Source: Candidatus Koribacter versatilis Ellin345 (GTDB lineage: Bacteria; Acidobacteriota; Terriglobia; Terriglobales; Acidobacteriaceae). From it: a stretch of DNA of 64,000 nt. Under the pieces are notes generated by a model. The model searched no databases and had not been told where the DNA came from. It worked only from the letters and a program-made list of their open reading frames with translations. Positions 1 through 64,000 of the stretch are shown piece by piece. The translations under genes and the position numbers were made by a program. Location: contig NC_008009.1 in the NCBI RefSeq assembly GCF_000014005.1, positions 4,030,001-4,094,000 on the forward strand, given 5' to 3'. The stretch's first letter is position 1. Every line of letters starts with the position of its first letter.

Positions 1-1
1 G

Positions 2-310
2 CCGGACCTGCTGATCAAAGATTTGCAGAAAGCCGGAACCACGATGCAGGCGGTGACCGGTTCGCTGGCAGCGGCAAAAGATGAAGGCTGGATCACGGAA
101 GAGACGGCCGCGCGCTCGTTCCACGTTGTGCTCTCGCAGATCGGCGTGCAAGTGGATTCACAGGATGAATTCGCGGCGGCGCAAAAAGAAAAACGGCAAC
201 GCGATGCAACCGCGCAAAACTCGCTGAATGACCAGAAGAACCTGGCCGATGCACTGAACAACCTGGGCAACACGGATGCGAAGAAGGCTGCATCGGGAGT
301 TGTGCAATGA
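2..310 (+). CDS. Phage portal protein, C-terminal fragment (partial)
   Basis: The reading frame is open from base 2, so the gene starts before the window and only about 102 C-terminal residues are seen. The visible part is charged and helical with a Q/A/K/N-rich tail, and I see no catalytic motif in it. The portal call rests mainly on position: it lies just upstream of, and overlaps by an ATGA (307-310), a MuF-type minor head gene, the usual partner of a siphophage portal. A portal C-terminal region often ends in such a helical, low-complexity tail. Seen: the open frame and overlap. Inferred: the portal identity. A different head protein remains possible. Confidence 0.5.
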   Translation, partial: PDLLIKDLQKAGTTMQAVTGSLAAAKDEGWITEETAARSFHVVLSQIGVQVDSQDEFAAAQKEKRQRDATAQNSLNDQKNLADALNNLGNTDAKKAASGVVQ

Positions 311-1203
311 CGCCGGGACAGGAATTCGCGGCCAAGCTCGCGGAGCTGATGCGCCAGGTGAAGGCGATGGAGCCGATGGTGCAGCGACAGATCGTGGACC
401 TGCTACAGGAGGCCCGTGGCCGCATCATCGCGCAGATCTCCACGCTCGATCCCGAGCGCTACACCGCGGCGCAGCTGCAGGCGTTGAAGCAGTCGATCGA
501 CCGCGTGCTGGACGAATTCCGCAGCAAGGCGACGCAGACGGTAGACACCTTTGAGGCAAAGGCTGCGCAGATGGGCGTGCAGATTGTGGATGCGCCGGTG
601 AGCGCCGCGTTTGGTTCGATGTCGCTGGGGCAAATCGACCCGAGCACGTTGGCGATCGCGCAGGGCTACACCGCGGACCTGATCGGAGCTTTGTCGAAGA
701 CGGCGGCCGCGAACATCAACGCGGCGATCCAGCGGGCATTCCTCGGCGGGCAGTCGTTGACGGACATCATCGCGCAGATCGGCAACGCGCTTAGCGGCGG
801 GAAATTCGACGGACTCTTCGGTTCCTTTGGCGCGCGCGCAGAGTCGATCGCGATGAACGAGATCCTGCGCGTGCAGAGCCTGGCGACGCAGGGACGCATG
901 GAAGACCTGCTCGAGCGGCATCCGGATTTGCAGAAACAATGGTTGTGGATTCCGGCCGCGAAGCAGCCGCGCATTTTGCATCAGCTCGCGAGCGGCCAGG
1001 TGACGGACGTGACCGAGCCCTACAAAGTTGCGGGCGAAGACCTGATGTTCCCGCGTGACCCGAATGGCTCGGCGTGGAACACGATCAACTGCCACTGCAT
1101 TTCGCGGCCGTACTTCGCGGCGGACGCGTTGGCACCGACGGCGCAGCACAAGGGCGTTCTCGAAGATCTTGGAATTTCAGTTTCGGTTACGCGCGCAGCG
1201 TAA
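307..1203 (+). CDS. Phage minor head protein, MuF/SPP1 gp7-like head morphogenesis
   Basis: This 298-residue protein has a long helical N-terminal half (about residues 1-95) and a C-terminal MuF-type domain. The domain carries the segment GEDLMFPRDP followed by NTINCHCISRP, close to the family's usual ending in which a short Asn-Cys-x-Cys motif follows a glycine/proline turn. Members of this family associate with the portal and are packaged in small numbers in the capsid. The start ATG at 307 overlaps the stop of the portal-like gene, indicating translational coupling. The next gene follows after a strong Shine-Dalgarno sequence (aggagg at about 1205-1210). Family assignment is fairly sure; the exact role is inferred. 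Confidence 0.8.
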   Translation: MTPGQEFAAKLAELMRQVKAMEPMVQRQIVDLLQEARGRIIAQISTLDPERYTAAQLQALKQSIDRVLDEFRSKATQTVDTFEAKAAQMGVQIVDAPVSAAFGSMSLGQIDPSTLAIAQGYTADLIGALSKTAAANINAAIQRAFLGGQSLTDIIAQIGNALSGGKFDGLFGSFGARAESIAMNEILRVQSLATQGRMEDLLERHPDLQKQWLWIPAAKQPRILHQLASGQVTDVTEPYKVAGEDLMFPRDPNGSAWNTINCHCISRPYFAADALAPTAQHKGVLEDLGISVSVTRAA

Positions 1204-1221
1204 CAGGAGGAGAAGTAGAAG

Positions 1222-1614
1222 ATGGCTGAACTCAACATTCCCGCTGCACCCGCCCTTCTGCCCAAAGAGGAACAGAAGAAGTGGCGCTCCGCTTATGCGA
1301 GCGCCTTCAAACAAGCGCAGATCGATTTCCCCGAGGACCTGCCGGCACAGCAGAGCGCGGCATTGCGCGAAGCCAACCGCATGCTGCGCGTGGACGCGCC
1401 GGAGAGCTACGAGGAAGCACAGAAGATCGCCGATCACCTGGTGCTGGTGCGCGGCACGCGCATCGATGAGAAAACGCAGAAGGAATATCTGCACCTGGTG
1501 ACGATCGATGGCAAGAAACATCGCTTCGAAGTGCCGGCGACCGGCGAGGGTAAGGGCCGCGGGAAGTCGAAAGAAAAGGCGGACGAAAAAGAACCGGAAG
1601 CGAAGACGGCCTAG
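1222..1614 (+). CDS. Phage protein of unknown function in head module
   Basis: A 130-residue protein, not recognised. The N-terminal 75 residues are predicted helical (KEEQKKW, LPAQQSAALREANRML). A short beta segment around 75-105 includes TQKEYLHLVTIDGKKHRFEV, and the tail is highly charged (KGRGKSKEKADEKEPEAK). It starts 19 bases after the MuF-like gene with a good ribosome site (ggaggag before ATG 1222). It precedes the protease-capsid gene by about 80 bases, a stretch in which I see nothing but that gene's ribosome site. The position suggests a head-assembly accessory, but no function can be assigned. Confidence 0.6.
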   Translation: MAELNIPAAPALLPKEEQKKWRSAYASAFKQAQIDFPEDLPAQQSAALREANRMLRVDAPESYEEAQKIADHLVLVRGTRIDEKTQKEYLHLVTIDGKKHRFEVPATGEGKGRGKSKEKADEKEPEAKTA

Positions 1615-1694
1615 GCAGTAGCGCACCGGCGATGTGAGCTGAGCGGCCGGGTTCCGGTGACCACCAGAGCCGCTCAGTTCGGAGAGAACACACG

Positions 1695-3500
1695 ATGTCG
1701 TTTGAACAGCTGGTTCAGGAACTGATGGAAGCTTTGCTGAACGTCTTCGGGCGCGACGACAACGGCAACCGGCAGTACATGCTGGTGGAGACGTTCCCCG
1801 ACTACCTGATTGCGCGCGGCCCGGACGGCGACCTTTACCAGATCTCGTACACCGTGGGCGCCGATGACGACGCGATCACCTTCAGCGATCCGCAGGAAGT
1901 GGAGACGGCGTATGTGCCCGTTGCGGAAGCCGCGACCTTTCTCGCCGCGGTGGCAGGCGCGGATCCGAACTCGAATGTATTTCCGGTGGAAGTGATGCGC
2001 GCTGGCTTCGCCAACGGAACCGTGCAATATGGCGGCAAGCCGTTGCGCCAGTTCTTCCCGGAAGAAGTTGTCGCGCAGGTCGCACAGGCGGTGAATGGCG
2101 CGCGCTTCGGACGTCGGCACCCAGTGGGCAATGAGAACGAAGGCAACCAGCCCGAGCTCGTCGCCGGCTGGCTTGAGAACGGCCACCTGGACGGCAACGG
2201 GAAGGCCGCACTTGCAGAAGTTCACTTGCTCGAAAGCGAGAAGGACCTGCAGGCGAAGCTCGCGGCAGCACGATCGGCGAACAAGCTCGATCTCTTCGGC
2301 GTGAGCGTACTCGGCTACTTCGGATTCCAGCCGAAGAAGATCGACGGCGAAGACGTGCTCTACGCCACGCGCCTGGGCAAACTGGCGCGGGTTGACCTGG
2401 TGGCTGAGCCTGCGGCAGGCGGGCGATTTTTGAATGAACTTCGCGTGGCGGCTTCGGCCGATGTCCGCGCGGAGATCTCGCGCATGCAGCGCGATGCAGT
2501 GAAGAGTGTACAAAACGGCAGGGCGCGAGCCGCTGGCCGACAAAAAGGAGAAGCGATGAAGGATCGCATCTTGAAGTTACTGGCGGCGATGCGCAAGCAC
2601 AACGCGGCGAGCGCCGACCAGCTGACGGTGGAGTTCAATGGCCTGTCGGAAGACAAGCACCAGGACTTCCTGATGAAAGTAACCGAAGCGGCTCTGACGA
2701 TTGAGCCCGCTTCCGCAACCGCTGCCAACAGCGAAGTGATCGAGCTGGCGAAGACCGCACTGGCCGAAGCCAAGAAGATCCAGTCGGGCAACCTGGTGGA
2801 GCGCAAGCTGAAGGACGCGAAGCTGCCGAAGCCCGCCGAAGACCTGGTGCGCACACACCTGGCCGAGCGCGAGCTGACCGAGGCACAGGTGGACACCGAG
2901 ATCACGGCGACGCGCGCAGCTTTCGCGGCGTACTCCACGATCGGCCGGCCCACCGGCTCGGCGATTGTGCTTGGTGGTGCAGACAGCGTGGAGAAGGTGC
3001 AACTGGCGATGGACCGCCTGCTCCGCGTGAAGGAAGCGGAGAAGAGTGGTGTCGCTCCCTTCCGGGGCATCCGTGACGCCTACGTGACGATCACGGGCGA
3101 CCGTGAGCTGAAGTTCGCCGACGGCGGCTTCTATCGCGCGAGCGAAGCGATCGCCACCGGCGATTTCCCGAACATCCTGCTGAACTCGATGACGAAGAAG
3201 TTGGAACAGGACTATGCCGAAGTCGGCATGAGCGGCCTGGACCAGATCATCACCAAGGCGAACATCAACGACTTCAAATCGCAGGACCGCGTGCGGTTGG
3301 GCTACCTCGGTGATTTGCCGACGGTCGCGGAAGCCGGACCTTACACGGAACTGACCAAGCCCACGGACGAAAAGATCAGCTACTCGGTGCTGAAGAAGGG
3401 TGGAATCCTGACGATCTCCGAAGAGACGATCCGCAATGACGATCTCGGAAAGATCGCAGCATTCCCCACGCGCCTGGCGCGCGCCGGACGCACACTTTGA
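1695..3500 (+). CDS. Prohead protease-scaffold-major capsid polyprotein, N-terminal part (frame broken)
   Basis: The 601 residues read as three parts. Residues about 60-250 look like a Mu-type prohead protease, with candidate catalytic His142 in FGRRHPVG and Ser204 in LFGVSVLG, followed by LARVDLVAEP. Residues about 288-425 are helical and charged, like a scaffold. From about 430 the N-terminal half of a Mu-like major capsid protein begins, ending KGGILTISEETIRNDDLGK and then LARAGRTL-stop. The capsid fold is incomplete: its second half lies in the next gene, one frame back. The start ATG 1695 follows ggagagaacacacg. An in-frame ATG at 2556 has its own ribosome site and could make scaffold-capsid alone. 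Confidence 0.8.
   Translation: MSFEQLVQELMEALLNVFGRDDNGNRQYMLVETFPDYLIARGPDGDLYQISYTVGADDDAITFSDPQEVETAYVPVAEAATFLAAVAGADPNSNVFPVEVMRAGFANGTVQYGGKPLRQFFPEEVVAQVAQAVNGARFGRRHPVGNENEGNQPELVAGWLENGHLDGNGKAALAEVHLLESEKDLQAKLAAARSANKLDLFGVSVLGYFGFQPKKIDGEDVLYATRLGKLARVDLVAEPAAGGRFLNELRVAASADVRAEISRMQRDAVKSVQNGRARAAGRQKGEAMKDRILKLLAAMRKHNAASADQLTVEFNGLSEDKHQDFLMKVTEAALTIEPASATAANSEVIELAKTALAEAKKIQSGNLVERKLKDAKLPKPAEDLVRTHLAERELTEAQVDTEITATRAAFAAYSTIGRPTGSAIVLGGADSVEKVQLAMDRLLRVKEAEKSGVAPFRGIRDAYVTITGDRELKFADGGFYRASEAIATGDFPNILLNSMTKKLEQDYAEVGMSGLDQIITKANINDFKSQDRVRLGYLGDLPTVAEAGPYTELTKPTDEKISYSVLKKGGILTISEETIRNDDLGKIAAFPTRLARAGRTL
2545..2558 (+). promoter_or_regulatory. Internal ribosome-binding site and ATG for nested scaffold-capsid product
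   Basis: AAGGAG at 2545-2550 is followed after five bases by ATG 2556, in the same frame as the large polyprotein and at residue 288, just where the protease-like part ends and the helical scaffold-like part begins (MKDRILKLL). This is the layout of nested scaffold genes such as lambda C/Nu3. The motif is seen directly; its use is inferred. Confidence 0.5.
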
Positions 3501-4033
3501 AGGCCTACATCACGGCCTTCCTCACCGCAAATGGCAATTACGATCCGGACGGTGTGGCGTGGTTCCACGCGACGCATGGCAACCTCGGATCGGCGGCACT
3601 CAGCTCGGCTTCGCTCGATGCTGCGGAACTCGCGCTGATGACGCAAACCGAGAAGGACTCCAACAACCCTCTCGGCTTCCCGCTGGAGTGGTTGATGGTG
3701 CCGCCCGCGCTGAAGGCAACGGCGATGCAGATCAACCGCAACGACACGGGCACCAACAACTGGTACCAGCGGTTCGGTGCCAACAATGAGCGGATCTTCG
3801 TGAACGAGCTGTTGACGGACACGAACGATTGGTACGCCGGCTGCTTCCCGAGCTACGCGCCGGTGCTGGAGGTCGGGTTCCTCGATGGCATCGAGACGCC
3901 GCAGATCTTCCTCGCGAACCAGCCCACTGTCGGCGTCACGTTCTCCAACGACCAGATTCAATACAAGGTCAAGAGCGTGTTCGGTGGCAAACCGGTGGAC
4001 TTCCGCCCGATCTTCAAGGCGGTCGTCGCGTAG
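3497..4033 (+). CDS. Major capsid protein, C-terminal half (separate frame)
   Basis: This 178-residue frame opens at TTG 3497 and overlaps the stop of the preceding gene (TTGA). Its sequence, including VAWFHATHGNLG, LEWLMVPPAL, VEVGFLDG-like and YKVKSVFGGKPVDFRP, is the second half of a Mu-like major capsid protein. The first half is the end of the upstream frame. Joining the frames by one backward base gives GRTLLKAYITAFLT, which matches the expected helix in the family. Three explanations are open: a one-base deletion in the TTT run, a sequencing error, or a programmed -1 shift. There is no canonical slippery heptamer, and no ribosome site suited to independent start. Confidence 0.8.
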   Translation: MKAYITAFLTANGNYDPDGVAWFHATHGNLGSAALSSASLDAAELALMTQTEKDSNNPLGFPLEWLMVPPALKATAMQINRNDTGTNNWYQRFGANNERIFVNELLTDTNDWYAGCFPSYAPVLEVGFLDGIETPQIFLANQPTVGVTFSNDQIQYKVKSVFGGKPVDFRPIFKAVVA

Positions 4034-4050
4034 TCGCACTGAGATGAAAA

Positions 4051-4080
4051 GGCCAGGCTCCGTGAGAGGGGAGCCTGGCC
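4051..4080 (+). terminator. Strong hairpin after capsid gene without U-tract
   Basis: GGCCAGGCTCC (4051-4061) pairs perfectly with GGAGCCTGGCC (4070-4080) around an eight-base loop. No run of T follows, so it may be a processing or attenuation hairpin in the late operon rather than a full intrinsic terminator. It sits 18 bases after the capsid stop. Confidence 0.45.
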
Positions 4081-4159
4081 TGTAAGCGAAGAAGCAAAAA
4101 GGTGTATCTGTAACGCAATTGTCAGGCTGGCCCTGGCGGAAATCAAGGAGATTTCGATT

Positions 4160-4540
4160 ATGGAAGGCGTTCGATATTTCACGGTGGCCTTGCCGATCGC
4201 GGCGGCACTGGCTGTCGCCAACGAAGTGGCCGGCTACGAGTTCCAGAAGCAAAGCCGCATTCTCGAAACTGAGTTGTTTCTCTGCACGACCGGTACCGGC
4301 GCCGGCGCGACAACGGTGGACGTTAAGAAGAACGGCACAACCATTCTTCCGTCTGTGATCTCGATCGCGAGCGCTTCGGCGACGAAGCGTGCTCGCAAAG
4401 CCGTGAAGAACCCGGTGGGCGAACCGAGCGGCGTTTCCGTGGCCGCCGGCGATTACGTTCGCGCCGACGTCACGGCGGTACCGGGAACCACGGTGCCGAC
4501 GTACGGCACGGTGTACCTGCATTGCTGTTCGGAAGTTTAG
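4160..4540 (+). CDS. Phage head decoration-like or structural beta protein
   Basis: A 126-residue protein rich in small and beta-forming residues. The motif TTVDVKKNGTTILPS and the later segment AAGDYVRADV match a pattern seen in phage virion beta-sandwich proteins, in which a TVDV-x-KNG strand is followed by a stretch describing the value and error. No signal peptide or membrane segment is present. It follows the capsid gene and precedes the connector, where decoration or head-stabilising proteins are common. The start ATG 4160 has aaggag at about 4146. The structural role is inferred from composition and position; a fibre-associated protein is the main alternative. Confidence 0.5.
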   Translation: MEGVRYFTVALPIAAALAVANEVAGYEFQKQSRILETELFLCTTGTGAGATTVDVKKNGTTILPSVISIASASATKRARKAVKNPVGEPSGVSVAAGDYVRADVTAVPGTTVPTYGTVYLHCCSEV

Positions 4541-4558
4541 AGGGAGAAGAGGCGGACG

Positions 4559-5266
4559 ATGGCTTTCAGCGATTTGCAAACCGGCGTGGCCAACCGCATC
4601 CAGGATGCGGCGGGACGGCTGCCGGGTGATGCCGTAGACGGCTTCATCCGCCAGGCGATTGCCGATCGCTACTCGAAAGACCGTCCGCGAATTATCGTGT
4701 CGGACGTCGCCGGCGCCGGCACGAGTGATCTTCCACTTCCCACTGGACCCAACGCCGAGCAATTCGAAGACGGCTTCTCGGTGATCCGCACGATCGAGTA
4801 TCCGATGGGAGAACTGCCTCCGGTCTATATCGATGACCAGGACTGGCGGCTCTATCGCACTCCGACAGGGCTGGTAGTTCGCATGATGCTGGTGACGCCA
4901 TCCGAAGATGAGCAGGCGCGGTTCGAGTGGACGTCGCGCCATCTCGCCGACGCGAGCACGTTGCCTGGTGCGGACCTCGACGCCGTATGCGATTACGCGG
5001 CCGCGCTTTGCATGGTGGCGATCGCATCCGGGTACATCCAACTGACCGACTCTTCGCTGCAATCGGATTCTGTGAACTATCGCACGAAGAGCCAGGAGGC
5101 GCTGGCGCAAGCGAAGCAGTTCCGCACGCAGTACTTCGCGCACGTTGGTGTGGAAGCAGACGCAAGCGGCACGGAGAGCAGCGGCGCGGCACTCGCGATC
5201 GGCGACTTCAACAACATCATGGGCCCAGGCGTGGACCGCTTCATTCATGGGAGGCGGACACGGTGA
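4559..5266 (+). CDS. Phage head-tail connector/adaptor-like protein
   Basis: A 235-residue protein, predicted mostly helical at the N-terminus (FSDLQTGVANRIQDAAG) and near residues 145-195, with a beta-rich middle (LPPVYIDDQDWRLYRTPTG). The layout resembles phage adaptor proteins (lambda gpFII/HK97 gp6-like), which bind the portal and form the first ring of the connector. It lies between the capsid gene and a gp10-like gene, exactly where an adaptor is expected. The start ATG 4559 follows agggagaagaggcgg. The stop overlaps the next GTG start (GTGA, 5263-5266), indicating coupled translation. The role is inferred chiefly from gene order. Confidence 0.55.
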   Translation: MAFSDLQTGVANRIQDAAGRLPGDAVDGFIRQAIADRYSKDRPRIIVSDVAGAGTSDLPLPTGPNAEQFEDGFSVIRTIEYPMGELPPVYIDDQDWRLYRTPTGLVVRMMLVTPSEDEQARFEWTSRHLADASTLPGADLDAVCDYAAALCMVAIASGYIQLTDSSLQSDSVNYRTKSQEALAQAKQFRTQYFAHVGVEADASGTESSGAALAIGDFNNIMGPGVDRFIHGRRTR

Positions 5267-5769
5267 AGCTGCAATTCAACATCACCGGCTACCAGGAAGC
5301 GACTGCCGAAGTACAGGCAGCAATCGTGACCGGTGTGCGCAACGGCGTGGAGAAGCTCGCGGTGCGCGGCGTTGGGCTAGTGCAGAACATCGCGCCCGTA
5401 GCGAGCGGCGACCTGGCCAACCATGTGAGCTGGAAGATGGAGGGCGGCGCGGAGCGCATGATCTCGGCTCTGGTGTTCGCTGGTCCTCCGGCAGACATCT
5501 ACGCGCCAGCAGTGGAAGAAGGAGCCCGTCCGCACTTTCCACCTCCGGGTGCGCTGCTGTTGTGGGTGAAGCGCCGCTTCAACCCGTCGAGCGAGAAGGA
5601 AGCGTTGTCGATCGCATTCGCGGTGGCGAAGAACATTGCCAAGCGCGGCACCGCGGGACACCACATGTTCAACCGCGCCGGCGAAGAACTGGAGTCGGTA
5701 GCGCAGGCGATTGTGGAGCTCGAACTCGCCGAAGCATTGATGGCTTCCGGCCACGGAGGCAAAGCGTGA
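5263..5769 (+). CDS. HK97 gp10-like neck/tail-completion protein
   Basis: A 168-residue protein starting at GTG 5263, inside the stop of the previous gene. It has the gp10 family layout: an N-terminal helix, then VQNIAPVASGDLANHVSWKM (basic helix, then small-residue turn, then strand), and later YAPAVEEGARPHFPPP, which matches the family's conserved Y-A-x-x-x-E-x-G followed by a proline-rich stretch. Proteins of this family form the head-completion or tail-terminator ring at the neck. A longer open frame upstream is only the shadow of the connector gene. The next gene overlaps by GTGA. Assignment is fairly sure. Confidence 0.75.
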   Translation: MKLQFNITGYQEATAEVQAAIVTGVRNGVEKLAVRGVGLVQNIAPVASGDLANHVSWKMEGGAERMISALVFAGPPADIYAPAVEEGARPHFPPPGALLLWVKRRFNPSSEKEALSIAFAVAKNIAKRGTAGHHMFNRAGEELESVAQAIVELELAEALMASGHGGKA

Positions 5770-6224
5770 AGCTGAGCGACTTGCTGAAGACGATCGCCGC
5801 GAAGATCGAGAGCGTGCCGGACACCGGCAAGGTCTACCCGCGGTTGAAGATGATCCGCGACGAAGCTTCGTTCAAGGCCGCTTACCTGGACACGACAGTG
5901 AGCCCGCCGCGGATCCGCGCATGGGCGCTGACGCGCGAAAGCACCAGTTCGATCGAGAACAAAGTGCACAACGATAAGGACACGCACCTGATCGTGATGC
6001 GCGGCTACTTCGGGTTGGTGGATGCGAACGCAACGGACGAGGAGTTCCAGGACAAGATCGAGGACGTACGCGAAGCATTTCGCCATGACCGCAAGCTCGG
6101 CGGCGCCGTGTATTGGACTGGACCAGTACAGGTGCGCCAGGCGGTGACGGGTGTGATCTGCGGCGTGCTGGTGCATTACGTGGAAGCGACGCTCGGGGTG
6201 CAGATCTACCCGATCGTGTATTGA
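5766..6224 (+). CDS. Phage tail terminator-like protein
   Basis: A 152-residue protein starting at GTG 5766, overlapping the previous stop. It has an N-terminal helix (KLSDLLKTIAAKI), a central strand with YPRLKMIRDEASF, and a final segment LVHYVEATLGVQIYPIVY that resembles the beta-strand ending of tail terminator (lambda gpU-like) proteins. These cap the tail tube and join it to the head. Size and location directly after the gp10-like gene and before the tail tube fit this role. The sequence similarity I can see is weak, so the call depends mainly on order and length. Confidence 0.55.
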   Translation: MKLSDLLKTIAAKIESVPDTGKVYPRLKMIRDEASFKAAYLDTTVSPPRIRAWALTRESTSSIENKVHNDKDTHLIVMRGYFGLVDANATDEEFQDKIEDVREAFRHDRKLGGAVYWTGPVQVRQAVTGVICGVLVHYVEATLGVQIYPIVY

Positions 6225-6232
6225 GGTGAACG

Positions 6233-6475
6233 ATGAAGCGTGACGATTACGTGTACGTGCGGTTGACGGCGAAGGGTGAGGAACTGGCTGGCCCGCATGA
6301 GTTACGGCTGGCAGGTGGAAGCTACCACTTCGCGTTCAAGGCCGGCGAGGCGCAGAAGGTAACGCGCGCCTATGACTGGAACGTTGTGCTGAGTAAAGAG
6401 AAATACGACGGCGAGCCGTTATTCGAGGTGGTGGATGCGCCGACGGATGCTGTGCAGGACGAAAAACAGAAGTAG
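6233..6475 (+). CDS. Small phage protein of unknown function
   Basis: An 80-residue charged, beta-rich protein with no recognised motif (YVYVRLTAKGEELAGP, YHFAFKAGEAQKV). It starts 8 bases after the tail terminator with a short ribosome site (gaggtga before ATG 6233) and lies before the tail tube gene. Proteins of this size in this position occur in many siphophages without known function. Confidence 0.55.
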   Translation: MKRDDYVYVRLTAKGEELAGPHELRLAGGSYHFAFKAGEAQKVTRAYDWNVVLSKEKYDGEPLFEVVDAPTDAVQDEKQK

Positions 6476-6494
6476 AGACTGACGGAGGCAAGCG

Positions 6495-7499
6495 ATGCCC
6501 TACGAGGCACAACAACTTTTAGCAGTACGCGAGATGGTCCTCTCGGCCAACAAGCAAACGACGTATGGCACCGCGCTCGGCGATGGAGCGCTCCTTCACC
6601 GGCCGAGCTTCGACCCAGGCATGTTCGTGCAGATTACGAAGACACCGCGCACGAATGCGACGAAGGCCGGCAAAGGGCATCGCTTCCCAACAGAACGGCA
6701 GATCATCGAACTGGCGTCGGCATTCAGCGGCTCGATCGAGCTGACTGATTACCTCGCCGCATTCTTTCTCGGCTTGGTGATGGGCCATGTGGTGGATACG
6801 GGCGCAGGCCCTTACACCCACGCCTTCACCTTCGAGAACGCGACCGCGATCGCGCCGGTTACGACGGTGTACTTCGAAGACACCGCAGACGTGCACTACA
6901 AGCTGCCGGACGTGAGCGTGATCGATCTGACGATCAGCGGTGGCCCCACCGGCCCTCTGATGGCTCAGTTCTCGATGGCCGGCAGCGGGCGCTTGATAGC
7001 AGGCAGCATGGGAGCGTTGCCGGCGGCGGCGACGCCGACGTACCTGCTCGGTTCTGATACCGACATTCTTGTTGGCGCGACGGGTGCCGCGGCCTCGATC
7101 AAAGAGCGCGTGAAGAGCTGGTCGATCAAGATCGCGAGCGGCATTGTGATCCATCGTGCGCCTGGCGGACAGATGTACGCCACCTTCAACAAGTTCACGG
7201 GCACACCGAGCGCGACGCTGGACCTAGTGGTGGGCGCGACGGCGGCGGACGATGTGTTCAACATCTTTTTGGCGGACACGCTCCGTGAAGTGCAGATCAA
7301 CACGAATAGCGGCGCATCGGCACAGCTGAACATGAAGTTCCCGAACGCCGCGTACACAGCCGCTCAGCTTTCGAGCAACAACGACGAAGGCGATTGGCAC
7401 ATTACGAGCGACGAGCAGGCGGTGCTGAAAGTTGGCGCAGCCGAACCGTTCCAGGCGACGGTGATCAACGCGACGCAGCACTATCTGGTCGCTGCCTAA
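6495..7499 (+). CDS. Major tail tube protein
   Basis: A 334-residue protein, mostly beta strand with many Gly, Thr and Ala and no cysteine. Segments such as QTTYGTALGDGALLH at the N-terminus, GPYTHAFTFENA near residue 110, SVIDLTISGGPTGPLMAQFS and YATFNKFTGTPSATLDL fit the siphovirus tail-tube fold, whose copies stack into the hollow tail. The N-terminal opening, with an early GT-rich turn followed by FDPGMFVQITKTPRT, is typical of this family. It lies between the tail terminator and the chaperone-like genes. The start ATG 6495 follows acggaggcaagcg. The gene is followed by an unusually long non-coding leader for a late operon. Confidence 0.75.
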   Translation: MPYEAQQLLAVREMVLSANKQTTYGTALGDGALLHRPSFDPGMFVQITKTPRTNATKAGKGHRFPTERQIIELASAFSGSIELTDYLAAFFLGLVMGHVVDTGAGPYTHAFTFENATAIAPVTTVYFEDTADVHYKLPDVSVIDLTISGGPTGPLMAQFSMAGSGRLIAGSMGALPAAATPTYLLGSDTDILVGATGAAASIKERVKSWSIKIASGIVIHRAPGGQMYATFNKFTGTPSATLDLVVGATAADDVFNIFLADTLREVQINTNSGASAQLNMKFPNAAYTAAQLSSNNDEGDWHITSDEQAVLKVGAAEPFQATVINATQHYLVAA

Positions 7500-7506
7500 G
7501 AAGTCA

Positions 7507-7581
7507 GGCGGTCCCGTTCTCAAAGAGGCCGGCAACCCCTGGCGCGATGAGAATCTCGGGGGAGATACAAGCGGGACCGCC
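7507..7581 (+). ncRNA. Candidate structured RNA leader (three-way junction, possible pseudoknot)
   Basis: A perfect 10-bp stem pairs GGCGGTCCCG (7507-7516) with CGGGACCGCC (7572-7581). Directly inside, TTCTCA (7517-7522) pairs with TGAGAA (7548-7553), and TCTC (7554-7557) pairs with GAGA (7562-7565) around a GGGG loop. CCCC at 7536-7539, in the loop of the second stem, is complementary to that GGGG loop, so a pseudoknot is possible. The pairings were found by eye; no energy or covariation test was possible. It is not a family I recognise, and it sits in an untranslated leader before the chaperone-like gene. Confidence 0.4.
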
Positions 7582-7610
7582 GAGACGTAAAGATGTGGGA
7601 TCTGTTTCAC

Positions 7611-7680
7611 CGGGGCAACCTTCGCTCCGTTTTCGGCGCACGCTTCGCGCTTTAGTCGGCTCACCCTTCGAGCCTCTTTT
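7611..7680 (+). terminator. Three short hairpins ending in a terminator-like stem with T-tract
   Basis: CGGGGC/GCTCCG (7611-7616, 7624-7629), GCGC/GCGC (7636-7639, 7647-7650) and GGCTC/GAGCC (7658-7662, 7670-7674) form successive hairpins. All have seven-base loops ending in CTTC. The last is followed by TCTTTT (7675-7680), like an intrinsic terminator or attenuator, 41 bases before the next start codon. The stems are short, so function is uncertain. Confidence 0.35.
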
Positions 7681-7721
7681 GGAAGAGCGGTTCGGCAGTG
7701 CAATCCAAACAGGAGAAGCCA

Positions 7722-8474
7722 ATGAGCGCAGAGGTGCAGAAGGTAGACATCGAACTCACCGGCAATCGGCTGGTGAGCTTTAAAGACAAAGGACGCGCAT
7801 TCACGTTGGAATTCCGTCGTCTTACGAACGGCGACTGGATGAAGTACTTCGGCGGTATCTCGACGGAGAGCGAGCGCGATGCGAAGGAACGCATCGATCG
7901 ATTCGACGTGCGCACTCCGGGCGCGGCGCTGGTGAACGAGGCGCTGATAGGAGCAAAGGGATACAAAACCCGGAGCGGCGAAGACCTGACCACGGTGGCG
8001 AACTGGCAGCGCGCGATTCCTTACGGCCATCGAGCGATTGCTGCAGAAGCGCTGATTGATGTTGCGCCATCGCAGAGTGCAGCGGAGATCGCATTTGACC
8101 CGGAAGTGCAAGAGGTCTACCTCGACGCGCGCTGGGGCAGCGTGGAGCCCGGAACGATGCAGCTATACACCGGGCTGCTGCACCGATTTGGCATGGTGAC
8201 GGTAGAACACGAGCGCCGCTATAACCGCGCCATGAGCGAGGCGCGCGTGGTGGGCGGAAGCCGTACCGGCCGCACTATCTATCCCGGCCGGCACAAACTC
8301 TTCGCCGAACTCTATGACGACCTGGTCGTTGGCGTGGCCGGCTACACCGTGAATGGCACTGCTCTGGTGGAGAACAAGGCACTCATCCGCGAGGAGATGG
8401 ATACGTTTCACAAAGTGTCCGCGGTAGCGTGCCTGTTCGAGAAGCCGGAGCGCGAGGAGGCGTCGGCCGCGTGA
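7722..8474 (+). CDS. Phage tail assembly chaperone-like protein
   Basis: A 250-residue protein of mixed helix and strand, not closely recognised. The gene lies between tail tube and tape measure, where tail assembly chaperones (lambda gpG equivalents) are found. The start ATG 7722 is chosen because AGGAG (7711-7715) sits six bases before it; a GTG at 7698 in the same frame lacks a ribosome site. The next frame begins at the stop (GTGATG), but I see no slippery heptamer in the overlap, so the usual programmed frameshift of gpG/gpGT systems is not supported here. The function is inferred from order only. Confidence 0.5.
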   Translation: MSAEVQKVDIELTGNRLVSFKDKGRAFTLEFRRLTNGDWMKYFGGISTESERDAKERIDRFDVRTPGAALVNEALIGAKGYKTRSGEDLTTVANWQRAIPYGHRAIAAEALIDVAPSQSAAEIAFDPEVQEVYLDARWGSVEPGTMQLYTGLLHRFGMVTVEHERRYNRAMSEARVVGGSRTGRTIYPGRHKLFAELYDDLVVGVAGYTVNGTALVENKALIREEMDTFHKVSAVACLFEKPEREEASAA

Positions 8475-8875
8475 TGATCGTCGTCTCGCGAGATTACGAC
8501 GGGCTGCGCATTGCGGCCCTGGAACTCATGAACGAGGAGTTCCAGGGGGAGGACCGCGATCGCCTGGCGCGGCGTGCGAAGGCCGGGGCTGCCAACAGCG
8601 AGGCAATGCTCGCCGAGGCAGCGCCGGCACGTTCGCTTGCCGACGGGTACTACGTGCGCGCGGATTATCTCTTCTGGCTCGATGATGTGTTGCGCGCGAC
8701 GACGATCGCACAGATGAGCGCCGCTGAAGTTCATGGGCTGAATGCGGTGCGCCGCGCGCGCGATCAGTTCCGAATGGAACACCCGAATTGCCCGCACTGC
8801 GGTGCGATGAACGAACGGATAAAGATCATTTGCAGGAAATGCGGTAAGCGCACATCCACGGACAAGAGGCACTGA
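8474..8875 (+). CDS. Second chaperone-position protein with C-terminal zinc ribbon
   Basis: A 133-residue protein whose N-terminal part is helical and acidic and whose C-terminus holds a clear zinc ribbon: Cys106-x2-Cys109 and Cys120-x2-Cys123 (CPHCG and CRKCG). The position, immediately before the tape measure and overlapping it by TGATG, is that of the second tail chaperone (gpGT-like). A zinc ribbon there is not typical. Either GTG 8471 or ATG 8474 could start it; GAGGAGG lies at about 8453-8459. It could instead be a small nucleic-acid or protein-binding factor. Motifs are seen; the role is inferred. Confidence 0.55.
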   Translation: MIVVSRDYDGLRIAALELMNEEFQGEDRDRLARRAKAGAANSEAMLAEAAPARSLADGYYVRADYLFWLDDVLRATTIAQMSAAEVHGLNAVRRARDQFRMEHPNCPHCGAMNERIKIICRKCGKRTSTDKRH

Positions 8876-11526
8876 TGGCAGCCGTAGCGACAATCCAGAT
8901 AGTGGCCGATGACAGCGGCGTGAAGCAGACGACCAACGACGTGCAGCAGACTTTCCAGCGCACCAATGACAACCTGCGCACGATGGGAAACACGGGCGAG
9001 CAGGCGTTTGGGAAGGTGATCGCGGCCGAGCAAAAGGCGCACGCGTCCGCAAAGCTCCTGGAGGGAACGCTGGGCATCGAGGTGCCGCGCGCGTTGGGGA
9101 AGGTCATCGCAAACTCTCAGATTCTCGGACCGATCTTTGCCGGCGCGTTCAACATAGCGATCTTTGCGGCGGTTGTACCGATCGTGGAAGAGATCGGGAC
9201 AAAGATCAAGGAAGGGACGCAGTGGCTCGGCGGGTATACGGAGGCGGTCCGCGATTTTTACAAAGAGCTGATCGCGGACAACCAGAAGATGTTGGCTGAG
9301 TTTTCCGACAAAACAATCGGGCAGATGTTCATCGCCCAGACCAATCTTCAGATCGAGCAAATTGAAAAACAAAAAGAGGCGCTCGAAAAGGCACGCGACT
9401 CGGGTGACACAGGGATATTAGGCAAAGTTGCGCCAGAGGCGGCGTATGCGATCTACACGAAGATGATCAACGACATCTCGAACAAGGAAGTTGGGCTCGA
9501 AAAGCTGCGAGAGGAGCAGCTGAAAAAGCTCACCGATGTCAATAAGGAAGAAACCGAGAAACAAAAGCAGGAGGAAATAAAGGCGTGGAACGAGCGGCAG
9601 GCGATTGTGAAACAGGCGACAAATGAACTCGCCGCTATCCATACGCGTGCCACAGAGCAAGGTGTTTCTGACAGCGAAAAAGCGACACTCGTGTTCATCG
9701 ACGAATGGAAGAAGACCCTAGCAGCGGCGCAAGCTGCGGGCGCGTCGAGAGAGGAGACGGAAAGGCGAGTAACCGAAGTGGTGGCCGGATTCTCGCGTGA
9801 ACGTTCGCTCGCGGACGAGAAAGAAGCCGAAGCCCGTGACAAGGCCGATGCAGAGGCTGTCGCCGCGATCGAGCGCCGACACGAGGAGCTGGCGCGGAAA
9901 GAGCAAGAACGTCAGCGCGTCGTGGACGATGCAACGATCAACACGAAAGACCTGGAGGCGCAGGCCGCAGCCGACAGCGTTCCGCCTTGGATGAAGGCCA
10001 ACGACGAGATCATTAAGGAATACCAGCGCCGCTACGAGGAGGCGCAGAAGCTCTCAGATGCCGGTGTTGCGATGGAGAAGACCGATGCCGATCGCGGGCT
10101 GCAACTTCAGCAGCTCGCTTCGCGACAGATGATCGCCGCGGATGCCGACATGACGGCGAAGATCCGCGAACAGCACCAGCAGATGGTGGATGAACTAGCT
10201 GGCGAATTGCAAAGCTGGGGAGACGACCTGTTCAATGGCAAAATCGGCCAGCACATTCTCGACGCGGTTAAGCACCTCTTCTACCAGATCCTGGCGAACT
10301 GGCTGCTCACCCTGAACCAGATGGGAAGTGCCGGCAGCGGATCGGGCGGCGGCGGTGGACTTCTGCAATCGATCTTCGGTGGGCTGTTCGGAAAGCTCTT
10401 CGGCAACGGCGGTGGATCGGGTGGCGGTGGAGCCTTCGGTGTGCCGCTGCCTGGAATGGGCGATGGCCTAGGACCGCTCGAAGGGATGAGTGCAGCCGGC
10501 GCAGCAGGTGGCACTGGCCTCGCGGCCGGCTTCGGATCGTTGGCTGCGATGGGAGCTCCCGGAGCGCCGGGGCTGGGCAACATGCTCGGCGATTCACTCA
10601 GCGGCGGCGCCGGCACGGCGGGCATGGTGGCGCAACAGAGCGCAACCCAGATACAGACGAGCTCTATCCTCGGCGCGCTTACCGGTGGAACGCTGTCGAA
10701 GATCTTTCCCAACGGCATCCAGCTTGGAAAGTTCGGGATGAGCGGCTCTCAGCTCGGCACGATGGGCGTTGGGCTCGGCATCGCATCGGCAATCAACGCG
10801 TACCAGTCTGGATCAGTGACCCAGGGCGCGATCGGCGGCGCATTGGGCGGCATCATGACGGGCTTCGCGATCGGCGGCCCGGTAGGCGCGGCGGTGGGCG
10901 GGCTGATCTTCCTCGGCAATATCATCGCAGGCTTGTTCGGCCGCAACGCGAAGAAGCGCCAGGCACAGGAGATGGGCGCTTCGTATTTGAAGAGCATCCA
11001 GGACACGCGCGATCAGTATATGAAGCACCAGATGGACTTCAACTCGGCGAACAGCACGCTGGACTCGATTGCGAACCAGGCGCAAGGGCAGATGTTCCAG
11101 CTCGGCGGCGTGGGCAAGAGCGCGTATTGGAACCAGGTGAATCCGAAGATCGTGCAGGCGCGCACTGATATCCAGAGCACAGAGGGCGAGCGCGGCCGCC
11201 GCGGCGCGATCGATTACCAGGCGCCGGAGTTCCACACTGGCGGCTACATCGGGCCAGAGCTGAAATCGAACGAGCTGATGATCAAAGCGAAGACCGGCGA
11301 GTTCGTCGTGAATCCGCAGGCGACGGCGATGAACCGCGCGACGCTGGAAGCGATGAACAGCGGCCGCGCGCCTTCGCCGACATCGCGATCGGGCGGCACT
11401 GTGCATCTCATCATCCAGGCGATCGACGTGCAGAGCTTTCGGCAATGGTTGCGATCGGGTGCGGCGCGCGAGATTAAGGACGCACTCTCTATCGAAGACC
11501 TGCAGGTAGTGGGAGGCGGAAACTAA
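8875..11526 (+). CDS. Tail tape measure protein
   Basis: This 883-residue protein is by far the longest tail gene. Residues 1-70 are helical (QTTNDVQQTFQRTNDNLRTM), followed by a hydrophobic segment near residues 80-115 and long coiled-coil-prone charged helices from 120 to about 460. A Gly-rich stretch then follows (GSGSGGGGGLLQSIFGGLFG) with hydrophobic glycine-zipper-like segments to about 700. The C-terminal region has FHTGGYIGP then KAKTGEFVVNPQATAMNR, a common tape-measure ending. Its length sets tail length, about 0.15 nm per residue by the general rule, suggesting a tail of about 130 nm. ATG 8875 overlaps the previous stop. Confidence 0.85.
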   Translation: MAAVATIQIVADDSGVKQTTNDVQQTFQRTNDNLRTMGNTGEQAFGKVIAAEQKAHASAKLLEGTLGIEVPRALGKVIANSQILGPIFAGAFNIAIFAAVVPIVEEIGTKIKEGTQWLGGYTEAVRDFYKELIADNQKMLAEFSDKTIGQMFIAQTNLQIEQIEKQKEALEKARDSGDTGILGKVAPEAAYAIYTKMINDISNKEVGLEKLREEQLKKLTDVNKEETEKQKQEEIKAWNERQAIVKQATNELAAIHTRATEQGVSDSEKATLVFIDEWKKTLAAAQAAGASREETERRVTEVVAGFSRERSLADEKEAEARDKADAEAVAAIERRHEELARKEQERQRVVDDATINTKDLEAQAAADSVPPWMKANDEIIKEYQRRYEEAQKLSDAGVAMEKTDADRGLQLQQLASRQMIAADADMTAKIREQHQQMVDELAGELQSWGDDLFNGKIGQHILDAVKHLFYQILANWLLTLNQMGSAGSGSGGGGGLLQSIFGGLFGKLFGNGGGSGGGGAFGVPLPGMGDGLGPLEGMSAAGAAGGTGLAAGFGSLAAMGAPGAPGLGNMLGDSLSGGAGTAGMVAQQSATQIQTSSILGALTGGTLSKIFPNGIQLGKFGMSGSQLGTMGVGLGIASAINAYQSGSVTQGAIGGALGGIMTGFAIGGPVGAAVGGLIFLGNIIAGLFGRNAKKRQAQEMGASYLKSIQDTRDQYMKHQMDFNSANSTLDSIANQAQGQMFQLGGVGKSAYWNQVNPKIVQARTDIQSTEGERGRRGAIDYQAPEFHTGGYIGPELKSNELMIKAKTGEFVVNPQATAMNRATLEAMNSGRAPSPTSRSGGTVHLIIQAIDVQSFRQWLRSGAAREIKDALSIEDLQVVGGGN

Positions 11527-12360
11527 ATGGCTGAAACCGATGTGCTGAACCCGAGCTTCGACAGCCAGATGAATCCGGACTATCCGTGGAACGAAGTGCC
11601 TCCGGGTGAAGACCTCACCTTCCAGCCGCAAGCGGGCGGTCTGTATACGCGGCATGTGATATCGAACGGCCGCACGTTCCAGCTAACATGGACGGACACA
11701 CCGCGCTGGATTGCCGATCGCATCTTCCAGTGGGAGCGGCAATTTCGCTATAGCTTCTTCACCTTCATGGATTTTGAGCGCGGCCGCGCTTATAGCGGCC
11801 GCTTTCTCGATAAGCCGACGAAGCAGATCACCGGCAACGATCGCTGGACGGTGCAGGCTACGTTCCAGGAGATCGCGCAGCTTCCACTCTCTCAATATGC
11901 CGGCGACGAAGACGAAGACTGGGATAGCTTCGGGGCGATCCTGTTTCCCCGCCAGGTGAGCACTGATCTCGCGCTCGTGACCGGGGCATGGACGCACAAC
12001 GATGCTGACGGATTTTCGATTGGCGATCCGACTCCTGCACCAGGCGGCGCATACCACAGCAACACAACCGACGACATCGCAGAGTGGCTCTACTTCGGTT
12101 ACGGCTTTCGGTTGTACTCCGCGCTGGGTCCAGACCTGGGCAAGGTGGAGATCTCGCACAAACCATATGCGACGCAGGCGTGGACGGTGCTCGCAACCGT
12201 GGACCTATATAACGCCGGCGCGCAGCCTTCGGCGGTCATCTTGACGAAGCATGACCTGCAGCTCGACCTGCACCGCGTGAAGTTGCGCGTGACCGGCACG
12301 AAGAACGGCGCGTCGAGCGGATACAAGGTGTATGCGGACGCGATCGAGGTGATCGAGTAA
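11527..12360 (+). CDS. Distal tail/minor tail protein (gpM-like) with beta-sandwich C-terminus
   Basis: A 277-residue protein directly abutting the tape measure stop. Residues 1-130 resemble short tail-tip proteins, with RHVISNGRTFQLTWTDTPRW and FFTFMDFERGRAYSGRFLDK, a region shared with minor tail proteins that bind the end of the tape measure. Residues about 145-277 look like a discoidin-type beta-sandwich (WTHNDADGFSIG, VKLRVTGTKNGASSG), which may bind carbohydrate. It overlaps the next gene by TAATG. Tail-tip location is fairly sure from gene order; binding to host surface sugar is an inference. Confidence 0.6.
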   Translation: MAETDVLNPSFDSQMNPDYPWNEVPPGEDLTFQPQAGGLYTRHVISNGRTFQLTWTDTPRWIADRIFQWERQFRYSFFTFMDFERGRAYSGRFLDKPTKQITGNDRWTVQATFQEIAQLPLSQYAGDEDEDWDSFGAILFPRQVSTDLALVTGAWTHNDADGFSIGDPTPAPGGAYHSNTTDDIAEWLYFGYGFRLYSALGPDLGKVEISHKPYATQAWTVLATVDLYNAGAQPSAVILTKHDLQLDLHRVKLRVTGTKNGASSGYKVYADAIEVIE

Positions 12361-13037
12361 TGGCAGCGCCGATGGATACGACGATCACCGCGATCCTTCC
12401 GCGCACGAGTGGCTTCGCGCTCGCGGGTTTGGTCGATATCGAGACAGCGGCCGGCGATCAGTTCTTCGTCGGCACACTCGGGGGCACGTTTCCTTCGCGC
12501 TTCGATGGATCGCCGCAGATCTACAAACCGTGGGTTAAAAGCGCTGGTCCTTTCAAGCTCACGCGCACGCTACGCACCGATGGTGGCGACGTTGTATTCC
12601 AAAACATCATCGGTAACCTGATCCAACGCGATGTCGGCCGCGCGTTTGCGATCACCGAGTTCGAAGGTGCGTATGCAGTGGTGCGCTATTGGAATTTGCT
12701 CGCCGAAAAGATGGTGCGCGAATTTCACGGCTACATGAGCGCCGCGCAACAGCCCCAGGGCGAGGTGCACTTCAAGCTGCTGCAGCTGCTCGATGGCAGC
12801 GACGTAGACCTGCCGGAACGTTCCTATGCCAACAACTGCAGCCTGCGCTTTAAAAGCGAACGCTGCGGATCCACCTCGACGAACCTGACCTGCCCGAAGA
12901 CGCTGGGAGGATGCACGGCGGTTGAACGCTTCGACGGTGTGCCCACACCGCCGCCGATCTACATACTGCAAACGGCGGCGACGCCCGAGAGCCTGAAGAA
13001 TCGGGGCGTGCGGCCGGTGCGGAGGCTTGGGCTCTGA
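12360..13037 (+). CDS. Minor tail protein, gpL/Phage_BR0599-like with four-cysteine cluster
   Basis: A 225-residue protein. The C-terminal part has four cysteines, Cys160, Cys169, Cys178 and Cys185 (NNCSLRFKSERCG and TCPKTLGGC), matching the conserved cysteine pattern of the lambda gpL/BR0599 family, in which the cluster binds an iron-sulfur centre at the tail tip. The N-terminal part is beta-rich with FKLTRTLRTDGGDVVFQN. The gene lies between the distal tail gene and the long tail-tip gene, as gpL lies next to gpJ in lambda. Cluster binding is inferred from family knowledge. It overlaps both neighbours by 1 base. Confidence 0.7.
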   Translation: MAAPMDTTITAILPRTSGFALAGLVDIETAAGDQFFVGTLGGTFPSRFDGSPQIYKPWVKSAGPFKLTRTLRTDGGDVVFQNIIGNLIQRDVGRAFAITEFEGAYAVVRYWNLLAEKMVREFHGYMSAAQQPQGEVHFKLLQLLDGSDVDLPERSYANNCSLRFKSERCGSTSTNLTCPKTLGGCTAVERFDGVPTPPPIYILQTAATPESLKNRGVRPVRRLGL

Positions 13038-15502
13038 TGGCAGCGACTGCGGACACACAGGAACAGATCGCACGCGCGCAGCTTGGCATTCCCGTGCCAT
13101 TCTGTTTCGGCCCTGTGATCGGCGCGGGGAATACGATCATCCAGCACCAGCTCGCGGACGGGACGATTGTCGCCATGATCGCGCTGCACGAGGGCGAGGG
13201 CGATGGAATCGACGCGCTCTTCATCAACAAGAAGAGAGTCGATCACACCGACACGACGCTGGTGCACTACCACCCTGGAACGGACGGCATTCTGGGCGAT
13301 GGCATGATCCCGATCTCGACGGGCGGCGACCAGCGCGTGGACCTCTTCTACAATGACTTGCCCTCGACGGTGAAGAAGGTGACGTTCTCGCGCACGGCGT
13401 ACATTGCGCTGAAGGTACCTCCCGATCCGGGCGCGCCGGATGCCGGCCTCGAAGTGCTCGGCTTCTATCGCTCGCTGAAATGCAAACAGTTCGACAACAC
13501 GGGCACGCAAACGGCCTACGCGTACACGATGAACCACGCGTGGCATGCCTTCGAAATGTGCCTTCGCTTTTTCGTGCGGCCGGAGATGCTGATCGGCGCG
13601 GCACTCACGGCGGCCGAGTTGGCGCGCTTTGACTTCCCGAGCTTCTATGACTCGGCACAATATTTCGACGAAGCCCTGAGTAGCGGTGCAAAACGATTCG
13701 AGGGCGGCGTTGCGGTGGCACAGGCGACGACGTGGGCGAACCTGCAGGAGCAGGTGCTGCGGATGTGCCGCTCCTACATGATCGAGGTGAACGGGAAGAT
13801 TTGCCTCTATGCGGACAAGCCCCGCACTCCGGTCTTCACACTCTCGGCGAAGCACACAGTGCCGGGATCATGGACTCCGGACAAGAGCAACATCCGCGGC
13901 AGCGCAAATTATATTCAGGGCCAGTTTCGCGACCTCAACGCAAAAGCCTCAATGCTGATCGCGGGCGATGGACTGACGCGCGCGGGCAACGTGGTGACCG
14001 CTAGCCTGGTGAACGGCGACGGCGACCCGAGCTACTTCGATGGGAAAGTTGGGGACGGCATCCAGATACAGGGGGCGCTCGATCCCTCGTTCGATCTGGA
14101 AGGTGCGGTGGCCTCGATCGTGTCAGGCGCAATCACCGTCGCGCAAACTGGCCCTGACGCATCGAGTGGGCTCGGCACGGTGTCACACATCGAAACAAAG
14201 TATGCGCAGCGCGTGGTGACGCTCAACCACGATCGGCACCAGCTCGCCGTGGGCACGCGCGGCGTGGGTATGACCGCGATGCGGAAGCGCAAGAGCCTTC
14301 AACTCGACTACGGCAACAACACATGGGAACGCGTGAGCCGCCTGGTGCAGTTTGAGTGCTATCGATACATTGGCATGGATGCTGACCCGTATTTCGCGCC
14401 GTGGGATGCGACGGTGCAGGCGTTCTTCGAAGCCCAGGACGATGACGGCAACCTATTCGCAAAGGTGTGCCCTGGCGACGTGATCACCGTGGATGGATCA
14501 GTGAGCGAAGAGGACCAGGGCGACTACGAAGTGATCGAGGCTGAGCTGCCGCAGATCACCGTCGGTGGAGATAGTGGCAGCGGCAATAAGGGTACGGCGT
14601 TTGCGGTGAATCTCAGCTTGAAGCGCGTGGTGGACGACTCGTTCACAGATGTTCCTTTGCCCGAGGATGACACCGATTTCGGAAGCGTTGAGCCGGGCAC
14701 AGGTTTCGGTGGCCGGAACTATGTGGTCCGCTCTAACCCACTCACCGCCCACGACGCCGGCAGCGACGTGACGATCAACATCGCCAACTTCAACATTGGG
14801 TTCGACACCCACTCACCCGATCCTTATTACTTCGGCAGCACGAGCGCGCACAAGGTGTTCGCCACCACGTACTACATCTACGTGCTCGATCCCTTTGGCA
14901 ACGGAGGCAGCTGCGCCTTCAAGGCCGTGCTCGCCCTCGACAGCTCGCTGGAGGACGCTGGCTGGCTCTTCGTGGGCAGCATTCTGACGCCGGCTGACGG
15001 GGCGGCCGACACGGATTGTAATAATGATGGCGGCGGCGGGGACTCGTCACTTGTACCAAATGTTTCAATGCCAACGGCCTACGATGATGGAGGGTTGGTT
15101 CCGGGTACGTCACTGGCCGATGTCTATGACGGAAACCCTCGCACTTCCGCCGACCTAGGATGCTTCGGCGGGCGCGATCCGGACTTCAATCCTATTAATG
15201 ATGCGGAAGCCGTCTGGAGGGACTTCACGGCGATAGCGGGCCTCGGATCAATGACGACGGTGAACCTTAAGGTGATCTCGGCTGGAACCGGAACCGGGCT
15301 GACCGTCTCCTACTCCCTAGACGGCGGCTCGACCTGGACGACTATCCGCACCGGGGGTGGATGGGACAAGGTAACTGACACCGTCCCACTCACCCCTGCC
15401 GTAGACCTTTCGCAGCTCCGGGTGAAGGGGCATGCACACCAGGGTCTTACGAGTGGAATGGGATGCGACCTGGAGGTATATCAGGCGTGGGTGGAAGCAT
15501 AG
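13037..15502 (+). CDS. Tail-tip/central fibre protein (gpJ-like hub)
   Basis: An 821-residue protein that ends the late operon. Residues 1-450 resemble the hub region of phage tail-tip proteins (QLGIPVPFCFGPVIGAG, WHAFEMCLRFFVRPE, RMCRSYMIEVNGKICLYADK), which close the tail tube and position receptor-binding parts. Residues 540-821 are Gly/Ser/Asp-rich and beta-strand-forming, with a final WTTIRTGGGWDKV and LEVYQAWVEA, similar to galactose-binding or discoidin-like modules, as expected for a host-recognition end. The start ATG 13037 overlaps the previous stop. The following DNA has a strong hairpin and no further phage gene. Confidence 0.7.
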   Translation: MAATADTQEQIARAQLGIPVPFCFGPVIGAGNTIIQHQLADGTIVAMIALHEGEGDGIDALFINKKRVDHTDTTLVHYHPGTDGILGDGMIPISTGGDQRVDLFYNDLPSTVKKVTFSRTAYIALKVPPDPGAPDAGLEVLGFYRSLKCKQFDNTGTQTAYAYTMNHAWHAFEMCLRFFVRPEMLIGAALTAAELARFDFPSFYDSAQYFDEALSSGAKRFEGGVAVAQATTWANLQEQVLRMCRSYMIEVNGKICLYADKPRTPVFTLSAKHTVPGSWTPDKSNIRGSANYIQGQFRDLNAKASMLIAGDGLTRAGNVVTASLVNGDGDPSYFDGKVGDGIQIQGALDPSFDLEGAVASIVSGAITVAQTGPDASSGLGTVSHIETKYAQRVVTLNHDRHQLAVGTRGVGMTAMRKRKSLQLDYGNNTWERVSRLVQFECYRYIGMDADPYFAPWDATVQAFFEAQDDDGNLFAKVCPGDVITVDGSVSEEDQGDYEVIEAELPQITVGGDSGSGNKGTAFAVNLSLKRVVDDSFTDVPLPEDDTDFGSVEPGTGFGGRNYVVRSNPLTAHDAGSDVTINIANFNIGFDTHSPDPYYFGSTSAHKVFATTYYIYVLDPFGNGGSCAFKAVLALDSSLEDAGWLFVGSILTPADGAADTDCNNDGGGGDSSLVPNVSMPTAYDDGGLVPGTSLADVYDGNPRTSADLGCFGGRDPDFNPINDAEAVWRDFTAIAGLGSMTTVNLKVISAGTGTGLTVSYSLDGGSTWTTIRTGGGWDKVTDTVPLTPAVDLSQLRVKGHAHQGLTSGMGCDLEVYQAWVEA

Positions 15503-15542
15503 CATTGTAGGATGGGATCGCGAGTGCCCTGGAGCGGCCAGG

Positions 15543-15588
15543 AAAACAGGAATTACGTGCGAGTACTATCATTTAATTCCTGTTTTTT
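15543..15588. terminator. Bidirectional terminator closing the phage late operon
   Basis: A 13-bp perfect stem pairs AAAACAGGAATTA (15543-15555) with TAATTCCTGTTTT (15574-15586) around an 18-base loop, followed by further Ts on the + strand and preceded by As that give a U-tract on the other strand. It separates the rightward phage operon from the leftward higBA operon. A second GCGAGT/ACTCGC pairing (15559-15564, 15589-15594) could compete with it. Confidence 0.7.
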
Positions 15589-15633
15589 ACTCGCATCCAA
15601 TTCCGGCAGCCACAGTGAGACCCTCCAAAGTGC

Positions 15634-15930
15634 CTATGCGGCGGCTTTGCGCGGCTTGATCTTCGATACGTCCGCCTTCTTGGCAGCAGTTCGGATGTCG
15701 TAGTCGACCTGAACGTTCATCCAGAACCGCGCCGGCATCCCGAAGTACTTTTCCAGGCGCAGCGCAGTATCCGCCGTCATCGCACGATGCTCCCGCACAA
15801 GGTCGTTAATCCGAGGCAGAGGCACGTGCAGTTCTTTAGCGAGGCGGTAGGAGGTGAGACCTAGAGGTCGCATGAACTCCTCACGGAGCAGTTCGCCCGG
15901 ATGAATCGCCCACGGTTTCTTCCCCGCCAT
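15634..15930 (-). CDS. higA: HigA-family antitoxin (XRE helix-turn-helix)
   Basis: A 98-residue protein with the HigA layout. The opening IHPGELLREEFMRPLGLT matches the family start, and the helix-turn-helix follows (SYRLAKELHVPLPRINDLVREHRAMT). The central LEKYFGMPARFWMNVQVDYD is the conserved HigA dimerisation region. The product neutralises HigB and represses the operon by binding its operator. It lies 9 bases downstream of higB on the same strand, in the toxin-first order typical of hig systems. The lysine-rich C-terminal tail is plain. Identification is confident; physiological activity is inferred. Confidence 0.9.
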   Translation of the reverse strand: MAGKKPWAIHPGELLREEFMRPLGLTSYRLAKELHVPLPRINDLVREHRAMTADTALRLEKYFGMPARFWMNVQVDYDIRTAAKKADVSKIKPRKAAA

Positions 15931-15939
15931 AGCGCTCTC

Positions 15940-16221
15940 CTAGTGATAGTCAACGATCTCAACTTCGTAAGCGTTTCCGTCTCGCCAAATGAAACACACT
16001 CGAAATTGATCATTGATCCGAATACTGTGTTGCCCGGTCCGATCGCCCTTCATTGGTTCAAGACGATTCCCCGGCGGAATCTCGAGATGATCCAACTCGT
16101 CAACGTTATTCAGTGTGACCAACTTACGCATCGCGGCTTTCCGAAGCGTTGCTGGAATACGTCTGCTTTTCCCCGTTTCGTAGAGGAGTCTTGCATCGGG
16201 GTCCTTGAAGCTGACGATCAC
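15940..16221 (-). CDS. higB: HigB-family mRNA interferase toxin (RelE superfamily)
   Basis: A 93-residue protein of the RelE/ParE fold, expected to cleave mRNA on the ribosome. Landmarks are VIVSFKDPDARLLYE at the start, RKLVTLNNVDELDHLEIPPG in the middle and IRINDQFRVCFIWRDG near the end, where Arg and His/Trp residues of HigB toxins lie. GTG 16221 is chosen because it gives the family's usual length. An upstream TTG at 16257 would add 12 residues lying over the operator palindrome. No strong ribosome site is visible before the GTG. The antitoxin follows 9 bases downstream. Confidence 0.87.
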   Translation of the reverse strand: MIVSFKDPDARLLYETGKSRRIPATLRKAAMRKLVTLNNVDELDHLEIPPGNRLEPMKGDRTGQHSIRINDQFRVCFIWRDGNAYEVEIVDYH

Positions 16222-16229
16222 TCGGCAAA

Positions 16230-16250
16230 TAGTAACGCGATGCGTTACTA
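16230..16250. promoter_or_regulatory. Palindromic operator for higBA
   Basis: A perfect inverted repeat has nine-base arms TAGTAACGC (16230-16238) and GCGTTACTA (16242-16250) around GAT. It lies 8 bases upstream of the higB start and about 43 bases before the divergent methyltransferase gene. HigA-family antitoxins repress by binding such palindromes, so this is the likely operator. It could also affect the neighbouring gene. Confidence 0.65.
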
Positions 16251-16293
16251 CCGTCAATCGCCGAATGATACCCCTCTTTGCTATCCTTCCTAG

Positions 16294-18147
16294 ATGGGGA
16301 AGTCATTTCTAGAGCGCCTTGGGGATGGGCCCATCCTTTGCGATGGCGCCATGGGTACGCTGCTGTACTCCAAGGGCATTTTCATCAATCGCTGTTACGA
16401 CGAGCTGAACCTCTCGCAGCCCGAACTGATCGGCGGGATCCACGCCGACTATGTCGCGAACGGCGCTGAAATCCTTGAAACCAACACCTTCGGCGCGAAC
16501 TCGTTCCGGTTGGCTCGTCACGGCTGCCAGGAGAAACTCGCGGACATCAACCGCGCCGGCGTAGAACTGGTTCGCAAAGCAATCAAGAACAATCAGGTGT
16601 ATGCGGCCGGCGCGGTTGGGCCGCTCGGCATTCGCATCGAGCCGCTCGGCAAGACCAGCCGTGACGAAGCACGCGATGCGTTCCGCGATCAGATTCGCGT
16701 ACTTGTGGATTCAGGCGTCGACCTGCTGATCCTCGAGACCTTCGGATATCTTGGCGAACTGCACCAGGCGATCCTCGCGGCGCGCGATGTCGATCCCAAA
16801 ATTCCGGTGGTTGCGCAGGTCACCATCGACGAAGACGGCAACTGCCTCGACGGCTCCAGTCCTGAACATTACGGCGCGCGCTTGACGGAGTGGGGCGCCG
16901 ACGTCATCGGCTGCAACTGCAGCGTCGGCCCGGTCGCGATGCTCGACGCGCTTGAGCGCCTCCGCGCGGCAACACCGAAGCCGCTCTCCGCGCAACCAAA
17001 CGCAGGAATTCCGCGCTCGGTCGAGGGCCGCAACATTTATCTCTGTTCGCCGGAATACATGGCGAGTTATGCGCGCAAGTTCGTCGGCGTGGGCGTGACG
17101 CTCGTCGGCGGCTGTTGCGGAACTACGCCGGACCACATCCGCTCCATGAAGTCGGCCCTGCGCGTGGGTGAGGCGCGGACCACTTCTTTTAAGGTGAAGA
17201 CCGAGGTGGAAGAACACGCCGTTGAGCCAACGCCGCTCGGACAGCGTTCTCGTGTCGGCGCCCGCATTGCGAGTGGCGAATTCCTCACGCTGGTCGAAAT
17301 TGTTCCGCCTAAGGGCGTGAACGCCGAGAAAGAAGTCGAAGGCGCTCGATACCTGATGTCCGTCGGGGTGGACGCGATCAACATCCCCGACAGCCCACGT
17401 GCTTCCGCGCGCATGAGCAACCAGGCTCTGTGCCTGCTGACGCAACAGCAGGTCGGCATTGAGACGGTGCTGCACTACACCTGTCGCGACAGGAACGTTC
17501 TGGGCATTCAGTCGGACTTGCTGGGCGCCAGCGCAATCGGGATCCGTAATTTGATCTGTATCACCGGCGATCCGCCGAAGATGGGCAACTATCCCGACGC
17601 TACCGCCGTGTTTGATGTGGATGCGATCGGCTTAGTGAACATCGTCAGCAACTTGAATCGCGGGCTGGATATCGGCGGCAACACCATCGGCACCGCGACG
17701 CAGTTCACGATTGCGGTCGGGGCGAATCCCGGTGCAGCAAACCTGGACGAGGAAATCCGCCGCTTCGAGTACAAAGTTGAAGCTGGAGCCGAGTACGCTG
17801 TCACCCAGCCGGTATTCGACCTGGCGCTGCTGGAGGAGTTCCTGAAGCGCATTGAGCACTGCCGCGTTCCGGTGGTTGCCGGGATTTGGCCGCTGAGCAG
17901 CGCCCGTAACGCCGAATTCATGAGGGACGAACTGAACATCTCCATTCCTGACGCGATTTACAACCGGATGGCCCGCACCACCAATGCGGACGCCGCCCGG
18001 GCAGAAGGTGTCGCGGTCGCCCGGGAAATGCTCCAGGCAGTCCGGCCAATGGTGCAAGGTACACAGCTGAGTGCCCCGTTTGGCCGGTATTCGGCGGCAG
18101 CGGACGTGCTGGAAGTTCTGGGAAGTTCCGACTCCGCCTGCGCGTAA
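16294..18147 (+). CDS. Bifunctional homocysteine S-methyltransferase / 5,10-methylenetetrahydrofolate reductase
   Basis: A 617-residue fusion. Residues about 1-290 are a zinc-dependent homocysteine methyltransferase, with DGAMGTLLYSKGIF at the start and zinc ligands Cys207 (GCNCSVG) and Cys274-Cys275 (GGCCGTTP). Residues about 320-600 are methylenetetrahydrofolate reductase (EIVPPKGVNAEKEVEG, HYTCRDRN, LICITGDPPKMG, VTQPVFD), which makes methyl-tetrahydrofolate. No cobalamin-binding domain follows, so this is the YitJ-like class rather than MetH. The methyl donor of the first domain in such fusions is not settled. It probably serves methionine synthesis or salvage. The start ATG 16294 lies just 72 bases from higB. 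Confidence 0.88.
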   Translation: MGKSFLERLGDGPILCDGAMGTLLYSKGIFINRCYDELNLSQPELIGGIHADYVANGAEILETNTFGANSFRLARHGCQEKLADINRAGVELVRKAIKNNQVYAAGAVGPLGIRIEPLGKTSRDEARDAFRDQIRVLVDSGVDLLILETFGYLGELHQAILAARDVDPKIPVVAQVTIDEDGNCLDGSSPEHYGARLTEWGADVIGCNCSVGPVAMLDALERLRAATPKPLSAQPNAGIPRSVEGRNIYLCSPEYMASYARKFVGVGVTLVGGCCGTTPDHIRSMKSALRVGEARTTSFKVKTEVEEHAVEPTPLGQRSRVGARIASGEFLTLVEIVPPKGVNAEKEVEGARYLMSVGVDAINIPDSPRASARMSNQALCLLTQQQVGIETVLHYTCRDRNVLGIQSDLLGASAIGIRNLICITGDPPKMGNYPDATAVFDVDAIGLVNIVSNLNRGLDIGGNTIGTATQFTIAVGANPGAANLDEEIRRFEYKVEAGAEYAVTQPVFDLALLEEFLKRIEHCRVPVVAGIWPLSSARNAEFMRDELNISIPDAIYNRMARTTNADAARAEGVAVAREMLQAVRPMVQGTQLSAPFGRYSAAADVLEVLGSSDSACA

Positions 18148-18238
18148 ATACTTCCGCGCCATTTGCGGACAATTACCTGAATATTTGCACCCGCGCGGTC
18201 GATTCGGCGCTAGAATTTTCTTGTAGAGAGGTTAGGCC

Positions 18239-18469
18239 TTGCCGAAGTTTGAAGAATGCCTGCAACGGCTCGAAGAAGTCGTCAACCAGTTGGAGCGCGG
18301 CGAAGTTCCGTTGGAACAAGCGCTCAAGCTGTTTGAAGAAGGCGTACAGCTCTCGAACTCGTGTCGTAAAGAGCTCGAAGAAGCAGAAGGCAAGGTAGAG
18401 ATCCTTCTCAAGCAGAACGGCAAGCTACAAGCCGAGCCGTTCGAGATTTCGGCCGACGCGAAGCACTAG
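18239..18469 (+). CDS. xseB: Exodeoxyribonuclease VII small subunit
   Basis: A 76-residue protein of the XseB family. The N-terminal FEECLQRLEEVVNQLERGEVPLEQALKLFEEG is the defining helical hairpin, here split by the GEV turn. The small subunit pairs with XseA to degrade single-stranded DNA. It starts at TTG 18239 with gagagg about 10 bases upstream; no in-frame ATG exists in this position. XseA is not adjacent, so the genes are separated in this genome or the large subunit lies outside the window. The family is sure, the start is fairly sure. Confidence 0.9.
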   Translation: MPKFEECLQRLEEVVNQLERGEVPLEQALKLFEEGVQLSNSCRKELEEAEGKVEILLKQNGKLQAEPFEISADAKH

Positions 18470-18543
18470 GCCGCAGTCACCCTGAAAGATCACAACCCTA
18501 AGCCCGGCCTCGAGGCCGGTGTTGACGAATCAGGGAGTCGTTG

Positions 18544-18918
18544 ATGCAACACTTATCTGTAGTTATCGCGCAGAAAGACCAGGCTGCCGCATCGCAGCTT
18601 GCGACTACGCTACGGGGACGCTTCCGCCATGTCGCGGTAGCGCACTCGAGCACCGAGATTCACGACGCCATTCTCAAGAACCGCGCCAACGCTGCCATTG
18701 TTGATTTGGAATTGCTGAAGAGCGACGACTTCCGCCAGCTCTGCCAGGAGTTCGATCACACTGCGATTGTCGCCACCCATCGCTCACCCGATGAAAAGAT
18801 GTGGATGGCCTGCCTCGAAAACGGTGCCGCCGATTGCTGCCAGCGTACCGATGTCGAAGGCATGCTGCGCGCAATCGCCAACAACGTGGCTCTTACACGC
18901 GCCGCGAGCGCGGCCTAA
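18544..18918 (+). CDS. Response-regulator-like pseudo-receiver protein
   Basis: A 124-residue single-domain protein with the receiver fold pattern (alternating strands and helices) and a potential phospho-acceptor at Asp54 in AAIVDLELLKSDD. Two hallmarks are missing: the N-terminal acidic pair is replaced by AQKDQ (only Asp12), and the conserved Lys near residue 95 appears as Gln-Arg (CCQRTDVEG). It is therefore likely a degenerate receiver that may not be phosphorylated in the usual way. No kinase or output domain is near. ATG 18544 is preferred over the TTG immediately before it. A strong terminator follows 20 bases after the stop. Confidence 0.65.
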   Translation: MQHLSVVIAQKDQAAASQLATTLRGRFRHVAVAHSSTEIHDAILKNRANAAIVDLELLKSDDFRQLCQEFDHTAIVATHRSPDEKMWMACLENGAADCCQRTDVEGMLRAIANNVALTRAASAA

Positions 18919-18938
18919 AGCGCTTCACCCCGGAAACG

Positions 18939-18963
18939 GCCCTGCCCGACGGCAGGGCTTTTT
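18939..18963 (+). terminator. Intrinsic terminator of the pseudo-receiver gene
   Basis: GCCCTGCC (18939-18946) pairs with GGCAGGGC (18951-18958) around a CGAC loop, followed by TTTTT (18959-18963). It is a textbook rho-independent terminator. Confidence 0.85.
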
Positions 18964-19069
18964 CCTTGGCTGGAAGCAAAGTCGTTGTCGATTTTGCGCG
19001 CCCGCAAACGACTATACGGTGAACGCGCCGGCGCGAATGTTTGTAAGGCCGGTCGCCAAGGAGATGCAC

Positions 19070-19471
19070 GTGAAATTCCTCTGCCTCGGATACTACGATC
19101 CTGCAAAACACGCCGCCCTGACCGAGAGTGAACGAACCGCTATGTACGATGAATGCTTTGCCTACGACGACCATCTGCGCGCCAATCGGCAATTTGGTCC
19201 GGGCGAAGCTCTTCAACTTCCTGAAACCGCACGGACCTTGCGACGGAAGAACGGAAAGACTCTCGTGACCGACGGTCCCTATGCGGAAACCAAGGAACAG
19301 ATCGGCGGCATCGGCGTGCTTGAGGCGCGGGCCATGGATCACGCAATTGAGCTCATATCGCAGCACCCGGCCCTGAAGTATGGGACAGTGTGGGAGCTAC
19401 GCCCAATCTTCGACATGAGCGAAATCATTCAGGCGAGCGAACAGCGACGGCAAAAAACCGACGCGCGATGA
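19070..19471 (+). CDS. YCII/DGPF-domain protein
   Basis: A 133-residue protein of the DGPF/YCII family, ferredoxin-like in fold and often encoded near ECF sigma factors. Visible marks are KFLCLGYYDP, MYDECFAYDDHLR, GEALQLPETARTLR, the signature DGPYAETKEQIGG and VWELRPIF near the end. GTG 19070 is chosen as start because aaggag (19058-19063) lies six bases before it and homologues begin with KFLCLGY; ATG 19064 would directly abut the ribosome site. Activity is unknown. The nearest gene partner is the convergent DNA ligase. Confidence 0.75.
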   Translation: MKFLCLGYYDPAKHAALTESERTAMYDECFAYDDHLRANRQFGPGEALQLPETARTLRRKNGKTLVTDGPYAETKEQIGGIGVLEARAMDHAIELISQHPALKYGTVWELRPIFDMSEIIQASEQRRQKTDAR

Positions 19472-19478
19472 GGCACGT

Positions 19479-20603
19479 CTAGGCCGCGAGGAATTGGTCC
19501 ATTGAGCCGCGTTGTTTTGCTGGCGTGATCTGCTCATAGGTGCAGCTCTTCGGTTCTTTCTCCGGACGCCAGCGCAGGAACTTGGTGCCGTGGCGAAAGC
19601 GTCCGCCGGAGAAGTGGTCGTAGCTGACCTCGCAGACGAGTTTGGGATCGAGCCGCTCCCACTCGCCGGTACGCTCTGTGCTCCATCGGCTCGGGCCGCC
19701 CGGAGCTTTGCCGGTAAAGCCTTCGCCGTTCATGTAGGGCTTCAAGATCTTCTTTAACTGTTTGCGCTCTTCCCTTGCAAAGCTGGAGCTGAAGCCGATG
19801 TGGTCGAGTTGGCCTTCGTCGTTGTAGACGCCGAGCAGGAGCGAGCCGACCTCGCCGCCTTTCGACGCGTAGCGGAATCCGCCGACGACGCAATCAGCGG
19901 TGCGAATGCGTTTGATCTTGCGCATGGCGCGCTCGCCCGATTGATACGGTTGGTCGAGCGCTTTCGCCACCACGCCATCGAATCCAATGACAGCCAGTTT
20001 CTTCATCCACTTCTCAGCTTCGGCGTGATCGCGGGTCATGGGAGAGAGGCGGACGCTCGCGTTTCCCTTGAACGTCTTGAAGAACAGCTCGAGGCGTTCG
20101 CGGCGGGCGGCCTGCGTTTCTTCGACGAGCGAATGCGCTTTGTCATCCACGAGAAGATCGAACACGAGATAGGTCGCTGGGGTCTCCACCGAAAGCTTCT
20201 TGATCCGGCTTGCCGCGGGATGAATGCGCATGAGCAGATCGTCGAACGAGAGGTGGCCGTTGCGCAGGATCACGATCTCCCCATCGAGCACGAACTCTGT
20301 CGGCTTGAGCTTCAGCAACGCTTCCACGATTTCCGGGAAGTAACGGCCGAGCGGCTGCCCGGCTTTGGATTGCAACTCGACGGTGTCGCCATCGCGGAAC
20401 GCCACGCAGCGGAAGCCATCCCACTTGGGCTCGTATTGCCAGAGCGCGCCTTCGGGAATGGCGTCCACCAGCTTGGCTTCCATCGGCGGGAAAGGCGGCT
20501 GGATGGGGAGCTTTAACTTTTGAAACTGTTGCTTTAAGTCTTCGGCGGAAACGGCGCCGTCGGAGAGCTTCGGTGACTTCTTAACTGCGGAGCGACGCGG
20601 CAT
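19479..20603 (-). CDS. ATP-dependent DNA ligase (LigC/LigD-type ligase domain)
   Basis: A 374-residue ligase. Nucleotidyl-transferase motif I is EPKWDGFR with adenylation at Lys60. Motif III (FVLDGEIVI) and motif IV (IGFDGVVAKAL) follow, and the OB-fold part ends with LVCEVSYDHFSGGRFRHGTKFLRWRPEKEP. It lacks polymerase and phosphoesterase domains of full LigD, so it resembles stand-alone LigC-type enzymes that seal nicks with ATP. A proline-rich segment at residues 28-42 precedes the core. No Ku or polymerase gene is nearby. The gene runs convergent to the DGPF gene and divergent from the Gfo/Idh gene. Confidence 0.87.
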   Translation of the reverse strand: MPRRSAVKKSPKLSDGAVSAEDLKQQFQKLKLPIQPPFPPMEAKLVDAIPEGALWQYEPKWDGFRCVAFRDGDTVELQSKAGQPLGRYFPEIVEALLKLKPTEFVLDGEIVILRNGHLSFDDLLMRIHPAASRIKKLSVETPATYLVFDLLVDDKAHSLVEETQAARRERLELFFKTFKGNASVRLSPMTRDHAEAEKWMKKLAVIGFDGVVAKALDQPYQSGERAMRKIKRIRTADCVVGGFRYASKGGEVGSLLLGVYNDEGQLDHIGFSSSFAREERKQLKKILKPYMNGEGFTGKAPGGPSRWSTERTGEWERLDPKLVCEVSYDHFSGGRFRHGTKFLRWRPEKEPKSCTYEQITPAKQRGSMDQFLAA

Positions 20604-20655
20604 GTTGGATTGGATGCCAGCCAGGCAATCGCCGCTGTTCTACAATCCTCGCGAG

Positions 20656-21744
20656 ATGGCCACAATGAAAACTCTCAACCTCGCCATGATCGGCCAGGGC
20701 TTTATGGGCCGGGCGCACTCCAACGCCTTTCACCAGGTCAACCACTTCTTCGATACCGCCTTCAACCTCAACTTGAACGTCGTCTGCGGACGCGATGAAA
20801 ACAAGCTTCGCGAGGTGGCTTCGCGCTGGGGCTGGTCCGAGACCGAAACCGATTGGCGCAAACTCATTGATCGGCCAGATATCGACGTGATCGACATTGG
20901 AGCGCCGAACCATCTCCATGCGGAGATCGCCATCGCGGCGGCCGAGGCAGGCAAGATTGTTTGGTGCGAGAAGCCGCTGGCTATGGACGTCGCCGAAGCC
21001 GAGCGCATGGTGAAAGCCGTGGCGGGAAAACCGAATCTCGTCTGGTTCAACTACCGTCGCGTGCCTGCGATCGCGTTCGCCCGGCAGCTTATTGGCGACG
21101 GACGCATTGGCGAGGTTTACCACTACCGCGCTACCTACCTGAACAGCAGCGGACTCAACGCAACGCGCGGCAACACCTGGCGCTACAAGAAAGAAACTGC
21201 CGGTTCCGGCGCCGCCGGCGATTTGCTCTCGCACCTGATCGATCTCGCGCTCTGGCTCAATGGGCCGATCAGCGAAGTCTGCGGGTTGCTCAAGACGTTT
21301 GTTCCCGGCCGCGAGGTGGACGACGCTGCCATCACCATGGCGCGCTTCGCCAACGGCAGCGTCGGGACGCTCGAAGCCACGCGCTACGGCACCGGCAATC
21401 GCAACCGCAACATGTTCGAGATCCACGGCTCAAAGGGCGCGCTCGTTTTCAACCTCGAAGATATGAACCGCCTCCAGTTCTACGACGTCAACGACGCGCC
21501 GGAGAATGGCATGCGGACGATCCTCGCTACCGGCCCAGGGCATCCGTACGTGAACGACTTCTGGCCTCCGGGACACCTCATCGGGTACGAACACAGCTTC
21601 ATCGCAACGCTTGCCGACTTCCTTAAAGCGCTGCATGAAGGAACGGAGTTTCACGCGAACTTCGAAGACGGGCTGAAAGTGCAGAAGCTGGTGGCGGCGG
21701 TGGAGGAATCGGCGGAGAAGAAGAAATGGACGACACTGGCTTAA
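20656..21744 (+). CDS. Gfo/Idh/MocA-family NAD(P)-dependent oxidoreductase
   Basis: A 362-residue dehydrogenase-like protein. Residues 5-125 form the Rossmann nucleotide-binding domain (AMIGQGFMGRAHSNAF, IDVIDIGAPNHLHAEIAIAA), followed by the family's WCEKPLAMDVAEAE with the conserved Lys in EKP. The C-terminal dimer and substrate domain includes GDLLSHLIDLALWL with the usual His. Substrate is probably a sugar, inositol or related polyol, but cannot be told from sequence. ATG 20656 or ATG 20665 could start it; 20656 is listed. The upstream gene is divergent, and no sugar operon is visible around it. Confidence 0.82.
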   Translation: MATMKTLNLAMIGQGFMGRAHSNAFHQVNHFFDTAFNLNLNVVCGRDENKLREVASRWGWSETETDWRKLIDRPDIDVIDIGAPNHLHAEIAIAAAEAGKIVWCEKPLAMDVAEAERMVKAVAGKPNLVWFNYRRVPAIAFARQLIGDGRIGEVYHYRATYLNSSGLNATRGNTWRYKKETAGSGAAGDLLSHLIDLALWLNGPISEVCGLLKTFVPGREVDDAAITMARFANGSVGTLEATRYGTGNRNRNMFEIHGSKGALVFNLEDMNRLQFYDVNDAPENGMRTILATGPGHPYVNDFWPPGHLIGYEHSFIATLADFLKALHEGTEFHANFEDGLKVQKLVAAVEESAEKKKWTTLA

Positions 21745-21767
21745 GGAGTCAATCGTCCCCTGGACGT

Positions 21768-22130
21768 TCAAGACGAAGCCGATCCAAGCAGAGCTTTTAG
21801 TTCTTGATCTTCTGCATGGGCTCGCAATTCGCCTCCTCCTGGCATCCGTGCAACCTTCGCTCCGGATTCCAGCAAAAGCTGGGCTACAGCTTTGTGTTGT
21901 CCGAGTACCGCGGCAAAGAGCGCCGTAAAACCGGTCTCGATGCCATGATTTACGTTCGCACCCGAGTCAATTAGCAACCGCAGTGCTGCAACATCACCGC
22001 GTCCAGCCGCATGAAAGAGCGCAGTCCAGCCTTGCACGTCAACCGCATCGATTTGCGGATGCTTTGCCAACGCTTCGCGAAGCGCGATCATATCGCTTCT
22101 CTTCGCCGCTGCGATAAGGTCCGTCGTCAT
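21768..22130 (-). CDS. Small ankyrin-repeat protein
   Basis: A 120-residue protein made of about three ankyrin repeats: one imperfect at the N-terminus, then GWTALFHAAGRGDVAALRLL and GFTALFAAVLGQHKAVAQLL with the classic T-A-L-x-x-A pattern. There is no signal peptide or other domain, so it is a small cytosolic protein-binding scaffold. The partner is unknown. It lies convergent to the Gfo/Idh gene and its start is about 78 bases from the divergent farnesyl diphosphate synthase gene. Confidence 0.75.
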   Translation of the reverse strand: MTTDLIAAAKRSDMIALREALAKHPQIDAVDVQGWTALFHAAGRGDVAALRLLIDSGANVNHGIETGFTALFAAVLGQHKAVAQLLLESGAKVARMPGGGELRAHAEDQELKALLGSASS

Positions 22131-22207
22131 GGTCGGGAATTATGGCACAGACATACGCATGCACTCAGGCGCGATTCTCTGTATCCGATTGTTATACTTC
22201 TTGTTTC

Positions 22208-23089
22208 ATGCTGAAAGAAACTCTCGAACAGGGGCGCATTCTCGCCGACGCAGCTCTCGAGCGGCTTTTGCCGCCGGGAACGCAGCGGCCGCCGAGCATT
22301 CACCAGGCGATGCGCCATAGCGTTTTTGCCGGGGGCAAGCGGCTGCGGCCCATCCTGGTGATGGAAGCAGCGCGCATGATTACCGGCTCGCTGCCCGATG
22401 GCGTGGACGAACTCGGCGCCGCTCTCGAGATGCTCCACACCTACTCGCTCATTCACGACGACCTGCCCGCGCTCGACAACGACGACCTGCGCCGCGGCCG
22501 CCCGACCTGCCACGTGGCGTTCGGCGAAGCCACCGCGATCCTCGCCGGCGACGCGCTCCAGACTTACGCCTACGAAGTGATGGCACGCCTGCGCACGACG
22601 GCAGAAGCCAGGGTCCAGATCATCGAAGAAGTCGCGCACGCCACCGGCACCATCGACGGCATGATCGGCGGCCAGGTCCTCGACCTCGAAGCCGAGCACA
22701 CCCACGCCGATGCTGCCACGGTGGAATACATCCACCGCTCGAAGACCGGTGCGCTGATTACTGCAAGCGTGGTCGCGGGCGGACTTTATGCCGGCGCTGA
22801 CAAAGCCCAAGTCCAGCGCATCCGCGAGTTTGGGAAGTCGGCGGGGTTGGCGTTCCAGATCGTGGATGATGTGCTCGACGTAACGCAGACCTCAGAGCAG
22901 TTGGGCAAAACCGCCGGCAAAGATACGAAGTCGGAGAAATCCACTTGGCCGTCGTTGTATGGCGTCGACAAGTCGCTGGAGATGGCCGACGAGCTGGTGT
23001 ACACAGCGAACAAACGCCTTGATAGCTTCGGCGAGCGCGCGACGACGTTAAAGGAATTGGCGAAGTTTCTGGTGGAACGAAAGAAGTAA
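22208..23089 (+). CDS. ispA: Farnesyl diphosphate synthase (class I short-chain polyprenyl synthase)
   Basis: A 293-residue enzyme that condenses isopentenyl diphosphate with allylic diphosphates. The first Asp-rich motif is HDDLPALDNDDLRRG, the second is FQIVDDVLDVT, and the substrate-contact segments FAGGKRLRPILV and MIGGQVLDLEAE are present. The TYS residues before the first motif and its DDxxxxD spacing are those of bacterial short-chain synthases, so farnesyl diphosphate is the likely main product. ATG 22208 gives the usual N-terminus; an upstream in-frame start at 22142 is less likely. It supplies precursor for quinones, undecaprenol and hopanoids. Confidence 0.88.
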   Translation: MLKETLEQGRILADAALERLLPPGTQRPPSIHQAMRHSVFAGGKRLRPILVMEAARMITGSLPDGVDELGAALEMLHTYSLIHDDLPALDNDDLRRGRPTCHVAFGEATAILAGDALQTYAYEVMARLRTTAEARVQIIEEVAHATGTIDGMIGGQVLDLEAEHTHADAATVEYIHRSKTGALITASVVAGGLYAGADKAQVQRIREFGKSAGLAFQIVDDVLDVTQTSEQLGKTAGKDTKSEKSTWPSLYGVDKSLEMADELVYTANKRLDSFGERATTLKELAKFLVERKK

Positions 23090-23093
23090 GGGA

Positions 23094-23163
23094 ACCACAG
23101 AGGCACATAGAGCTCAGAGGTTTTAGAATTCTTTGCCCTCTGTGTTCTCTGTGCCTCTGTGGT
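23094..23163. repeat. Intergenic inverted repeat (ACCACAGAGGCACA type)
   Basis: ACCACAGAGGCACA (23094-23107) pairs perfectly with TGTGCCTCTGTGGT (23150-23163). The inner arms (CAGAGG near 23115 and CCTCTG near 23138) extend the pairing. It fills most of the gap between ispA and bshB1. The wording resembles dispersed intergenic repeats common in soil bacteria; copy number cannot be checked here. Confidence 0.7.
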
Positions 23164-23174
23164 GAGAAAGATTT

Positions 23175-23930
23175 ATGACTGACCTCGACATTCTCGCGCT
23201 AGCCGCGCACCGTGATGACGTAGAGCAGACCTGCGGCGGCACCTTGCTCAAAGCCGCTCAAGCAGGTCAGCGCTGCGGCATCCTCGACCTGACCCGGGGC
23301 GAGATGGGCACTCGCGGCGATGCTGACACGCGCGGTCGCGAGGCAGACGCTGCTGCGAAGATTCTCAAAGCGCAGTGGCGCCAGGCTCTCGATCTTCCTG
23401 ATGGCCGTGTCGAGAATACCTTCAAGAACAAGTTGAAGGTTGCGCGGGTTCTGCGCGAAGTGCGACCGAGGGTGCTGATTCTTCCCTACTGGCAGGGGCG
23501 GCATCCCGATCACTACACTGCCTCGACGCTCGGCTACGAAGCGACCTTCCTCGCCGGTCTGACCAAGCTTGGTTCCACTCCCGCCACTGCCGCCATCGAA
23601 GACGCCGAACAGTTTCTCGCGTTGAAGCCGCATCGGCCGTACAAGATCGTGTACGCCAGCCTTTATTACGACGTGCGTCCCTCGTTCGTGGTGGACATCT
23701 CCGCCCAGTTCGACGCCAAGGTGCAATCGCTGCTCGCGTACGAGTCGCAATACTCCGATCAGTCGGCGGGAACCGGGCTCTTCCCGGCACATGCGGAAGT
23801 CCGCCAACGCCTCGAGACCATGGCGCGCTTCTACGGATTGCTTGCGGGCGTGGACTACGCCGAACCCTTCGTGCAGAAGGAAGTCGGTCTCGTGGAAGAC
23901 CTGACCTTAATTCCGGTTAAGTCAATGTAA
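23175..23930 (+). CDS. bshB1: PIG-L family deacetylase, BshB1-like (bacillithiol biosynthesis)
   Basis: A 251-residue zinc deacetylase of the LmbE/PIG-L family. The metal motif near the N-terminus reads AAHRDDVE where most family members have AHPDDVE. LDLTRGEMGTRG, ALDLPDGRVEN, the second metal motif GRHPDHYTA and YESQYSDQSAGTG are characteristic of BshB1, which removes the acetyl group from GlcNAc-malate to make the bacillithiol precursor. bshA and bshC are not in the window. The Pro to Arg change beside the metal ligands is unusual but does not remove a ligand. Confidence 0.82.
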   Translation: MTDLDILALAAHRDDVEQTCGGTLLKAAQAGQRCGILDLTRGEMGTRGDADTRGREADAAAKILKAQWRQALDLPDGRVENTFKNKLKVARVLREVRPRVLILPYWQGRHPDHYTASTLGYEATFLAGLTKLGSTPATAAIEDAEQFLALKPHRPYKIVYASLYYDVRPSFVVDISAQFDAKVQSLLAYESQYSDQSAGTGLFPAHAEVRQRLETMARFYGLLAGVDYAEPFVQKEVGLVEDLTLIPVKSM

Positions 23931-24046
23931 ATATCTGTAGCGGACATCCCGCAGTTCTGTTCTGCTCCTCTCACCGGAAAGGTACTCGTAACGAGCAATT
24001 CCGTCGTAAACTACTTGCCGAACCTTGGGGAACCTGGAGCCCTTTT

Positions 24047-24835
24047 GTGCGCAAACTCATCAGCGGAGTGTCGGTCGCGTTTCTTCTGCTGATGTTGTTT
24101 GGTTGCGGCGCTGCGAACCTCAACTCCTCGCTCAACTCCCAGCAGATGTCGATCGCCTCCGGCAATTGGAGTTTTGGCGCGTCGTCCTCCACGCGGCCCG
24201 GCACCGGACAGTTCCTGATTGGCGGCCACCTCGAGCAGCACGATCATACCGTCAGCGGAATCCTGCACGTCGCCAGTTCGCGTTGCTTCAACGTGGATAA
24301 GGATGTCGCCGTGAGCGGAACGATTGAAGGCGATACGCTCAGCCTCACGTCGCTGCCGATCAAGGGCCAGACGCTGCGCGCCTCGCTCATCGGCCACGAT
24401 TCTTCGATGGTCGGCAGCTACTCATTCACCGGCGGTTGCAGCAACGGTGATGAAGGCAGCCTCACCGCGAATCTCATGCCGACGATTTCCGGCATGTGGA
24501 ATGCACTCGACGAACATGCCGACAAGTCCGTGTCGAGCGTGAGCCTCGCGCTTGCGCAGAGCGACAATGCCAACGGGCACGGAGTGTATCCGCTCTCCGG
24601 CACGCTGACGTCACTGGGATCGCAGTGCCAGATTTCGGGACGAATCACCTCGGGATATCTGGCAGGCTCAATCGTGGTGATCAACTCCGTAACCCAGGAA
24701 TCGTCCGGCGGTACAGGGGCGATGAGGATTGAGGGCGACCTCGCGGCGGGCATTAAGCCGAGCATTACCGGGGCCTTTAGTTACAGCGCCGGAGCGTGCA
24801 GGGACCAGGCAGGCGTGCTAACCTTCACACCCTGA
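24047..24835 (+). CDS. Putative lipoprotein of unknown function
   Basis: A 262-residue exported protein. The N-terminus RKLISGVSVAFLLLMLFGCG is a lipoprotein signal with the lipobox LFGC, so the mature protein would be anchored by Cys at about residue 20. The rest is Ser/Gly/Thr-rich and beta-strand-forming, with two similar halves (NWSFGASSS/GGHLEQHDHTVSGILHVASSRC and ISGMWNA/LSGTLTSLGSQCQISGRI), each carrying a Cys, as in repeated beta-barrel or sandwich modules. GTG 24047 follows a weak ribosome site. No known function is recognised. It overlaps the next gene by TGATG. Confidence 0.65.
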   Translation: MRKLISGVSVAFLLLMLFGCGAANLNSSLNSQQMSIASGNWSFGASSSTRPGTGQFLIGGHLEQHDHTVSGILHVASSRCFNVDKDVAVSGTIEGDTLSLTSLPIKGQTLRASLIGHDSSMVGSYSFTGGCSNGDEGSLTANLMPTISGMWNALDEHADKSVSSVSLALAQSDNANGHGVYPLSGTLTSLGSQCQISGRITSGYLAGSIVVINSVTQESSGGTGAMRIEGDLAAGIKPSITGAFSYSAGACRDQAGVLTFTP

Positions 24836-25227
24836 TGAGCGAATATCGAAAAACCTCACTCGCACCGATGCTCTCGGTACGCCAAGGCAAACAGGCTCTG
24901 GAGTTCTACAAGGAAGCGTTGGCCGCGCAGGTCGTCGAGTGCCTGGAGAACGATGGCTCGGTGGTCGCGAGGCTATCGATTCAAGGCGCAGAGTTCTGGA
25001 TCGCGGATGAATCTCCGGACCATAAGAACTTCAGCCCCGAATCGCTCGGCGGCGCAACCACGCGGATGGTCCTCACCGTGAGCGACCCTGATGCGTTCTT
25101 TGATCGCGCGGTAGCGGCCGGCGGCAAAGCGATCGAACCGGTGAAAGACCAGGAATATGGCTGGCGATTGGGCCGCGTGATGGACCCCTACGGGCATCAC
25201 TGGGAAATTGGTCGGCCGTTGACCTAG
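24835..25227 (+). CDS. VOC/PhnB-like glyoxalase-fold protein
   Basis: A 130-residue protein of the vicinal oxygen chelate superfamily. It opens with LAPMLSVRQGKQALEFYKEAL, and carries VVARLSIQGAEFWIADES, TTRMVLTVSDPDAFFDRAVA and the ending YGWRLGRVMDPYGHHWEIGRP, the family signature around the last metal ligand (Glu/His). Similar PhnB-like proteins bind metal or small molecules, with no assured activity. The start overlaps the lipoprotein stop by 1 base and its end overlaps the convergent O-methyltransferase by 4 bases. Confidence 0.82.
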   Translation: MSEYRKTSLAPMLSVRQGKQALEFYKEALAAQVVECLENDGSVVARLSIQGAEFWIADESPDHKNFSPESLGGATTRMVLTVSDPDAFFDRAVAAGGKAIEPVKDQEYGWRLGRVMDPYGHHWEIGRPLT

Positions 25228-25856
25228 AGGCGCGTCGCTACGGCCACGCCATCGCGTAACGGCGTGATCGTCGCGAACCAATCTTTCGAAGCCTTCATCT
25301 TCTGGTTGAACTCCTGGATTCCGCGCGTGTACTTGTCCTGCGAATTGGACTCGGTCACGCGTCCGCTCCAAAGCACGTTATCGGTAAGGAACAATCCGCC
25401 CTTGCGAACGTGCGCCGCAGCCATGTCGAAGACTCGCGGATAGTCGTGCTTGTCCACGTCGTTGAAGAGAATGTCGAATTGCTCGCTGCGTTTGGCTAAC
25501 GCCTCCAGCGCATCTCCAACGTGTATCTCGATGCGATCTAACACGCCGGCCTGGCGGAAGTATCCTTCCGCTTCACGCGCATTTTTCTCGTCACCATCGG
25601 TGTAATACACGCGTCCGCCCTCGCCGACGGCCATCGCCCACCAGATGGTGGAATAGCCAATCGCCGAGCCCATCTCGAAGACGGTTTTCGCATCGATCAA
25701 CTTCGCGTATTGGTAGAGCACGCGACCCACAGCGGGACCTACGATAGGGATGTCCCGCTGCTTCGCCTGGCGCTCCATTTCTTCCAACACAGGCGTGCGC
25801 GGCGGAAGTATTTCGTACAGATAGGCGTCAACTTTTTCATCCATGAATGACTTCAT
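25224..25856 (-). CDS. Class I SAM-dependent O-methyltransferase
   Basis: A 210-residue methyltransferase of the small caffeoyl-CoA/catechol O-methyltransferase family. The SAM-binding motif is KTVFEMGSAIGYSTIWWA, followed by RVYYTDGDEKNAREAE. The metal-site region includes FDILFNDVDKHDYPRV, where the family has Asp at the metal, and the later GLFLTDNVLWSGRV is highly conserved. Natural substrate is unknown; many members methylate catechols. It is the third gene of an operon with a rhodanese and a UPF0173 hydrolase, starting immediately after the stop of the latter. Confidence 0.85.
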   Translation of the reverse strand: MKSFMDEKVDAYLYEILPPRTPVLEEMERQAKQRDIPIVGPAVGRVLYQYAKLIDAKTVFEMGSAIGYSTIWWAMAVGEGGRVYYTDGDEKNAREAEGYFRQAGVLDRIEIHVGDALEALAKRSEQFDILFNDVDKHDYPRVFDMAAAHVRKGGLFLTDNVLWSGRVTESNSQDKYTRGIQEFNQKMKASKDWFATITPLRDGVAVATRL

Positions 25857-26558
25857 TTAGGACCACGTTTCTCCTGGCTTCATTTCGTGTACATCGCAGA
25901 CTTCGACAAACTTCTCAAGCTCAGAAGGCTTGCCGGTGAGCACCGGGAAGGTGCCAAAGTGCATCGGGATGATCGCCTTTGGCTGGAGCAGTTCTGCCGC
26001 GTAGGCAGCCTGCCGTGGATCCATGGTGTAGTGGTCTCCAATCGGCAGCATCGCAATTTGCGGACGCCACAGCTCATGGATGATCTTCATGTCGCTGAAC
26101 GCCATGGTGTCGCCCGCGTGGTAGAGGGTCACGTCGTTGTCGAACTTCAACACGTAGCCGCAGGCCTCGCCGCCGTACACAACCTGATCGCCATCGGTAA
26201 TGCCGCAGGAGTGCACCGCGTGGACCATCGTGACGGCGATGTCGCCCACATGCTGCGTACCGCCCTTATTCATCTCGGCGACGTTCTTCACGCCCTTCTT
26301 CTGTAACCACGCGCCCATCTCTGGGATGCACACGACTTTGGGCGAATGCTTTTTCGCGATCTCGACGGCGTCGCCAATGTGGTCGAAGTGGCCATGCGTG
26401 ATCAGCATCACGTCCACCTTTTTCACTTGCTTCTCGGTCTCAGGGCAGGCGGGATTGCCCATGACCCAGGGATCGATCAGAATGTGGGTTCCCTTCGGCG
26501 TTACGACGCGAAATGTTGCGTGCCCGAGCCACGTGATCTTCAGCCCTTGCAGGTCCAT
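25857..26558 (-). CDS. UPF0173 metal-dependent hydrolase (metallo-beta-lactamase fold)
   Basis: A 233-residue member of the UPF0173 branch of the metallo-beta-lactamase superfamily. It has the metal motif THGHFDHIGD, preceded by WLGHATFRV and ILIDPWVMGNP typical of this branch, then VTLYHAGDTMAFSDM and MLPIGDHYTMDPRQAA, ending IIPMHFGTFPVLTG. The substrate is unknown. It lies in an operon 10 bases after the rhodanese gene and directly before the O-methyltransferase. The motif set is complete, so it should bind metal. Confidence 0.85.
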   Translation of the reverse strand: MDLQGLKITWLGHATFRVVTPKGTHILIDPWVMGNPACPETEKQVKKVDVMLITHGHFDHIGDAVEIAKKHSPKVVCIPEMGAWLQKKGVKNVAEMNKGGTQHVGDIAVTMVHAVHSCGITDGDQVVYGGEACGYVLKFDNDVTLYHAGDTMAFSDMKIIHELWRPQIAMLPIGDHYTMDPRQAAYAAELLQPKAIIPMHFGTFPVLTGKPSELEKFVEVCDVHEMKPGETWS

Positions 26559-26568
26559 AGTCTTGCTC

Positions 26569-26919
26569 CTATTTCTCTTTGTCCCACGCGGTGTAGCCGC
26601 CGGCGAGCGACATCACGTTTTCGAAACCCATTTGTTTGAGGTTGAGCGCGGCCAGCGCAGAACGAGCGCCCCCTGCACAGTAGATGACCAATGGCTGCTG
26701 CTTGTTGGTCGTGGCCTGCTCGATGTCGCGCTCGACAACACCGCGCGGGATTGCCACTGCGCCAGGAATCATTCCCTTTGCGTGTTCCTCGCGCTCCCGC
26801 ACGTCCACGAGAGCGAATTTTTCGCCGGACTGCTGCATGTGCTTCAGATCAGAAACTGTAATTTCTTTGATCTCGCGTTTCGCTGCTTCCACAATTTGCC
26901 AGAACTCAGGAAGAGTCAT
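26569..26919 (-). CDS. Rhodanese-domain protein
   Basis: A 116-residue protein with one rhodanese domain after a short helical N-terminus. The active-site loop YCAGGARSALAAL holds the catalytic Cys, preceded by VDVREREEHAKGMIPGAVAIPRG and followed by MSLAGGYTAWD. Rhodaneses transfer sulfane sulfur, with the acceptor unknown. ATG 26919 is chosen because AAGGAGG lies seven bases upstream on the minus strand; a longer start at 26949 lacks this. It heads an operon with the UPF0173 hydrolase and O-methyltransferase. Confidence 0.83.
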   Translation of the reverse strand: MTLPEFWQIVEAAKREIKEITVSDLKHMQQSGEKFALVDVREREEHAKGMIPGAVAIPRGVVERDIEQATTNKQQPLVIYCAGGARSALAALNLKQMGFENVMSLAGGYTAWDKEK

Positions 26920-26958
26920 AAGCCTCCTTGCGGGAGTCATTCTAAACAAAAATCTTTA

Positions 26959-27071
26959 ACCACGAAGGACACCAAGGCTCACCAAGGAATTTTGACTTCA
27001 AATCCGGCAAAATCGGCCGTAGGAAACGCCTTGACCCGATATCCTTCGTGATATTTCGCGCCCTTGGTGGT
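26959..27071. repeat. Intergenic repeat of ACCACGAAGG/CCTTCGTG type
   Basis: ACCACGAAGG (26959-26968) and CACCAAGG copies are followed, about 75 bases later, by CCTTCGTG (27043-27050) and CCCTTGGTGGT (27061-27071), so the ends can pair in part. It lies between the divergent rhodanese operon and the GAF-phosphatase gene and may cover the leader of the latter. It is the same style as the repeat at 23094. Confidence 0.55.
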
Positions 27072-27117
27072 GAAAGACTTTTGTGGATTTCCGGCTGTTA
27101 TTATGGTGCATCTGCGC

Positions 27118-28872
27118 ATGAAGGCTTCCCAACAACATCCCTCCATAGACGCGTTTCTGCTGGAGGTGGCCGATGTCGTCAACACGACACTGGACCTCGA
27201 CACGCTGCTTACGCGCGTGGCCGGATTGGTGCGCAAGATCATCAACTACGACATCTTTGCCATCCTGCTGGTGAACGAAAAGGCGCAAGAACTGCGGATC
27301 CGCTTCCAGGTCGGGCATCCGGCGGAGGCGATCGAGCGCACCCGGATCAAGATTGGCCAGGGTATTACCGGAGCTGCGGCACAGACCCGCGAGCCGGTGC
27401 TGGTGAATGACGTCTCCAAGCACCCGGAATACATTACCTCGGTCTCCGATGTACGCTCCGAACTGGCGATCCCGATGATCGTGAAGAACAAGGTCATCGG
27501 CGTAATCGACATCGAGGCGCCGCAGAAGAACTATTTCACCGAAGAGCACAGCCGGTTGCTGACGGTGATCGCCTCACGCGTGGCGATTGGCATCGAAAAC
27601 GCGCGGCTTTACACGCGGGTTTCGAACCAGGCGAAGTCGCTGCTGCTGCTCAACGAGATCAGCCGCGAACTGACGTCGATTCTCAACCTCGATCAGTTGT
27701 TGAAGCGGGTTGGCGAGCTTCTTACGCGCGTGATTGATTACCAGATGTTCTCCATCCTGCTGCTCGACCCGATGGGCGAGAAACTGCAACATCGCTTCTC
27801 ACTGCGCTTCCAGGAGAACATCCACCTCAAGCACGATATCCCGCTGGGCCGCGGACTGGTGGGTTATGCCGTCGGGAAGAACGAAGCTGTGCTCGTCCCC
27901 GACGTCCGCAAAGATTCGCGTTACATCATGCTGAATCCGGAGACGCGCTCTGAGCTGGCGGTACCGCTGGTTTACAAGGGCAAAGTCATCGGAGTCCTCG
28001 ACCTTGAGCACACCAAGCGCGGCTTCTTCACAGAAGATCACAAGCGCACGCTAACCACGCTTGCCGCGCAGATCGCCATCGCGATTGAAAACGCCCGGCT
28101 CTACGAGCAGATCGTGAAACAGGAGCGGCGGCTCGAGCAGGACATGGCGCTCGCCCGCGAGTTGCAGCATCACTTGCTTCCGGCGTCGCTACCGAAGATG
28201 ACTCACGCTGAGGTCGCCGCCAAGTTCTCTCCCGCCCGCGCCATCGGCGGCGATCTCTACGATTTTCTCCGGTACTCCGGCGGTTATCTGCACGGCATCG
28301 CGGTGGGCGACGTCAGCGGAAAAGGAGCACCCGCGGCCATTTATGCCGCGCTGGCCAGCGGCATCCTGCGCTCACATTCGCAGGAAGAGCCGGGCGCCGC
28401 GGAGATGCTGAGCATCGTCAATTTATCGCTTTCCGATCGTCCCATTGATGCGCAGTACATCTCGCTGATCTATGCCATTTGGGATGACTCGGCTCGGACT
28501 TTGCGACTCGCGAACTCGGGACTACCGCGCCCCATGCACTGCCGCAAGGGCAAGGTCACGCGCATTGATGCGACCGGTCTGCCACTCGGGCTCTTCGCCA
28601 GCGCCGAGTATGAAGAGACTGCGATTCGCGCCGAAGCCGGCGACGTCTTCGTCTTCTTCTCCGACGGTATTCTCGACGCGCGCAACCGTGCAGGCGAACT
28701 CTTCGGCAGTGGCCGCGTCGAAGGCCTGGTATGCGAGTTTGCCGGCGAACCGGCCCAGAAGATTGTCGATTCGATCTACAACGCCGTGTGCGATCATGCC
28801 GTCGGCGTGGAAACCTTCGACGACCAAACCATTGTCGCGCTGAAAGTAAAAGCAGGAAGGGCGCGCAAGTGA
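27118..28872 (+). CDS. GAF-GAF-SpoIIE/PP2C serine phosphatase (RsbU-like)
   Basis: A 584-residue signalling protein with no membrane segment. Two GAF domains (about residues 15-170 and 185-345) share the repeats LLTRVAGLVRKIINYDIF and LLKRVGELLTRVIDYQMF, and each ends with a similar AIPMIVKNKVIGVIDIE-like stretch. A helix with QHHLLPASLPKM leads into the PP2C domain, whose metal residues appear in GGDLYDF, VGDVSGKGAPAAI and FSDGILDARN. It likely dephosphorylates an anti-sigma antagonist in response to a ligand. ATG 27118 is one of several possible starts. lysA overlaps its stop by GTGA. Confidence 0.85.
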   Translation: MKASQQHPSIDAFLLEVADVVNTTLDLDTLLTRVAGLVRKIINYDIFAILLVNEKAQELRIRFQVGHPAEAIERTRIKIGQGITGAAAQTREPVLVNDVSKHPEYITSVSDVRSELAIPMIVKNKVIGVIDIEAPQKNYFTEEHSRLLTVIASRVAIGIENARLYTRVSNQAKSLLLLNEISRELTSILNLDQLLKRVGELLTRVIDYQMFSILLLDPMGEKLQHRFSLRFQENIHLKHDIPLGRGLVGYAVGKNEAVLVPDVRKDSRYIMLNPETRSELAVPLVYKGKVIGVLDLEHTKRGFFTEDHKRTLTTLAAQIAIAIENARLYEQIVKQERRLEQDMALARELQHHLLPASLPKMTHAEVAAKFSPARAIGGDLYDFLRYSGGYLHGIAVGDVSGKGAPAAIYAALASGILRSHSQEEPGAAEMLSIVNLSLSDRPIDAQYISLIYAIWDDSARTLRLANSGLPRPMHCRKGKVTRIDATGLPLGLFASAEYEETAIRAEAGDVFVFFSDGILDARNRAGELFGSGRVEGLVCEFAGEPAQKIVDSIYNAVCDHAVGVETFDDQTIVALKVKAGRARK

Positions 28873-30152
28873 AACCATCGCTGCCGTCGCGGCCTCCGGG
28901 CTTCGTCTACAAATCCAACAAGCTGCACGTGGAGAAGATCGCCGCATCGGATCTGGCGCGCAGGTTCGGCACGCCGCTCTACACTTACTCCGCGACGACG
29001 ATCCGCGAGCGTTTCGACATCTTCAACCGTGCCTTCGGCAAGGTGCCGCACACAATCTGCTATTCGGTGAAGGCGAACTCGAACCTCACCATCCTCAAAA
29101 TGCTGGTGAAGCTCGGCTCCGGCTTCGATGTCGTCTCCGGTGGCGAACTTGAGCGAGTACTGGTGGTCGACAAGAAAGCGGCGAAGAAGGTCGTCTTCTC
29201 CGGGGTTGGCAAGACCGCGCCCGAGATGGACCTGGCGATCAAGTCGGACATTCTGCTGTTCAATATCGAGAGCGAATCTGAGCTGGAGTTGCTCGCCTCG
29301 CGGGCGTCAAAGCTGCGGAAAAAGCCGCGCATCGCGTTCCGCGTGAATCCCGACGTCCCGGCAGAAACGCATCCGTATATTTCCACGGGGCTGCGCGAGC
29401 ACAAGTTCGGTGTACCGATCACAGACGCTGCCCTGCTCTATGCGCAGGCGGCATCGACAGAGTGGCTGGAGCCTGCCGGCGTCAGCGTGCACATTGGTTC
29501 GCAAATCACAGACGTCGCGCCATTCAACGCCACCATGGAACGCGTGGCCGATCTCGTCCGCGGGTTGCGCGCCCAGGGCCACAATATTCGTCTCATCGAC
29601 GGCGGCGGTGGCCTCGGGATCGCCTACCGCGATGGTGACACCAGCCTCAAGGCCTTCGAGGCTTCCGCGAAAAACTACAGCGCGGCTCTCTTGCCGCCGC
29701 TCAACAGCCTTGGCATTCATCTTTTGCTGGAACCGGGTCGCGCGATCATTGGTCCTGCCGGTGCACTGCTCACCCGGGTGGTCTATTCGAAGAAGAACGG
29801 TCGCAAGACATTCGTAATCGTGGATGCGGGCATGAACGACCTGATCCGGCCCGCGCTCTACGGCGCTTACCATGAGATTGTCGCCGCCGAGCCGCGCGGC
29901 ACTGGCGCGGAAACGGTGGACGTGGTCGGTCCCGTCTGTGAAACCGGCGATTTCTTCGCCCGCGATCGCGAGCTTACGCACCTTGAAGAAGGCGATCTCG
30001 TCGCCATCCTCGACGCCGGTGCCTATGGCATGTCGCAGACTTCGAACTACAACACGCGACCCAGACCAGCCGAGGTTTTGGTCGAAGGATCGCGCGCAAA
30101 AGTCGTGCGACGACGTGAAACCATCAAGGACCTGCTGGGCCCCGAGCGGTAG
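28869..30152 (+). CDS. lysA: Diaminopimelate decarboxylase
   Basis: A 427-residue PLP enzyme that makes L-lysine from meso-diaminopimelate, the last step of the pathway. PLP lysine is Lys68 in CYSVKANSN. Further marks are GSGFDVVSGGELERV, SVHIGSQITDV, LIDGGGGLGIAY, LLEPGRAIIGPAG and the active-site Cys in GPVCETGDFFA, then AGAYGMSQTSNYN. GTG 28869 overlaps the stop of the phosphatase gene, an odd functional pairing implying co-translation. All catalytic residues are present. Length fits the family. Confidence 0.92.
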   Translation: MKPSLPSRPPGFVYKSNKLHVEKIAASDLARRFGTPLYTYSATTIRERFDIFNRAFGKVPHTICYSVKANSNLTILKMLVKLGSGFDVVSGGELERVLVVDKKAAKKVVFSGVGKTAPEMDLAIKSDILLFNIESESELELLASRASKLRKKPRIAFRVNPDVPAETHPYISTGLREHKFGVPITDAALLYAQAASTEWLEPAGVSVHIGSQITDVAPFNATMERVADLVRGLRAQGHNIRLIDGGGGLGIAYRDGDTSLKAFEASAKNYSAALLPPLNSLGIHLLLEPGRAIIGPAGALLTRVVYSKKNGRKTFVIVDAGMNDLIRPALYGAYHEIVAAEPRGTGAETVDVVGPVCETGDFFARDRELTHLEEGDLVAILDAGAYGMSQTSNYNTRPRPAEVLVEGSRAKVVRRRETIKDLLGPER

Positions 30153-30265
30153 TTCCCCGTCCGCTATTTCTCTTCAAGGTTCCGCATAACTTTGTTAATT
30201 GCTTCCGGTAGTAATTCCACGTACTCTCGCCGCATCGGAGCTTGACTCGATTCAGGGAGTGCAGC

Positions 30266-30439
30266 ATGCAAGCTGACCGTTACAGCACGAACCAGTCCGT
30301 ACAAACCTGTACGTGGTGCAACTCAGAATATGCGGAAGCCTACAGCCGCGCGCGAGAGACCGGCGTTTTCTGCTGCAAGAAATGCGAAATCGAAGCCAAA
30401 TTCTGGCTGCGCGAGAGCCTGGGATCGGTTTTCGGCTAG
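30266..30439 (+). CDS. Small zinc-finger-like protein
   Basis: A 57-residue protein with a treble-clef-like zinc site: CTWC near residues 15-18 and FCCKKC near residues 36-40. It is otherwise polar with an aromatic patch (FWLRESLG). ATG 30266 follows agggagtgcag. Small proteins of this kind often bind nucleic acid or act as regulators, but none is recognised here. Its stop directly abuts the convergent beta-propeller gene. Confidence 0.6.
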   Translation: MQADRYSTNQSVQTCTWCNSEYAEAYSRARETGVFCCKKCEIEAKFWLRESLGSVFG

Positions 30440-31435
30440 TCAACGCACCGCATCATACACAACCATCCTTGCCACCGGCTTCCCGTCTTCCTGCTCTTCG
30501 GGGGCGTAGACCCGATGCGTCGCCGGATCGACCGCCAGGCTGTGCACCTTGGCCTGCACTTTGAAGTCCTCCAGCTTGCGGAAGTGATCGGGATCATCCT
30601 CGTGAAACACCGAGATTGCCCCGCTGTAGCACGCTACGTAGATACGTCCCCATCCCGCATCGAATTTCACCACGTCCCCGCCGTCAGGGATTGCAAATGA
30701 TGCGATGGTCTTGTGCTTCTCAAGATCGAAGACTGCCAGCTGATTGCTCTCTTCGCAAACCAGGAACGCCCGCCGATGGGCCGCGTCCAGAGCCATGCCG
30801 TGGTTACCTTTGCAGTCCGTAACCGGATAGAGCGCGACAACCGTATCGGTCGCCGGATCAATGGCCGCAATCACGTTCTTGTCCTGCAGGTTCACCAGAA
30901 CGACCTTGGCGATCGGATCGTACTGCGGCATTCCAGTCTCGCTATCGAAGTGCAGCGTCTTCACGATCGTGTCGGTGTTCACGTCAATTACGACTTCTGC
31001 CTTGCCCCGCTCATCGGAGACGTACAGCTTGTGAAACGGCGCGGCATAGGTGCTCCCGTCGGGCTTGTCTTCCGTGGGCAGCTTCTTGATGACCTTCATC
31101 GCCTTCAGGTCCACCACGCCGATTTTGTTTTCTTTCCAATCGGAGGTGTAGGCCTTCTTCAGTTCCGGCACATACTCCACGCCTTCCACGCCGGGCACAT
31201 CTGGAATTGCATGCACGAGCTGGTTCGTGCGCATGTCGATCACGTACAGGATCCCCGCACCCAGATGGCCCGACAGAAGCCAGTGGTCGTCGTCATCCGT
31301 CGTCAGGTAGTCGAACCGCTTGCCCGAAGGCCCGGGAAGATCGATGGTCGCGACTTGCTTCAGTGTCTTTCCACTCTGCGCCAGCGCGGGAGGGCATACG
31401 CACGCGATGAGCAATGCGAGTGCGATCGGTCGCAT
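30440..31435 (-). CDS. Secreted YncE-like beta-propeller protein
   Basis: A 331-residue protein with a signal peptide (PIALALLIACVCPPALAQ, likely cleaved near residue 20) and a repeated beta-propeller pattern. Repeats include YVIDMRTNQLVHAIPDVPG, GVVDLKAMKVIKKLP, VVIDVNTDTIVKTLHFD and AAIDPATDTVVALYPV, each a short strand set typical of YncE/40-residue repeats. It is probably periplasmic and of unknown role. A DUF1259 gene lies three bases upstream, so the two form an operon. Confidence 0.75.
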   Translation of the reverse strand: MRPIALALLIACVCPPALAQSGKTLKQVATIDLPGPSGKRFDYLTTDDDDHWLLSGHLGAGILYVIDMRTNQLVHAIPDVPGVEGVEYVPELKKAYTSDWKENKIGVVDLKAMKVIKKLPTEDKPDGSTYAAPFHKLYVSDERGKAEVVIDVNTDTIVKTLHFDSETGMPQYDPIAKVVLVNLQDKNVIAAIDPATDTVVALYPVTDCKGNHGMALDAAHRRAFLVCEESNQLAVFDLEKHKTIASFAIPDGGDVVKFDAGWGRIYVACYSGAISVFHEDDPDHFRKLEDFKVQAKVHSLAVDPATHRVYAPEEQEDGKPVARMVVYDAVR

Positions 31436-31438
31436 GAT

Positions 31439-32326
31439 CTACTTCCCTCCTGCGGCGGCGTTGGTATTATCGATCGCTGACTTCAAAGTCTTCGCCAGTT
31501 TCAAGGCGTCGTCATTTGCCCAAAAGTGCATAAAGAACAACCGCGGTTCTTCCGTAAGCATGTGGCTGTGGACCGCCGTCACTTCGATCCCGCCCCCGCG
31601 TAGGGCGCGGATGACCGGGTTGACCTCGCTCGCGATCAGCACAAAGTCGCCGGTGATCGCTGCCTTCCCTCCGCCCGTTGGCTGGAAGTTGATGGCCGTC
31701 GCTGTGCCCATCGACGGTGGGATCTCGGTGCTGCCATCCATGATCTTCTCGGCCCGCGGAACTGAGAACTGCAGGACGCCGCTGTTGACGTTGCCTTTTC
31801 GGCCAAGTGCTGAACTCACGGCTTCGGAATCAATCTCGAGCCCGTCTGGTTTTGCCGCGGGAGTCGCCCCAGTTGGCGGCGTCGGCGTTTTCGTCAGCGC
31901 AATGGCATCGTGTAGAGCGGCCGCGAGCTTCGCGCCATCGCCGTGTCCTGAAATGTGCATGTACATTACCCGCGGCGATTCATGCAGTACATGGTTGTGC
32001 AGCGCCGTCTGTTCGATGCCGCTCTGCTGCAGCTTCAACATCACCGGTTCAACTTCATCTTCGGAGAGCACAAGATCGCCCATCACCATCATCTCGCTGC
32101 CCATGGACTTGAACGCCAGCCACGACCCGAGGGCGAGCGCTGGTTTCAACGCTACGCCGTTGACCGTCACATGCATGTCGCCACGCGGTAAGCCGACCTT
32201 ATAAACGCCGCCGGGCTGTTCCTTTCCGCTGCGCCCAAGCGCGTCGGCAACCGGTTTCCAAGGATCCGCTTGTGAGAATCCGAACAACGACGTGAGCATG
32301 ACAAAGGCGAGCAGGAGAGTTCTCAT
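31439..32326 (-). CDS. DUF1259 protein, exported, with two DUF1259 halves
   Basis: A 295-residue protein with a signal peptide (RTLLLAFVMLTSLFGFSQA) and two copies of the DUF1259 (LppY/LpqO) domain. Each copy has a Gly-x-x-(R/K)-x-x-V-P-R start, then a hydrophobic middle, a V-x-P segment and a final H-(N/S)-H motif (TALHNHVLHESPRVMYMHISG and TAVHSHMLTEEPRLFFMHFW, each near the middle of a copy). Function is unknown. It shares an operon with the YncE-like gene. The repeated histidines could bind metal, an inference only. Confidence 0.8.
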   Translation of the reverse strand: MRTLLLAFVMLTSLFGFSQADPWKPVADALGRSGKEQPGGVYKVGLPRGDMHVTVNGVALKPALALGSWLAFKSMGSEMMVMGDLVLSEDEVEPVMLKLQQSGIEQTALHNHVLHESPRVMYMHISGHGDGAKLAAALHDAIALTKTPTPPTGATPAAKPDGLEIDSEAVSSALGRKGNVNSGVLQFSVPRAEKIMDGSTEIPPSMGTATAINFQPTGGGKAAITGDFVLIASEVNPVIRALRGGGIEVTAVHSHMLTEEPRLFFMHFWANDDALKLAKTLKSAIDNTNAAAGGK

Positions 32327-32388
32327 TCCATCCTCCGGTCAAAAACTCTACCACTACTTTAAGCAGTAATTGCCATCAGGCGCGGCAG

Positions 32389-34059
32389 CTACTTGCGATA
32401 GGTAATCTTGCCTCCGACCATCGTGACTTCGACCTGCACGTCTTTGATTGCGGCTGGTTGGATTTTGAAGATATCGTCGCTCAGAAGCACCATGTCGGCG
32501 TATTTGCCCACGGTAATGGAGCCCTTTACGTTCTCCTGGAACTCCGCGTAGGCCGAGCCCATGGTGTAAGCCTCGACAGCCTCGCTTACTTTCAGTTTCT
32601 GTTCCGGAACCCAGCCGTCGGGATTCTTGCCGTCGAGCGTAGCGCGCGTGACTGCCGCGTAGATTGTCCACATCGGCGCCAGCGGTGCGACTGTCCAATC
32701 GGTGCCGAAGGCCAGGCGCACGTGATTGTCCAGGAAAGTTCGGAATGCGTAGGTCCGCTTGATCCGATCCGATCCAATGCGCTTCTCGGCAAAACGGCCG
32801 TCGTCAATCGCGTGATATGGCTGCACCGAGGCGATCACGCCCAAATCGGCATAGCGCTGGAAGTCTTTCTCTGCGAGATGCTGCGAGTGCTCGATGCGCC
32901 AGCGCCGATCGTAAGTTCCGTTGGCCTTCACCACATCCTGGAAGAGATCGAGCATCGTCGATATGCCGGCATCACCGATAGCATGGGCGCAGATCTGCAG
33001 GTGTGCGGCATCGGCTTTGATCAACCGCTCGCGCTCCGCCGAGATCGGATGCATCTCTTCCGAGAGCAAGCCGCGCGAGTTTGGGGCGTCGGTGTAGGGT
33101 TCGAAGAAGTACGCGGTCGTCGCGCCGAGCGATCCGTCGGCGTAGGTCTTCATCGCGCCGAAGCGCAGATACGGCGATCCCCACGCCCGACGAACGCCGA
33201 TCTTGGCGAAATCGTTCCAGCCTTCGAGCATTGGCGCTGCATAAATGCGCGTGGTCAGTTCGCCTTTCTCTGCCAACTCCGAATACACCGCAATATCGGC
33301 ATAGCTCGGGTTCATGTCCTGAACGCTGGTTACGCCGACCGACGCCGCATGCGCCAGCGCCCGCTTCGCCGCGCGGACGCGCTGATCGTGCGTGAGGTCG
33401 GGAATCTTGGCGTACATCAGCCCTTGCGCTGCATCCTTCAGCACGCCGGTTGGATTGCCGCTCTTATCGCGAACGATCTCGCCGCCCGCTGGGGCCTTGG
33501 TTTTCGCGGTGATACCCGCCAGTTTCAGCGCGTAGGAGTTCGCCAGGGAGATATGGCCGTCGTAGCGGGTGACGAAGACCGGCGTTTCCGGGCTGACAGC
33601 GTCAATCAGTTCTTTCGTCGGCAGCACCGCCGGGTTCCACTTTTGCTCGTCCCAGTCGCCTCCGGTGATCCACTCGCCCTTCGCGGTCTTCTTCACCCGG
33701 TCGGCGACGGTCTGCTTGAACGCCTCGGGCGTTGCAGCTTCGCGGAGGTTGATGGAGTCCAACTGCTGGCCGCCGGGAACGAAGTGGACGTGCGCGTCGT
33801 TGAATCCGGGGAGAAGCAGGTGCCCGCGGCCGTCAATGACCTGGGTCTTCTCCCCGCGCCAAGCGTCGATCTCGGCGTTGGTTCCGACAGCCACGATCTT
33901 GTCGCCGAGGATCGCCACCGATTCTGCCGTGGGATGGTTCGCGTCCACAGTATAGATATGGGCGTTGGTGATGATCGTATTGGCGGAGGGACGTTCTTCC
34001 GCAAAGCAGGCCGTAAACGAAAGCATGAGTAGGAGGAACGCACTGCGGCGCAAGGACAT
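32389..34059 (-). CDS. Exported YtcJ-like amidohydrolase
   Basis: A 556-residue metal-dependent amidohydrolase of the YtcJ/Amidohydro_3 type. A signal peptide (RRSAFLLLMLSFTACFA) is present, so it likely acts outside the cytoplasm. Landmarks are the metal pair FNDAHVHFVPGG, EWITGGDWDEQKW, GVTSVQDM, ICAHAIGDAGI, RRWRIEHSQHL, LAFGTDWTVAP and the C-terminal IKDVQVEVTMVGGKITYR. Substrate specificity cannot be read from sequence. No operon partner is evident, and its start is about 120 bases from a divergent small ORF. Confidence 0.83.
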   Translation of the reverse strand: MSLRRSAFLLLMLSFTACFAEERPSANTIITNAHIYTVDANHPTAESVAILGDKIVAVGTNAEIDAWRGEKTQVIDGRGHLLLPGFNDAHVHFVPGGQQLDSINLREAATPEAFKQTVADRVKKTAKGEWITGGDWDEQKWNPAVLPTKELIDAVSPETPVFVTRYDGHISLANSYALKLAGITAKTKAPAGGEIVRDKSGNPTGVLKDAAQGLMYAKIPDLTHDQRVRAAKRALAHAASVGVTSVQDMNPSYADIAVYSELAEKGELTTRIYAAPMLEGWNDFAKIGVRRAWGSPYLRFGAMKTYADGSLGATTAYFFEPYTDAPNSRGLLSEEMHPISAERERLIKADAAHLQICAHAIGDAGISTMLDLFQDVVKANGTYDRRWRIEHSQHLAEKDFQRYADLGVIASVQPYHAIDDGRFAEKRIGSDRIKRTYAFRTFLDNHVRLAFGTDWTVAPLAPMWTIYAAVTRATLDGKNPDGWVPEQKLKVSEAVEAYTMGSAYAEFQENVKGSITVGKYADMVLLSDDIFKIQPAAIKDVQVEVTMVGGKITYRK

Positions 34060-34182
34060 GGCTCGTCACCCGGAAATTAAAAGTCCCGCAATAGTACCAG
34101 CCCCAAATCCGGCAGATTCTGGCGCCGTTTAAGGCGAGTTTCCACATGGCCCTTAGGGGCTGCTCTGATATCCTAAAGGCCT

Positions 34183-34338
34183 GTGTTTATCAAGGCTTTG
34201 TACATAGGCCTGGTGATCTCAGTGATTGCCGTTTTAGGCGTTGCGGCGGCGTTGTATGTTCGGGTCCGCAAACACCTCGGCAAACCGGAGGAACACGCTC
34301 CGGAACCTGAGAATCCGCCACAGGAGCCGCAGGCTTAA
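34183..34338 (+). CDS. Small single-pass membrane protein
   Basis: A 51-residue frame from GTG 34183 to TAA 34338. It has one hydrophobic helix (residues 5-27, ALYIGLVISVIAVLGVAAAL), a basic stretch RVRKH and a Pro/Glu-rich tail (EEHAPEPENPPQEPQ). The tail resembles those of small cytochrome- or transporter-associated proteins, but no family is recognised. It lies 21 bases before bioY in the same direction, so it may be part of that transcript. The ribosome site is weak, so translation is uncertain. Confidence 0.5.
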   Translation: MFIKALYIGLVISVIAVLGVAAALYVRVRKHLGKPEEHAPEPENPPQEPQA

Positions 34339-34359
34339 CCCATCCCTCATGGAGGGGAA

Positions 34360-34905
34360 ATGAATTCCATTCGTACCGCTAGCATTGATCGCACTCATAG
34401 CATTACCCGCGACATCGCGCTGGTTGTCGGCGCCAGTCTCGTCATTTCGATTTGTGCCCGTTTGAGCATTCCTAACCCGTTCTCGCCGGTTCCGTTTACG
34501 CTGGCGAACTTTGCGCTGCTCGCGGTTGGCTTGCTTTTGGGAAGCAAGCGCGGCGGCGCTGCCGGCCTGCTTTATCTCGCGTACGGCGCTATGGGAGTGC
34601 CGGTATTTGCCGCGGGTTCCGGTGGATTGCTTGGCGTAACCGCTGGCTATCTCTGGGCGTTCCCGCTGGTCGCGTTCGTCGCCGGATTGATCTCCGAGCG
34701 CGGCGAACCGTCCTTCGCACGCAACCTGATAGCGGCGATCGCGGGTGATTTGGTTCTGTTTGTCGGTGGCATCAGCTGGCTTTATGCCTTCACGCATTCC
34801 TGGCAAAAGGCCCTGATGCTCGGTGGATATTGGTTCGTTTTCGGTGAAGTTATCAAGATCATGGCTTCGGCGGGTCTGGCCACGCGCTTCCGTCGTATCC
34901 AGTAA
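34360..34905 (+). CDS. bioY: Biotin transporter BioY (ECF S component)
   Basis: A 181-residue membrane protein with about six hydrophobic helices and the BioY landmarks PNPFSPVPFTLANFALLAVG, GGAAGLLYLAYGAMGVPVFA, and GYLWAFPLVAFVAGL. It is the substrate-binding part of an energy-coupling-factor biotin importer. The ATPase and T components are not near, so they may be shared from elsewhere. A good ribosome site (ggaggggaa before ATG 34360) is present. mqnD follows after 38 bases, with no clear metabolic link. Confidence 0.9.
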   Translation: MNSIRTASIDRTHSITRDIALVVGASLVISICARLSIPNPFSPVPFTLANFALLAVGLLLGSKRGGAAGLLYLAYGAMGVPVFAAGSGGLLGVTAGYLWAFPLVAFVAGLISERGEPSFARNLIAAIAGDLVLFVGGISWLYAFTHSWQKALMLGGYWFVFGEVIKIMASAGLATRFRRIQ

Positions 34906-34943
34906 TTGGCCGCTGAGGCCTGCAAGATTTTGGGGGAGAGGTA

Positions 34944-35819
34944 ATGAGCGGTAGCAGTGTATCCGCGCACGTGCGCGAAATCGCCGTAGCGCACAGTCCT
35001 GATTCGGACGACGCATTCATGTTCTATGGGCTCGCGACCAACAAGGTCCGCGTGCCTGGCTTGAAATTCAACCACACACTCACGGACATCGAGACCCTGA
35101 ACCGCAAGGCGCTCGATGGTTTCTACGACGTCACGGCGATCTCGTTCCACGCCTATCCGTACCTGCAGGATAAGTACGCGCTGATGCCCAGCGGCGGTAG
35201 CGTCGGGGAAGGCTACGGGCCGATGATCATCTCGACCAAGCAGCTCACGCCGGAAGAGGCCTGCAAGACGAAGATCGCGGTCCCGGGAACCATGACCACC
35301 GCGTACCTGGCGCTCAAGCTGTTCTCGCCGGACGTCGAGACCGAAGTGGTGCCGTTCGACCAGATCATCCCGGCGGTGCTTGCGGGCAAGTACGAAGCCG
35401 GCCTCATCATCCATGAAGGCCAGCTGACCTACAGCCGCAGCGGGCTGCATAAAGTCCTCGACATGGGCAAGTGGTGGCGCGACCTCACCGGGCTGCCCCT
35501 GCCGTTGGGCGGCAACGCGATCAAGCGGACCCTCGGGCCGGACCTGATGCAGAGCGTTTGCGTGGCCCTGCGCGACAGCATTCAGTACGCGCTGGATAAC
35601 CGCGCTGAAGCGCTCGAGTACGCCATGCAGTTCGCACGCGACCTCGACGTGCAATCGGCGGACAAGTTCGTCGGCATGTACGTGAACGAGCGTACCCTCG
35701 ATTACGGTCCCGACGGACGGGATGCTGTCTCCAAGCTGCTTGATATGGGCTATGAGAAGGGCATCATCCCGAACCGCGCCCATCCTGACTGGGTGGAACT
35801 CGCAGCGGCTGCAAAATAG
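34944..35819 (+). CDS. mqnD: 1,4-dihydroxy-6-naphthoate synthase (futalosine pathway)
   Basis: A 291-residue periplasmic-binding-fold enzyme of the MqnD family, acting late in the futalosine route to menaquinone by cleaving cyclic dehypoxanthine futalosine to 1,4-dihydroxy-6-naphthoate. Marks are VAHSPDSDDAFMFYGL, DVTAISFHAYPYL, GYGPMIIS, IAVPGTMTTAYLALKL, AGLIIHEGQLTY and LPLPLGGNAIKR. MqnA would lack some of these. The start ATG 34944 follows gggggagagg. This places menaquinone synthesis in the futalosine class for the organism. A hairpin terminator follows. Confidence 0.9.
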   Translation: MSGSSVSAHVREIAVAHSPDSDDAFMFYGLATNKVRVPGLKFNHTLTDIETLNRKALDGFYDVTAISFHAYPYLQDKYALMPSGGSVGEGYGPMIISTKQLTPEEACKTKIAVPGTMTTAYLALKLFSPDVETEVVPFDQIIPAVLAGKYEAGLIIHEGQLTYSRSGLHKVLDMGKWWRDLTGLPLPLGGNAIKRTLGPDLMQSVCVALRDSIQYALDNRAEALEYAMQFARDLDVQSADKFVGMYVNERTLDYGPDGRDAVSKLLDMGYEKGIIPNRAHPDWVELAAAAK

Positions 35820-35838
35820 GCTAAATCCGCGCAAGCGA

Positions 35839-35860
35839 AAGGCCGGCGCAAGCCGGCCTT
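35839..35860 (+). terminator. Hairpin after mqnD
   Basis: AAGGCCGGC (35839-35847) pairs with GCCGGCCTT (35852-35860) around a GCAA loop. The following CTTCATTC is T-rich but not a strong U-tract. It lies 20 bases after the mqnD stop and 27 bases before the convergent PilZ gene, so it may serve both directions. Confidence 0.6.
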
Positions 35861-35886
35861 CTTCATTCTCCGCGACGTCCTACGGG

Positions 35887-36222
35887 CTAATGCCCTGCTG
35901 TCGCCGAATAATATTTCCCGATGATGACGCCGATCTCCACCGCGGCATCCGGTTCCAGCGTCTCGAACTCGAAGCCAATCCCCTGCGGCGTAATGTATCG
36001 CGCCACCGCCGGCACCGGACGCTTGATGCCCTCGGTATCGTCAACCAGCACCAGTTCATGATGGCTGCCGGGATCGAACGCCTGGCGGGTCTCGATCAGG
36101 AGTCCGCCGCGGCCAATCACCCGGACTCTGCCAAGCCGTTCCCCCTGCTTGTCGTGCGCAAAGACTTTCGTGGAATCGGGCAATGCGATCCGCTCAAACT
36201 TGCGACGGTCGTCCATGTTCAT
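35887..36222 (-). CDS. PilZ-domain protein with atypical second motif
   Basis: A 111-residue single-domain PilZ protein. The RxxxR motif is present (DRRKFERI), but the second motif, usually (D/N)xSxxG, reads VIGRGGL here, so cyclic di-GMP binding is uncertain. The rest fits the fold (VPAVARYITPQGIGFEFETL). ATG 36222 is chosen for its AGGAGG ribosome site at about 36226-36231, inside the end of the upstream peptidase gene, which implies coupling. The role is likely a cyclic-di-GMP or partner-binding adaptor. An upstream in-frame start at 36345 is less likely because it would run through the peptidase gene. Confidence 0.75.
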   Translation of the reverse strand: MNMDDRRKFERIALPDSTKVFAHDKQGERLGRVRVIGRGGLLIETRQAFDPGSHHELVLVDDTEGIKRPVPAVARYITPQGIGFEFETLEPDAAVEIGVIIGKYYSATAGH

Positions 36223-36230
36223 CGTGCCTC

Positions 36231-37955
36231 CTACTGGAGCTTCCTGGGGAAGGAAAAGACCGGGTCTATATCTACTGGAACATTCTTCGCCGCGTCCAGA
36301 GATTTGGTCAACTCCGGCGGAAAACTTCCGTAATGGGAGAACCATTTTTCACAGCGATCGCGGTCCCCAGTGGCCTCGATCTCTAGTAACTCTTTGGCTA
36401 ATGCAGCTACGGCGGCCGGAATTTTGCCCGTGTCCACCGAATATCGGCCATTTGCGTCGCGCTTGATGGCGCCCTGCTCAGCGAGGTAGTTGAATTCCAT
36501 CGTCTCGGCGGCGGAATGGGCTTCTCCAGCGCCAAAACGCATCGCCCGGAAGAGGTCGGCGACATACGTAATGTAGTACTCGTCGGACTTCGTCCTGGGG
36601 ATATATCCGTGGTCGATCATCCATTGCAGGCAAATCATGCCGGCAGTGTCGGCCTTGGCTTCTTCCAGGCCGCTGTAGCTGGCGCCAATCGCCTCCCGGA
36701 TATCCACCAGTTTGTTGGGCCCGCGCGCGAAGGCCGGCCCCAAACCGTGCGCAATCTCGTGCATCAGGGTCGTCGCCAGGTAGCCTTCTGCCGTGACCTT
36801 CGTCGCTTGCACCGAGTCCATCACAAGCTGCGCCATCGGAATCACGACGTAGTTGACGCGGGCATCCATAAAGTTTTTAAAGAAGATCTTCTTGGTGCCC
36901 TTCTCGGCGTGGATCTTCGGATCATTCGGCAGATTGTCGGCGACGGCCTGGTAGCCATGGCCAAGATCGCCGGTGCGGAACGGCGCATCCATCACTTCCA
37001 TCGGCATGCGCTGGCCTTCTTTGGAAGGCTTGTCCTCCGCAGTCAGCGGCAGTGCCTGCTGCATCTCCGGAACGTACTTTTCATAGAGATCAAGCCGCCG
37101 GCTCTCGTGATCATTGCGGATCAACACCGCTGCGCCGTAACTCGTCCTCACGCCAAGCAGGTCGTCAAGATAGGTCTCGTACGGCGCCATGATGATGTCG
37201 AAACGTGGGTTCTGCAGCTCCAGCCACGCCACATCGCTCGGATAGTAATCGTCGTTCAGCAGCGCATCGGCGCGCATGCGAAGGAAGTTTGCGAAGGCCT
37301 TGTCGCGCGCCAGCGCCGAGGCTTCCTTCAACGCCCGCGCTGCCGGCTCCAGAAACGCGCGATACGCCACGTGATACGGAATCGCCTGCAACTCACTGCC
37401 ATTGCGTCGAAGTACCGTGCGCTCGTTGTAGATCGCGTCTTTCTCTTCCGGATGATCTTTGACGTACTTCTCAATTTCGTCGCGTGTGATGCCCGCCGGA
37501 TAGAGCGCATGGCCAGCCGGCATCTTCTCATCGCCTACGAACGGCTGGCTGTTGTCGAGGAGGTCCCAGCGGCTGCCGTTGATTTGCAGCATGCGCACGA
37601 TCTTCTGATCGCGTGCAATCTTGCTCGACTCAAGCTGCTTGTAGAGCGTCAGCCCATCGGGATCGGACTGCCGCCAATAGATCGCATCCAGATACTGGCA
37701 TGCAGTCACCAGCTTCTGGATCATCCACACATCGCGCGCCGCCAGCTTTTCACTGTCGAACGGCATTGGCGTGCGCCGCCATTTCGCCAGGCGCGCATCG
37801 AGATCAGCGGCTTTGAGCCGTGCGCCGTTCGGCGCCGATCCGCCGATCGGATATTTCTTGTGGACGGGTTTCTTCGTGGTCTGACAGACAGCACTCGAGA
37901 CCGATAAGAGAGCGATGAGGATCCAGGTTAGCGACCGCTTCTTGTGCGAGTCCAT
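36231..37955 (-). CDS. Exported M49-like zinc peptidase/hydrolase
   Basis: A 574-residue protein with a signal peptide (SLTWILIALLSVSSAVCQ). Its metal site is HEIAHGLGP with His399, Glu400 and His403, followed by EEAKAD at residues 431-436 as the third ligand region. This set belongs to the M49-like (dipeptidyl peptidase III related) branch with HExxH instead of HExxxH and with EEAKAD in place of EECRAE. The middle region (KKIFFKNFMDARVNYVVIP) also fits. Substrate is unknown. The gene starts an operon with the PilZ gene and lies divergent from the ECF sigma factor. Confidence 0.78.
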   Translation of the reverse strand: MDSHKKRSLTWILIALLSVSSAVCQTTKKPVHKKYPIGGSAPNGARLKAADLDARLAKWRRTPMPFDSEKLAARDVWMIQKLVTACQYLDAIYWRQSDPDGLTLYKQLESSKIARDQKIVRMLQINGSRWDLLDNSQPFVGDEKMPAGHALYPAGITRDEIEKYVKDHPEEKDAIYNERTVLRRNGSELQAIPYHVAYRAFLEPAARALKEASALARDKAFANFLRMRADALLNDDYYPSDVAWLELQNPRFDIIMAPYETYLDDLLGVRTSYGAAVLIRNDHESRRLDLYEKYVPEMQQALPLTAEDKPSKEGQRMPMEVMDAPFRTGDLGHGYQAVADNLPNDPKIHAEKGTKKIFFKNFMDARVNYVVIPMAQLVMDSVQATKVTAEGYLATTLMHEIAHGLGPAFARGPNKLVDIREAIGASYSGLEEAKADTAGMICLQWMIDHGYIPRTKSDEYYITYVADLFRAMRFGAGEAHSAAETMEFNYLAEQGAIKRDANGRYSVDTGKIPAAVAALAKELLEIEATGDRDRCEKWFSHYGSFPPELTKSLDAAKNVPVDIDPVFSFPRKLQ

Positions 37956-38105
37956 GGGAGCCCACTGATTCTAGCAGCGGGCGCGGCCCACGCCTGCTCG
38001 CTCACTGTTTTCAGCGATTTGCGTGGTGTAGTCTGCCCCAACACAATATTTCCGCGATTCCTCCGTCTTCAGCACTGGGTGGACGCGCAAGTGAGCAGCG
38101 CAGCG

Positions 38106-38660
38106 ATGAGCGAGCAGGACCGGCAGATCACCGAAGTGGTGAAGGAGCAAGGCGGCCGGCTGCGCAATTTCATTCGTCGTCGCGTCGCCGATCCTGAAGA
38201 CGCCGAGGATGTTCTGCAGGACGTCTTCTCGCGACTGGTGGAAGCCAATCGCCTGCTGATGCCGATTGAACACGTCACTGGGTGGCTGTACACCGTGGCA
38301 CGCAACCGGATCACCGATCTGTTTCGCAAGAAGCAGCCGGAGAACTTCAGCGACCTGGACGACGAGGATGACGACGGCGAGGCGCTGCACTTCGAAGACC
38401 TGCTGCCGTCGCCCGACGCGGGGCCCGAAGCGGAGTACCTGCGCCGCGTGCTCATCGATGAGTTGGGCGCTGCGATCGAAGAGCTTCCGCAAGAACAGCG
38501 CGAAGTTTTCGTCGCGCACGAGTTGGAAGGCAAGAGTTTCAAAGAGATTTCAGAGGCGACTGGCGTGAACGTGAACACGCTGCTCGCCCGCAAGCGATAT
38601 GCAGTCCTACGCTTGCGCGAACGGTTGCAGGACATTCACGACGAATTGTCGAGTACATGA
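38106..38660 (+). CDS. ECF-type RNA polymerase sigma factor
   Basis: A 184-residue sigma-70 family factor with region 2 (AEDVLQDVFSRLVEANRLL and GWLYTVARNRITDLFRKKQ) and region 4 (LPQEQREVFVAHELEGKSFKEIS, the helix-turn-helix, then LARKRYAVLRLRERL). An acidic linker (LDDEDDDGEALHFEDLL) joins them. The small size and absence of region 3 make it ECF-like. ATG 38106 is preferred; GTG 38091 in frame is also possible. A small membrane protein follows 10 bases later and is a candidate anti-sigma or sensor. The target promoters are not known. Confidence 0.88.
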   Translation: MSEQDRQITEVVKEQGGRLRNFIRRRVADPEDAEDVLQDVFSRLVEANRLLMPIEHVTGWLYTVARNRITDLFRKKQPENFSDLDDEDDDGEALHFEDLLPSPDAGPEAEYLRRVLIDELGAAIEELPQEQREVFVAHELEGKSFKEISEATGVNVNTLLARKRYAVLRLRERLQDIHDELSST

Positions 38661-38670
38661 GGTGAGTGAA

Positions 38671-39015
38671 ATGAGACGTAAATGGTGGATGATTCCGATC
38701 GGGATTGTGGCGATCACACTGTTCCTGTTCATCGGCGGAAACGTGGTGATGTACCTGTGGAACTGGCTGCTGCCCGGACTCTTCGGGTGGAAGCTGATCA
38801 CCTTCTGGCAAGCGCTGGCCCTGCTGGTCCTGTGCCGCATCCTGTTCGGCGGCATCGGCGGACGCCACGCACACCGCGGTGGCTGGGGACGCCGTCGCGA
38901 CTGGGAGAAGTGGAAAAACATGACGCCCGAAGAGCGCGAACGCATGAAGCAGAACTGGCGCGAACATCGCGGGTGGTGCCCGCCCGGGCGGCCGGAATCG
39001 GAGCCGCAGGCGTAA
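38671..39015 (+). CDS. Small Trp-rich membrane protein, putative partner of the sigma factor
   Basis: A 114-residue protein with two hydrophobic helices (about residues 7-28 and 40-62). A basic, Trp- and Gly-rich cytoplasmic or periplasmic tail follows, including RDWEKWKNMTPEERERMKQN. The tail resembles the Asp/Glu/Lys helical ends of Spy/CpxP-type or heavy-metal resistance small proteins, without assured homology. The gene lies 10 bases after the ECF sigma gene with ATG 38671 as start. Membrane partners encoded this way often act as anti-sigma factors. No known family is recognised with confidence. A terminator follows. Confidence 0.6.
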   Translation: MRRKWWMIPIGIVAITLFLFIGGNVVMYLWNWLLPGLFGWKLITFWQALALLVLCRILFGGIGGRHAHRGGWGRRRDWEKWKNMTPEERERMKQNWREHRGWCPPGRPESEPQA

Positions 39016-39030
39016 CGCGTCGCAAAGGAA

Positions 39031-39055
39031 AAGGCCTCCCGCTCGGGGAGGCCTT
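39031..39055. terminator. Hairpin between sigma operon and PBP gene
   Basis: AAGGCCTCCC (39031-39040) pairs with GGGAGGCCTT (39046-39055) around GCTCG. It lies between the convergent sigma operon and the transpeptidase gene and may serve both; U-tracts are weak (CTTCGC on the + strand). Confidence 0.6.
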
Positions 39056-39071
39056 CGCACGTCTTGAACCC

Positions 39072-40292
39072 TTATTGTTCGTCGGTGACTGTTCTCTGCG
39101 CAGCGTGCACCGGCGTCAAGGGCGCTCGGACTGCGAAGAAGTCGTGATCGTACAGGTTGCGGTAGAACTTCCCGGCCAACTCCGCAGCCTTGGGTCCAAA
39201 CGTCGGGCGTCCACCTTGCAGGAAGACCACAACTGCGATCCGTCCGTACTGCGTATCGGCAAACGATCCAAACCATCCCAGGCGAACGCCGTCCTTCGAG
39301 CATGTGCCAGTCTTGCCGAGTACCGGCTCCTGGTAGAAGTTCGTGCGCAGCGAGCGGGCCGTGCCGTAGTTCACCGCGCCGGCCATGCCGTCGGAGATCT
39401 CCGGAATCAGCGGCTTGATGTCGAGATAGCGCTTCACGCGCGGCGTGAAGCTCGTCACTTCCTGCGCCGTCGTAGGATGCTGCAGGTAGTAAAGCGTGCC
39501 CCCGTTGGAGATGGCGGCAATCAGCGCGCCGAGTTGCAACGGGGTGAGCGAGATGCTCTCGCCAAACGAGCACATCTTACCAACGCCGCCCAAGCTTTCC
39601 GCGAGTTCGGTGCTCGGGAACTGACCGAGATGTTCGCCTTGCACGTTCCATCCGGCAAGCTCGCCGAGGCCGAACTGGTGCGCGTAGTAGCTGACCTTCT
39701 CAAATCCCAGCTTGCGGCCCACAGCCTCGAAATACGCATTGTTCGAATGCGCCAGCGCGGTAGTCAGGTCGACCCTGTACGACCCGCCCAGCGAAACCTT
39801 GGTCTCTTTGGTGATGACCTGCTCGTTCAACGCTGCGAGAGCCACGGCGACCTTGAAGGTCGAGCACGGCTGCGCGCCTTCCGCCAGCGCCATCTTCTGG
39901 TTCACCATCGCGAGGATGCGTCCGCTGTTCGGATCGATCGCGACGACGGTGCCATTCATATTGCCGAGGGCATCAATCGCGGCGGCGCGCACGACTGGAT
40001 CTTCACCGGTCGTAACGTCGCCAATACCCTGATCGCCTTCAATAAACGAGTTGCCGGTAAAGCGCTCGTAGTAGCGGCGGCGCGCGACTTTCGCGCTCTT
40101 ACTTCTGCCTTTGACCTGGGTGCGGCTGTGACTGATCGCAGTCTTGCGCTTCTGCGCCGAAGACGACTCCGTCACCTTGGCAGTAGATTTCTTCTTGGTT
40201 GTATGGGTGGTTTGAATCGTGGCAGCCAGTGCGCTCAGCCCCATCGAGAGGCTGGCAATCATTCCAAGGGCGACGTTGACGCTTCGTTTCAT
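39072..40292 (-). CDS. Penicillin-binding transpeptidase (single-domain, exported)
   Basis: A 406-residue transpeptidase, exported by an N-terminal signal (LGMIASLSMGLSALAA). A basic, Lys-rich linker (residues about 25-75) precedes the catalytic domain. The three active-site motifs are present: STFK (Ser144, Lys147), SNN in AHSNNAYFEAVG, and KTGT in VLGKTGTCS. It resembles class D beta-lactamase/PBP2-type transpeptidase domains without a glycosyltransferase domain. It could be a small cell-wall enzyme or a beta-lactam binding protein. It has its own promoter (40368-40397) and is not part of the division operon upstream. Confidence 0.83.
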   Translation of the reverse strand: MKRSVNVALGMIASLSMGLSALAATIQTTHTTKKKSTAKVTESSSAQKRKTAISHSRTQVKGRSKSAKVARRRYYERFTGNSFIEGDQGIGDVTTGEDPVVRAAAIDALGNMNGTVVAIDPNSGRILAMVNQKMALAEGAQPCSTFKVAVALAALNEQVITKETKVSLGGSYRVDLTTALAHSNNAYFEAVGRKLGFEKVSYYAHQFGLGELAGWNVQGEHLGQFPSTELAESLGGVGKMCSFGESISLTPLQLGALIAAISNGGTLYYLQHPTTAQEVTSFTPRVKRYLDIKPLIPEISDGMAGAVNYGTARSLRTNFYQEPVLGKTGTCSKDGVRLGWFGSFADTQYGRIAVVVFLQGGRPTFGPKAAELAGKFYRNLYDHDFFAVRAPLTPVHAAQRTVTDEQ

Positions 40293-40367
40293 GCTGTCCT
40301 TAACTGCAAGGGACCGTCTGGCCGAACTGGCTGTTTGCTGCGTGTCGTCCTGAGGTTAACTACCTCG

Positions 40368-40397
40368 ATAATACCTGAGCTCCCGCTCTGGCTTCAA
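40368..40397 (-). promoter_or_regulatory. Candidate sigma-70 promoter for PBP gene
   Basis: On the minus strand, TTGAAG (40397-40392) is separated by 18 bases from TATTAT (40373-40368). A start of transcription near 40360 would give a leader of about 70 bases before ATG 40292. The match to consensus is good but unverified. Confidence 0.55.
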
Positions 40398-40468
40398 CCC
40401 AAGGGACCAACGCAAGCACCCCAATACAACCGATGCCGAGTACCCGTCGTGAGATCCCCACCAAGCAC

Positions 40469-40486
40469 AAAAAACGGCGCTTGCCG
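40469..40486 (-). terminator. Terminator-like hairpin, second in tandem after ftsZ
   Basis: On the minus strand CGGC-AAGC-GCCG (40486-40475) is followed by TTTTTT (40474-40469). It lies about 205 bases past the first ftsZ terminator and upstream of the PBP promoter, so it either backs up termination or ends a small transcript. Confidence 0.55.
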
Positions 40487-40686
40487 GAGACCCCGAATCG
40501 CAGTTGCGGAGCCCAGAGCAGAGCTACCTCTTTTTAATACCACGAAAGCTGTTAACCCCGGTTGTTTTAAATGGTTCCGCGTTGCGATTTCTATAACGAA
40601 AATATCAATGGCTCGAATCAGGAACAATCCCACAATTCACTTAAAAATTGCACGAAAGGGCAGGAACTAAGGGACGAGACTAATAC

Positions 40687-40710
40687 AAAAGGCGCGACCG
40701 AGGTCGCGCC
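40687..40710 (-). terminator. Intrinsic terminator of ftsZ
   Basis: GGCGCGAC (40691-40698) pairs with GTCGCGCC (40703-40710), and the minus strand continues into TTTT (40690-40687). It lies 22 bases after the ftsZ stop. Confidence 0.8.
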
Positions 40711-40732
40711 CTGATTGCTGTCGTATTGCGGT

Positions 40733-42007
40733 TTAGCTGCTTTCGCCCCGCTTCCGCAAAAACGCCGGCACATCCAAATCATCCCGATCGAAATCCTTCT
40801 TCGCCTTCTCAGGAGCGGGTGGCGGAGGCACTGCCGCCGCAGCCTGCACTGGAGGCGCGGGCGGTTCCGGCATTGGCGCGGGTCCGGGCTCAGGTTCAGG
40901 ATCTGGATCGGGCGCGGGCGGACGCGGAACGGTGTTGATCACCGGCGTCGAGCCCTTGACCTGGAAACCTGTGCGCGCGGTGTGAATCGCCTGCTGCGCC
41001 GTCGAGACATGGTGCGCTTCGTGCTTGGTAGCCTCACCTTTGAAGCCCGTGGCGATGACCGTGATCTTGACCTCGTCCTTCATCTTCTCGTCGAGCACCG
41101 CGCCGAAGATGATGTTCGCGTCTTCATGCGCAGCGCTCTGGATGATCGTCGAAGCCTCGTTTACTTCCGCCAACTTCAACGTGCTCGATCCGGTCACGTT
41201 GATCAGGATGCCGCGCGCTCCATCGATGGCGCCGGCCTCAAGCAGCGGTGACGCGATCGCTGCCTGTGCTGCTTCCACTGCGCGACGGTCACCCTTCGCG
41301 GTAGCGGTGCCCATCACGGCGTAGCCCATGCCGGCCATGATTGTTTTCACGTCGGCAAAGTCGCGGTTGATGATACCGGGGATGGTGATGATGTCGGAGA
41401 TGCCCTGCACTGCCTGGCGCAGGATGTCGTCAGCGACACGGAATGACTCGAAGAAGCCGGCATCGCGCGCGACGGCCAGCAGTTTCTCGTTGGGGATCAC
41501 GATCATGGTGTCCACCGACTCGAGCAGTTCGTCCAGCCCGCGTTCGGCCTGCGACTGACGTCGGCGGCCTTCGAAGGCGAAGGGCTTGGTCACCACGCCC
41601 ACGGTGAGCGCGCCCATCTCGCTCGCCAGCGAGGCAATGATCGGCGCTGCGCCGGTGCCTGTTCCGCCGCCGAGGCCGGTGGTCACAAAGACCATGTCCG
41701 CGCCTTCCAGCGCCTCAATGATTTTGTCGGCATCTTCGAGCGCGGCTTTGCGGCCGACTTCGGGGTTCGCCCCCGCGCCCAGGCCGTTGGTCAGCTTCAC
41801 GCCCAGTTGCAGCTTGATCGGTGCGCGCGACAGCTTCAGCGCCTGCAGGTCGGTGTTGGCGACCAGGAACTCGACGCCCTCGAGTTTGGCGTCGATCATT
41901 CGGTTCACCGCGTTGGTGCCGCCGCCGCCGACGCCGATGACTTTGATCTTCGCGTTGTTGGTCGGCTCTTCGTTGAACTGGATTCGAAGGTCTTTTTTCT
42001 CGGTCAT
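40733..42007 (-). CDS. ftsZ: Cell division GTPase FtsZ
   Basis: A 424-residue FtsZ, the tubulin-like GTPase that forms the division ring. The nucleotide-binding landmarks are [17 protein letters not shown] and [16 protein letters not shown], and the synergy-loop region follows later. A variable Pro/Glu-rich linker lies from about residue 335, with the run [19 protein letters not shown], and the C-terminal conserved peptide [13 protein letters not shown] binds FtsA and other partners. It follows ftsA after 60 bases in the ftsQ-ftsA-ftsZ order and has its own terminator. All expected motifs are present. Confidence 0.97.
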
Positions 42008-42067
42008 TCCCTGTCCGTGTGCCGGCCTCGGGGATCCGGCGTGGCCATCTTGCGTTGAACCTAACTT

Positions 42068-43309
42068 CTAAAATTCTCTCCGCGCAAACAACGACTTCAA
42101 CCGCGATGCCAGGCCCGCATCCTGTTGCTGGCTTCTCTGCAAACGTGTGCGATGAGCGTAATAGGCGAGTCCGATTGTAGTGGCAAACTCCAACTCTGCA
42201 AGCTCCGATGGCATGTTCGCAATCGGCGCCGGATACCCCAGTCGCGCCTGTAACGATCCGCGACCCGGCCGTCGCAAAAGGTCTTCCGCCACTTCCATCA
42301 GGGCCGGCATGCGCGCGCCGCCGCCGGTCATTACGATCCCGGCCCCGCATAACTCGAGCACGCCCGCCTGCCGCAGGTTATCGCGCAACATCTCGAATAA
42401 CTCCTGCGCGCGTGGCTGCAGGATTTCTCCGAGGAACCGCTGCTGAATCAACCGCGAAGGACGGTCACCCACGGACGGCACTTCCACTTCGTTCGGCTCA
42501 GGAATCCGCGTGACTACGGCGCATCCGAACTGCTTCTTGATCTTCTCGGCTTCCGAAAGCGGCGTCGGAAGGCCGATCGCAATGTCGTTGGTGAAGTGAT
42601 CCCCGCCGACGGGAATCACCGCCGTATGTACCACCGCGCCTTCGTAATACACGATCACATCCGTCGAGCCTGCGCCGATGTCTGCCAGCACCACGCCGAC
42701 TTCGCGCTCGTCGGTGCGCAACACAGAGTCCGCGCACGCCAGCGGTTCAAACACCACGTCATCAATGTGAATGCCCGCGCGGTTCATCGCGGTGACGACG
42801 TTCTGCGTCGAACTTTGCGCGGCAGTCACAACGTGCACCCGCACTTCCAGGCTGCGAGCCATCATGCCCGCGGGATCATGGACGCCGTTTTGCTCGTCGA
42901 TCATGAATTCCTGCGGCAGCAGGTGCAGCACTTCGCGGTCGCCCGGCAGAGGAATACTGCGTGCGCGCTCGACGGCCATCTTCACGTCTTCGCGCGTCAC
43001 TTCCCGGGCACGCGGTCCGAGGGCGATCCCGCCCTGGCTGTTGATGCCACGAATATGCGGCCCCGCCACACCCACAATGCCGCGCTCGATTGGCACCTGC
43101 GCAATCGACTCAGCCTCCTCGACAGCTTTCTGGATGGCCGCGGTGGCTTTTTCGAGATCGACAATCTGGCCCTTGCGAGTGCCGCGCGATTCGCGCACTC
43201 CGTGCCCGCGATATTGGAAGCCGTGATCATTTACGTCGAGCACCAGCACGCAGGTCTTGGCACTGCCTACATCGAACACCGTCAATATGTTTTCTTGAAC
43301 TTTACCCAT
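42068..43309 (-). CDS. ftsA: Cell division protein FtsA
   Basis: A 413-residue actin-like protein that tethers FtsZ to the membrane. Landmarks are LTVFDVGSAKTCVLVL near the N-terminus, GVVLADIGAGSTDVIVY, VIPVGGDHFTNDIA and GIVMTGGGARMPALMEVAE for ATP binding. The C-terminus ends with SRLKSLFARREF, matching the usual amphipathic membrane-targeting helix. ATG 43309 is chosen because it gives the standard start (GKVQENILTVFD); a longer frame to 43510 overlaps ftsQ. It lies eight bases after ftsQ and 60 bases before ftsZ. Confidence 0.95.
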   Translation of the reverse strand: MGKVQENILTVFDVGSAKTCVLVLDVNDHGFQYRGHGVRESRGTRKGQIVDLEKATAAIQKAVEEAESIAQVPIERGIVGVAGPHIRGINSQGGIALGPRAREVTREDVKMAVERARSIPLPGDREVLHLLPQEFMIDEQNGVHDPAGMMARSLEVRVHVVTAAQSSTQNVVTAMNRAGIHIDDVVFEPLACADSVLRTDEREVGVVLADIGAGSTDVIVYYEGAVVHTAVIPVGGDHFTNDIAIGLPTPLSEAEKIKKQFGCAVVTRIPEPNEVEVPSVGDRPSRLIQQRFLGEILQPRAQELFEMLRDNLRQAGVLELCGAGIVMTGGGARMPALMEVAEDLLRRPGRGSLQARLGYPAPIANMPSELAELEFATTIGLAYYAHRTRLQRSQQQDAGLASRLKSLFARREF

Positions 43310-43317
43310 TGCCCTGG

Positions 43318-44361
43318 CTAGTGCCGTCTTCCGCTCGTGTGTGCTGTTGGTTTCGCAACGGCAGGCTTCGCCACTGCAGGTTTTTCGACTGCGGGCGCTA
43401 CCGCCGGAGCGGTCGGCTTGGCCGCGCTCGGATGCGAGTCGGGATTCAGGATCACCTGCCGGTCGTAGCGCAGGTCCACCGAATCGAGATGTTGGTATTG
43501 GCTGCGCCACTCCTTCAAATGCGTGACGTACAGATGAAATCTGTCAGCGAAGTTTTGCGATCCCAGGTGCACCAGCACCGCGCCATCCGCGTCTTCCACC
43601 GTGACTTTCACGTCGTCCGGATCGCTTACATCCACTTCGCTCAACGACTTTGAATTGTGCTCGCCGCTCGCATCGAGTTCCTTGACGAGCTCTTGATAAA
43701 TTTTCATCCGCGCCGACCGCGTCGAGAGCGGCTCGTTCTCATGCATTCCAGAGATCACTGGAAACGAATACTTGTTCGTGGTGCTGAACGGCATCTCCAT
43801 TAGCACGCCGTGCGCATCAATCAGTTGCACGCGTGATCCAATCTGCGCGAATGCCACCGGCTTGCGCTCCGTCACCTGCACGCGAATGCGGTCCGGCAGG
43901 ATGCGCATCACCGTCGCCGACTCCACCCACGGCAGTTCTTCAACCTGCTTCTTACGTTCATCGAGCGGCACAGCGAAAATGTTGCGGCTGATGTCGCCGC
44001 CGAATACGCGCGTGATCTCTCCGCGTGACATGTGCTCGTTGCCGCCTACTTCAATGCTGTCGCTCGACTCCAACCGGAAGCGCCACGAATGTTCGCCGTA
44101 AGCCGAGAGCGCCATCCAAACGCCGCCGATGACTACCAGCACTCCGAGAACAATCAGCGCAATCTTGACGCGGTTCGCCGCCTTCTTCGATGGCAACGGT
44201 CCGCGCCGCACTGGAACACGCTTCTGCGATCGCAGAAAAGGCGAGTCCTCTTCCGGTTCAAGATCGGAAAAGCGATCATCGAGTTCTTCCGGTTCGGTCG
44301 CCTTAGCACGCGTCGCGGTGCTACGTTCGTCCGGAAATTGTGGATTGCCGTTGCGGGCCAT
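43318..44361 (-). CDS. ftsQ: Cell division protein FtsQ
   Basis: A 347-residue bitopic protein with an acidic cytoplasmic N-terminus (residues 1-64), one transmembrane helix at about residues 65-85 (VKIALIVLGVLVVIGGVWMA) and a periplasmic POTRA domain that opens with RLESSDSIEVGGNEHMSRGEITRVFG, as in the family. VEELPWVESATVMRILPDRIRVQVTERKPVA is the conserved FtsQ/DivIB region. The C-terminal Ala/Pro/Lys tail is low complexity. FtsQ links early and late divisome parts. It heads this visible ftsQ-ftsA-ftsZ group. The mur and ddl genes usually upstream are replaced by an unrelated SYLF gene. Confidence 0.9.
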   Translation of the reverse strand: MARNGNPQFPDERSTATRAKATEPEELDDRFSDLEPEEDSPFLRSQKRVPVRRGPLPSKKAANRVKIALIVLGVLVVIGGVWMALSAYGEHSWRFRLESSDSIEVGGNEHMSRGEITRVFGGDISRNIFAVPLDERKKQVEELPWVESATVMRILPDRIRVQVTERKPVAFAQIGSRVQLIDAHGVLMEMPFSTTNKYSFPVISGMHENEPLSTRSARMKIYQELVKELDASGEHNSKSLSEVDVSDPDDVKVTVEDADGAVLVHLGSQNFADRFHLYVTHLKEWRSQYQHLDSVDLRYDRQVILNPDSHPSAAKPTAPAVAPAVEKPAVAKPAVAKPTAHTSGRRH

Positions 44362-44496
44362 GAAGTGAATAAATGCGCGAAAAAACGCCCTCTGCGCTCA
44401 CTATAACTGCTTTCGCAACCATTCTGAGAGGCTTTTTCCCCGGGATGAATCCAATCCGTCCACTCCTGAGGAAAACTGCATGGGAACTGATGCAAA

Positions 44497-44526
44497 AAGA
44501 AAAAGGACGCTCATGAGAGCGTCCTT
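44497..44526 (-). terminator. Intrinsic terminator of the SYLF gene
   Basis: AAGGACGCTC (44503-44512) pairs with GAGCGTCCTT (44517-44526) around ATGA, and the minus strand continues through TTTTTC. It lies about 20 bases after the SYLF stop and before ftsQ, showing the division genes are transcribed separately. Confidence 0.85.
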
Positions 44527-44544
44527 CGGTCTAGATGTTTTTGC

Positions 44545-45240
44545 TTAGTGGGCCGCCGCCGAAGCCTGGGCTGCCGTAGCCGTCTTGATCTGCGCCAGGA
44601 AGTCTTTCGCTTGTGCCGGAGGTGGGACCTGCCCCATCAACGCATCCTTAAAGCTCACTTGCTTCCCATAGAACGCCTTCGTCGAGTCGTCGTCCTGCTT
44701 GATCGCTGCGCCGGAAAGATCCACGCCGGCGAACACGCCCTTCGAACGCGAATACGTCAACACTGCGGCATCCATCTTCCAGTCGGTGGCCGCGGTACCC
44801 TGGCGTCCTACTGGTCCAGCCGCGACACCAGCTTCGCCGCCAAGCTCGAACTTGCTCGACAGCAGTTGCTGCATGCCTTTGTCATTCATGATCAGCATTA
44901 CGAGGTCGGTCTTCTGCGCGCCGATCTGCAAGCCGTAGCTGCCGCCGGTCACTTCAAAGAACGCCGGAGCGCTCCAGCCACTAGCGGTACGGCAAGTAGC
45001 GACGCCGCGTCCATGCTTCGCGCCGACTACAAAGCCGCCGCTGACCATGCTCGGGACGATCGCGATGCACTTGGCCTTCTCCAGCACGTTGCCGGGAATG
45101 GAATTGTCGGGAGCCGACATAATCTCATTGAACACCGTGCCCGCTCGCTGCACGCGTTCCTGCACCTGACCCTGCTCGTCTGCCGCGAACGCAATTCCGC
45201 ACAGCGCGAGCGCCATCAAAACAACCGATAACTTTCTCAT
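44545..45240 (-). CDS. Exported SYLF/YSC84-like lipid-binding protein
   Basis: A 231-residue protein with a signal peptide (LSVVLMALALCGIAFA). The SYLF domain follows, with landmarks IPGNVLEKAKCIAIVPSM, GGFVVGAKHGRGVATCRT, FFEVTGGSYGLQIGAQ, DLVMLIMNDKGM, AGVAAGPVGRQG and SRSKGVFAGVDLSGAAI. SYLF domains bind phospholipid or heme-like ligands in bacteria and eukaryotes. Here a secreted or outer-membrane role is likely. A strong terminator follows; transcription begins in the gap shared with the divergent Crp/Fnr gene. Confidence 0.88.
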   Translation of the reverse strand: MRKLSVVLMALALCGIAFAADEQGQVQERVQRAGTVFNEIMSAPDNSIPGNVLEKAKCIAIVPSMVSGGFVVGAKHGRGVATCRTASGWSAPAFFEVTGGSYGLQIGAQKTDLVMLIMNDKGMQQLLSSKFELGGEAGVAAGPVGRQGTAATDWKMDAAVLTYSRSKGVFAGVDLSGAAIKQDDDSTKAFYGKQVSFKDALMGQVPPPAQAKDFLAQIKTATAAQASAAAH

Positions 45241-45469
45241 CGTGTTCCTCCAGTAACCGACCTGCCCATTCTGGGCATACAGCCACTTAGAAGTCAGATT
45301 TCGCCCCCGAGTTCGCTCAAAGCGGTCCGAGTAGCTGTCCAGAACTGGTTTTATTCCAACAACTTGGGAGGCAATTGTGACGTTCTAGGTGGGTCGAGTC
45401 CCTGAAAGTGGGATAAACCCCGTCTTATCACAAGCGTAATGTTTACTTGTCACAAATTGGAGGTGCGTA

Positions 45470-46183
45470 GTGGGCTCACCTTATGGCTTCGAACTCGTTG
45501 AAAATTGTTTAATTTGCAAGCTCCGAACCGACTCTTTCTTCTGCGGACTACCCCGCCCAGCCCTCGAATCCCTCGACAAGATCAAGTACACCGCCGCCTA
45601 CCCACAGGGCGCCGTATTGTTCGTCGAAGGCCAGATGCCGCGCGGCATTTATATGCTCTGCAAGGGCCGGGTCAAGATGTCCACCACTTCCAGTGACGGC
45701 AAGACCCTGATTCTAAAGATCGCGCAGCCCGGCGAAGTGCTCGGCCTCCATGCCACCGTCTCCGGATCGCCTTACGAGATAACCGCCGAGACCGGCCAGC
45801 CCTGCCAGTTGAACTTCATCAAACGCGAAGACTTCCTCCGCTTCCTTCAGAAGCACGGCGACGCTTGCCTCCAGGCCGCCCAACACCTCAGCAAAGACTG
45901 CCAATCGGCCTACCAGCAGATCCGGTCGCTAGGCCTTTCGCACTCGGCCCCCGAACGCCTCGCGCGCCTGCTTCTCGAATGGACCATCGGCTTCCACGAT
46001 CAGAGTGAAGTTAAGGTGAAACTCTCACTCACTCACGAAGAGATCGCGCAGATCATCGGCACGTCGCGTGAAACCGTGACCCGCGTCCTCGCCGAGTTCC
46101 GCAAGAAACAGATTGCAGTATTGAAGGGCTCCACGCTGACGATCCGCAATAAACCGGCGCTGGAGCGCCTCGTCGGCTCCTAA
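45470..46183 (+). CDS. Crp/Fnr-family transcriptional regulator
   Basis: A 237-residue regulator with an N-terminal cysteine cluster (ENCLICKLRTDSFFCGL: CxxC, then another Cys eight residues on), a cyclic-nucleotide-type beta-roll (YPQGAVLFVEGQMPRGIYMLC, KIAQPGEVLGLHATVSG) and a C-terminal winged helix with the recognition segment SLTHEEIAQIIGTSRETVTRVLAEFRKK. The cysteines could bind an iron-sulfur cluster as in Fnr, but the spacing differs, so redox sensing is only inferred. GTG 45470 has a strong ggaggt. It lies divergent from the SYLF gene in a 229-base gap with Crp-like half sites. A terminator follows. Confidence 0.85.
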   Translation: MGSPYGFELVENCLICKLRTDSFFCGLPRPALESLDKIKYTAAYPQGAVLFVEGQMPRGIYMLCKGRVKMSTTSSDGKTLILKIAQPGEVLGLHATVSGSPYEITAETGQPCQLNFIKREDFLRFLQKHGDACLQAAQHLSKDCQSAYQQIRSLGLSHSAPERLARLLLEWTIGFHDQSEVKVKLSLTHEEIAQIIGTSRETVTRVLAEFRKKQIAVLKGSTLTIRNKPALERLVGS

Positions 46184-46218
46184 ACAAGCTTGTTCGCTCG
46201 AATAATAAGAAGAACCCC

Positions 46219-46245
46219 AACCTCGCGGAAGCGAGGTTTTCTTTT
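46219..46245 (+). terminator. Terminator of Crp/Fnr gene
   Basis: AACCTCGC (46219-46226) pairs with GCGAGGTT (46231-46238) around GGAA, followed by TTCTTTT (46239-46245). Confidence 0.85.
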
Positions 46246-46251
46246 GCAAAA

Positions 46252-46273
46252 CGAAAAGACCGCCCGCAGGCGG
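46252..46273 (-). terminator. Weak terminator of the zinc-ribbon gene
   Basis: On the minus strand CCGCC/GGCGG (46273-46269, 46264-46260) closes a CGCA-derived loop and is followed by TCTTTTCG. The stem is only five pairs. Confidence 0.5.
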
Positions 46274-46293
46274 CCTCTCGGTAACAAAACTTC

Positions 46294-46473
46294 TTACAGT
46301 TTCTCGAAAAACTCGCAAGCGGAGCAGGAGATGTAAACCCCGCCCGGAACGTTGCGCTCGCGGTCCTTGGTGCGCTTCACGATGCGCGTCGGTTTGCCGC
46401 ACTTCGGGCAATCCGTGCTCTTGGTGGTGTCCATCACCTTCTTGCGGTCTGCTGTCTTTGCAATCTTCGCCAT
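46294..46473 (-). CDS. Small zinc-ribbon protein
   Basis: A 59-residue protein with a zinc-ribbon: CPKCGKP and, after a basic loop (TRIVKRTKDRERN), CSACEFFEKL. The N-terminus is Lys-rich. It resembles ribosomal-protein-like or topoisomerase-type zinc ribbons and may bind nucleic acid; no family is recognised. ATG 46473 is chosen because aggag lies just before it on the minus strand; a longer start at 46515 lacks that site. It lies convergent to the Crp/Fnr gene. Confidence 0.6.
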   Translation of the reverse strand: MAKIAKTADRKKVMDTTKSTDCPKCGKPTRIVKRTKDRERNVPGGVYISCSACEFFEKL

Positions 46474-46695
46474 GTCTGTCTCCTGACAAAATTCGGCCGC
46501 GTTTTCTCGCGCCAATGTTCGCTGTCGTCGGGAGTTAAAAGTCTGTTTCCGTGGAAACCGGGAACTTCATTGCACCGCGCCAGGCGGCGCGCGCTGTCTT
46601 CACTCTCCGGAAGCTTCCTTATTTTACACGAGGATGCGAGCGCGTGTCTTGCGGGCGAATTTGACCAATGTTCATCGCCATTCTAAAGTCGCGGA

Positions 46696-47208
46696 ATGAA
46701 ATACTTCACTCCCGAACTGTGGTTAGGGGTCAATCGTCCGGGCGAGTGGCAATCTGGATACAAGTCGTGGCAAGAGAGCTTGGACGCCTACAAAGCACAG
46801 TTGAAGGACGTGCTTCCGAAGCTCTCAAAACGTCTTCAGCAGTTCTTCACGACTGAATCTCTGCACGACGGTACGCTCGCCAGCCTTGAAGTTGGTGACC
46901 TGCTATTACGGACCAAGGTGAGTCGCAAACATCGTCAAGCGGTGGTGCGGATTCGCGCGGTTCCCTTCGACGAGAAGCAACTGTACGAGTTTGAATACCG
47001 GGGCATCCACACAGCAGAAGTAAATTTCCCCGGCGCGATTTCTCTGTTTCCGAGCGGCCCCAAACCGAACTTTGGAGATTGGGGCTATGACGAGCTGATC
47101 ATCAACGAAAATGGCCAGCTGCAACACGAGATCCTCTTCGCTTCCGGCGCAACGGTCCGCATCGCTTTCGACCAATTACAGATCAAGACCTCCGCTCTGA
47201 CGACCTAG
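46696..47208 (+). CDS. Conserved-looking protein of unknown function
   Basis: A 170-residue protein, not recognised with confidence. It begins KYFTPELWLGVNRPGEWQSG, has a helical N-terminal third and a beta-rich second half (LYEFEYRGIHTAEVNFPGAI, GDWGYDELIINENGQLQHEI, TVRIAFDQLQI). The layout recalls DUF4085-type proteins, in which an N-terminal helical half precedes a beta region, but I could not confirm it. There is no signal peptide. Its stop overlaps the convergent MarR-GNAT gene by four bases, and no operon partner is present. Confidence 0.55.
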   Translation: MKYFTPELWLGVNRPGEWQSGYKSWQESLDAYKAQLKDVLPKLSKRLQQFFTTESLHDGTLASLEVGDLLLRTKVSRKHRQAVVRIRAVPFDEKQLYEFEYRGIHTAEVNFPGAISLFPSGPKPNFGDWGYDELIINENGQLQHEILFASGATVRIAFDQLQIKTSALTT

Positions 47209-48137
47209 AGTCCCAACTCCCACTCCTGCGCCCTCTGCCCTTGCGCGAAGATCGGCTCTGCCTGCTCCGACACGAGTGTATATCCCTCGCGCTCATAGAT
47301 GGCTCGTGCAGTCGCAAGTACGCTGTTCGTCCACAACACGATCCGCTTGTACCCGGCTTGTTTCGCGAATCGCGTGCACTCATGTACTAGCGCCTTGCCC
47401 ACGCCCAGGCCGCGCGCTGCCGCCTCCACCCACAATAGCCGCAACTTCGCCGTGTCTTTGTGCTCCGGATGCCGTACCAGGAACACGCAGCCCATGCGTT
47501 CGCCATCGCGCTCAGCGATCCACGCTCGTTCCTTCGCCGGGTCGCGCGATGCCATGAAGTCCGCAAGGATTCGCGCGACGAGCGCCTCGAACCGCACGTC
47601 GAGGCCATAGACATCGGCATAGCCTTCGCCATGTCCGCACAACACCCATCCCATATCGCCAAGGCGCGGCTCTCGCAGAATGACGGCACTCTTGGAGGTT
47701 GTCGTGCCGCCGAGAATCCGCTGGACAGTGTTCATCGCTGAAACAAGTTGCCGCTGATCGTACTCCGGGATCTTCGCCAGCATCTTCTCAACTTCTTCAT
47801 TCTGGCGCTTGTTCTGCGCCGTGAACTGCTGTTCGCCGCGCTTCGTCAGCCGCAGGATGGTTTGCCGCGAGTCTTCCGTCGACTTCGTTCGCGACAACAA
47901 CTGCCGGGCCTTGAGTTCCTGGACCAGTCGGCTCACATAGCCCGGGTCCATCCCGAGTCGCTCGGCAATCTGCGAAGCCGTGATCCCGTCCTCGTGCGCC
48001 ACTTCGTACAGTACCCGCAGCTCGGGCAACGTGAACCCCGCATCGAGGAAACTCTCGCGGAGCACGCCAATCTCCCGCGTGTAGAACCGGTTAAAACTAC
48101 GGACATTTCGAATCCGCGACTGCAAGCCTTCGCCCAT
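47205..48137 (-). CDS. MarR-GNAT fusion regulator/acetyltransferase
   Basis: A 310-residue fusion. Residues 1-150 are a MarR-type winged helix (FTLPELRVLYEVAHEDGITA, RLGMDPGYVSRLVQELKARQLLS). Residues 160-310 are a GNAT N-acetyltransferase, with AYERDGERMGCVFLV-like and LLWVEAAARGLGVGKALVHE carrying the acetyl-CoA loop (RGLGVGKAL), then AIYEREGYTLV. Such fusions are known but rare; the enzyme part may modify a ligand or protein sensed by the regulator part. ATG 48137 is chosen; upstream the operator-like palindrome (48149-48173) fits autoregulation. Substrate is unknown. Confidence 0.83.
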   Translation of the reverse strand: MGEGLQSRIRNVRSFNRFYTREIGVLRESFLDAGFTLPELRVLYEVAHEDGITASQIAERLGMDPGYVSRLVQELKARQLLSRTKSTEDSRQTILRLTKRGEQQFTAQNKRQNEEVEKMLAKIPEYDQRQLVSAMNTVQRILGGTTTSKSAVILREPRLGDMGWVLCGHGEGYADVYGLDVRFEALVARILADFMASRDPAKERAWIAERDGERMGCVFLVRHPEHKDTAKLRLLWVEAAARGLGVGKALVHECTRFAKQAGYKRIVLWTNSVLATARAIYEREGYTLVSEQAEPIFAQGQRAQEWELGL

Positions 48138-48148
48138 GCAAGATAATG

Positions 48149-48173
48149 TCAACCACTTTATTGACTTTGTCAA
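48149..48173. promoter_or_regulatory. Operator-like palindromes upstream of the MarR-GNAT gene
   Basis: TTGACTTTGTCAA (48161-48173) is a perfect palindrome. GTCAA (48149-48153) with TTGAC (48161-48165) makes a second, wider pair. They lie 12-36 bases from the MarR-GNAT start and 48-72 bases from the divergent unknown gene, a typical MarR operator location. Confidence 0.6.
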
Positions 48174-48220
48174 CTATGCGCGACACAAACATCTGCTCGC
48201 GCTCCTTTATTATCGAAACC

Positions 48221-48742
48221 ATGTTCAAGCGGCTCTTCTTTGGGAAACCCCGCCGGCGTACCACAGGTGTGAGCCTGTTCCTTTTGCAACGCCGCTTGGA
48301 CCGCTTTACCGACGCGCAACTCGACCGCGCCATGCAGAAGGCCTGGAAGAAAGAATACGACCCAAAGGAATTTTTCTCGGTTGCGATCCCGCACGAGCAT
48401 GGCGCCATCATCCACGCCTTTGGCGCTGAGATCTCCATCCGCCATTTTGATTACGCTGCGGACTGGAAACGCCTGGGCGAGGGCAAGCTTCCCTTCTGGG
48501 CCGAACATGAGGGTTTCACCGTCATCGAATACCTCTGCCCGCAAGGCGAGCCCGACGACCTGCGCCGTCTCCAGATGTATCGCGGACTGTCGATGCTAAC
48601 CGCGGAGTTGGCCACCGAAGATACCGCCGCGTTCTTCTTCCCGCTCGAGCAAGTCCTGCTGCCGAATTCCGAGGACGTCGCCAAAGCGTTCCACGCTCGT
48701 GGCCCGCTCGATCCCTTCGATCTCGAAAGTCTCGCGGTTTAG
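48221..48742 (+). CDS. Protein of unknown function, divergent from MarR-GNAT gene
   Basis: A 173-residue protein with no signal peptide and no recognised domain. The N-terminus is basic (FKRLFFGKPRRR); the centre is mixed (AIPHEHGAIIHAFGAEISIRHF), and the C-terminus is acidic. It is possibly controlled by the neighbouring MarR-GNAT protein through the palindromes upstream. ATG 48221 is the sensible start; an upstream frame to 48146 runs through the operator. The stop overlaps the convergent permease by four bases. Confidence 0.55.
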   Translation: MFKRLFFGKPRRRTTGVSLFLLQRRLDRFTDAQLDRAMQKAWKKEYDPKEFFSVAIPHEHGAIIHAFGAEISIRHFDYAADWKRLGEGKLPFWAEHEGFTVIEYLCPQGEPDDLRRLQMYRGLSMLTAELATEDTAAFFFPLEQVLLPNSEDVAKAFHARGPLDPFDLESLAV

Positions 48743-51192
48743 TCGTACCGCAGCGCGACCATCGGATCCACCTTGCTCGCCCGTCGCGCCGGCACATAAC
48801 ACGCCAACAACGCCACCATCGCGAGTAGCGCTCCCACCGCCACGAACGTCAGCGGATCGGTAGGCTTGACTCCCGACAGTTGGCTCGACATCAATCGTGT
48901 CAACCCCAGTGCCGCTACCATCCCCACGCCAATACCAATCGCCAGCAATCTTCCGCCGCTCGACAGCACCATGCGCAGGATGTCGAAGCGCTCCGCGCCC
49001 AGCGCAATGCGTACGCCAATCTCCTGGGTGCGCTGGCCGACTGCATACGCAATCACGCCATAAATTCCGATGCTCGCCAGCAGCAGCGCGAGCCCCGCGA
49101 AGATGGAAAGCAGGATCATCGTAAAGCGACGCGATGCAAACGAATCCGCGACAATCGCGCTCATGGATTCCGAATTGGCAATTACCATCTCGCTCGAAAT
49201 CTGCCTCACTGCCGTGCGAAGTGTGCTCATGACCTGCGCATCACCACCGATACCGCGAGCCATGGTGAATGATCCCGACCCATACGACTTCGTGTACTGG
49301 TCCGAGACTTGCGCCCACGGGAAGTAGAACTGCTCCTGCAGCGGAGAGATTTGCGAATCGTTGTCGAGGCTCCACTGCTTCACGTGCCCGACCACGCCGA
49401 TGATTTCGACCACGCGCTCGTCCTGCATATGCAGTCTCTTCCCGATCGGATCTTCATTCGGGTAGAACTTTCGCGCGAATGTCGTGTCAATCACCACCAC
49501 GCTCGGCGCGTGTTCATCATCCTGGCGCGTGAAAAATCGCCCGCTCTGCAATGGAATCGACATCGCCTGCAGATAGCTCGGGCTCACGATGTAATTGATG
49601 GCCATCGGCATATCGTTTTGAGATGGCTTCGGCCGGCCGTCCACCCAGAAGTAAGTCTCGTCATCGTCCCCAAGGGGAAGCGCACCCCAGAGGAAGGAAA
49701 CGTCTTTGATTCCTGGCAACGTCACGAGCTGATCTTCAAGTTGGTGGTATTGCTGGCGGATCGTTTCCGGGTCCGCCGTGTTCAGCGCTGCCGGGAACGA
49801 CATCCCGAACGTCACAATGTTTTGTGGATTGAACCCAGGATCCACGTGCCACAGGTACACCAGCGTGCGCACCATCAGGCCAGCACCGATCAGCAGCACC
49901 ATGGCCAGCGCCATCTGTGCCACCACGAACACGTTCTGCACGCGATGCCGCGCACTCGTCACGGTTCGTCCCGTCGCCTTCAGCGTGTCGCTCAAATCGG
50001 TATGCGCGTTACGAGACAGCGCCGGAATGATTCCCGCAAGCATTCCGGTGATTACGATCAGCGCAGCGGTAAATATCAATACGCGTCCGTCCACCGAGAT
50101 GGTTTCCGACCTCGGCAGAACTCTCGGCAACGCCGCCAGCGCTGCGTGCGTGCCATAGCCCGCGAACAAAACGCCCAACACGCCGCCAACGATCGAGAGC
50201 ATCAGGCTCTCGGTGAGCATCTGCCTCACAACGCGCCCGCGCGCTGCACCCAGCGCGGCCCGGATCGCGAACTCGCGCGTGCGTCCTACCGACCGCGCGA
50301 GCACCAGGTTCGCCACATTCACGCAAGCGATGAGCAGCACGAATCCCACCGCCGCCAGCAGCGTGATCAGGTAAGGACGAACGTAGCCAACAACCTGGTC
50401 GCGCAGTGGGCGGACCTTCGCAGTCGTATCTTTATTGAACTCCGGATAAGCCAATGCGAGATCGCGGGACACCGCTTCCATGTCGGCCTTGGCCTCGGCC
50501 AGGGTCACGCCGGGCTTGAGCCGCCCAATCCCGTGAATACCAAGTCCCCAGTCGCGGTGTTGCAGCGCCGTCTTGTCGAACTGTCCCATGGGGATGTAGA
50601 GGTCAGAGGCCTGAAAGTTCCCAAGCGGCAGGCTGAAGTCCGCGGGCACCACGCCAATGACGGTGTACTGCGCGCCATTCAGGGTGATCGGCTTGCTCAA
50701 CACGTCGGGAGATGACGCAAACTTTTTACGCCACAACCCCGCGCTGATCATCACCAATGGCGGCCCGCCAATGCGATCTTCGTCTTTCAGGAAGCTGCGC
50801 CCGATCACCGGCTTGGTGCCGAGGATCGGGAAGAAATCCGACGTCACATACTCGCCAAAGAGTTGTTCTGCATCTCCCGAGCCCGTGAGGTTGAATACCA
50901 GGGAGCGATAAGCAGCGATCGCGGAGAACGTGTGGTTGTTCTTCTGCCAATCAACAAAGTTCGGGTACGAAATGGACCCGAACGCGAAGTTCGGCTTCCC
51001 TGCGTGCAGCACGACCAACTGGTCCGGATGCGGATACGGCAGCGGGTTGAGCAGCACCCCGTTCACCACGGAAAACAGCGCGGTGTTCGCGCCGATGCCC
51101 AGCGCCAGCGTCAGCACCGCAATCAAGGTGAAGGCCGGACTCTTGCGCAACATGCGCACGCCGTAACGAATGTCCTGCAGTAGGGTATTCAT
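48739..51192 (-). CDS. Orphan ABC-type permease (ADOP/MacB-FtsX family)
   Basis: An 817-residue permease with the acidobacterial duplicated orphan permease layout: N-terminal QDIRYGVRMLRKSPAFTLIA, one helix, a large periplasmic MacB_PCD region (to about 270), an FtsX block (helices at about 280-400), a further helix near 425, a second periplasmic region and a final FtsX block (SIFAGLALLLASIGIYGVIAYAVGQRTQEIG-type signature). No ATPase gene lies near. It probably couples to a shared ATPase or works in mechanotransmission rather than transport. A related 919-residue copy lies upstream, with an MFS gene between. Confidence 0.85.
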   Translation of the reverse strand: MNTLLQDIRYGVRMLRKSPAFTLIAVLTLALGIGANTALFSVVNGVLLNPLPYPHPDQLVVLHAGKPNFAFGSISYPNFVDWQKNNHTFSAIAAYRSLVFNLTGSGDAEQLFGEYVTSDFFPILGTKPVIGRSFLKDEDRIGGPPLVMISAGLWRKKFASSPDVLSKPITLNGAQYTVIGVVPADFSLPLGNFQASDLYIPMGQFDKTALQHRDWGLGIHGIGRLKPGVTLAEAKADMEAVSRDLALAYPEFNKDTTAKVRPLRDQVVGYVRPYLITLLAAVGFVLLIACVNVANLVLARSVGRTREFAIRAALGAARGRVVRQMLTESLMLSIVGGVLGVLFAGYGTHAALAALPRVLPRSETISVDGRVLIFTAALIVITGMLAGIIPALSRNAHTDLSDTLKATGRTVTSARHRVQNVFVVAQMALAMVLLIGAGLMVRTLVYLWHVDPGFNPQNIVTFGMSFPAALNTADPETIRQQYHQLEDQLVTLPGIKDVSFLWGALPLGDDDETYFWVDGRPKPSQNDMPMAINYIVSPSYLQAMSIPLQSGRFFTRQDDEHAPSVVVIDTTFARKFYPNEDPIGKRLHMQDERVVEIIGVVGHVKQWSLDNDSQISPLQEQFYFPWAQVSDQYTKSYGSGSFTMARGIGGDAQVMSTLRTAVRQISSEMVIANSESMSAIVADSFASRRFTMILLSIFAGLALLLASIGIYGVIAYAVGQRTQEIGVRIALGAERFDILRMVLSSGGRLLAIGIGVGMVAALGLTRLMSSQLSGVKPTDPLTFVAVGALLAMVALLACYVPARRASKVDPMVALRYD

Positions 51193-51314
51193 GCGAGCTC
51201 CGAATTCATTCTCAAGAGCACGTCTTCAGCCACGCTAAGTGATTGAGAGTACAAGCCCGGATGGCCGAATAAATGTCCGATGTCTGCCGCTTGTGTTCGG
51301 GGACGGACAGCGCT

Positions 51315-52580
51315 TCAGTTAGGATCAGCCGTGACCGCCGGCTCTGCCGGAAGCATATTCGGTTGCTCGGTCAGCGAATCCACGCGCCGCAACCTCGGGA
51401 ACAATACGCTCCAAACCGCCACCACGACCAGTGTTCCGACGCCGCCCCACACCACCGCGGGGACAGTTCCCAGCCACTGCGCGGTGATGCCGCTTTCGAA
51501 TTGTCCGAACTCGTTCGACGCACCAATGAACAACATGTTCACCGCACTCACGCGACCGCGCATTTCGTCGGGCGTGTTGAGTTGCACCAGCGTCGAACGC
51601 ACGATCACGCTCACCATGTCGCTGGCGCCGACAGTGAGTAGCGTGATCAGCGAGAGCATCACCGAGCGCGACAATCCGAACACGATCGTCGCCACGCCGA
51701 AGATCGCTACGCACCACAGCATCACCGCGCCCGCTCTCTTTCGCAGCGGACGATGCGCCAGCACCAGCGCCATCAGCACCGCACCGACTCCCGGCGCGCT
51801 ACGCAGAATACCCAATCCCCACGGTCCCACGCGCAGGATCTCTCGCGCATACACCGGCAGCAACGCGACCGCTCCCCCCAACAAAACCGCGAACAGATCG
51901 AGCGAGATCGCGCCCAGCACGATCTGGTTGTGCCAAAGGTAGTCGAAGCCCGCCAGAACAGTTCGCAACGACGCCGTCCCGCGCGGCCGCTGCGCGCTCT
52001 GCACTGTGATGAACAACGCGGAGACAAACGCAAAGACGAACGAGATTGTCGCGATGAGGTAAACATTCTTTGGTCCGGTAATGCCGTAGAGCAATCCGCC
52101 CAGCGCCGGACCGAGGATGGTCGCGGTATTGAAGATCGAAGATCCCCACGCCGCAGCATTCGGAAAATCTTCCGCCGAGACCAACTGCGGCATGAGCGAC
52201 TGCCCAGCCGGTCCGTTGAACGCGCGCACGATTCCGATCAGCACCAGTACGACATAGATGGGGCGCACGTTGTGCAAGCCACGGGCTGTGAACATCAAAA
52301 GGAGTGCCGAACACAAAGCGAAAGCCGCATAACACCTGGCTACGATGCGATGTCTCGGAAGACGATCTGCCGTATGTCCGGCGAGAAGGAACAACAAAAT
52401 TCCAGGCAAGAATTGCGCGAGCCCCACGAGCCCAAGGTCCAACGGTCGCCGGGTGATCTCGTACACCTGCCAGCCCACCGCGACCGACTGCATCTCCATC
52501 GCCGAAACGACGAGGAAACGCGCCATCTGGAAGTAGCGGAACGCAGGATATTGGAAGGCAGCGCGCGAGCCGGAAGCCAT
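51315..52580 (-). CDS. MFS exporter (EntS-like, MFS_3)
   Basis: A 421-residue major facilitator with about 11-12 hydrophobic helices. Landmarks are QSVAVGWQVYEITRRPLDLGL near the N-terminus (split here at Trp), LAGHTADRLPRHRIV in the second loop, and LVQLNTPDEMRGRVSAVNML, a typical EntS/MFS_3 motif. Substrate is unknown; related exporters move siderophores or drugs. It lies between two ADOP permease genes on the same strand, a setting often seen in acidobacterial efflux islands. The start follows agaggga on the minus strand. Confidence 0.83.
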   Translation of the reverse strand: MASGSRAAFQYPAFRYFQMARFLVVSAMEMQSVAVGWQVYEITRRPLDLGLVGLAQFLPGILLFLLAGHTADRLPRHRIVARCYAAFALCSALLLMFTARGLHNVRPIYVVLVLIGIVRAFNGPAGQSLMPQLVSAEDFPNAAAWGSSIFNTATILGPALGGLLYGITGPKNVYLIATISFVFAFVSALFITVQSAQRPRGTASLRTVLAGFDYLWHNQIVLGAISLDLFAVLLGGAVALLPVYAREILRVGPWGLGILRSAPGVGAVLMALVLAHRPLRKRAGAVMLWCVAIFGVATIVFGLSRSVMLSLITLLTVGASDMVSVIVRSTLVQLNTPDEMRGRVSAVNMLFIGASNEFGQFESGITAQWLGTVPAVVWGGVGTLVVVAVWSVLFPRLRRVDSLTEQPNMLPAEPAVTADPN

Positions 52581-52674
52581 TCCCTCTAGTGTGCCATTTT
52601 CGCCAGACCTGTGGGTGCTCCATCCTTATCTGCAAAGCGGATAGGGTGCGGTCTTTGGCATGTATCCGAGGGAC

Positions 52675-55434
52675 CTACTCCGTTCTCAACGCCCGCGCCG
52701 GATCGATGGTCGCTGCACGTCGCGCCGGGATCAGTGCCGCGATTGAAGCAGCCACGCCCAAGGTGAGAACTGCGCCCACAAGTACGCGAGCATCCACGCC
52801 TTTCACCTCGTAGAGCTGCGAGGTAACGAAGCGCGCGCACAGCAGTGCCGCCGGGACGCCAATCGCCAGCCCAATGAGCGCCTGAACCATCGCGCCGCGC
52901 ACCACCATTGTCATCACGCCACCGCGATGCGCGCCGAGCGCCATGCGGATCCCAATCTCCGGCGTCCGCCGCGCCACGCCGTATGCGGTCACACCGTAGA
53001 GTCCCAACGTCGCCAGCAGCAACGCGAGTGCGCCGAACAACGTCGTCAACCGCGAAACCATGCGGTCTTCGGCGAACTGGTCGTAAATCTGCGATTCAAA
53101 AGTCTGGAATTTCACCACACTCAGGTTCGGATTGATTGCCGACAACGTTTTGCGCGCCAGCGTTTCCATCTCCGGCACGGGCCGCGACGTCTTGAGCACG
53201 ATGGCGCTCACGAAAAGGCTCTCGTCGCTTTCAATCGGATCTTTATCGCTCGCCGGGCGCTGCAGCAGCGGCATAAAGAACATGAGATGGTCTCTCCAAC
53301 GCGCATCGGAATACACCGTGTCTTCGACCACGCCGACAATCTCAAAATCGGCCACCGATGCCGCACTGCCGCCGAAGTGTTGTCCGATCGGGTTCTCGCC
53401 GGGCTGAAAGAGCTTATTCACAAAGGTACGGTTCACCACTGCCACCGTGGGTGAAGTCTCGGTGTCCTGCACGCCAATGCCGCGTCCCATCACCAGGTGC
53501 GTGCCGACGGAGTCGAAGTACTCAGGACTTACGCGCAGCACGGAAGACAAAGTGTGCGGGTACGGCTTGCCCTGCACCATCACGTCCCAACTATCGTTGT
53601 TGTCTTCCATCGGCGAATAGCTCGTGATGCCGACTTTCTCTACTTCAGGGATGAGATGAAATCGTTCCTCAAGCAGACGATACAGTTCTCCGACCTGACG
53701 CTGCGAGTACCCTGCCGTTTGGGGATTGATGTGCACGATGTATCGGTTGGTGGCATCGAGCTTGAGGTCAATGTGCTGCAGCTTGCTCAGGCTCTGCGCG
53801 AAAAGTCCCGCTCCGACCAGCAACACCAGCGAGAGTCCCGCCTGCATCACCACGAGTCCGCGCTGCAGAAGCGTGGCTCCGCCGATCACAGAACGAGTAC
53901 CGCGGTGCAGGGCTTCCACCGGCTCGGACTTCGCCGCGATCCAAGCCGGCGCCATTCCAAATAGCACGCCAGTGAGCAGCGAGAGTCCGAACGCGAACGC
54001 AAGGACCGCGGGCGAAGGTGCGGCGTGAATGGGCACCTGCTGCGCGCCGGGAAACGCCAGCACCAGCAACATGCGCGTGCCGGCGTACGCAACCAGCAGT
54101 CCCGCTCCTCCACCAATTCCAGCAAGCAGAACACTCTCAGTTAGAAGCTGCCGCACGATGCGTCCACGCTTTGCGCCAAGAGCGGTGCGCACATTGATCT
54201 CCGCCTTACGTGCCATGCCGCGCACTAGCAGCAAGTTCGCGATGTTCGCGCACGCAATCAGCAGCACCAGGCCCGATACCCACATCAGGAGTTTGAGGTG
54301 CTTGTCGTATTGCTGCTGCAGGGCCTGGATGCCGCCGCCCGCCGGGGAAAGCACGATGTGCGCTTTCCTGAGCCGCTCCCGCCCTTCCTTCGATGAAAAA
54401 CGCTGCGTGGTGACGAGTTGTTCGCGCAGCAACTCGCTGATTTTCTGCTCCAGAACCGCGCGCGAAACGCCCGGTTTCAGCCGTCCGATGATGTACAGCC
54501 ACTGCATTTCCGACCCGTGTACATACGGAGCATTCGCAATCGGCGGCATGGTCTCGATTGGCAGGTAGAATTCCGGTGGCGTGCTCAACAAACGATCGCC
54601 ATAGAAGTTCTCCGGCGCGATGCCCACGACCGTCACCGGCTTCGTGTTCACGTACATGGTGCTGCCCACTACCGACGGATCACGATCGAATGCGTTCTTC
54701 CAGGTCTCGTAGCTCATCACCGCGGTCATCGGCGCGCCGATCACATCGTCTGAATCTTCCAGCAGCCTTCCTGCGACGGGAGTCAGGCCAAAGGTCTTGA
54801 AGTAGTTGCCGGATACGAATTCGCCCATCACCGAACGTGGCGTCTGCTGCGCGCCCTCGCGCCGCACGACGACTGGGCGATAGGCGAATCCCGCCTGGAT
54901 CGCCGCCAGTTCTTCAAACTCCGTGGTGTTCTTTTTCAGAAACTCATAACTACTCGTGGTGAAGAGCGAGACTTCACCACTGTCGTGAAAACCCGCTCCT
55001 ACGCAACAGTCGTTGTTGTTGCCGAGCCTCACTAGCGACTTCGGATCGGCCACCGGCAGCTTCTTGAGCATCAATGCGTGTACCAGGGTGAAGATCGCCG
55101 CATTCGCGCCAATGCCCAGCGCGAGCGTCAAGACCGCGACGCTGCTGAATACCGGCGACTTTTTCAGCATGCGCACGCCATAGCGGCAGTCCTGCAACAC
55201 CGTCTCCAGGATCGGCAGACTCTCTTCGGCGTGATAACTTTCGCCAACCGCCTCCACCGGCCCGAGTTTGATGAGCGCCTGGCGGCGCGCCTCGACCGCC
55301 GACATGCCCGAGCGGATGTTCTCTTCGGTCTGCAGCGCGACGTGCTCTTCCATCTCTTCACGCAAACGCTCGCGGTTCGATCGCCCGAAAGCAAAATTGC
55401 GAATACGCGCCCACCCGTGCCGTAAGGCTTTCAT
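52675..55434 (-). CDS. Orphan ABC-type permease (ADOP), long form with N-terminal domain
   Basis: A 919-residue permease. Residues 1-80 are the ADOP cytoplasmic prefix (RLREEMEEHVALQTEENIRSG, ALIKLGPVEAV), followed by QDCRYGVRMLKKSPVFSSVA and the same MacB_PCD-FtsX-MacB_PCD-FtsX pattern as the downstream paralogue. There is no ATPase partner. ATG 55434 is chosen because it overlaps the PadR stop (ATGA) and starts at the ADOP prefix; a longer frame to 55494 has no support. Coupling to PadR indicates this regulator controls the permease. Confidence 0.85.
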   Translation of the reverse strand: MKALRHGWARIRNFAFGRSNRERLREEMEEHVALQTEENIRSGMSAVEARRQALIKLGPVEAVGESYHAEESLPILETVLQDCRYGVRMLKKSPVFSSVAVLTLALGIGANAAIFTLVHALMLKKLPVADPKSLVRLGNNNDCCVGAGFHDSGEVSLFTTSSYEFLKKNTTEFEELAAIQAGFAYRPVVVRREGAQQTPRSVMGEFVSGNYFKTFGLTPVAGRLLEDSDDVIGAPMTAVMSYETWKNAFDRDPSVVGSTMYVNTKPVTVVGIAPENFYGDRLLSTPPEFYLPIETMPPIANAPYVHGSEMQWLYIIGRLKPGVSRAVLEQKISELLREQLVTTQRFSSKEGRERLRKAHIVLSPAGGGIQALQQQYDKHLKLLMWVSGLVLLIACANIANLLLVRGMARKAEINVRTALGAKRGRIVRQLLTESVLLAGIGGGAGLLVAYAGTRMLLVLAFPGAQQVPIHAAPSPAVLAFAFGLSLLTGVLFGMAPAWIAAKSEPVEALHRGTRSVIGGATLLQRGLVVMQAGLSLVLLVGAGLFAQSLSKLQHIDLKLDATNRYIVHINPQTAGYSQRQVGELYRLLEERFHLIPEVEKVGITSYSPMEDNNDSWDVMVQGKPYPHTLSSVLRVSPEYFDSVGTHLVMGRGIGVQDTETSPTVAVVNRTFVNKLFQPGENPIGQHFGGSAASVADFEIVGVVEDTVYSDARWRDHLMFFMPLLQRPASDKDPIESDESLFVSAIVLKTSRPVPEMETLARKTLSAINPNLSVVKFQTFESQIYDQFAEDRMVSRLTTLFGALALLLATLGLYGVTAYGVARRTPEIGIRMALGAHRGGVMTMVVRGAMVQALIGLAIGVPAALLCARFVTSQLYEVKGVDARVLVGAVLTLGVAASIAALIPARRAATIDPARALRTE

Positions 55435-55778
55435 CACAGACCTTCCGCTTTGGCGTCGAGGAACCGCGCCATGATTGCCGTCGTCTGCTGCCACTCCTGT
55501 ACCTGCGCCTGCAGTTCGCGCCGACCCACCTTGGTGAGCTGGTAATAGCGCGCGCGACGGTTGTTTTCGGAAGCGCCCCAGTCGGAGTCGATCGCGCCCT
55601 CCAGTTCCAATCGCAGCAGTACTGGATAAAGCGTTCCCTGGTTGACGGAGAGAAGGTCTCCGCTGATCTGCTCGATGCGTCGGGCGATGCCATATCCGTG
55701 CAATGGCCCGAGCACCTCGAGCGTCTTCAGCACCATCAGCGCCAGCGTTCCCTGCTTCACATCGGTTTTCTGTTTCAC
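55434..55778 (-). CDS. PadR-family transcriptional regulator
   Basis: A 114-residue PadR winged-helix repressor. The family core is GTLALMVLKTLEVLGPLHGYG, IARRIEQISGDLLSVNQGTL and YPVLLRLELEGAI, followed by NNRRARYYQLTKVGRREL. PadR proteins of this size often control neighbouring permeases. GTG 55778 is chosen because AAAGGA lies six bases upstream on the minus strand. It overlaps the ADOP start by ATGA. The gap to the divergent ArsR gene is the shared regulatory region. Confidence 0.87.
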   Translation of the reverse strand: MKQKTDVKQGTLALMVLKTLEVLGPLHGYGIARRIEQISGDLLSVNQGTLYPVLLRLELEGAIDSDWGASENNRRARYYQLTKVGRRELQAQVQEWQQTTAIMARFLDAKAEGL

Positions 55779-55888
55779 GTCGTTCCTTTTGGTTTCCAAC
55801 AGAACGATTTCACAACTCCTGTGGGAAAGCAACAGGACGAGAGTGCGGCCCGTCCCACCCTTTTACTGACTTGTCTCAAAAGAATTTA

Positions 55889-55928
55889 CGTATATGTCTT
55901 GACACGTATATACCACTAGTCGTATATT
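55889..55928 (+). promoter_or_regulatory. Promoter of ArsR operon with three CGTATAT direct repeats
   Basis: TTGACA (55899-55904) and TATATT (55923-55928) are 18 bases apart, a strong sigma-70 promoter. CGTATAT occurs at 55889, 55905 and 55921, exactly 16 bases apart, over and around the promoter. These are candidate binding sites for the ArsR-like product made 8 bases downstream. Confidence 0.65.
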
Positions 55929-55935
55929 ACAACGC

Positions 55936-56307
55936 GTGGAAGCCTTCGAGATCATCGCCGAACCTAACCGTCGCGCCATCCTCAGCCTGCTTGCGGGATC
56001 CGAGCAGTCAGTCGGCGAGATCGAGCGGCAGCTTCGAATGACGCAGCCGACCGTATCGAAGCACTTGCGAGTGCTGCGCGACGCGGGCTTCGTGGAGGCA
56101 ACAGTGGACGCGCAACGGCGGTTGTACCGCCTGCGGCCGGAACCCTTCCAAGAGGTAGATGCGTGGCTCGACCAGTTCCGCCGGTTCTGGTCAGCGCATG
56201 TAGACGCCCTGGAGCGGCACCTCGACCGCATGGCGCAATCCAAACAGATAAAACCCAAAACCAGCAAGCGGCGCCGGAAGACGCGCGATCGCGAGAAAGG
56301 AAATTAA
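55936..56307 (+). CDS. ArsR-family winged-helix regulator
   Basis: A 123-residue regulator. Residues 1-80 carry the ArsR helix-turn-helix (IIAEPNRRAILSLLAGSEQS, EIERQLRMTQPTVSKHLRVL, AGFVEATVDAQRRLYRLRP). A helical dimer part and basic tail (KPKTSKRRRKTRDREK) follow. The metal-binding cysteines of arsenic-type ArsR proteins are absent, so it belongs to the common SRPBCC-linked ArsR subgroup. GTG 55936 begins the gene eight bases after the -10. It heads the five-gene operon to 57882 and probably represses it. Confidence 0.83.
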   Translation: MEAFEIIAEPNRRAILSLLAGSEQSVGEIERQLRMTQPTVSKHLRVLRDAGFVEATVDAQRRLYRLRPEPFQEVDAWLDQFRRFWSAHVDALERHLDRMAQSKQIKPKTSKRRRKTRDREKGN

Positions 56308-56308
56308 T

Positions 56309-56701
56309 ATGAAGATCAAACTGACCAGCATTTATGTAGACGACCAGGAAAAAGCTCTGCGCTTTTATACCGAGGTTATCGGCTTCGTGAAAAAAAACGA
56401 CTTCAGCCAGGGACCGTATCGCTGGCTCACCGTGGCCTCCGCCGAAGATCCCGACGGCACCGAATTGCAGCTCGCGCTCAACAACAATCCTGCGGCAAAG
56501 GCGTATCAGCAGGCGCTGTTCGCCCAAAACCAACCGGCAGCCATGTTTTTCACCGATAATGTGCAGGCCGATTACGAGCGCATGAAGACGCACGGAGCAA
56601 ACTTCACCATGCCGCCCACGGACGTCACCGCTTCGACGATCGCGATGGTCAACGACACCTGCGGCAACCTCATCCAAATTACCGAACTGAAGCGCTGGTA
56701 G
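56309..56701 (+). CDS. VOC-family glyoxalase-like protein
   Basis: A 130-residue VOC protein. Typical features are KLTSIYVDDQEKALRFYTEVIGF at the start, GPYRWLTVASAEDPDGTELQL and the ending VSSTIAMVNDTCGNLIQITEL-type metal strand. It may bind a metal or small metabolite. It starts one base after the ArsR stop (adjacent ATG) and precedes the SRPBCC gene by 14 bases. In such ArsR operons the VOC and SRPBCC proteins usually go together; function is not established. Confidence 0.8.
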   Translation: MKIKLTSIYVDDQEKALRFYTEVIGFVKKNDFSQGPYRWLTVASAEDPDGTELQLALNNNPAAKAYQQALFAQNQPAAMFFTDNVQADYERMKTHGANFTMPPTDVTASTIAMVNDTCGNLIQITELKRW

Positions 56702-56715
56702 CAGCGGAGGAGACG

Positions 56716-57252
56716 ATGAGCGGTCAAGCACAGTACGCACCGGGCCCACCGAGAGGCGCCCACGTGGAAAAAGACGGACAGCGCTGGACGCTCGTTCTGG
56801 TGCGAGAGTTGCGTCATGCGCCGGAAATGGTGTGGGAAGCTCTCACCGATCCGGCGCAGCTCGCGGAGTGGGCGCCCTTCGACCCCGATCGCAACATCGC
56901 CAGCGAAGGCCCAGTGCGGATGAAGATGGCGCACTCGCCTCGCCCAGTGGAATTTGACACCCAGGTGAAGCGTGCCGAGCCGCCGCGGCTACTCGAATAC
57001 AGCTGGGGCGAAAGCGACCTGCGTTGGGAACTCGAACCTACCGATCGCGGCACGCGGCTCACGCTTTGGCACAACATTGATAAGGGATTCGTTTCCTGGG
57101 GCGCAGCCGGCTGGCACATTTGCTTCGACGTGCTCGAGCATCTGTTGTCGGGCGATCCGATCGGCCGCCTTGTTGGCAATGACGCCATACGCTTCGGACA
57201 CTGGAAAGAACTGGTCGCGCAGTACGCAAAACAATTCGAGGCACAGCCATGA
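56716..57252 (+). CDS. SRPBCC/AHSA1-domain protein
   Basis: A 178-residue START-like protein. The core has LVRELRHAPEMVWEALTDPAQ (split at Trp), EWAPFDPDRN, LEYSWGESDLRWEL and GWHICFDVLEHLL, as in AHSA1-type proteins. A ligand cavity would be formed by the beta sheet and the C-terminal helix. It starts with a strong GGAGGAG ribosome site. Its stop overlaps the next gene (ATGA). The function is unknown; ArsR-linked SRPBCC proteins have been proposed as ligand-binding factors. Confidence 0.8.
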   Translation: MSGQAQYAPGPPRGAHVEKDGQRWTLVLVRELRHAPEMVWEALTDPAQLAEWAPFDPDRNIASEGPVRMKMAHSPRPVEFDTQVKRAEPPRLLEYSWGESDLRWELEPTDRGTRLTLWHNIDKGFVSWGAAGWHICFDVLEHLLSGDPIGRLVGNDAIRFGHWKELVAQYAKQFEAQP

Positions 57253-57503
57253 AAGAAAGCACGAAACGCTCGATTGTCCGCTGGATTCATCTCATCTTTG
57301 CGATCCCGATCGTCGGCTACATCTATAGTCCGTTCGATCAGCTCCCGATGTACGCCCCGCGCGTGCGCTATATCATCGTGCCGCTCATGGTCCTTTCCGG
57401 CATGTGGATGTGGAAGGGCCATGTCGTGCGGCGATTGTTTTTCGAAACCACGGCTGGCATAGCCAGCAAGGAAAGACGCCATGAACCCATCGCAGAAAAT
57501 TGA
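57249..57503 (+). CDS. Small two-helix membrane protein
   Basis: An 84-residue protein with two hydrophobic helices (about residues 10-30, IVRWIHLIFAIPIVGYIYS, and 43-58). It is conserved next to SRPBCC genes in this kind of operon as far as I know, but has no established function. It overlaps the SRPBCC stop by ATGA and the DUF1801 start by 23 bases, so translation of all three is coupled. Confidence 0.65.
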   Translation: MKESTKRSIVRWIHLIFAIPIVGYIYSPFDQLPMYAPRVRYIIVPLMVLSGMWMWKGHVVRRLFFETTAGIASKERRHEPIAEN

Positions 57504-57882
57504 CGACCTGATTGCGTCGCTGCCCGACTGGCGCGGCAAGACCCTCGCCACCATTCGCAAGACAATCCTTGCCGCCGACTCGCAGATCATCGAGGAATGG
57601 AAGTGGATGGGAAGCCCGGTGTGGTCGCGCGACGGCATTCTCGTCGTTGGCAATTCGCACAAAGACAAAGTGAAGCTGACCTTCTACCACGGTGCCCAGC
57701 TTCCCGACCCCGATAAGCTCTTCAACAACGGCCTCGACGGCAATAAGTGGCGAGCAATCGACTTGCTCGAGGGCGACAAAATCAACGAGCGGGCGCTGAA
57801 AACGCTCGTCCGCGACGCCATCGCATGCAACCTGAATCTCAAGCAGAAAACGCCAGCGAAGTCACGCAAGACAAAGAAGTAA
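57481..57882 (+). CDS. DUF1801 protein
   Basis: A 133-residue DUF1801 protein (YdhG-like). The family signature is IDDLIASLPDWRGKTLATIRK, EEWKWMGSPVWSRDGILVVG and VKLTFYHGAQLPDP, with a Lys/Thr-rich C-terminus (KQKTPAKSRKTKK). The fold is like that of iron-chaperone-type YdhG proteins, but the function is unknown. It is the last gene of the ArsR operon and overlaps the membrane-protein gene by 23 bases. No terminator is obvious before the next promoter. Confidence 0.8.
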   Translation: MNPSQKIDDLIASLPDWRGKTLATIRKTILAADSQIIEEWKWMGSPVWSRDGILVVGNSHKDKVKLTFYHGAQLPDPDKLFNNGLDGNKWRAIDLLEGDKINERALKTLVRDAIACNLNLKQKTPAKSRKTKK

Positions 57883-57941
57883 GGGCTTCCCAAGTCCTAC
57901 CCGAGATCGTTTTTCCCTTCCTTTTAGGTCGTCGCCCGACC

Positions 57942-57978
57942 GTATCCCGTTGAGAGTTTTTGGAAACCGGGATACACT
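57942..57978 (+). promoter_or_regulatory. Promoter with inverted repeat before the S74 surface-protein gene
   Basis: TTGAGA (57950-57955) and TACACT (57973-57978) are 17 bases apart. GTATCCCG (57942-57949) and CGGGATAC (57968-57975) form a perfect inverted repeat that flanks the -35 and enters the -10. A regulator or local hairpin acting here would block transcription. The leader is about 85 bases before ATG 58071. Confidence 0.55.
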
Positions 57979-58070
57979 CCCCTGCGCCGCTTTAGTGCCA
58001 TCCCCCTTTGTGCTGTTCTTTCCCCCGTTTAGTGCTGCTGACACGCGTTCGATATTCGCAAGGAGAGTTC

Positions 58071-60602
58071 ATGAAAGTTCGTTGGCTGTTCATCGCAGTG
58101 CTGAGCTGCGTTTCGTTATTCGCGCAGCAAGAGACAAGTGTTGCAACCGCGCCCGCAACGGCTGCAGTTCCGCGACTCATCCGCTTTTCCGGCCAACTGA
58201 ATGACGCAAGCAAAACCGTTGGAATCACCTTCACGCTGCACACATCGCAAAAAGACGATCGCGCGCTTTGGATCGAAACTCAGAACGTGAAGCTCGATGC
58301 CAGCGGCAAGTACACAGTGCTGCTCGGCGCAACCAAGACCGATGGCATCCCGATGGAAGTGTTCGCCTCGGGCGAAGCGCAGTGGCTAGGCATCCGCGTT
58401 GAAGGTCAGAAGGAAGCGACGCGAGTATTGCTCGTCAGCGTTCCCTACGCGCTCAAAGCCGCTGAGGCGGAAACGCTCGCCGGCCACAGCGCCACCGAAT
58501 TCGTTACATCCGACAAGCTGAGTGTCGTGGTGCGACAAGAGATGAACCAGGCATCCACTACCGGCACCTCCGGCGGTTCCGTGAAGGATCCAGTCGCGCA
58601 CAAAGGCAATGCCCTCAGTTCGACCGCGACCAACTTCTCCGATAACACCGTTGACCAGGTCGTAAAAGTAACCCAGAACGGCACCGGTTCAGCAATCATT
58701 GCGAACAGTCCTCAAGCGAATGCTGTGTTAGGCAATGCGACGACGGCTGCTGGCTACGGCGTCACCGGTTCCAACGCAGCAACCACCGGCGTACCGGTCG
58801 GGGTGCGCGGCACCACGGTGGGCGACAACGGAATTTCTGTTTACGGTACGGCAGCCGGTACCGGCGGCAGCGCCACCGGCGTCAAGGGCATCACCGCCGC
58901 GCCGAGTGGCTATGGAGTCTTCGGACAAAACACGTCGGCCACCGGCCCGGGCATTGGCTTCCGCGGCAGCACCGCTTCCACGAGCGGTACTGCCATCTAT
59001 GGCACTTCCACTGCGGGCACAGGAAACACGATCGGCCTTCGTACCTCAGTCGCGAGCGCTTCCGGAACTGCCGCAGTTCTGCAAAACACAGCCACCGGCA
59101 AAATCATTAGCGGACAATCCGGTGGAGCGCTCAACGAAGTGTTTTCCGTCGCTGGCACCGGAGACATCGCAACTGTCGCCGGCCTCACTGCCGCCGGCAC
59201 GGTCGCGGGCGCAGCGCTTTCGGCCGCCGGAACCGTCTCGGCCACCGACGTTACCGCCACCGGCACCGTCTCCGCTCCTAACATTTCAGGAACCAACCTC
59301 ACCGCCTCAAACACCGTATCCGCGTCAACCGTCACTGCGGCAAACGTTACCGCGAGTGGAATGGTTTCGGCATTGGCTCTCTCGGCTACCGGGAATGTGT
59401 CGGGGGCTACCGTGTCAAGCACTGGCCCGATCACTTCGGGCGGAGGTTTCTTCGGCGACGGTTCAACGCTCAGCAGGGTGGTCGTGCTCGATCCCGCCGC
59501 GTATCAAGTAGCGGACACCGGTTCGGCTGATAACTCCGGCGCTCCCATGATCGCGATCAACGGCATCACCCATAGCGGCGCCACTCCGTTTAACGCATAT
59601 GTCCGAGTCCAGCAGGACAGCGGCGTCGTGTTCAAAGGCATCCTTGGCGTCGGCGTCATTCCGTGGACCGGCTCCGGCGAACGCCTGATGTGGCATCCCT
59701 ACAAAGCTGCCTTTCGCGCGGGTTCCATCGGCAGCGCCGGCACCCAATGGGACGATCCCAACGTAGGCTTTTATACCTGGGCAGGCGGCTATAACACCAT
59801 CGCCCTCGGCCTCAGCTCGTTTAGCATGGGATATCAATCACAGGCACTCGGGTCCTACTCCAACGCAATGGGATACACCTCCATCGCGGACGGGACCGGA
59901 GCGGTGGCAATCGGATATCGCGCCGGCGCTTGCTCCGATTACAGCGTGGCTCTAGGACAGCGGGCCACCACGGATGGTTCCCTCGCCGACCAAACGTCTA
60001 CCTCTCCTTGCAGCGGATCGAGCGGACATGCCGGAGCCTTCGTTTGGGGAGACGGTAGCATTACTACGAACGTCGCCGCACAAGCCAACAACGAGTTCCG
60101 CATTCGCGCCTCAGGCGGTGTCCGCTTGCGCACCTCCGTAAATGCCAGCAGTCCGCTTGGCACCAACAGCAATACCGGGTGCGATCTCCCCGCCGGGTCC
60201 GGCGTCTTCAGTTGCGCCTCCTCGCGCACCGTGAAAGAGAACTTCCTGTTCCTGAGGAACGCAGATGTCCTCGCGCGCCTGCGCACCATGCCCGTCTCGA
60301 CCTGGAATTACAAGGCAGAAGGTAAGGAAGTCCGCCATATGGGGCCGGTCGCCGAAGACTTCCGCGCTGCGTTCGGCCTCGGTGAGAACGAAACCACGGT
60401 CGGCGTGAATGACCTCGCGGGCGTGGGCCTTGCTGCGGCCAAAGCGCTCGACGAAGAAAACGTGCGCTTGAAAAAAGAACTGCTCGAACAAAAACGGGTG
60501 CAGCGCGAGCAGGACAAGGTCCAACGTGAACAACAGGCACTCATCAAAGCGCTCACCGCCCGCCTGACCAAGCTCGAACAGGCCAGTACTCCCAAGAAAT
60601 AA
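58071..60602 (+). CDS. Secreted adhesin-like protein with YadA head repeats and S74 chaperone domain (copy 1)
   Basis: An 843-residue exported protein (signal VRWLFIAVLSCVSLFA, cut before QQ). Residues 30-140 are a beta region (IRFSGQLNDASKTVGITF), 160-365 a Gly/Thr-rich repeat region, and about 369-452 an Ala/Thr/Val repeat stretch absent from copy 2. About 571-635 are YadA-head-like repeats (SMGYQSQALGSYSNAMGY, VAIGYRAGA). The end is an S74 intramolecular chaperone domain with SSRTVK (Ser717, Lys722, the catalytic S-x4-K spacing), MGPVAEDFRAAFGLG and a final coiled coil. It likely trimerises on the cell surface. Autocleavage is inferred. Confidence 0.8.
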   Translation: MKVRWLFIAVLSCVSLFAQQETSVATAPATAAVPRLIRFSGQLNDASKTVGITFTLHTSQKDDRALWIETQNVKLDASGKYTVLLGATKTDGIPMEVFASGEAQWLGIRVEGQKEATRVLLVSVPYALKAAEAETLAGHSATEFVTSDKLSVVVRQEMNQASTTGTSGGSVKDPVAHKGNALSSTATNFSDNTVDQVVKVTQNGTGSAIIANSPQANAVLGNATTAAGYGVTGSNAATTGVPVGVRGTTVGDNGISVYGTAAGTGGSATGVKGITAAPSGYGVFGQNTSATGPGIGFRGSTASTSGTAIYGTSTAGTGNTIGLRTSVASASGTAAVLQNTATGKIISGQSGGALNEVFSVAGTGDIATVAGLTAAGTVAGAALSAAGTVSATDVTATGTVSAPNISGTNLTASNTVSASTVTAANVTASGMVSALALSATGNVSGATVSSTGPITSGGGFFGDGSTLSRVVVLDPAAYQVADTGSADNSGAPMIAINGITHSGATPFNAYVRVQQDSGVVFKGILGVGVIPWTGSGERLMWHPYKAAFRAGSIGSAGTQWDDPNVGFYTWAGGYNTIALGLSSFSMGYQSQALGSYSNAMGYTSIADGTGAVAIGYRAGACSDYSVALGQRATTDGSLADQTSTSPCSGSSGHAGAFVWGDGSITTNVAAQANNEFRIRASGGVRLRTSVNASSPLGTNSNTGCDLPAGSGVFSCASSRTVKENFLFLRNADVLARLRTMPVSTWNYKAEGKEVRHMGPVAEDFRAAFGLGENETTVGVNDLAGVGLAAAKALDEENVRLKKELLEQKRVQREQDKVQREQQALIKALTARLTKLEQASTPKK

Positions 60603-60618
60603 ATGCAACCGTAGTTGC

Positions 60619-60654
60619 CCCACTCTATCGCAAAGCGATAGGGTGGGAATTTTC
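60619..60654 (+). terminator. Terminator between the two S74 genes
   Basis: A 13-pair stem (60619-60631 with 60635-60647, one G-T wobble) with an AAA loop is followed by AATTTTCC. It closes copy 1; a shorter, related hairpin follows copy 2. Confidence 0.75.
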
Positions 60655-60696
60655 CTTCCGCATTACCCGGCCCTTCTTCGTTTTAAGGAGACCTTC

Positions 60697-63030
60697 ATGA
60701 AATTGCGTTGGCTATTCGCAGCTGTCCTCACTTGTGTTTCGGTGTTCGCCCAACAAGAATCTGCAGTTGTGGCCTCGCCCACAGCGGCAGTCGTTCCGCG
60801 ACTGATCCGCTTCTCCGGCCAACTCACCGAGAGCAACAAGACAGTCGGCATCACGTTCACCCTGCATGCATCGCAAAAAGACGATCGCACTCTCTGGACG
60901 GAAACCCAGAACGTGAAAGTGGACGCAACCGGCAAATACACGGTGCTGCTCGGCGCGACGAAGGCCGACGGGATACCGATGGAAATGTTCGCGTCAGGCG
61001 AAGCGCAATGGCTTGGGATCCGCATCGAAGGGCAGAAAGAACAGTCTCGCGTCCTGCTCGTCAGCGTGCCTTACGCGTTGAAGGCGGCAGAAGCCGAAAC
61101 CCTCGCCGGCCACAGCGCCACCGAGTTCGTCACTTCCGAAAAACTAAGTGTCGCGGTGCATGAAGAGCTAAATGGACAGAGCGCCACATCTACGCCCGGC
61201 ACTACGAAAACGGCAGATCCCAAAGCCAGGACCAGCGTGGTCAGTGCCGGAGCAACAAACTTCAGCGCCAACACCGCAGACCAGGTCGTAAAAGTCACGC
61301 AGGTCGGTACCGGTTCGGCGCTGATCGCGACCAGTCCGCAGGCCAATGCCGTGTTGGGCAGCGCAACCACGGCCACTGCCTACGGCGTCACTGGCTCCAA
61401 CACCGCCAGCACGGGCGTCGCGGTCGGCGTACGCGGCACCACCGTCGCTGACAACGGCATTTCCATCTACGGCACGGCAAGTGGCACCACCGGCACCGCC
61501 ACCGGCGTTAAAGGCATTACCGGCGCGCCGAACGGATACGGCGTCTTCGGACAAAACACTTCCACCACCGGCCCGGCCATCGGTTTCCGCGGCGCGACAG
61601 CTTCGAGCAGCGGCACTGCAATCTACGGAACGTCCACCGCGGGCAGCGGCTTGACCATCGGCCTGCGTACCTCGGTTGCTAGCGCGGATGGCACCTCCGC
61701 CGTCCTGCAAAATACCGCTGGCGGCAAGATCCTCAGCGGGCAATCCGGCGGCGCTCTCACCGAAGTCTTCTCCGTCTCCGGCACCGGCGACATCGCAGCA
61801 ACTGGCCTCACCACAACCGGCAACATCACTGCCGGCGGAGGTTTCCACGGCAACGGTGCAACCCTCAGCAACGTGGTCGTCCTGGATCCCGCCGCCGACC
61901 AGGTTGCCGACACCGGGGCAGCCGACACTTCAGGGGCCGCGATGATCGCGCTCAACGGCGTGACACATAACGGCTCTACCGCCAACAACGCATACTTCCA
62001 CGTCCAGCAGGACAGCGGCGCACTCTTCTCGGGCACGCTTGGCATCGGCAAAATTCCTGCGACCGGCGCCGGCTATCGCATGATGTGGCATCCCTACAAG
62101 GCCGCATTCCGAGTCGGCGGAGTGACTGCCACAGACTGGGACGACCCGAATATCGGCTTTTACTCGTTCGCTGGAGGTCACGACACCCTCGCAAGCGCCT
62201 TCGGTTCGTTTGCGTTCGGGGACGGCACGCTCGTCTCAGGCACCGATGCAGTGGGTTTTGGGAATGCGAACCACGTAACCGGAACCATTGGCTTAGCCAT
62301 TGGGGCCAGCAACTATGCCAGTGGTTTCGGCTCCACCGCTATCGGATATACCGAGTGGTCTCAAGGCCAGGGATCCGTGGCGATCGGTTATCGCACGGGT
62401 GCCTGCAACGACTACGTCGTCGCGTTGGGCCACCGGGCAACCAATGACCACGCCCAGGCCGATGCCGTCGCTCCACCTTGCTCAACCGCCGGAACACCCA
62501 GCGGATACACCGGCACCTTCATCTGGGGCGACGAAAGCACGACCAACAACGTTGCGAACCAGGCTAACAACGAATTCCGTATTCGCGCCTCGGGCGGGGT
62601 CCGCCTGCGAACTTCCGTCAATGCCAGCAGCGCGCTCGGCACCAACAGCAACACCGGATGCGACCTCCCTGCCGGGTCCGGCGTCTTCAGCTGCGCTTCG
62701 TCGCGCACCGTAAAGGAGAACTTCGCGTTCCTCAGGGGCACCGACGTTCTCGCTCGCCTGCGCGCCATGCCCGTCTCCACGTGGAACTACAAAGCTGAAG
62801 GCGCAGAAGTCCGCCACATGGGCCCCGTCGCCGAAGACTTCCGCGCCGCGTTCGGACTCGGTGAGAACGAAACTACCGTCGGCGTCAACGACCTCGCCGG
62901 CGTAAGCCTGGCCGCAGCCAAAGCCCTCGACGAAGAAAACGCGCGCCTGAAGAAAGAACTCCGCGAACAAAAGGCCCTGATCAAGGCCCTTAACGCGCGC
63001 CTGACCAAGCTCGAACAATCCAGGAAATAA
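60697..63030 (+). CDS. Secreted adhesin-like protein with YadA head repeats and S74 domain (copy 2)
   Basis: A 777-residue paralogue of copy 1, very alike at both ends (signal LRWLFAAVLTCVSVFA; C-terminus nearly identical from the beta-strand before SSRTVK onward). The catalytic S-x4-K pair is Ser668 and Lys673. YadA-like repeats cover about residues 493-584 and differ in sequence (SAFGSFAFGDGTLV, FGNANHVTGTIGLAIG). It lacks the Ala/Thr/Val stretch of copy 1 and the extra coiled-coil repeat. ATG 60697 follows ggagacctt. Trimeric surface display is likely, with the middle varying between copies, as in tandem adhesin pairs. Confidence 0.8.
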   Translation: MKLRWLFAAVLTCVSVFAQQESAVVASPTAAVVPRLIRFSGQLTESNKTVGITFTLHASQKDDRTLWTETQNVKVDATGKYTVLLGATKADGIPMEMFASGEAQWLGIRIEGQKEQSRVLLVSVPYALKAAEAETLAGHSATEFVTSEKLSVAVHEELNGQSATSTPGTTKTADPKARTSVVSAGATNFSANTADQVVKVTQVGTGSALIATSPQANAVLGSATTATAYGVTGSNTASTGVAVGVRGTTVADNGISIYGTASGTTGTATGVKGITGAPNGYGVFGQNTSTTGPAIGFRGATASSSGTAIYGTSTAGSGLTIGLRTSVASADGTSAVLQNTAGGKILSGQSGGALTEVFSVSGTGDIAATGLTTTGNITAGGGFHGNGATLSNVVVLDPAADQVADTGAADTSGAAMIALNGVTHNGSTANNAYFHVQQDSGALFSGTLGIGKIPATGAGYRMMWHPYKAAFRVGGVTATDWDDPNIGFYSFAGGHDTLASAFGSFAFGDGTLVSGTDAVGFGNANHVTGTIGLAIGASNYASGFGSTAIGYTEWSQGQGSVAIGYRTGACNDYVVALGHRATNDHAQADAVAPPCSTAGTPSGYTGTFIWGDESTTNNVANQANNEFRIRASGGVRLRTSVNASSALGTNSNTGCDLPAGSGVFSCASSRTVKENFAFLRGTDVLARLRAMPVSTWNYKAEGAEVRHMGPVAEDFRAAFGLGENETTVGVNDLAGVSLAAAKALDEENARLKKELREQKALIKALNARLTKLEQSRK

Positions 63031-64000
63031 CCAGGGTTTCCCCACTCAATTGCGAAGCACTAGGGTGGGGACTTCCCTTCTTCCTCTCAAAAAACTCTTC
63101 TTTGTCGGTCGTAGCCGGCACCGCGACGTCGAAGAACCCCACCATCATCTCTTCGTACGTCTGCCCGCCCCACTTCACGTACTGCGACGGATCGGGATTG
63201 TGCATGTTGCCGTCGCTGTTGTCGAAGGTCGCGACAGCCTGCAGCACCGTTCCAGCCTTTAGCGGAATCGGCTGCGCCAACTTGTAACTTAACTGCCAGT
63301 GGAAATGATAGTTCACCTTCAGCAGCGGTTCTATTTCGCCATTCGGTTTAACGATGTCATATTCAAACTTCTTCCCTCTTAAGTGCATGTGCGGAAAGAA
63401 ACTTAATAGAGTCGCATCATTCGGAAGAGTACCGCGCTCATAGACTTCATAGTTATCTGTTCGCGGAGGAATGACGAAACTATGATTCGTGAGCTGCAAT
63501 GTGAGCACTCTCTGCATCGGCTTTCCTTTGGAAAATACTACGCCAATCGAAGTCTGATCGGTAGTCCCGTGCCCATTTGTCGTATAGTGCATCTGGAAAA
63601 TGAGATCGCTTCCCGCAGGCAAATACTTCGCCATCCCATCCGGCCACCTATCCGGCTCACTCCCCGGCGCATAGACAAGTAGCATGTCCGAAGTAGTCGC
63701 CAACGCCTCGGCATGCGCCTTTGGGTCCACCATGTCGCCAGCGGTAAAGGGCTTCCCCAGCGGCGCATCGCGTAGCCAGGTCGACGCCGGCGGCCGGATG
63801 TACACCACCGCATGGTGCACATGCTCGCGCGAGCTCGGCCGTATCTCCGACATCTGCACCCACCGCCCCTCGCTAAAGTGCGTCGGGACGATCTCGTACG
63901 TGTACTCCACGTCGCCGTGCGCGGGCAGATCGACCGGAACCGGCATGGTGAACACTGCATCGGGCTGCGGGATGAGCCAGCCTTCTGCGTAGCGTGGCGC
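62990..64000 (-). CDS. Copper type II monooxygenase-like protein, C-terminal part (partial)
   Basis: The frame is open past base 64000 (visible residues APRYAEGWLIPQPDAVFT before the first listed start), so the gene continues to the right. The visible 336 residues carry REHVHHAVVYIRPP, IFQMHYTTNGHG and FFPHMHLRGKKFEYD, the paired histidines and HMH motif of ascorbate-dependent copper type II monooxygenases. Acidobacterial homologues usually have an N-terminal cytochrome or thioredoxin part, not visible here. The end of the gene overlaps the 3' end of the S74 gene on the other strand by 41 bases. Substrate is unknown. Confidence 0.75.
   Translation of the reverse strand, partial: APRYAEGWLIPQPDAVFTMPVPVDLPAHGDVEYTYEIVPTHFSEGRWVQMSEIRPSSREHVHHAVVYIRPPASTWLRDAPLGKPFTAGDMVDPKAHAEALATTSDMLLVYAPGSEPDRWPDGMAKYLPAGSDLIFQMHYTTNGHGTTDQTSIGVVFSKGKPMQRVLTLQLTNHSFVIPPRTDNYEVYERGTLPNDATLLSFFPHMHLRGKKFEYDIVKPNGEIEPLLKVNYHFHWQLSYKLAQPIPLKAGTVLQAVATFDNSDGNMHNPDPSQYVKWGGQTYEEMMVGFFDVAVPATTDKEEFFERKKGSPHPSASQLSGETLVISWIVRAWSGAR
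63040..63070 (+). terminator. Hairpin after S74 copy 2
   Basis: CCCCACTC (63040-63047) pairs with GGGTGGGG (63063-63070) around a 15-base loop; it is a degraded copy of the hairpin after copy 1. It lies within the antisense monooxygenase coding region. Confidence 0.5.

Follow-up and report, generated by a model that had tools for sequence, protein, structure and literature searches.

A structured RNA that is probably cis-regulatory, to judge from its sequence in related phages, occupies the slot between the tail tube gene and the probable tail assembly chaperone gene in late operons of acidobacterial tailed phages. The equivalent gap of the window (the whole stretch of 64,000 nucleotides of Candidatus Koribacter versatilis Ellin345 analysed here) is probably a diverged relative of this RNA family, with which it shares slot, order and loop type (CUUC). 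A regulatory RNA had been proposed for this gap in the original prediction, and a conserved, covarying RNA does stand before the same gene in the relatives, whereas the copy of the window is too diverged to be counted as a member. The family is new in the sense that it has neither a match to Rfam 15 in the scanned loci nor a report among the titles and abstract openings found by searches of open-access PMC.

Organization of the gap and its gene neighbourhood

The late operon of the window is situated on the + strand, its head genes preceding those of the tail. The gap corresponds exactly to the interval between the tube gene and the ATG of the next gene (Table 1), both of which are homologous to those of the relatives. 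The original description of 222 non-coding bases in a close-packed operon is borne out: this gap is the longest of the operon in the ORF list, the remaining junctions being overlaps or spacers of at most about 126 nt (the list is mechanical, with unrefined starts). The whole gap occurs once in its genome, with remaining matches of only 15-22 nt, on which ground repeat or mobile DNA was rejected as its identity.

Table 1. Features of the tube-chaperone gap and its flanking genes in the window
Feature	Position	Strand	Evidence
Tail tube gene (Phage_tube_2)	6495-7499	+	Pfam PF18906, E 6.5e-10
Non-coding gap, slot of the RNA element	7500-7721	+	sequence, ORF list; equivalent slot in relatives
Three-way junction in the place of P1, outer stem 7507-7516/7572-7581, without U-run	7503-7586	+	sequence, folding
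Hairpin CGGGGC[AACCUUC]GCUCCG, place of P2	7611-7629	+	hairpin search, model alignment, folding
Hairpin GGCGC[ACGCUUC]GCGCU, place of P3	7635-7651	+	hairpin search, model alignment, folding
Hairpin GGCUC[ACCCUUC]GAGCC, then UCUUUU (terminator-like), place of P4	7658-7674	+	terminator scan, hairpin search, model alignment
Full-length weak match to covariance model R2, 3' end on the start codon	7600-7724	+	11.5 bits, E 0.023
Shine-Dalgarno sequence AGGAG of the downstream gene	7711-7715	+	sequence
Probable tail assembly chaperone gene	7722-8474	+	position (second gene before the 883-aa frame in tape-measure position); weak fold matches

Concerning the downstream gene, its product has no match in Pfam or PHROG. 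An AlphaFold model (pLDDT 89.9) found nothing better than E 0.16 in a fold search of the PDB, and its matches among viral folds are weak and partial: the best (E 0.014) is an uncharacterised protein, another (E 0.044) is a tail assembly chaperone of a Bacillus phage, and several weak matches to phage proteins likewise bear the name tail assembly chaperone. A tail assembly chaperone is thus the probable identity of the gene, mainly on account of its position. A gap at this junction is not peculiar to the phages studied here, since the coordinates given in PMC4493119 leave 114 nt between MTP and gpG of TP901-1.

Elsewhere in the window, two overlapping frames (1695-3500 and 3497-4033, + strand) match consecutive parts of phrog_29592 (137-703 and 710-891) and also Phage_capsid_4. 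The protease-capsid gene 1695-4033 is split in the sequence, which may reflect a mutational or programmed shift of the frame or else an error of assembly. Past the tail module, two small adjacent frames (15634-15930 and 15940-16257, - strand) resemble by eye a HigA/HigB-like antitoxin-toxin pair.

The gap in related phages

Homologues of the chaperone or the tube were found in 5 of 61 and in 5 of 396 genomes (weakest homologue in the latter search: E 9.8e-4), and a tube profile detected 18 of 398, the genome of the window itself included. IMG/VR yielded 2, then 51 and then 79 loci (these among the best 80 of 89 matches), and the GTDB contigs six, named Acidobacteriaceae, Terracidiphilus and Acidobacteriales. 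The window's own chaperone as query had no match in IMG/VR or the GTDB contigs, nor had its tube in the phage collection. A second IMG/VR pattern was discarded, six of its seven matches being without the RNA element. In the 24-row alignment, the downstream protein closest to that of the window belongs to locus L015 (50-51%).

A tube-to-chaperone gap could be delimited in 151 of the 173 examined loci, many of which overlap, and 72 of these gaps are distinct. Their median length is 182.5 nt and 61 of the 72 fall within 120-320 nt; individual gap ends may be off, as start codons were set by rule (homology and Shine-Dalgarno sequence, SD). Reclustering of the 72 gave 58 representatives. Alignment A5 comprises 35 sequences, 11 of 46 references having been removed by hand as diverged or insertion-bearing (L011, L039, L061, L070, L072, L080, L153, L163, L164, L165 and L170). 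Alignment A7 consists of 59 loci picked for their fit to model R1 and includes 8 of these 11; together with the test of P4:SD pairing on the 58 representatives (see below), it partly repairs the selection made for A5. In genome G031, the assembly breaks around the tube-chaperone gap, and the ends of contigs C67 and C84 (loci L030 and L010) share gap sequence.

The gap does not behave as a gene. A coding gene in the slot was rejected because, of 46 gaps, at most 30 are free of stops in any one frame over the last 129 nt, and the gap lengths spread over all three remainders. The original prediction had set a homologous coding gene in related phages against its own reading; at the level of the family, no single frame spans the slot. 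Closed frames of at least 40 aa occur in 17 of the 58 gaps (a count not set against shuffles), and these 17 include all eight gaps of more than 330 nt (L168, L091, L141, L161, L138, L069, L021 and L015; frames of 60-316 aa), into which genes have probably been inserted. Where checked, the inserted frames adjoin the RNA element and do not replace it. In L015, a frame within the gap and upstream of the element (6012-7127) resembles a DNA adenine methylase by eye. A tRNA-Met(CAT) is situated inside the gap, between P1 and P2, in L049 (4782-4859) and L047 (4777-4854); the 64-kb window contains no tRNA gene.

Searches for known RNAs gave no candidate either. At the gathering threshold, Rfam 15 has no match in the 64-kb window, and with E<=10 the region 7400-7800 retrieves only the lncRNA family ZFAT-AS1_1 (11.1 bits). 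Among 16 related loci, the single match with E<=1 lies off the slot and reaches 21 bits against a threshold of 58.7, with none at the slot itself. The Rfam scan suggested earlier, which was to include Acido-1 and Acido-Lenti-1, detected neither of these two families in the window or the 16 loci. By title or opening of the abstract, no paper on an RNA at the tube-chaperone junction was found in open-access PMC, a collection that leaves most subscription journals outside.

Structure and covariation of the family RNA

In the family, the tube stop codon is followed by hairpins P1, P2, P3 and P4, an A-rich linker and the SD. P1 has the form of a terminator hairpin with a U-run in 35 of the 58 representatives (a hairpin with 5 or more T among the 10 nt that follow it); 20 shuffled sets contain 2.15 on average and never more than 5. 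That any hairpin follows the tube stop (56 of 58 versus a shuffled mean of 43) is weak evidence. P2 and P3 possess pyrimidine-ended loops (in P2, e.g., ACCCCUUC or ACGACUCC), mostly of 8 nt, in which the ending CUNC recurs while the stems vary freely; P4 reads AGGGU-CCUUC-ACCCU, with variants. Loops ending in CUNC account for 59 of 196 in the gaps versus 67 of 3786 outside, and by the rule used at least one is present in 40 of the 58 gaps, at least two in 17 and none in 18.

The covariation proposed earlier as a check is strong for P2 to P4 in the relatives. In A5, 94.2% of the cells of the three stems are paired, 18 of the 23 pairs exhibit double changes, and the covariation score amounts to 0.468 versus 0.164 in shuffled alignments (0/500), slid versions of the structure reaching 36-44% pairing; these figures are flattered by the prior removal of the 11 references. 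In A7, all 22 of 22 pairs have double changes, a result that leans to the model since its loci were chosen by fit to R1 and aligned to the model. RNAalifold, unaided, predicted P2 and P4 and missed P3.

Concerning specificity, R1 gives one strong match in 82 of 87 loci, located by position at the tube-chaperone junction, and at most 13.5 bits elsewhere in 839 kb. The loci without match are L142, L148, L164, L172 and L174; in three of them (L142, L148 and L172), no chaperone is seen downstream of the tube. Six of 399 genomes of the class have a match with E<=0.1, four of them in the tube slot and two (G130 and G177) elsewhere. In the latter, the element (L186 1114-1240, + strand; L187 1501-1631, - strand) follows a phage-type gene of 290-300 aa and comprises P2 to P4 as well as, by eye, P4:SD complementarity; in G130, the frame that begins at the start codon on which the match ends has 10 codons only. 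No relative of the gene neighbouring L186 was found in IMG/VR. In G310, one element precedes the chaperone and a second, on another contig (L215 598-750, - strand), an unrelated 104-aa frame, the two copies differing on both sides of P2 in a compensatory manner. Three further copies thus occur at other places in related genomes, and among the sampled acidobacterial genomes the element is modular. A sample of 327 genomes of the phylum, overlapping the 399, likewise gave six genomes with a match, namely G130, G177, G310 and three in other families, whose matches of 21-25 bits are probably due to chance.

Predicted alternative pairing of P4 with the Shine-Dalgarno sequence

P4 contains, in its 5' arm and loop, a complement of the SD and of the bases that follow it, the fit being particular to each phage: GGAGUCCUUC pairs with GAAGGACUCU in L087 (with one G-U), AGGAUCCUC with GAGGAUCCU in L143, and GUUCCUUC with GAAGGAAC in L034. 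The cognate P4:SD duplex amounts to -14.35 kcal/mol versus -11.23 kcal/mol for swapped partners (0 of 20,000 permutations; n=47 of 58, kinship ignored). When the test is restricted to nine gaps of less than 62% identity, the counts are 0 of 20,000 (energy) and 20 of 20,000 (run length of the pairing), and five control segments (1878, 4533, 4007, 363 and 2996 of 5000) are not significant at 5%. The alignment columns agree more weakly, as the SD hardly varies: 90.1% of cells are paired versus 87.0% when shuffled (0/500), with 12 versus 4.1 double-change cells (0/500), 5 versus 3.0 double-change pairs (31/500) and 11 versus 9.2 pair types (64/500). In a broader scan, in which the best 12-mer partner of the SD was sought over the entire gap, all 40 shuffles are exceeded in only 24 of 48 cases.

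When each pairing is enforced, the SD-paired state is predicted to be the lower one in 38 of 47 gaps (median 3.2 kcal/mol), the two states lying within 3 kcal/mol in 19 of 47. By the search rule, 11 of the 58 representatives, the window included, are without P4. The rule also misses cases: L163, with an 8-nt SD complement, and L141, with 95.8 bits for R1, were counted as lacking P4, and L065, L168 and L170 were probably wrongly counted as having it.

The gap of the window

The 5' part of the gap folds into the three-way junction of the original prediction, which is both the minimum-energy and the centroid structure of 7503-7586 in RNAfold. Its 10-bp outer stem is present; the two inner stems are predicted as well, with about 5 bp each instead of the 6 and 4 bp given before. 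The junction amounts to -44.1 kcal/mol (z -4.63; 0/200 shuffles as stable), a value flattered by the choice of the stretch for its folding, and in the predicted structure its CCC loop could contact a GGGG loop. A perfect 10-bp stem occurs in 9 of 300 gap shuffles and is thus not very rare, and the 222-nt gap as a whole is not unusually stable (7490-7730: z -0.68, 52/200 shuffles). No homologue of the junction was found among the relatives. The earlier focus on it as the key part was misplaced, the P1 terminator standing there in 35 of 58 gaps and the conserved part lying downstream. The bases 7509-7526 (CGGTCCCGTtCTCAAAGA) agree at 17 of 18 positions with the gap of L025 (genome G016), where they form a 3' arm, as opposed to a 5' arm in the window; homology of the junction to L025 through this stretch was rejected because the structural contexts differ.

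Downstream of the junction, the original prediction had overlooked three hairpins within 7611-7674, spaced at 23 nt, with 7-nt loops ending in CUUC (AACCUUC, ACGCUUC and ACCCUUC at 7617, 7640 and 7663). Under the rule applied (7-nt loop ending in CUUC, stem of at least 5 bp, at least 4 G-C), they have no further counterpart on either strand of the 64 kb and constitute all hairpins with a 7-nt loop in the gap, the + strand of the 64 kb containing 127 hairpins with any 7-nt loop. None of 2000 shuffles of the gap contained three of them. In 3.43 Mb, both strands (redundant loci included, gaps masked where known), there are 37, and triplets occur solely in copies of the locus of the window itself. 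These statistics are post hoc, the rule having been set after the relatives were seen. The block 7606-7676 with the three hairpins is mildly stable (z -2.0, 9/200 shuffles), and 7587-7721 is not unusually so (z +0.54, 140/200). Terminator-like consensus sites number three in the scanned 601 bp, two of them within the gap on the + strand (7611-7624 and 7658-7674), versus 0.5 expected; both of the latter combine a GC hairpin with a direct U-run, which the junction does not possess.

With filters off, the best place for R2 in 1980 bases is the match listed in Table 1, which is collinear and ends on the ATG; comparable scores arise by chance elsewhere, with 11.2 bits for R2 at 27790-27935 of the window and up to 13.5 for R1 off target. 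With default filters, neither R1 nor R2 matches the slot, nor does the whole-genome search. L011, also diverged, has 15.3 bits with R2 (E 0.17), ending on its ATG, and no match to R2 was obtained in L012, L013, L014, L164 and L174. L015 carries the element before the gene at 30.2 bits. The gap of the window lies between the tube stop and a homologous downstream gene and contains tandem hairpins with CUNC loops; its best SD partner is reached by 8 of 40 shuffles, and the junction is followed by GAGACGUAAA. On account of the weak score and the absence of both P4:SD pairing and a U-run at P1, we do not file it as a member of the family. It may still damp read-through by its third hairpin and the U-run there.

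Possible function

Tailed phages require many tube subunits and little chaperone and tape measure, all from one operon, and control of the tube/chaperone ratio has mostly been discussed as a frameshift inside the chaperone genes. We regard it as an evenly balanced proposition that the RNA in the slot limits or times translation of the downstream tail gene by sequestration of the SD, the window keeping the slot and the loop type. The element would then act in cis and uncouple the abundant tube from the scarce chaperone. We infer termination at P1, an effect on translation and perhaps a trigger: the P1 hairpin right after the tube gene would stop part of the transcripts, and P2, P3 and P4 would form a second layer before the chaperone gene, in which the P4 hairpin and P4:SD pairing are mutually exclusive. 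Low translation would be the default, since in most gaps the SD-paired state has the lower predicted energy. P4, being local and upstream, would be expected to fold earlier as the RNA is transcribed, so that the SD stays accessible for some time; alternatively, the SD would stay open until a factor holding P2, P3 and P4 lets go. If this is true, an RNA offering both termination and SD sequestration at this very junction would be a direct answer to ratio control in a group of soil phages, and the element is a candidate new RNA family for Rfam. An extended version, a modular bistable regulator with a terminator, two sensor hairpins and a P4/SD switch, rewired in the window so that the three CUUC hairpins and the three-way junction take over its task, and with a tail protein as regulator through which tail assembly would feed back on its own operon, appears unlikely to us.

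Several features of the window would also suit a mere 3' end structure that protects or ends the tube mRNA and exerts no translational control downstream: the terminator hairpin after the tube stop in relatives (35 of 58 versus 2.15), the stability of the junction (z -4.63), the two terminator-like sites in the gap (at 7611 and 7658) and the lack of SD pairing. We consider this a minor possibility, as it leaves unexplained the covarying P2 to P4 and the phage-specific P4:SD match in relatives as well as the CUUC loops of the window at their 23-nt spacing. These loops, of which the window has three, could on the other hand mark P2 and P3 as tandem sites bound by a protein of phage or host origin, perhaps by the tube protein or the chaperone in an autoregulatory manner, the binding of which selects between P4 and SD pairing. 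The recurrence of CUNC ends on freely changing stems and the copies at other places, which fit a shared regulator, speak for such sites; however, loops could make RNA-RNA contacts instead and 18 of 58 gaps lack a CUNC loop by rule, so that we deem this reading rather improbable. It is very improbable that the gap is drifting, functionless sequence of a decaying prophage: the split capsid-type gene (1695-3500, 3497-4033) and the weak model score point that way, whereas the junction (0/200 shuffles at z -4.63), the three hairpins of the same type (0/2000 shuffles) and the conservation of the slot in relatives argue against it.

SD sequestration of the kind considered here has parallels in known systems. 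Translational riboswitches and SD-sequestering leaders offer two mutually exclusive pairings, one of them hiding the SD, and the same is predicted for the relatives; in contrast to riboswitches, no ligand-binding core is recognised here, P2 and P3 are simple hairpins, and no Rfam 15 match exists in the window or at the slot of 16 relatives. ANTAR sites consist of two tandem hairpins before a gene, with hexaloops having A1 and G4. Both are tandem hairpins conserved in their loops, whereas those of the present family, compared by eye in length and letters, mostly have 8 nt and often end in CUNC.

The final fold of the MS2 maturation-gene leader masks the SD with an upstream complement. A transient structure permits translation before this fold is attained, as stated in PMC6733600 with reference to van Meerten 2001. 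The likeness would lie in kinetic control of access to the SD; MS2 is, however, an RNA phage with a cloverleaf leader, whereas the present element belongs to a DNA phage operon and has a terminator, two extra conserved hairpins and copies elsewhere. Acido-1 (RF01686) and Acido-Lenti-1 (RF01687) are likewise structured RNAs of Acidobacteria, without match in the window or the 16 loci, and are marked 'n' for cis-regulatory in a table of PMC2864571. According to PMC6733600, translation of the aapA and hok mRNAs is governed by metastable hairpins together with anti-SD pairing over long range; these mRNAs have anti-SD folding in common with the element described here but belong to toxin-antitoxin systems with 3' processing and an antisense RNA.
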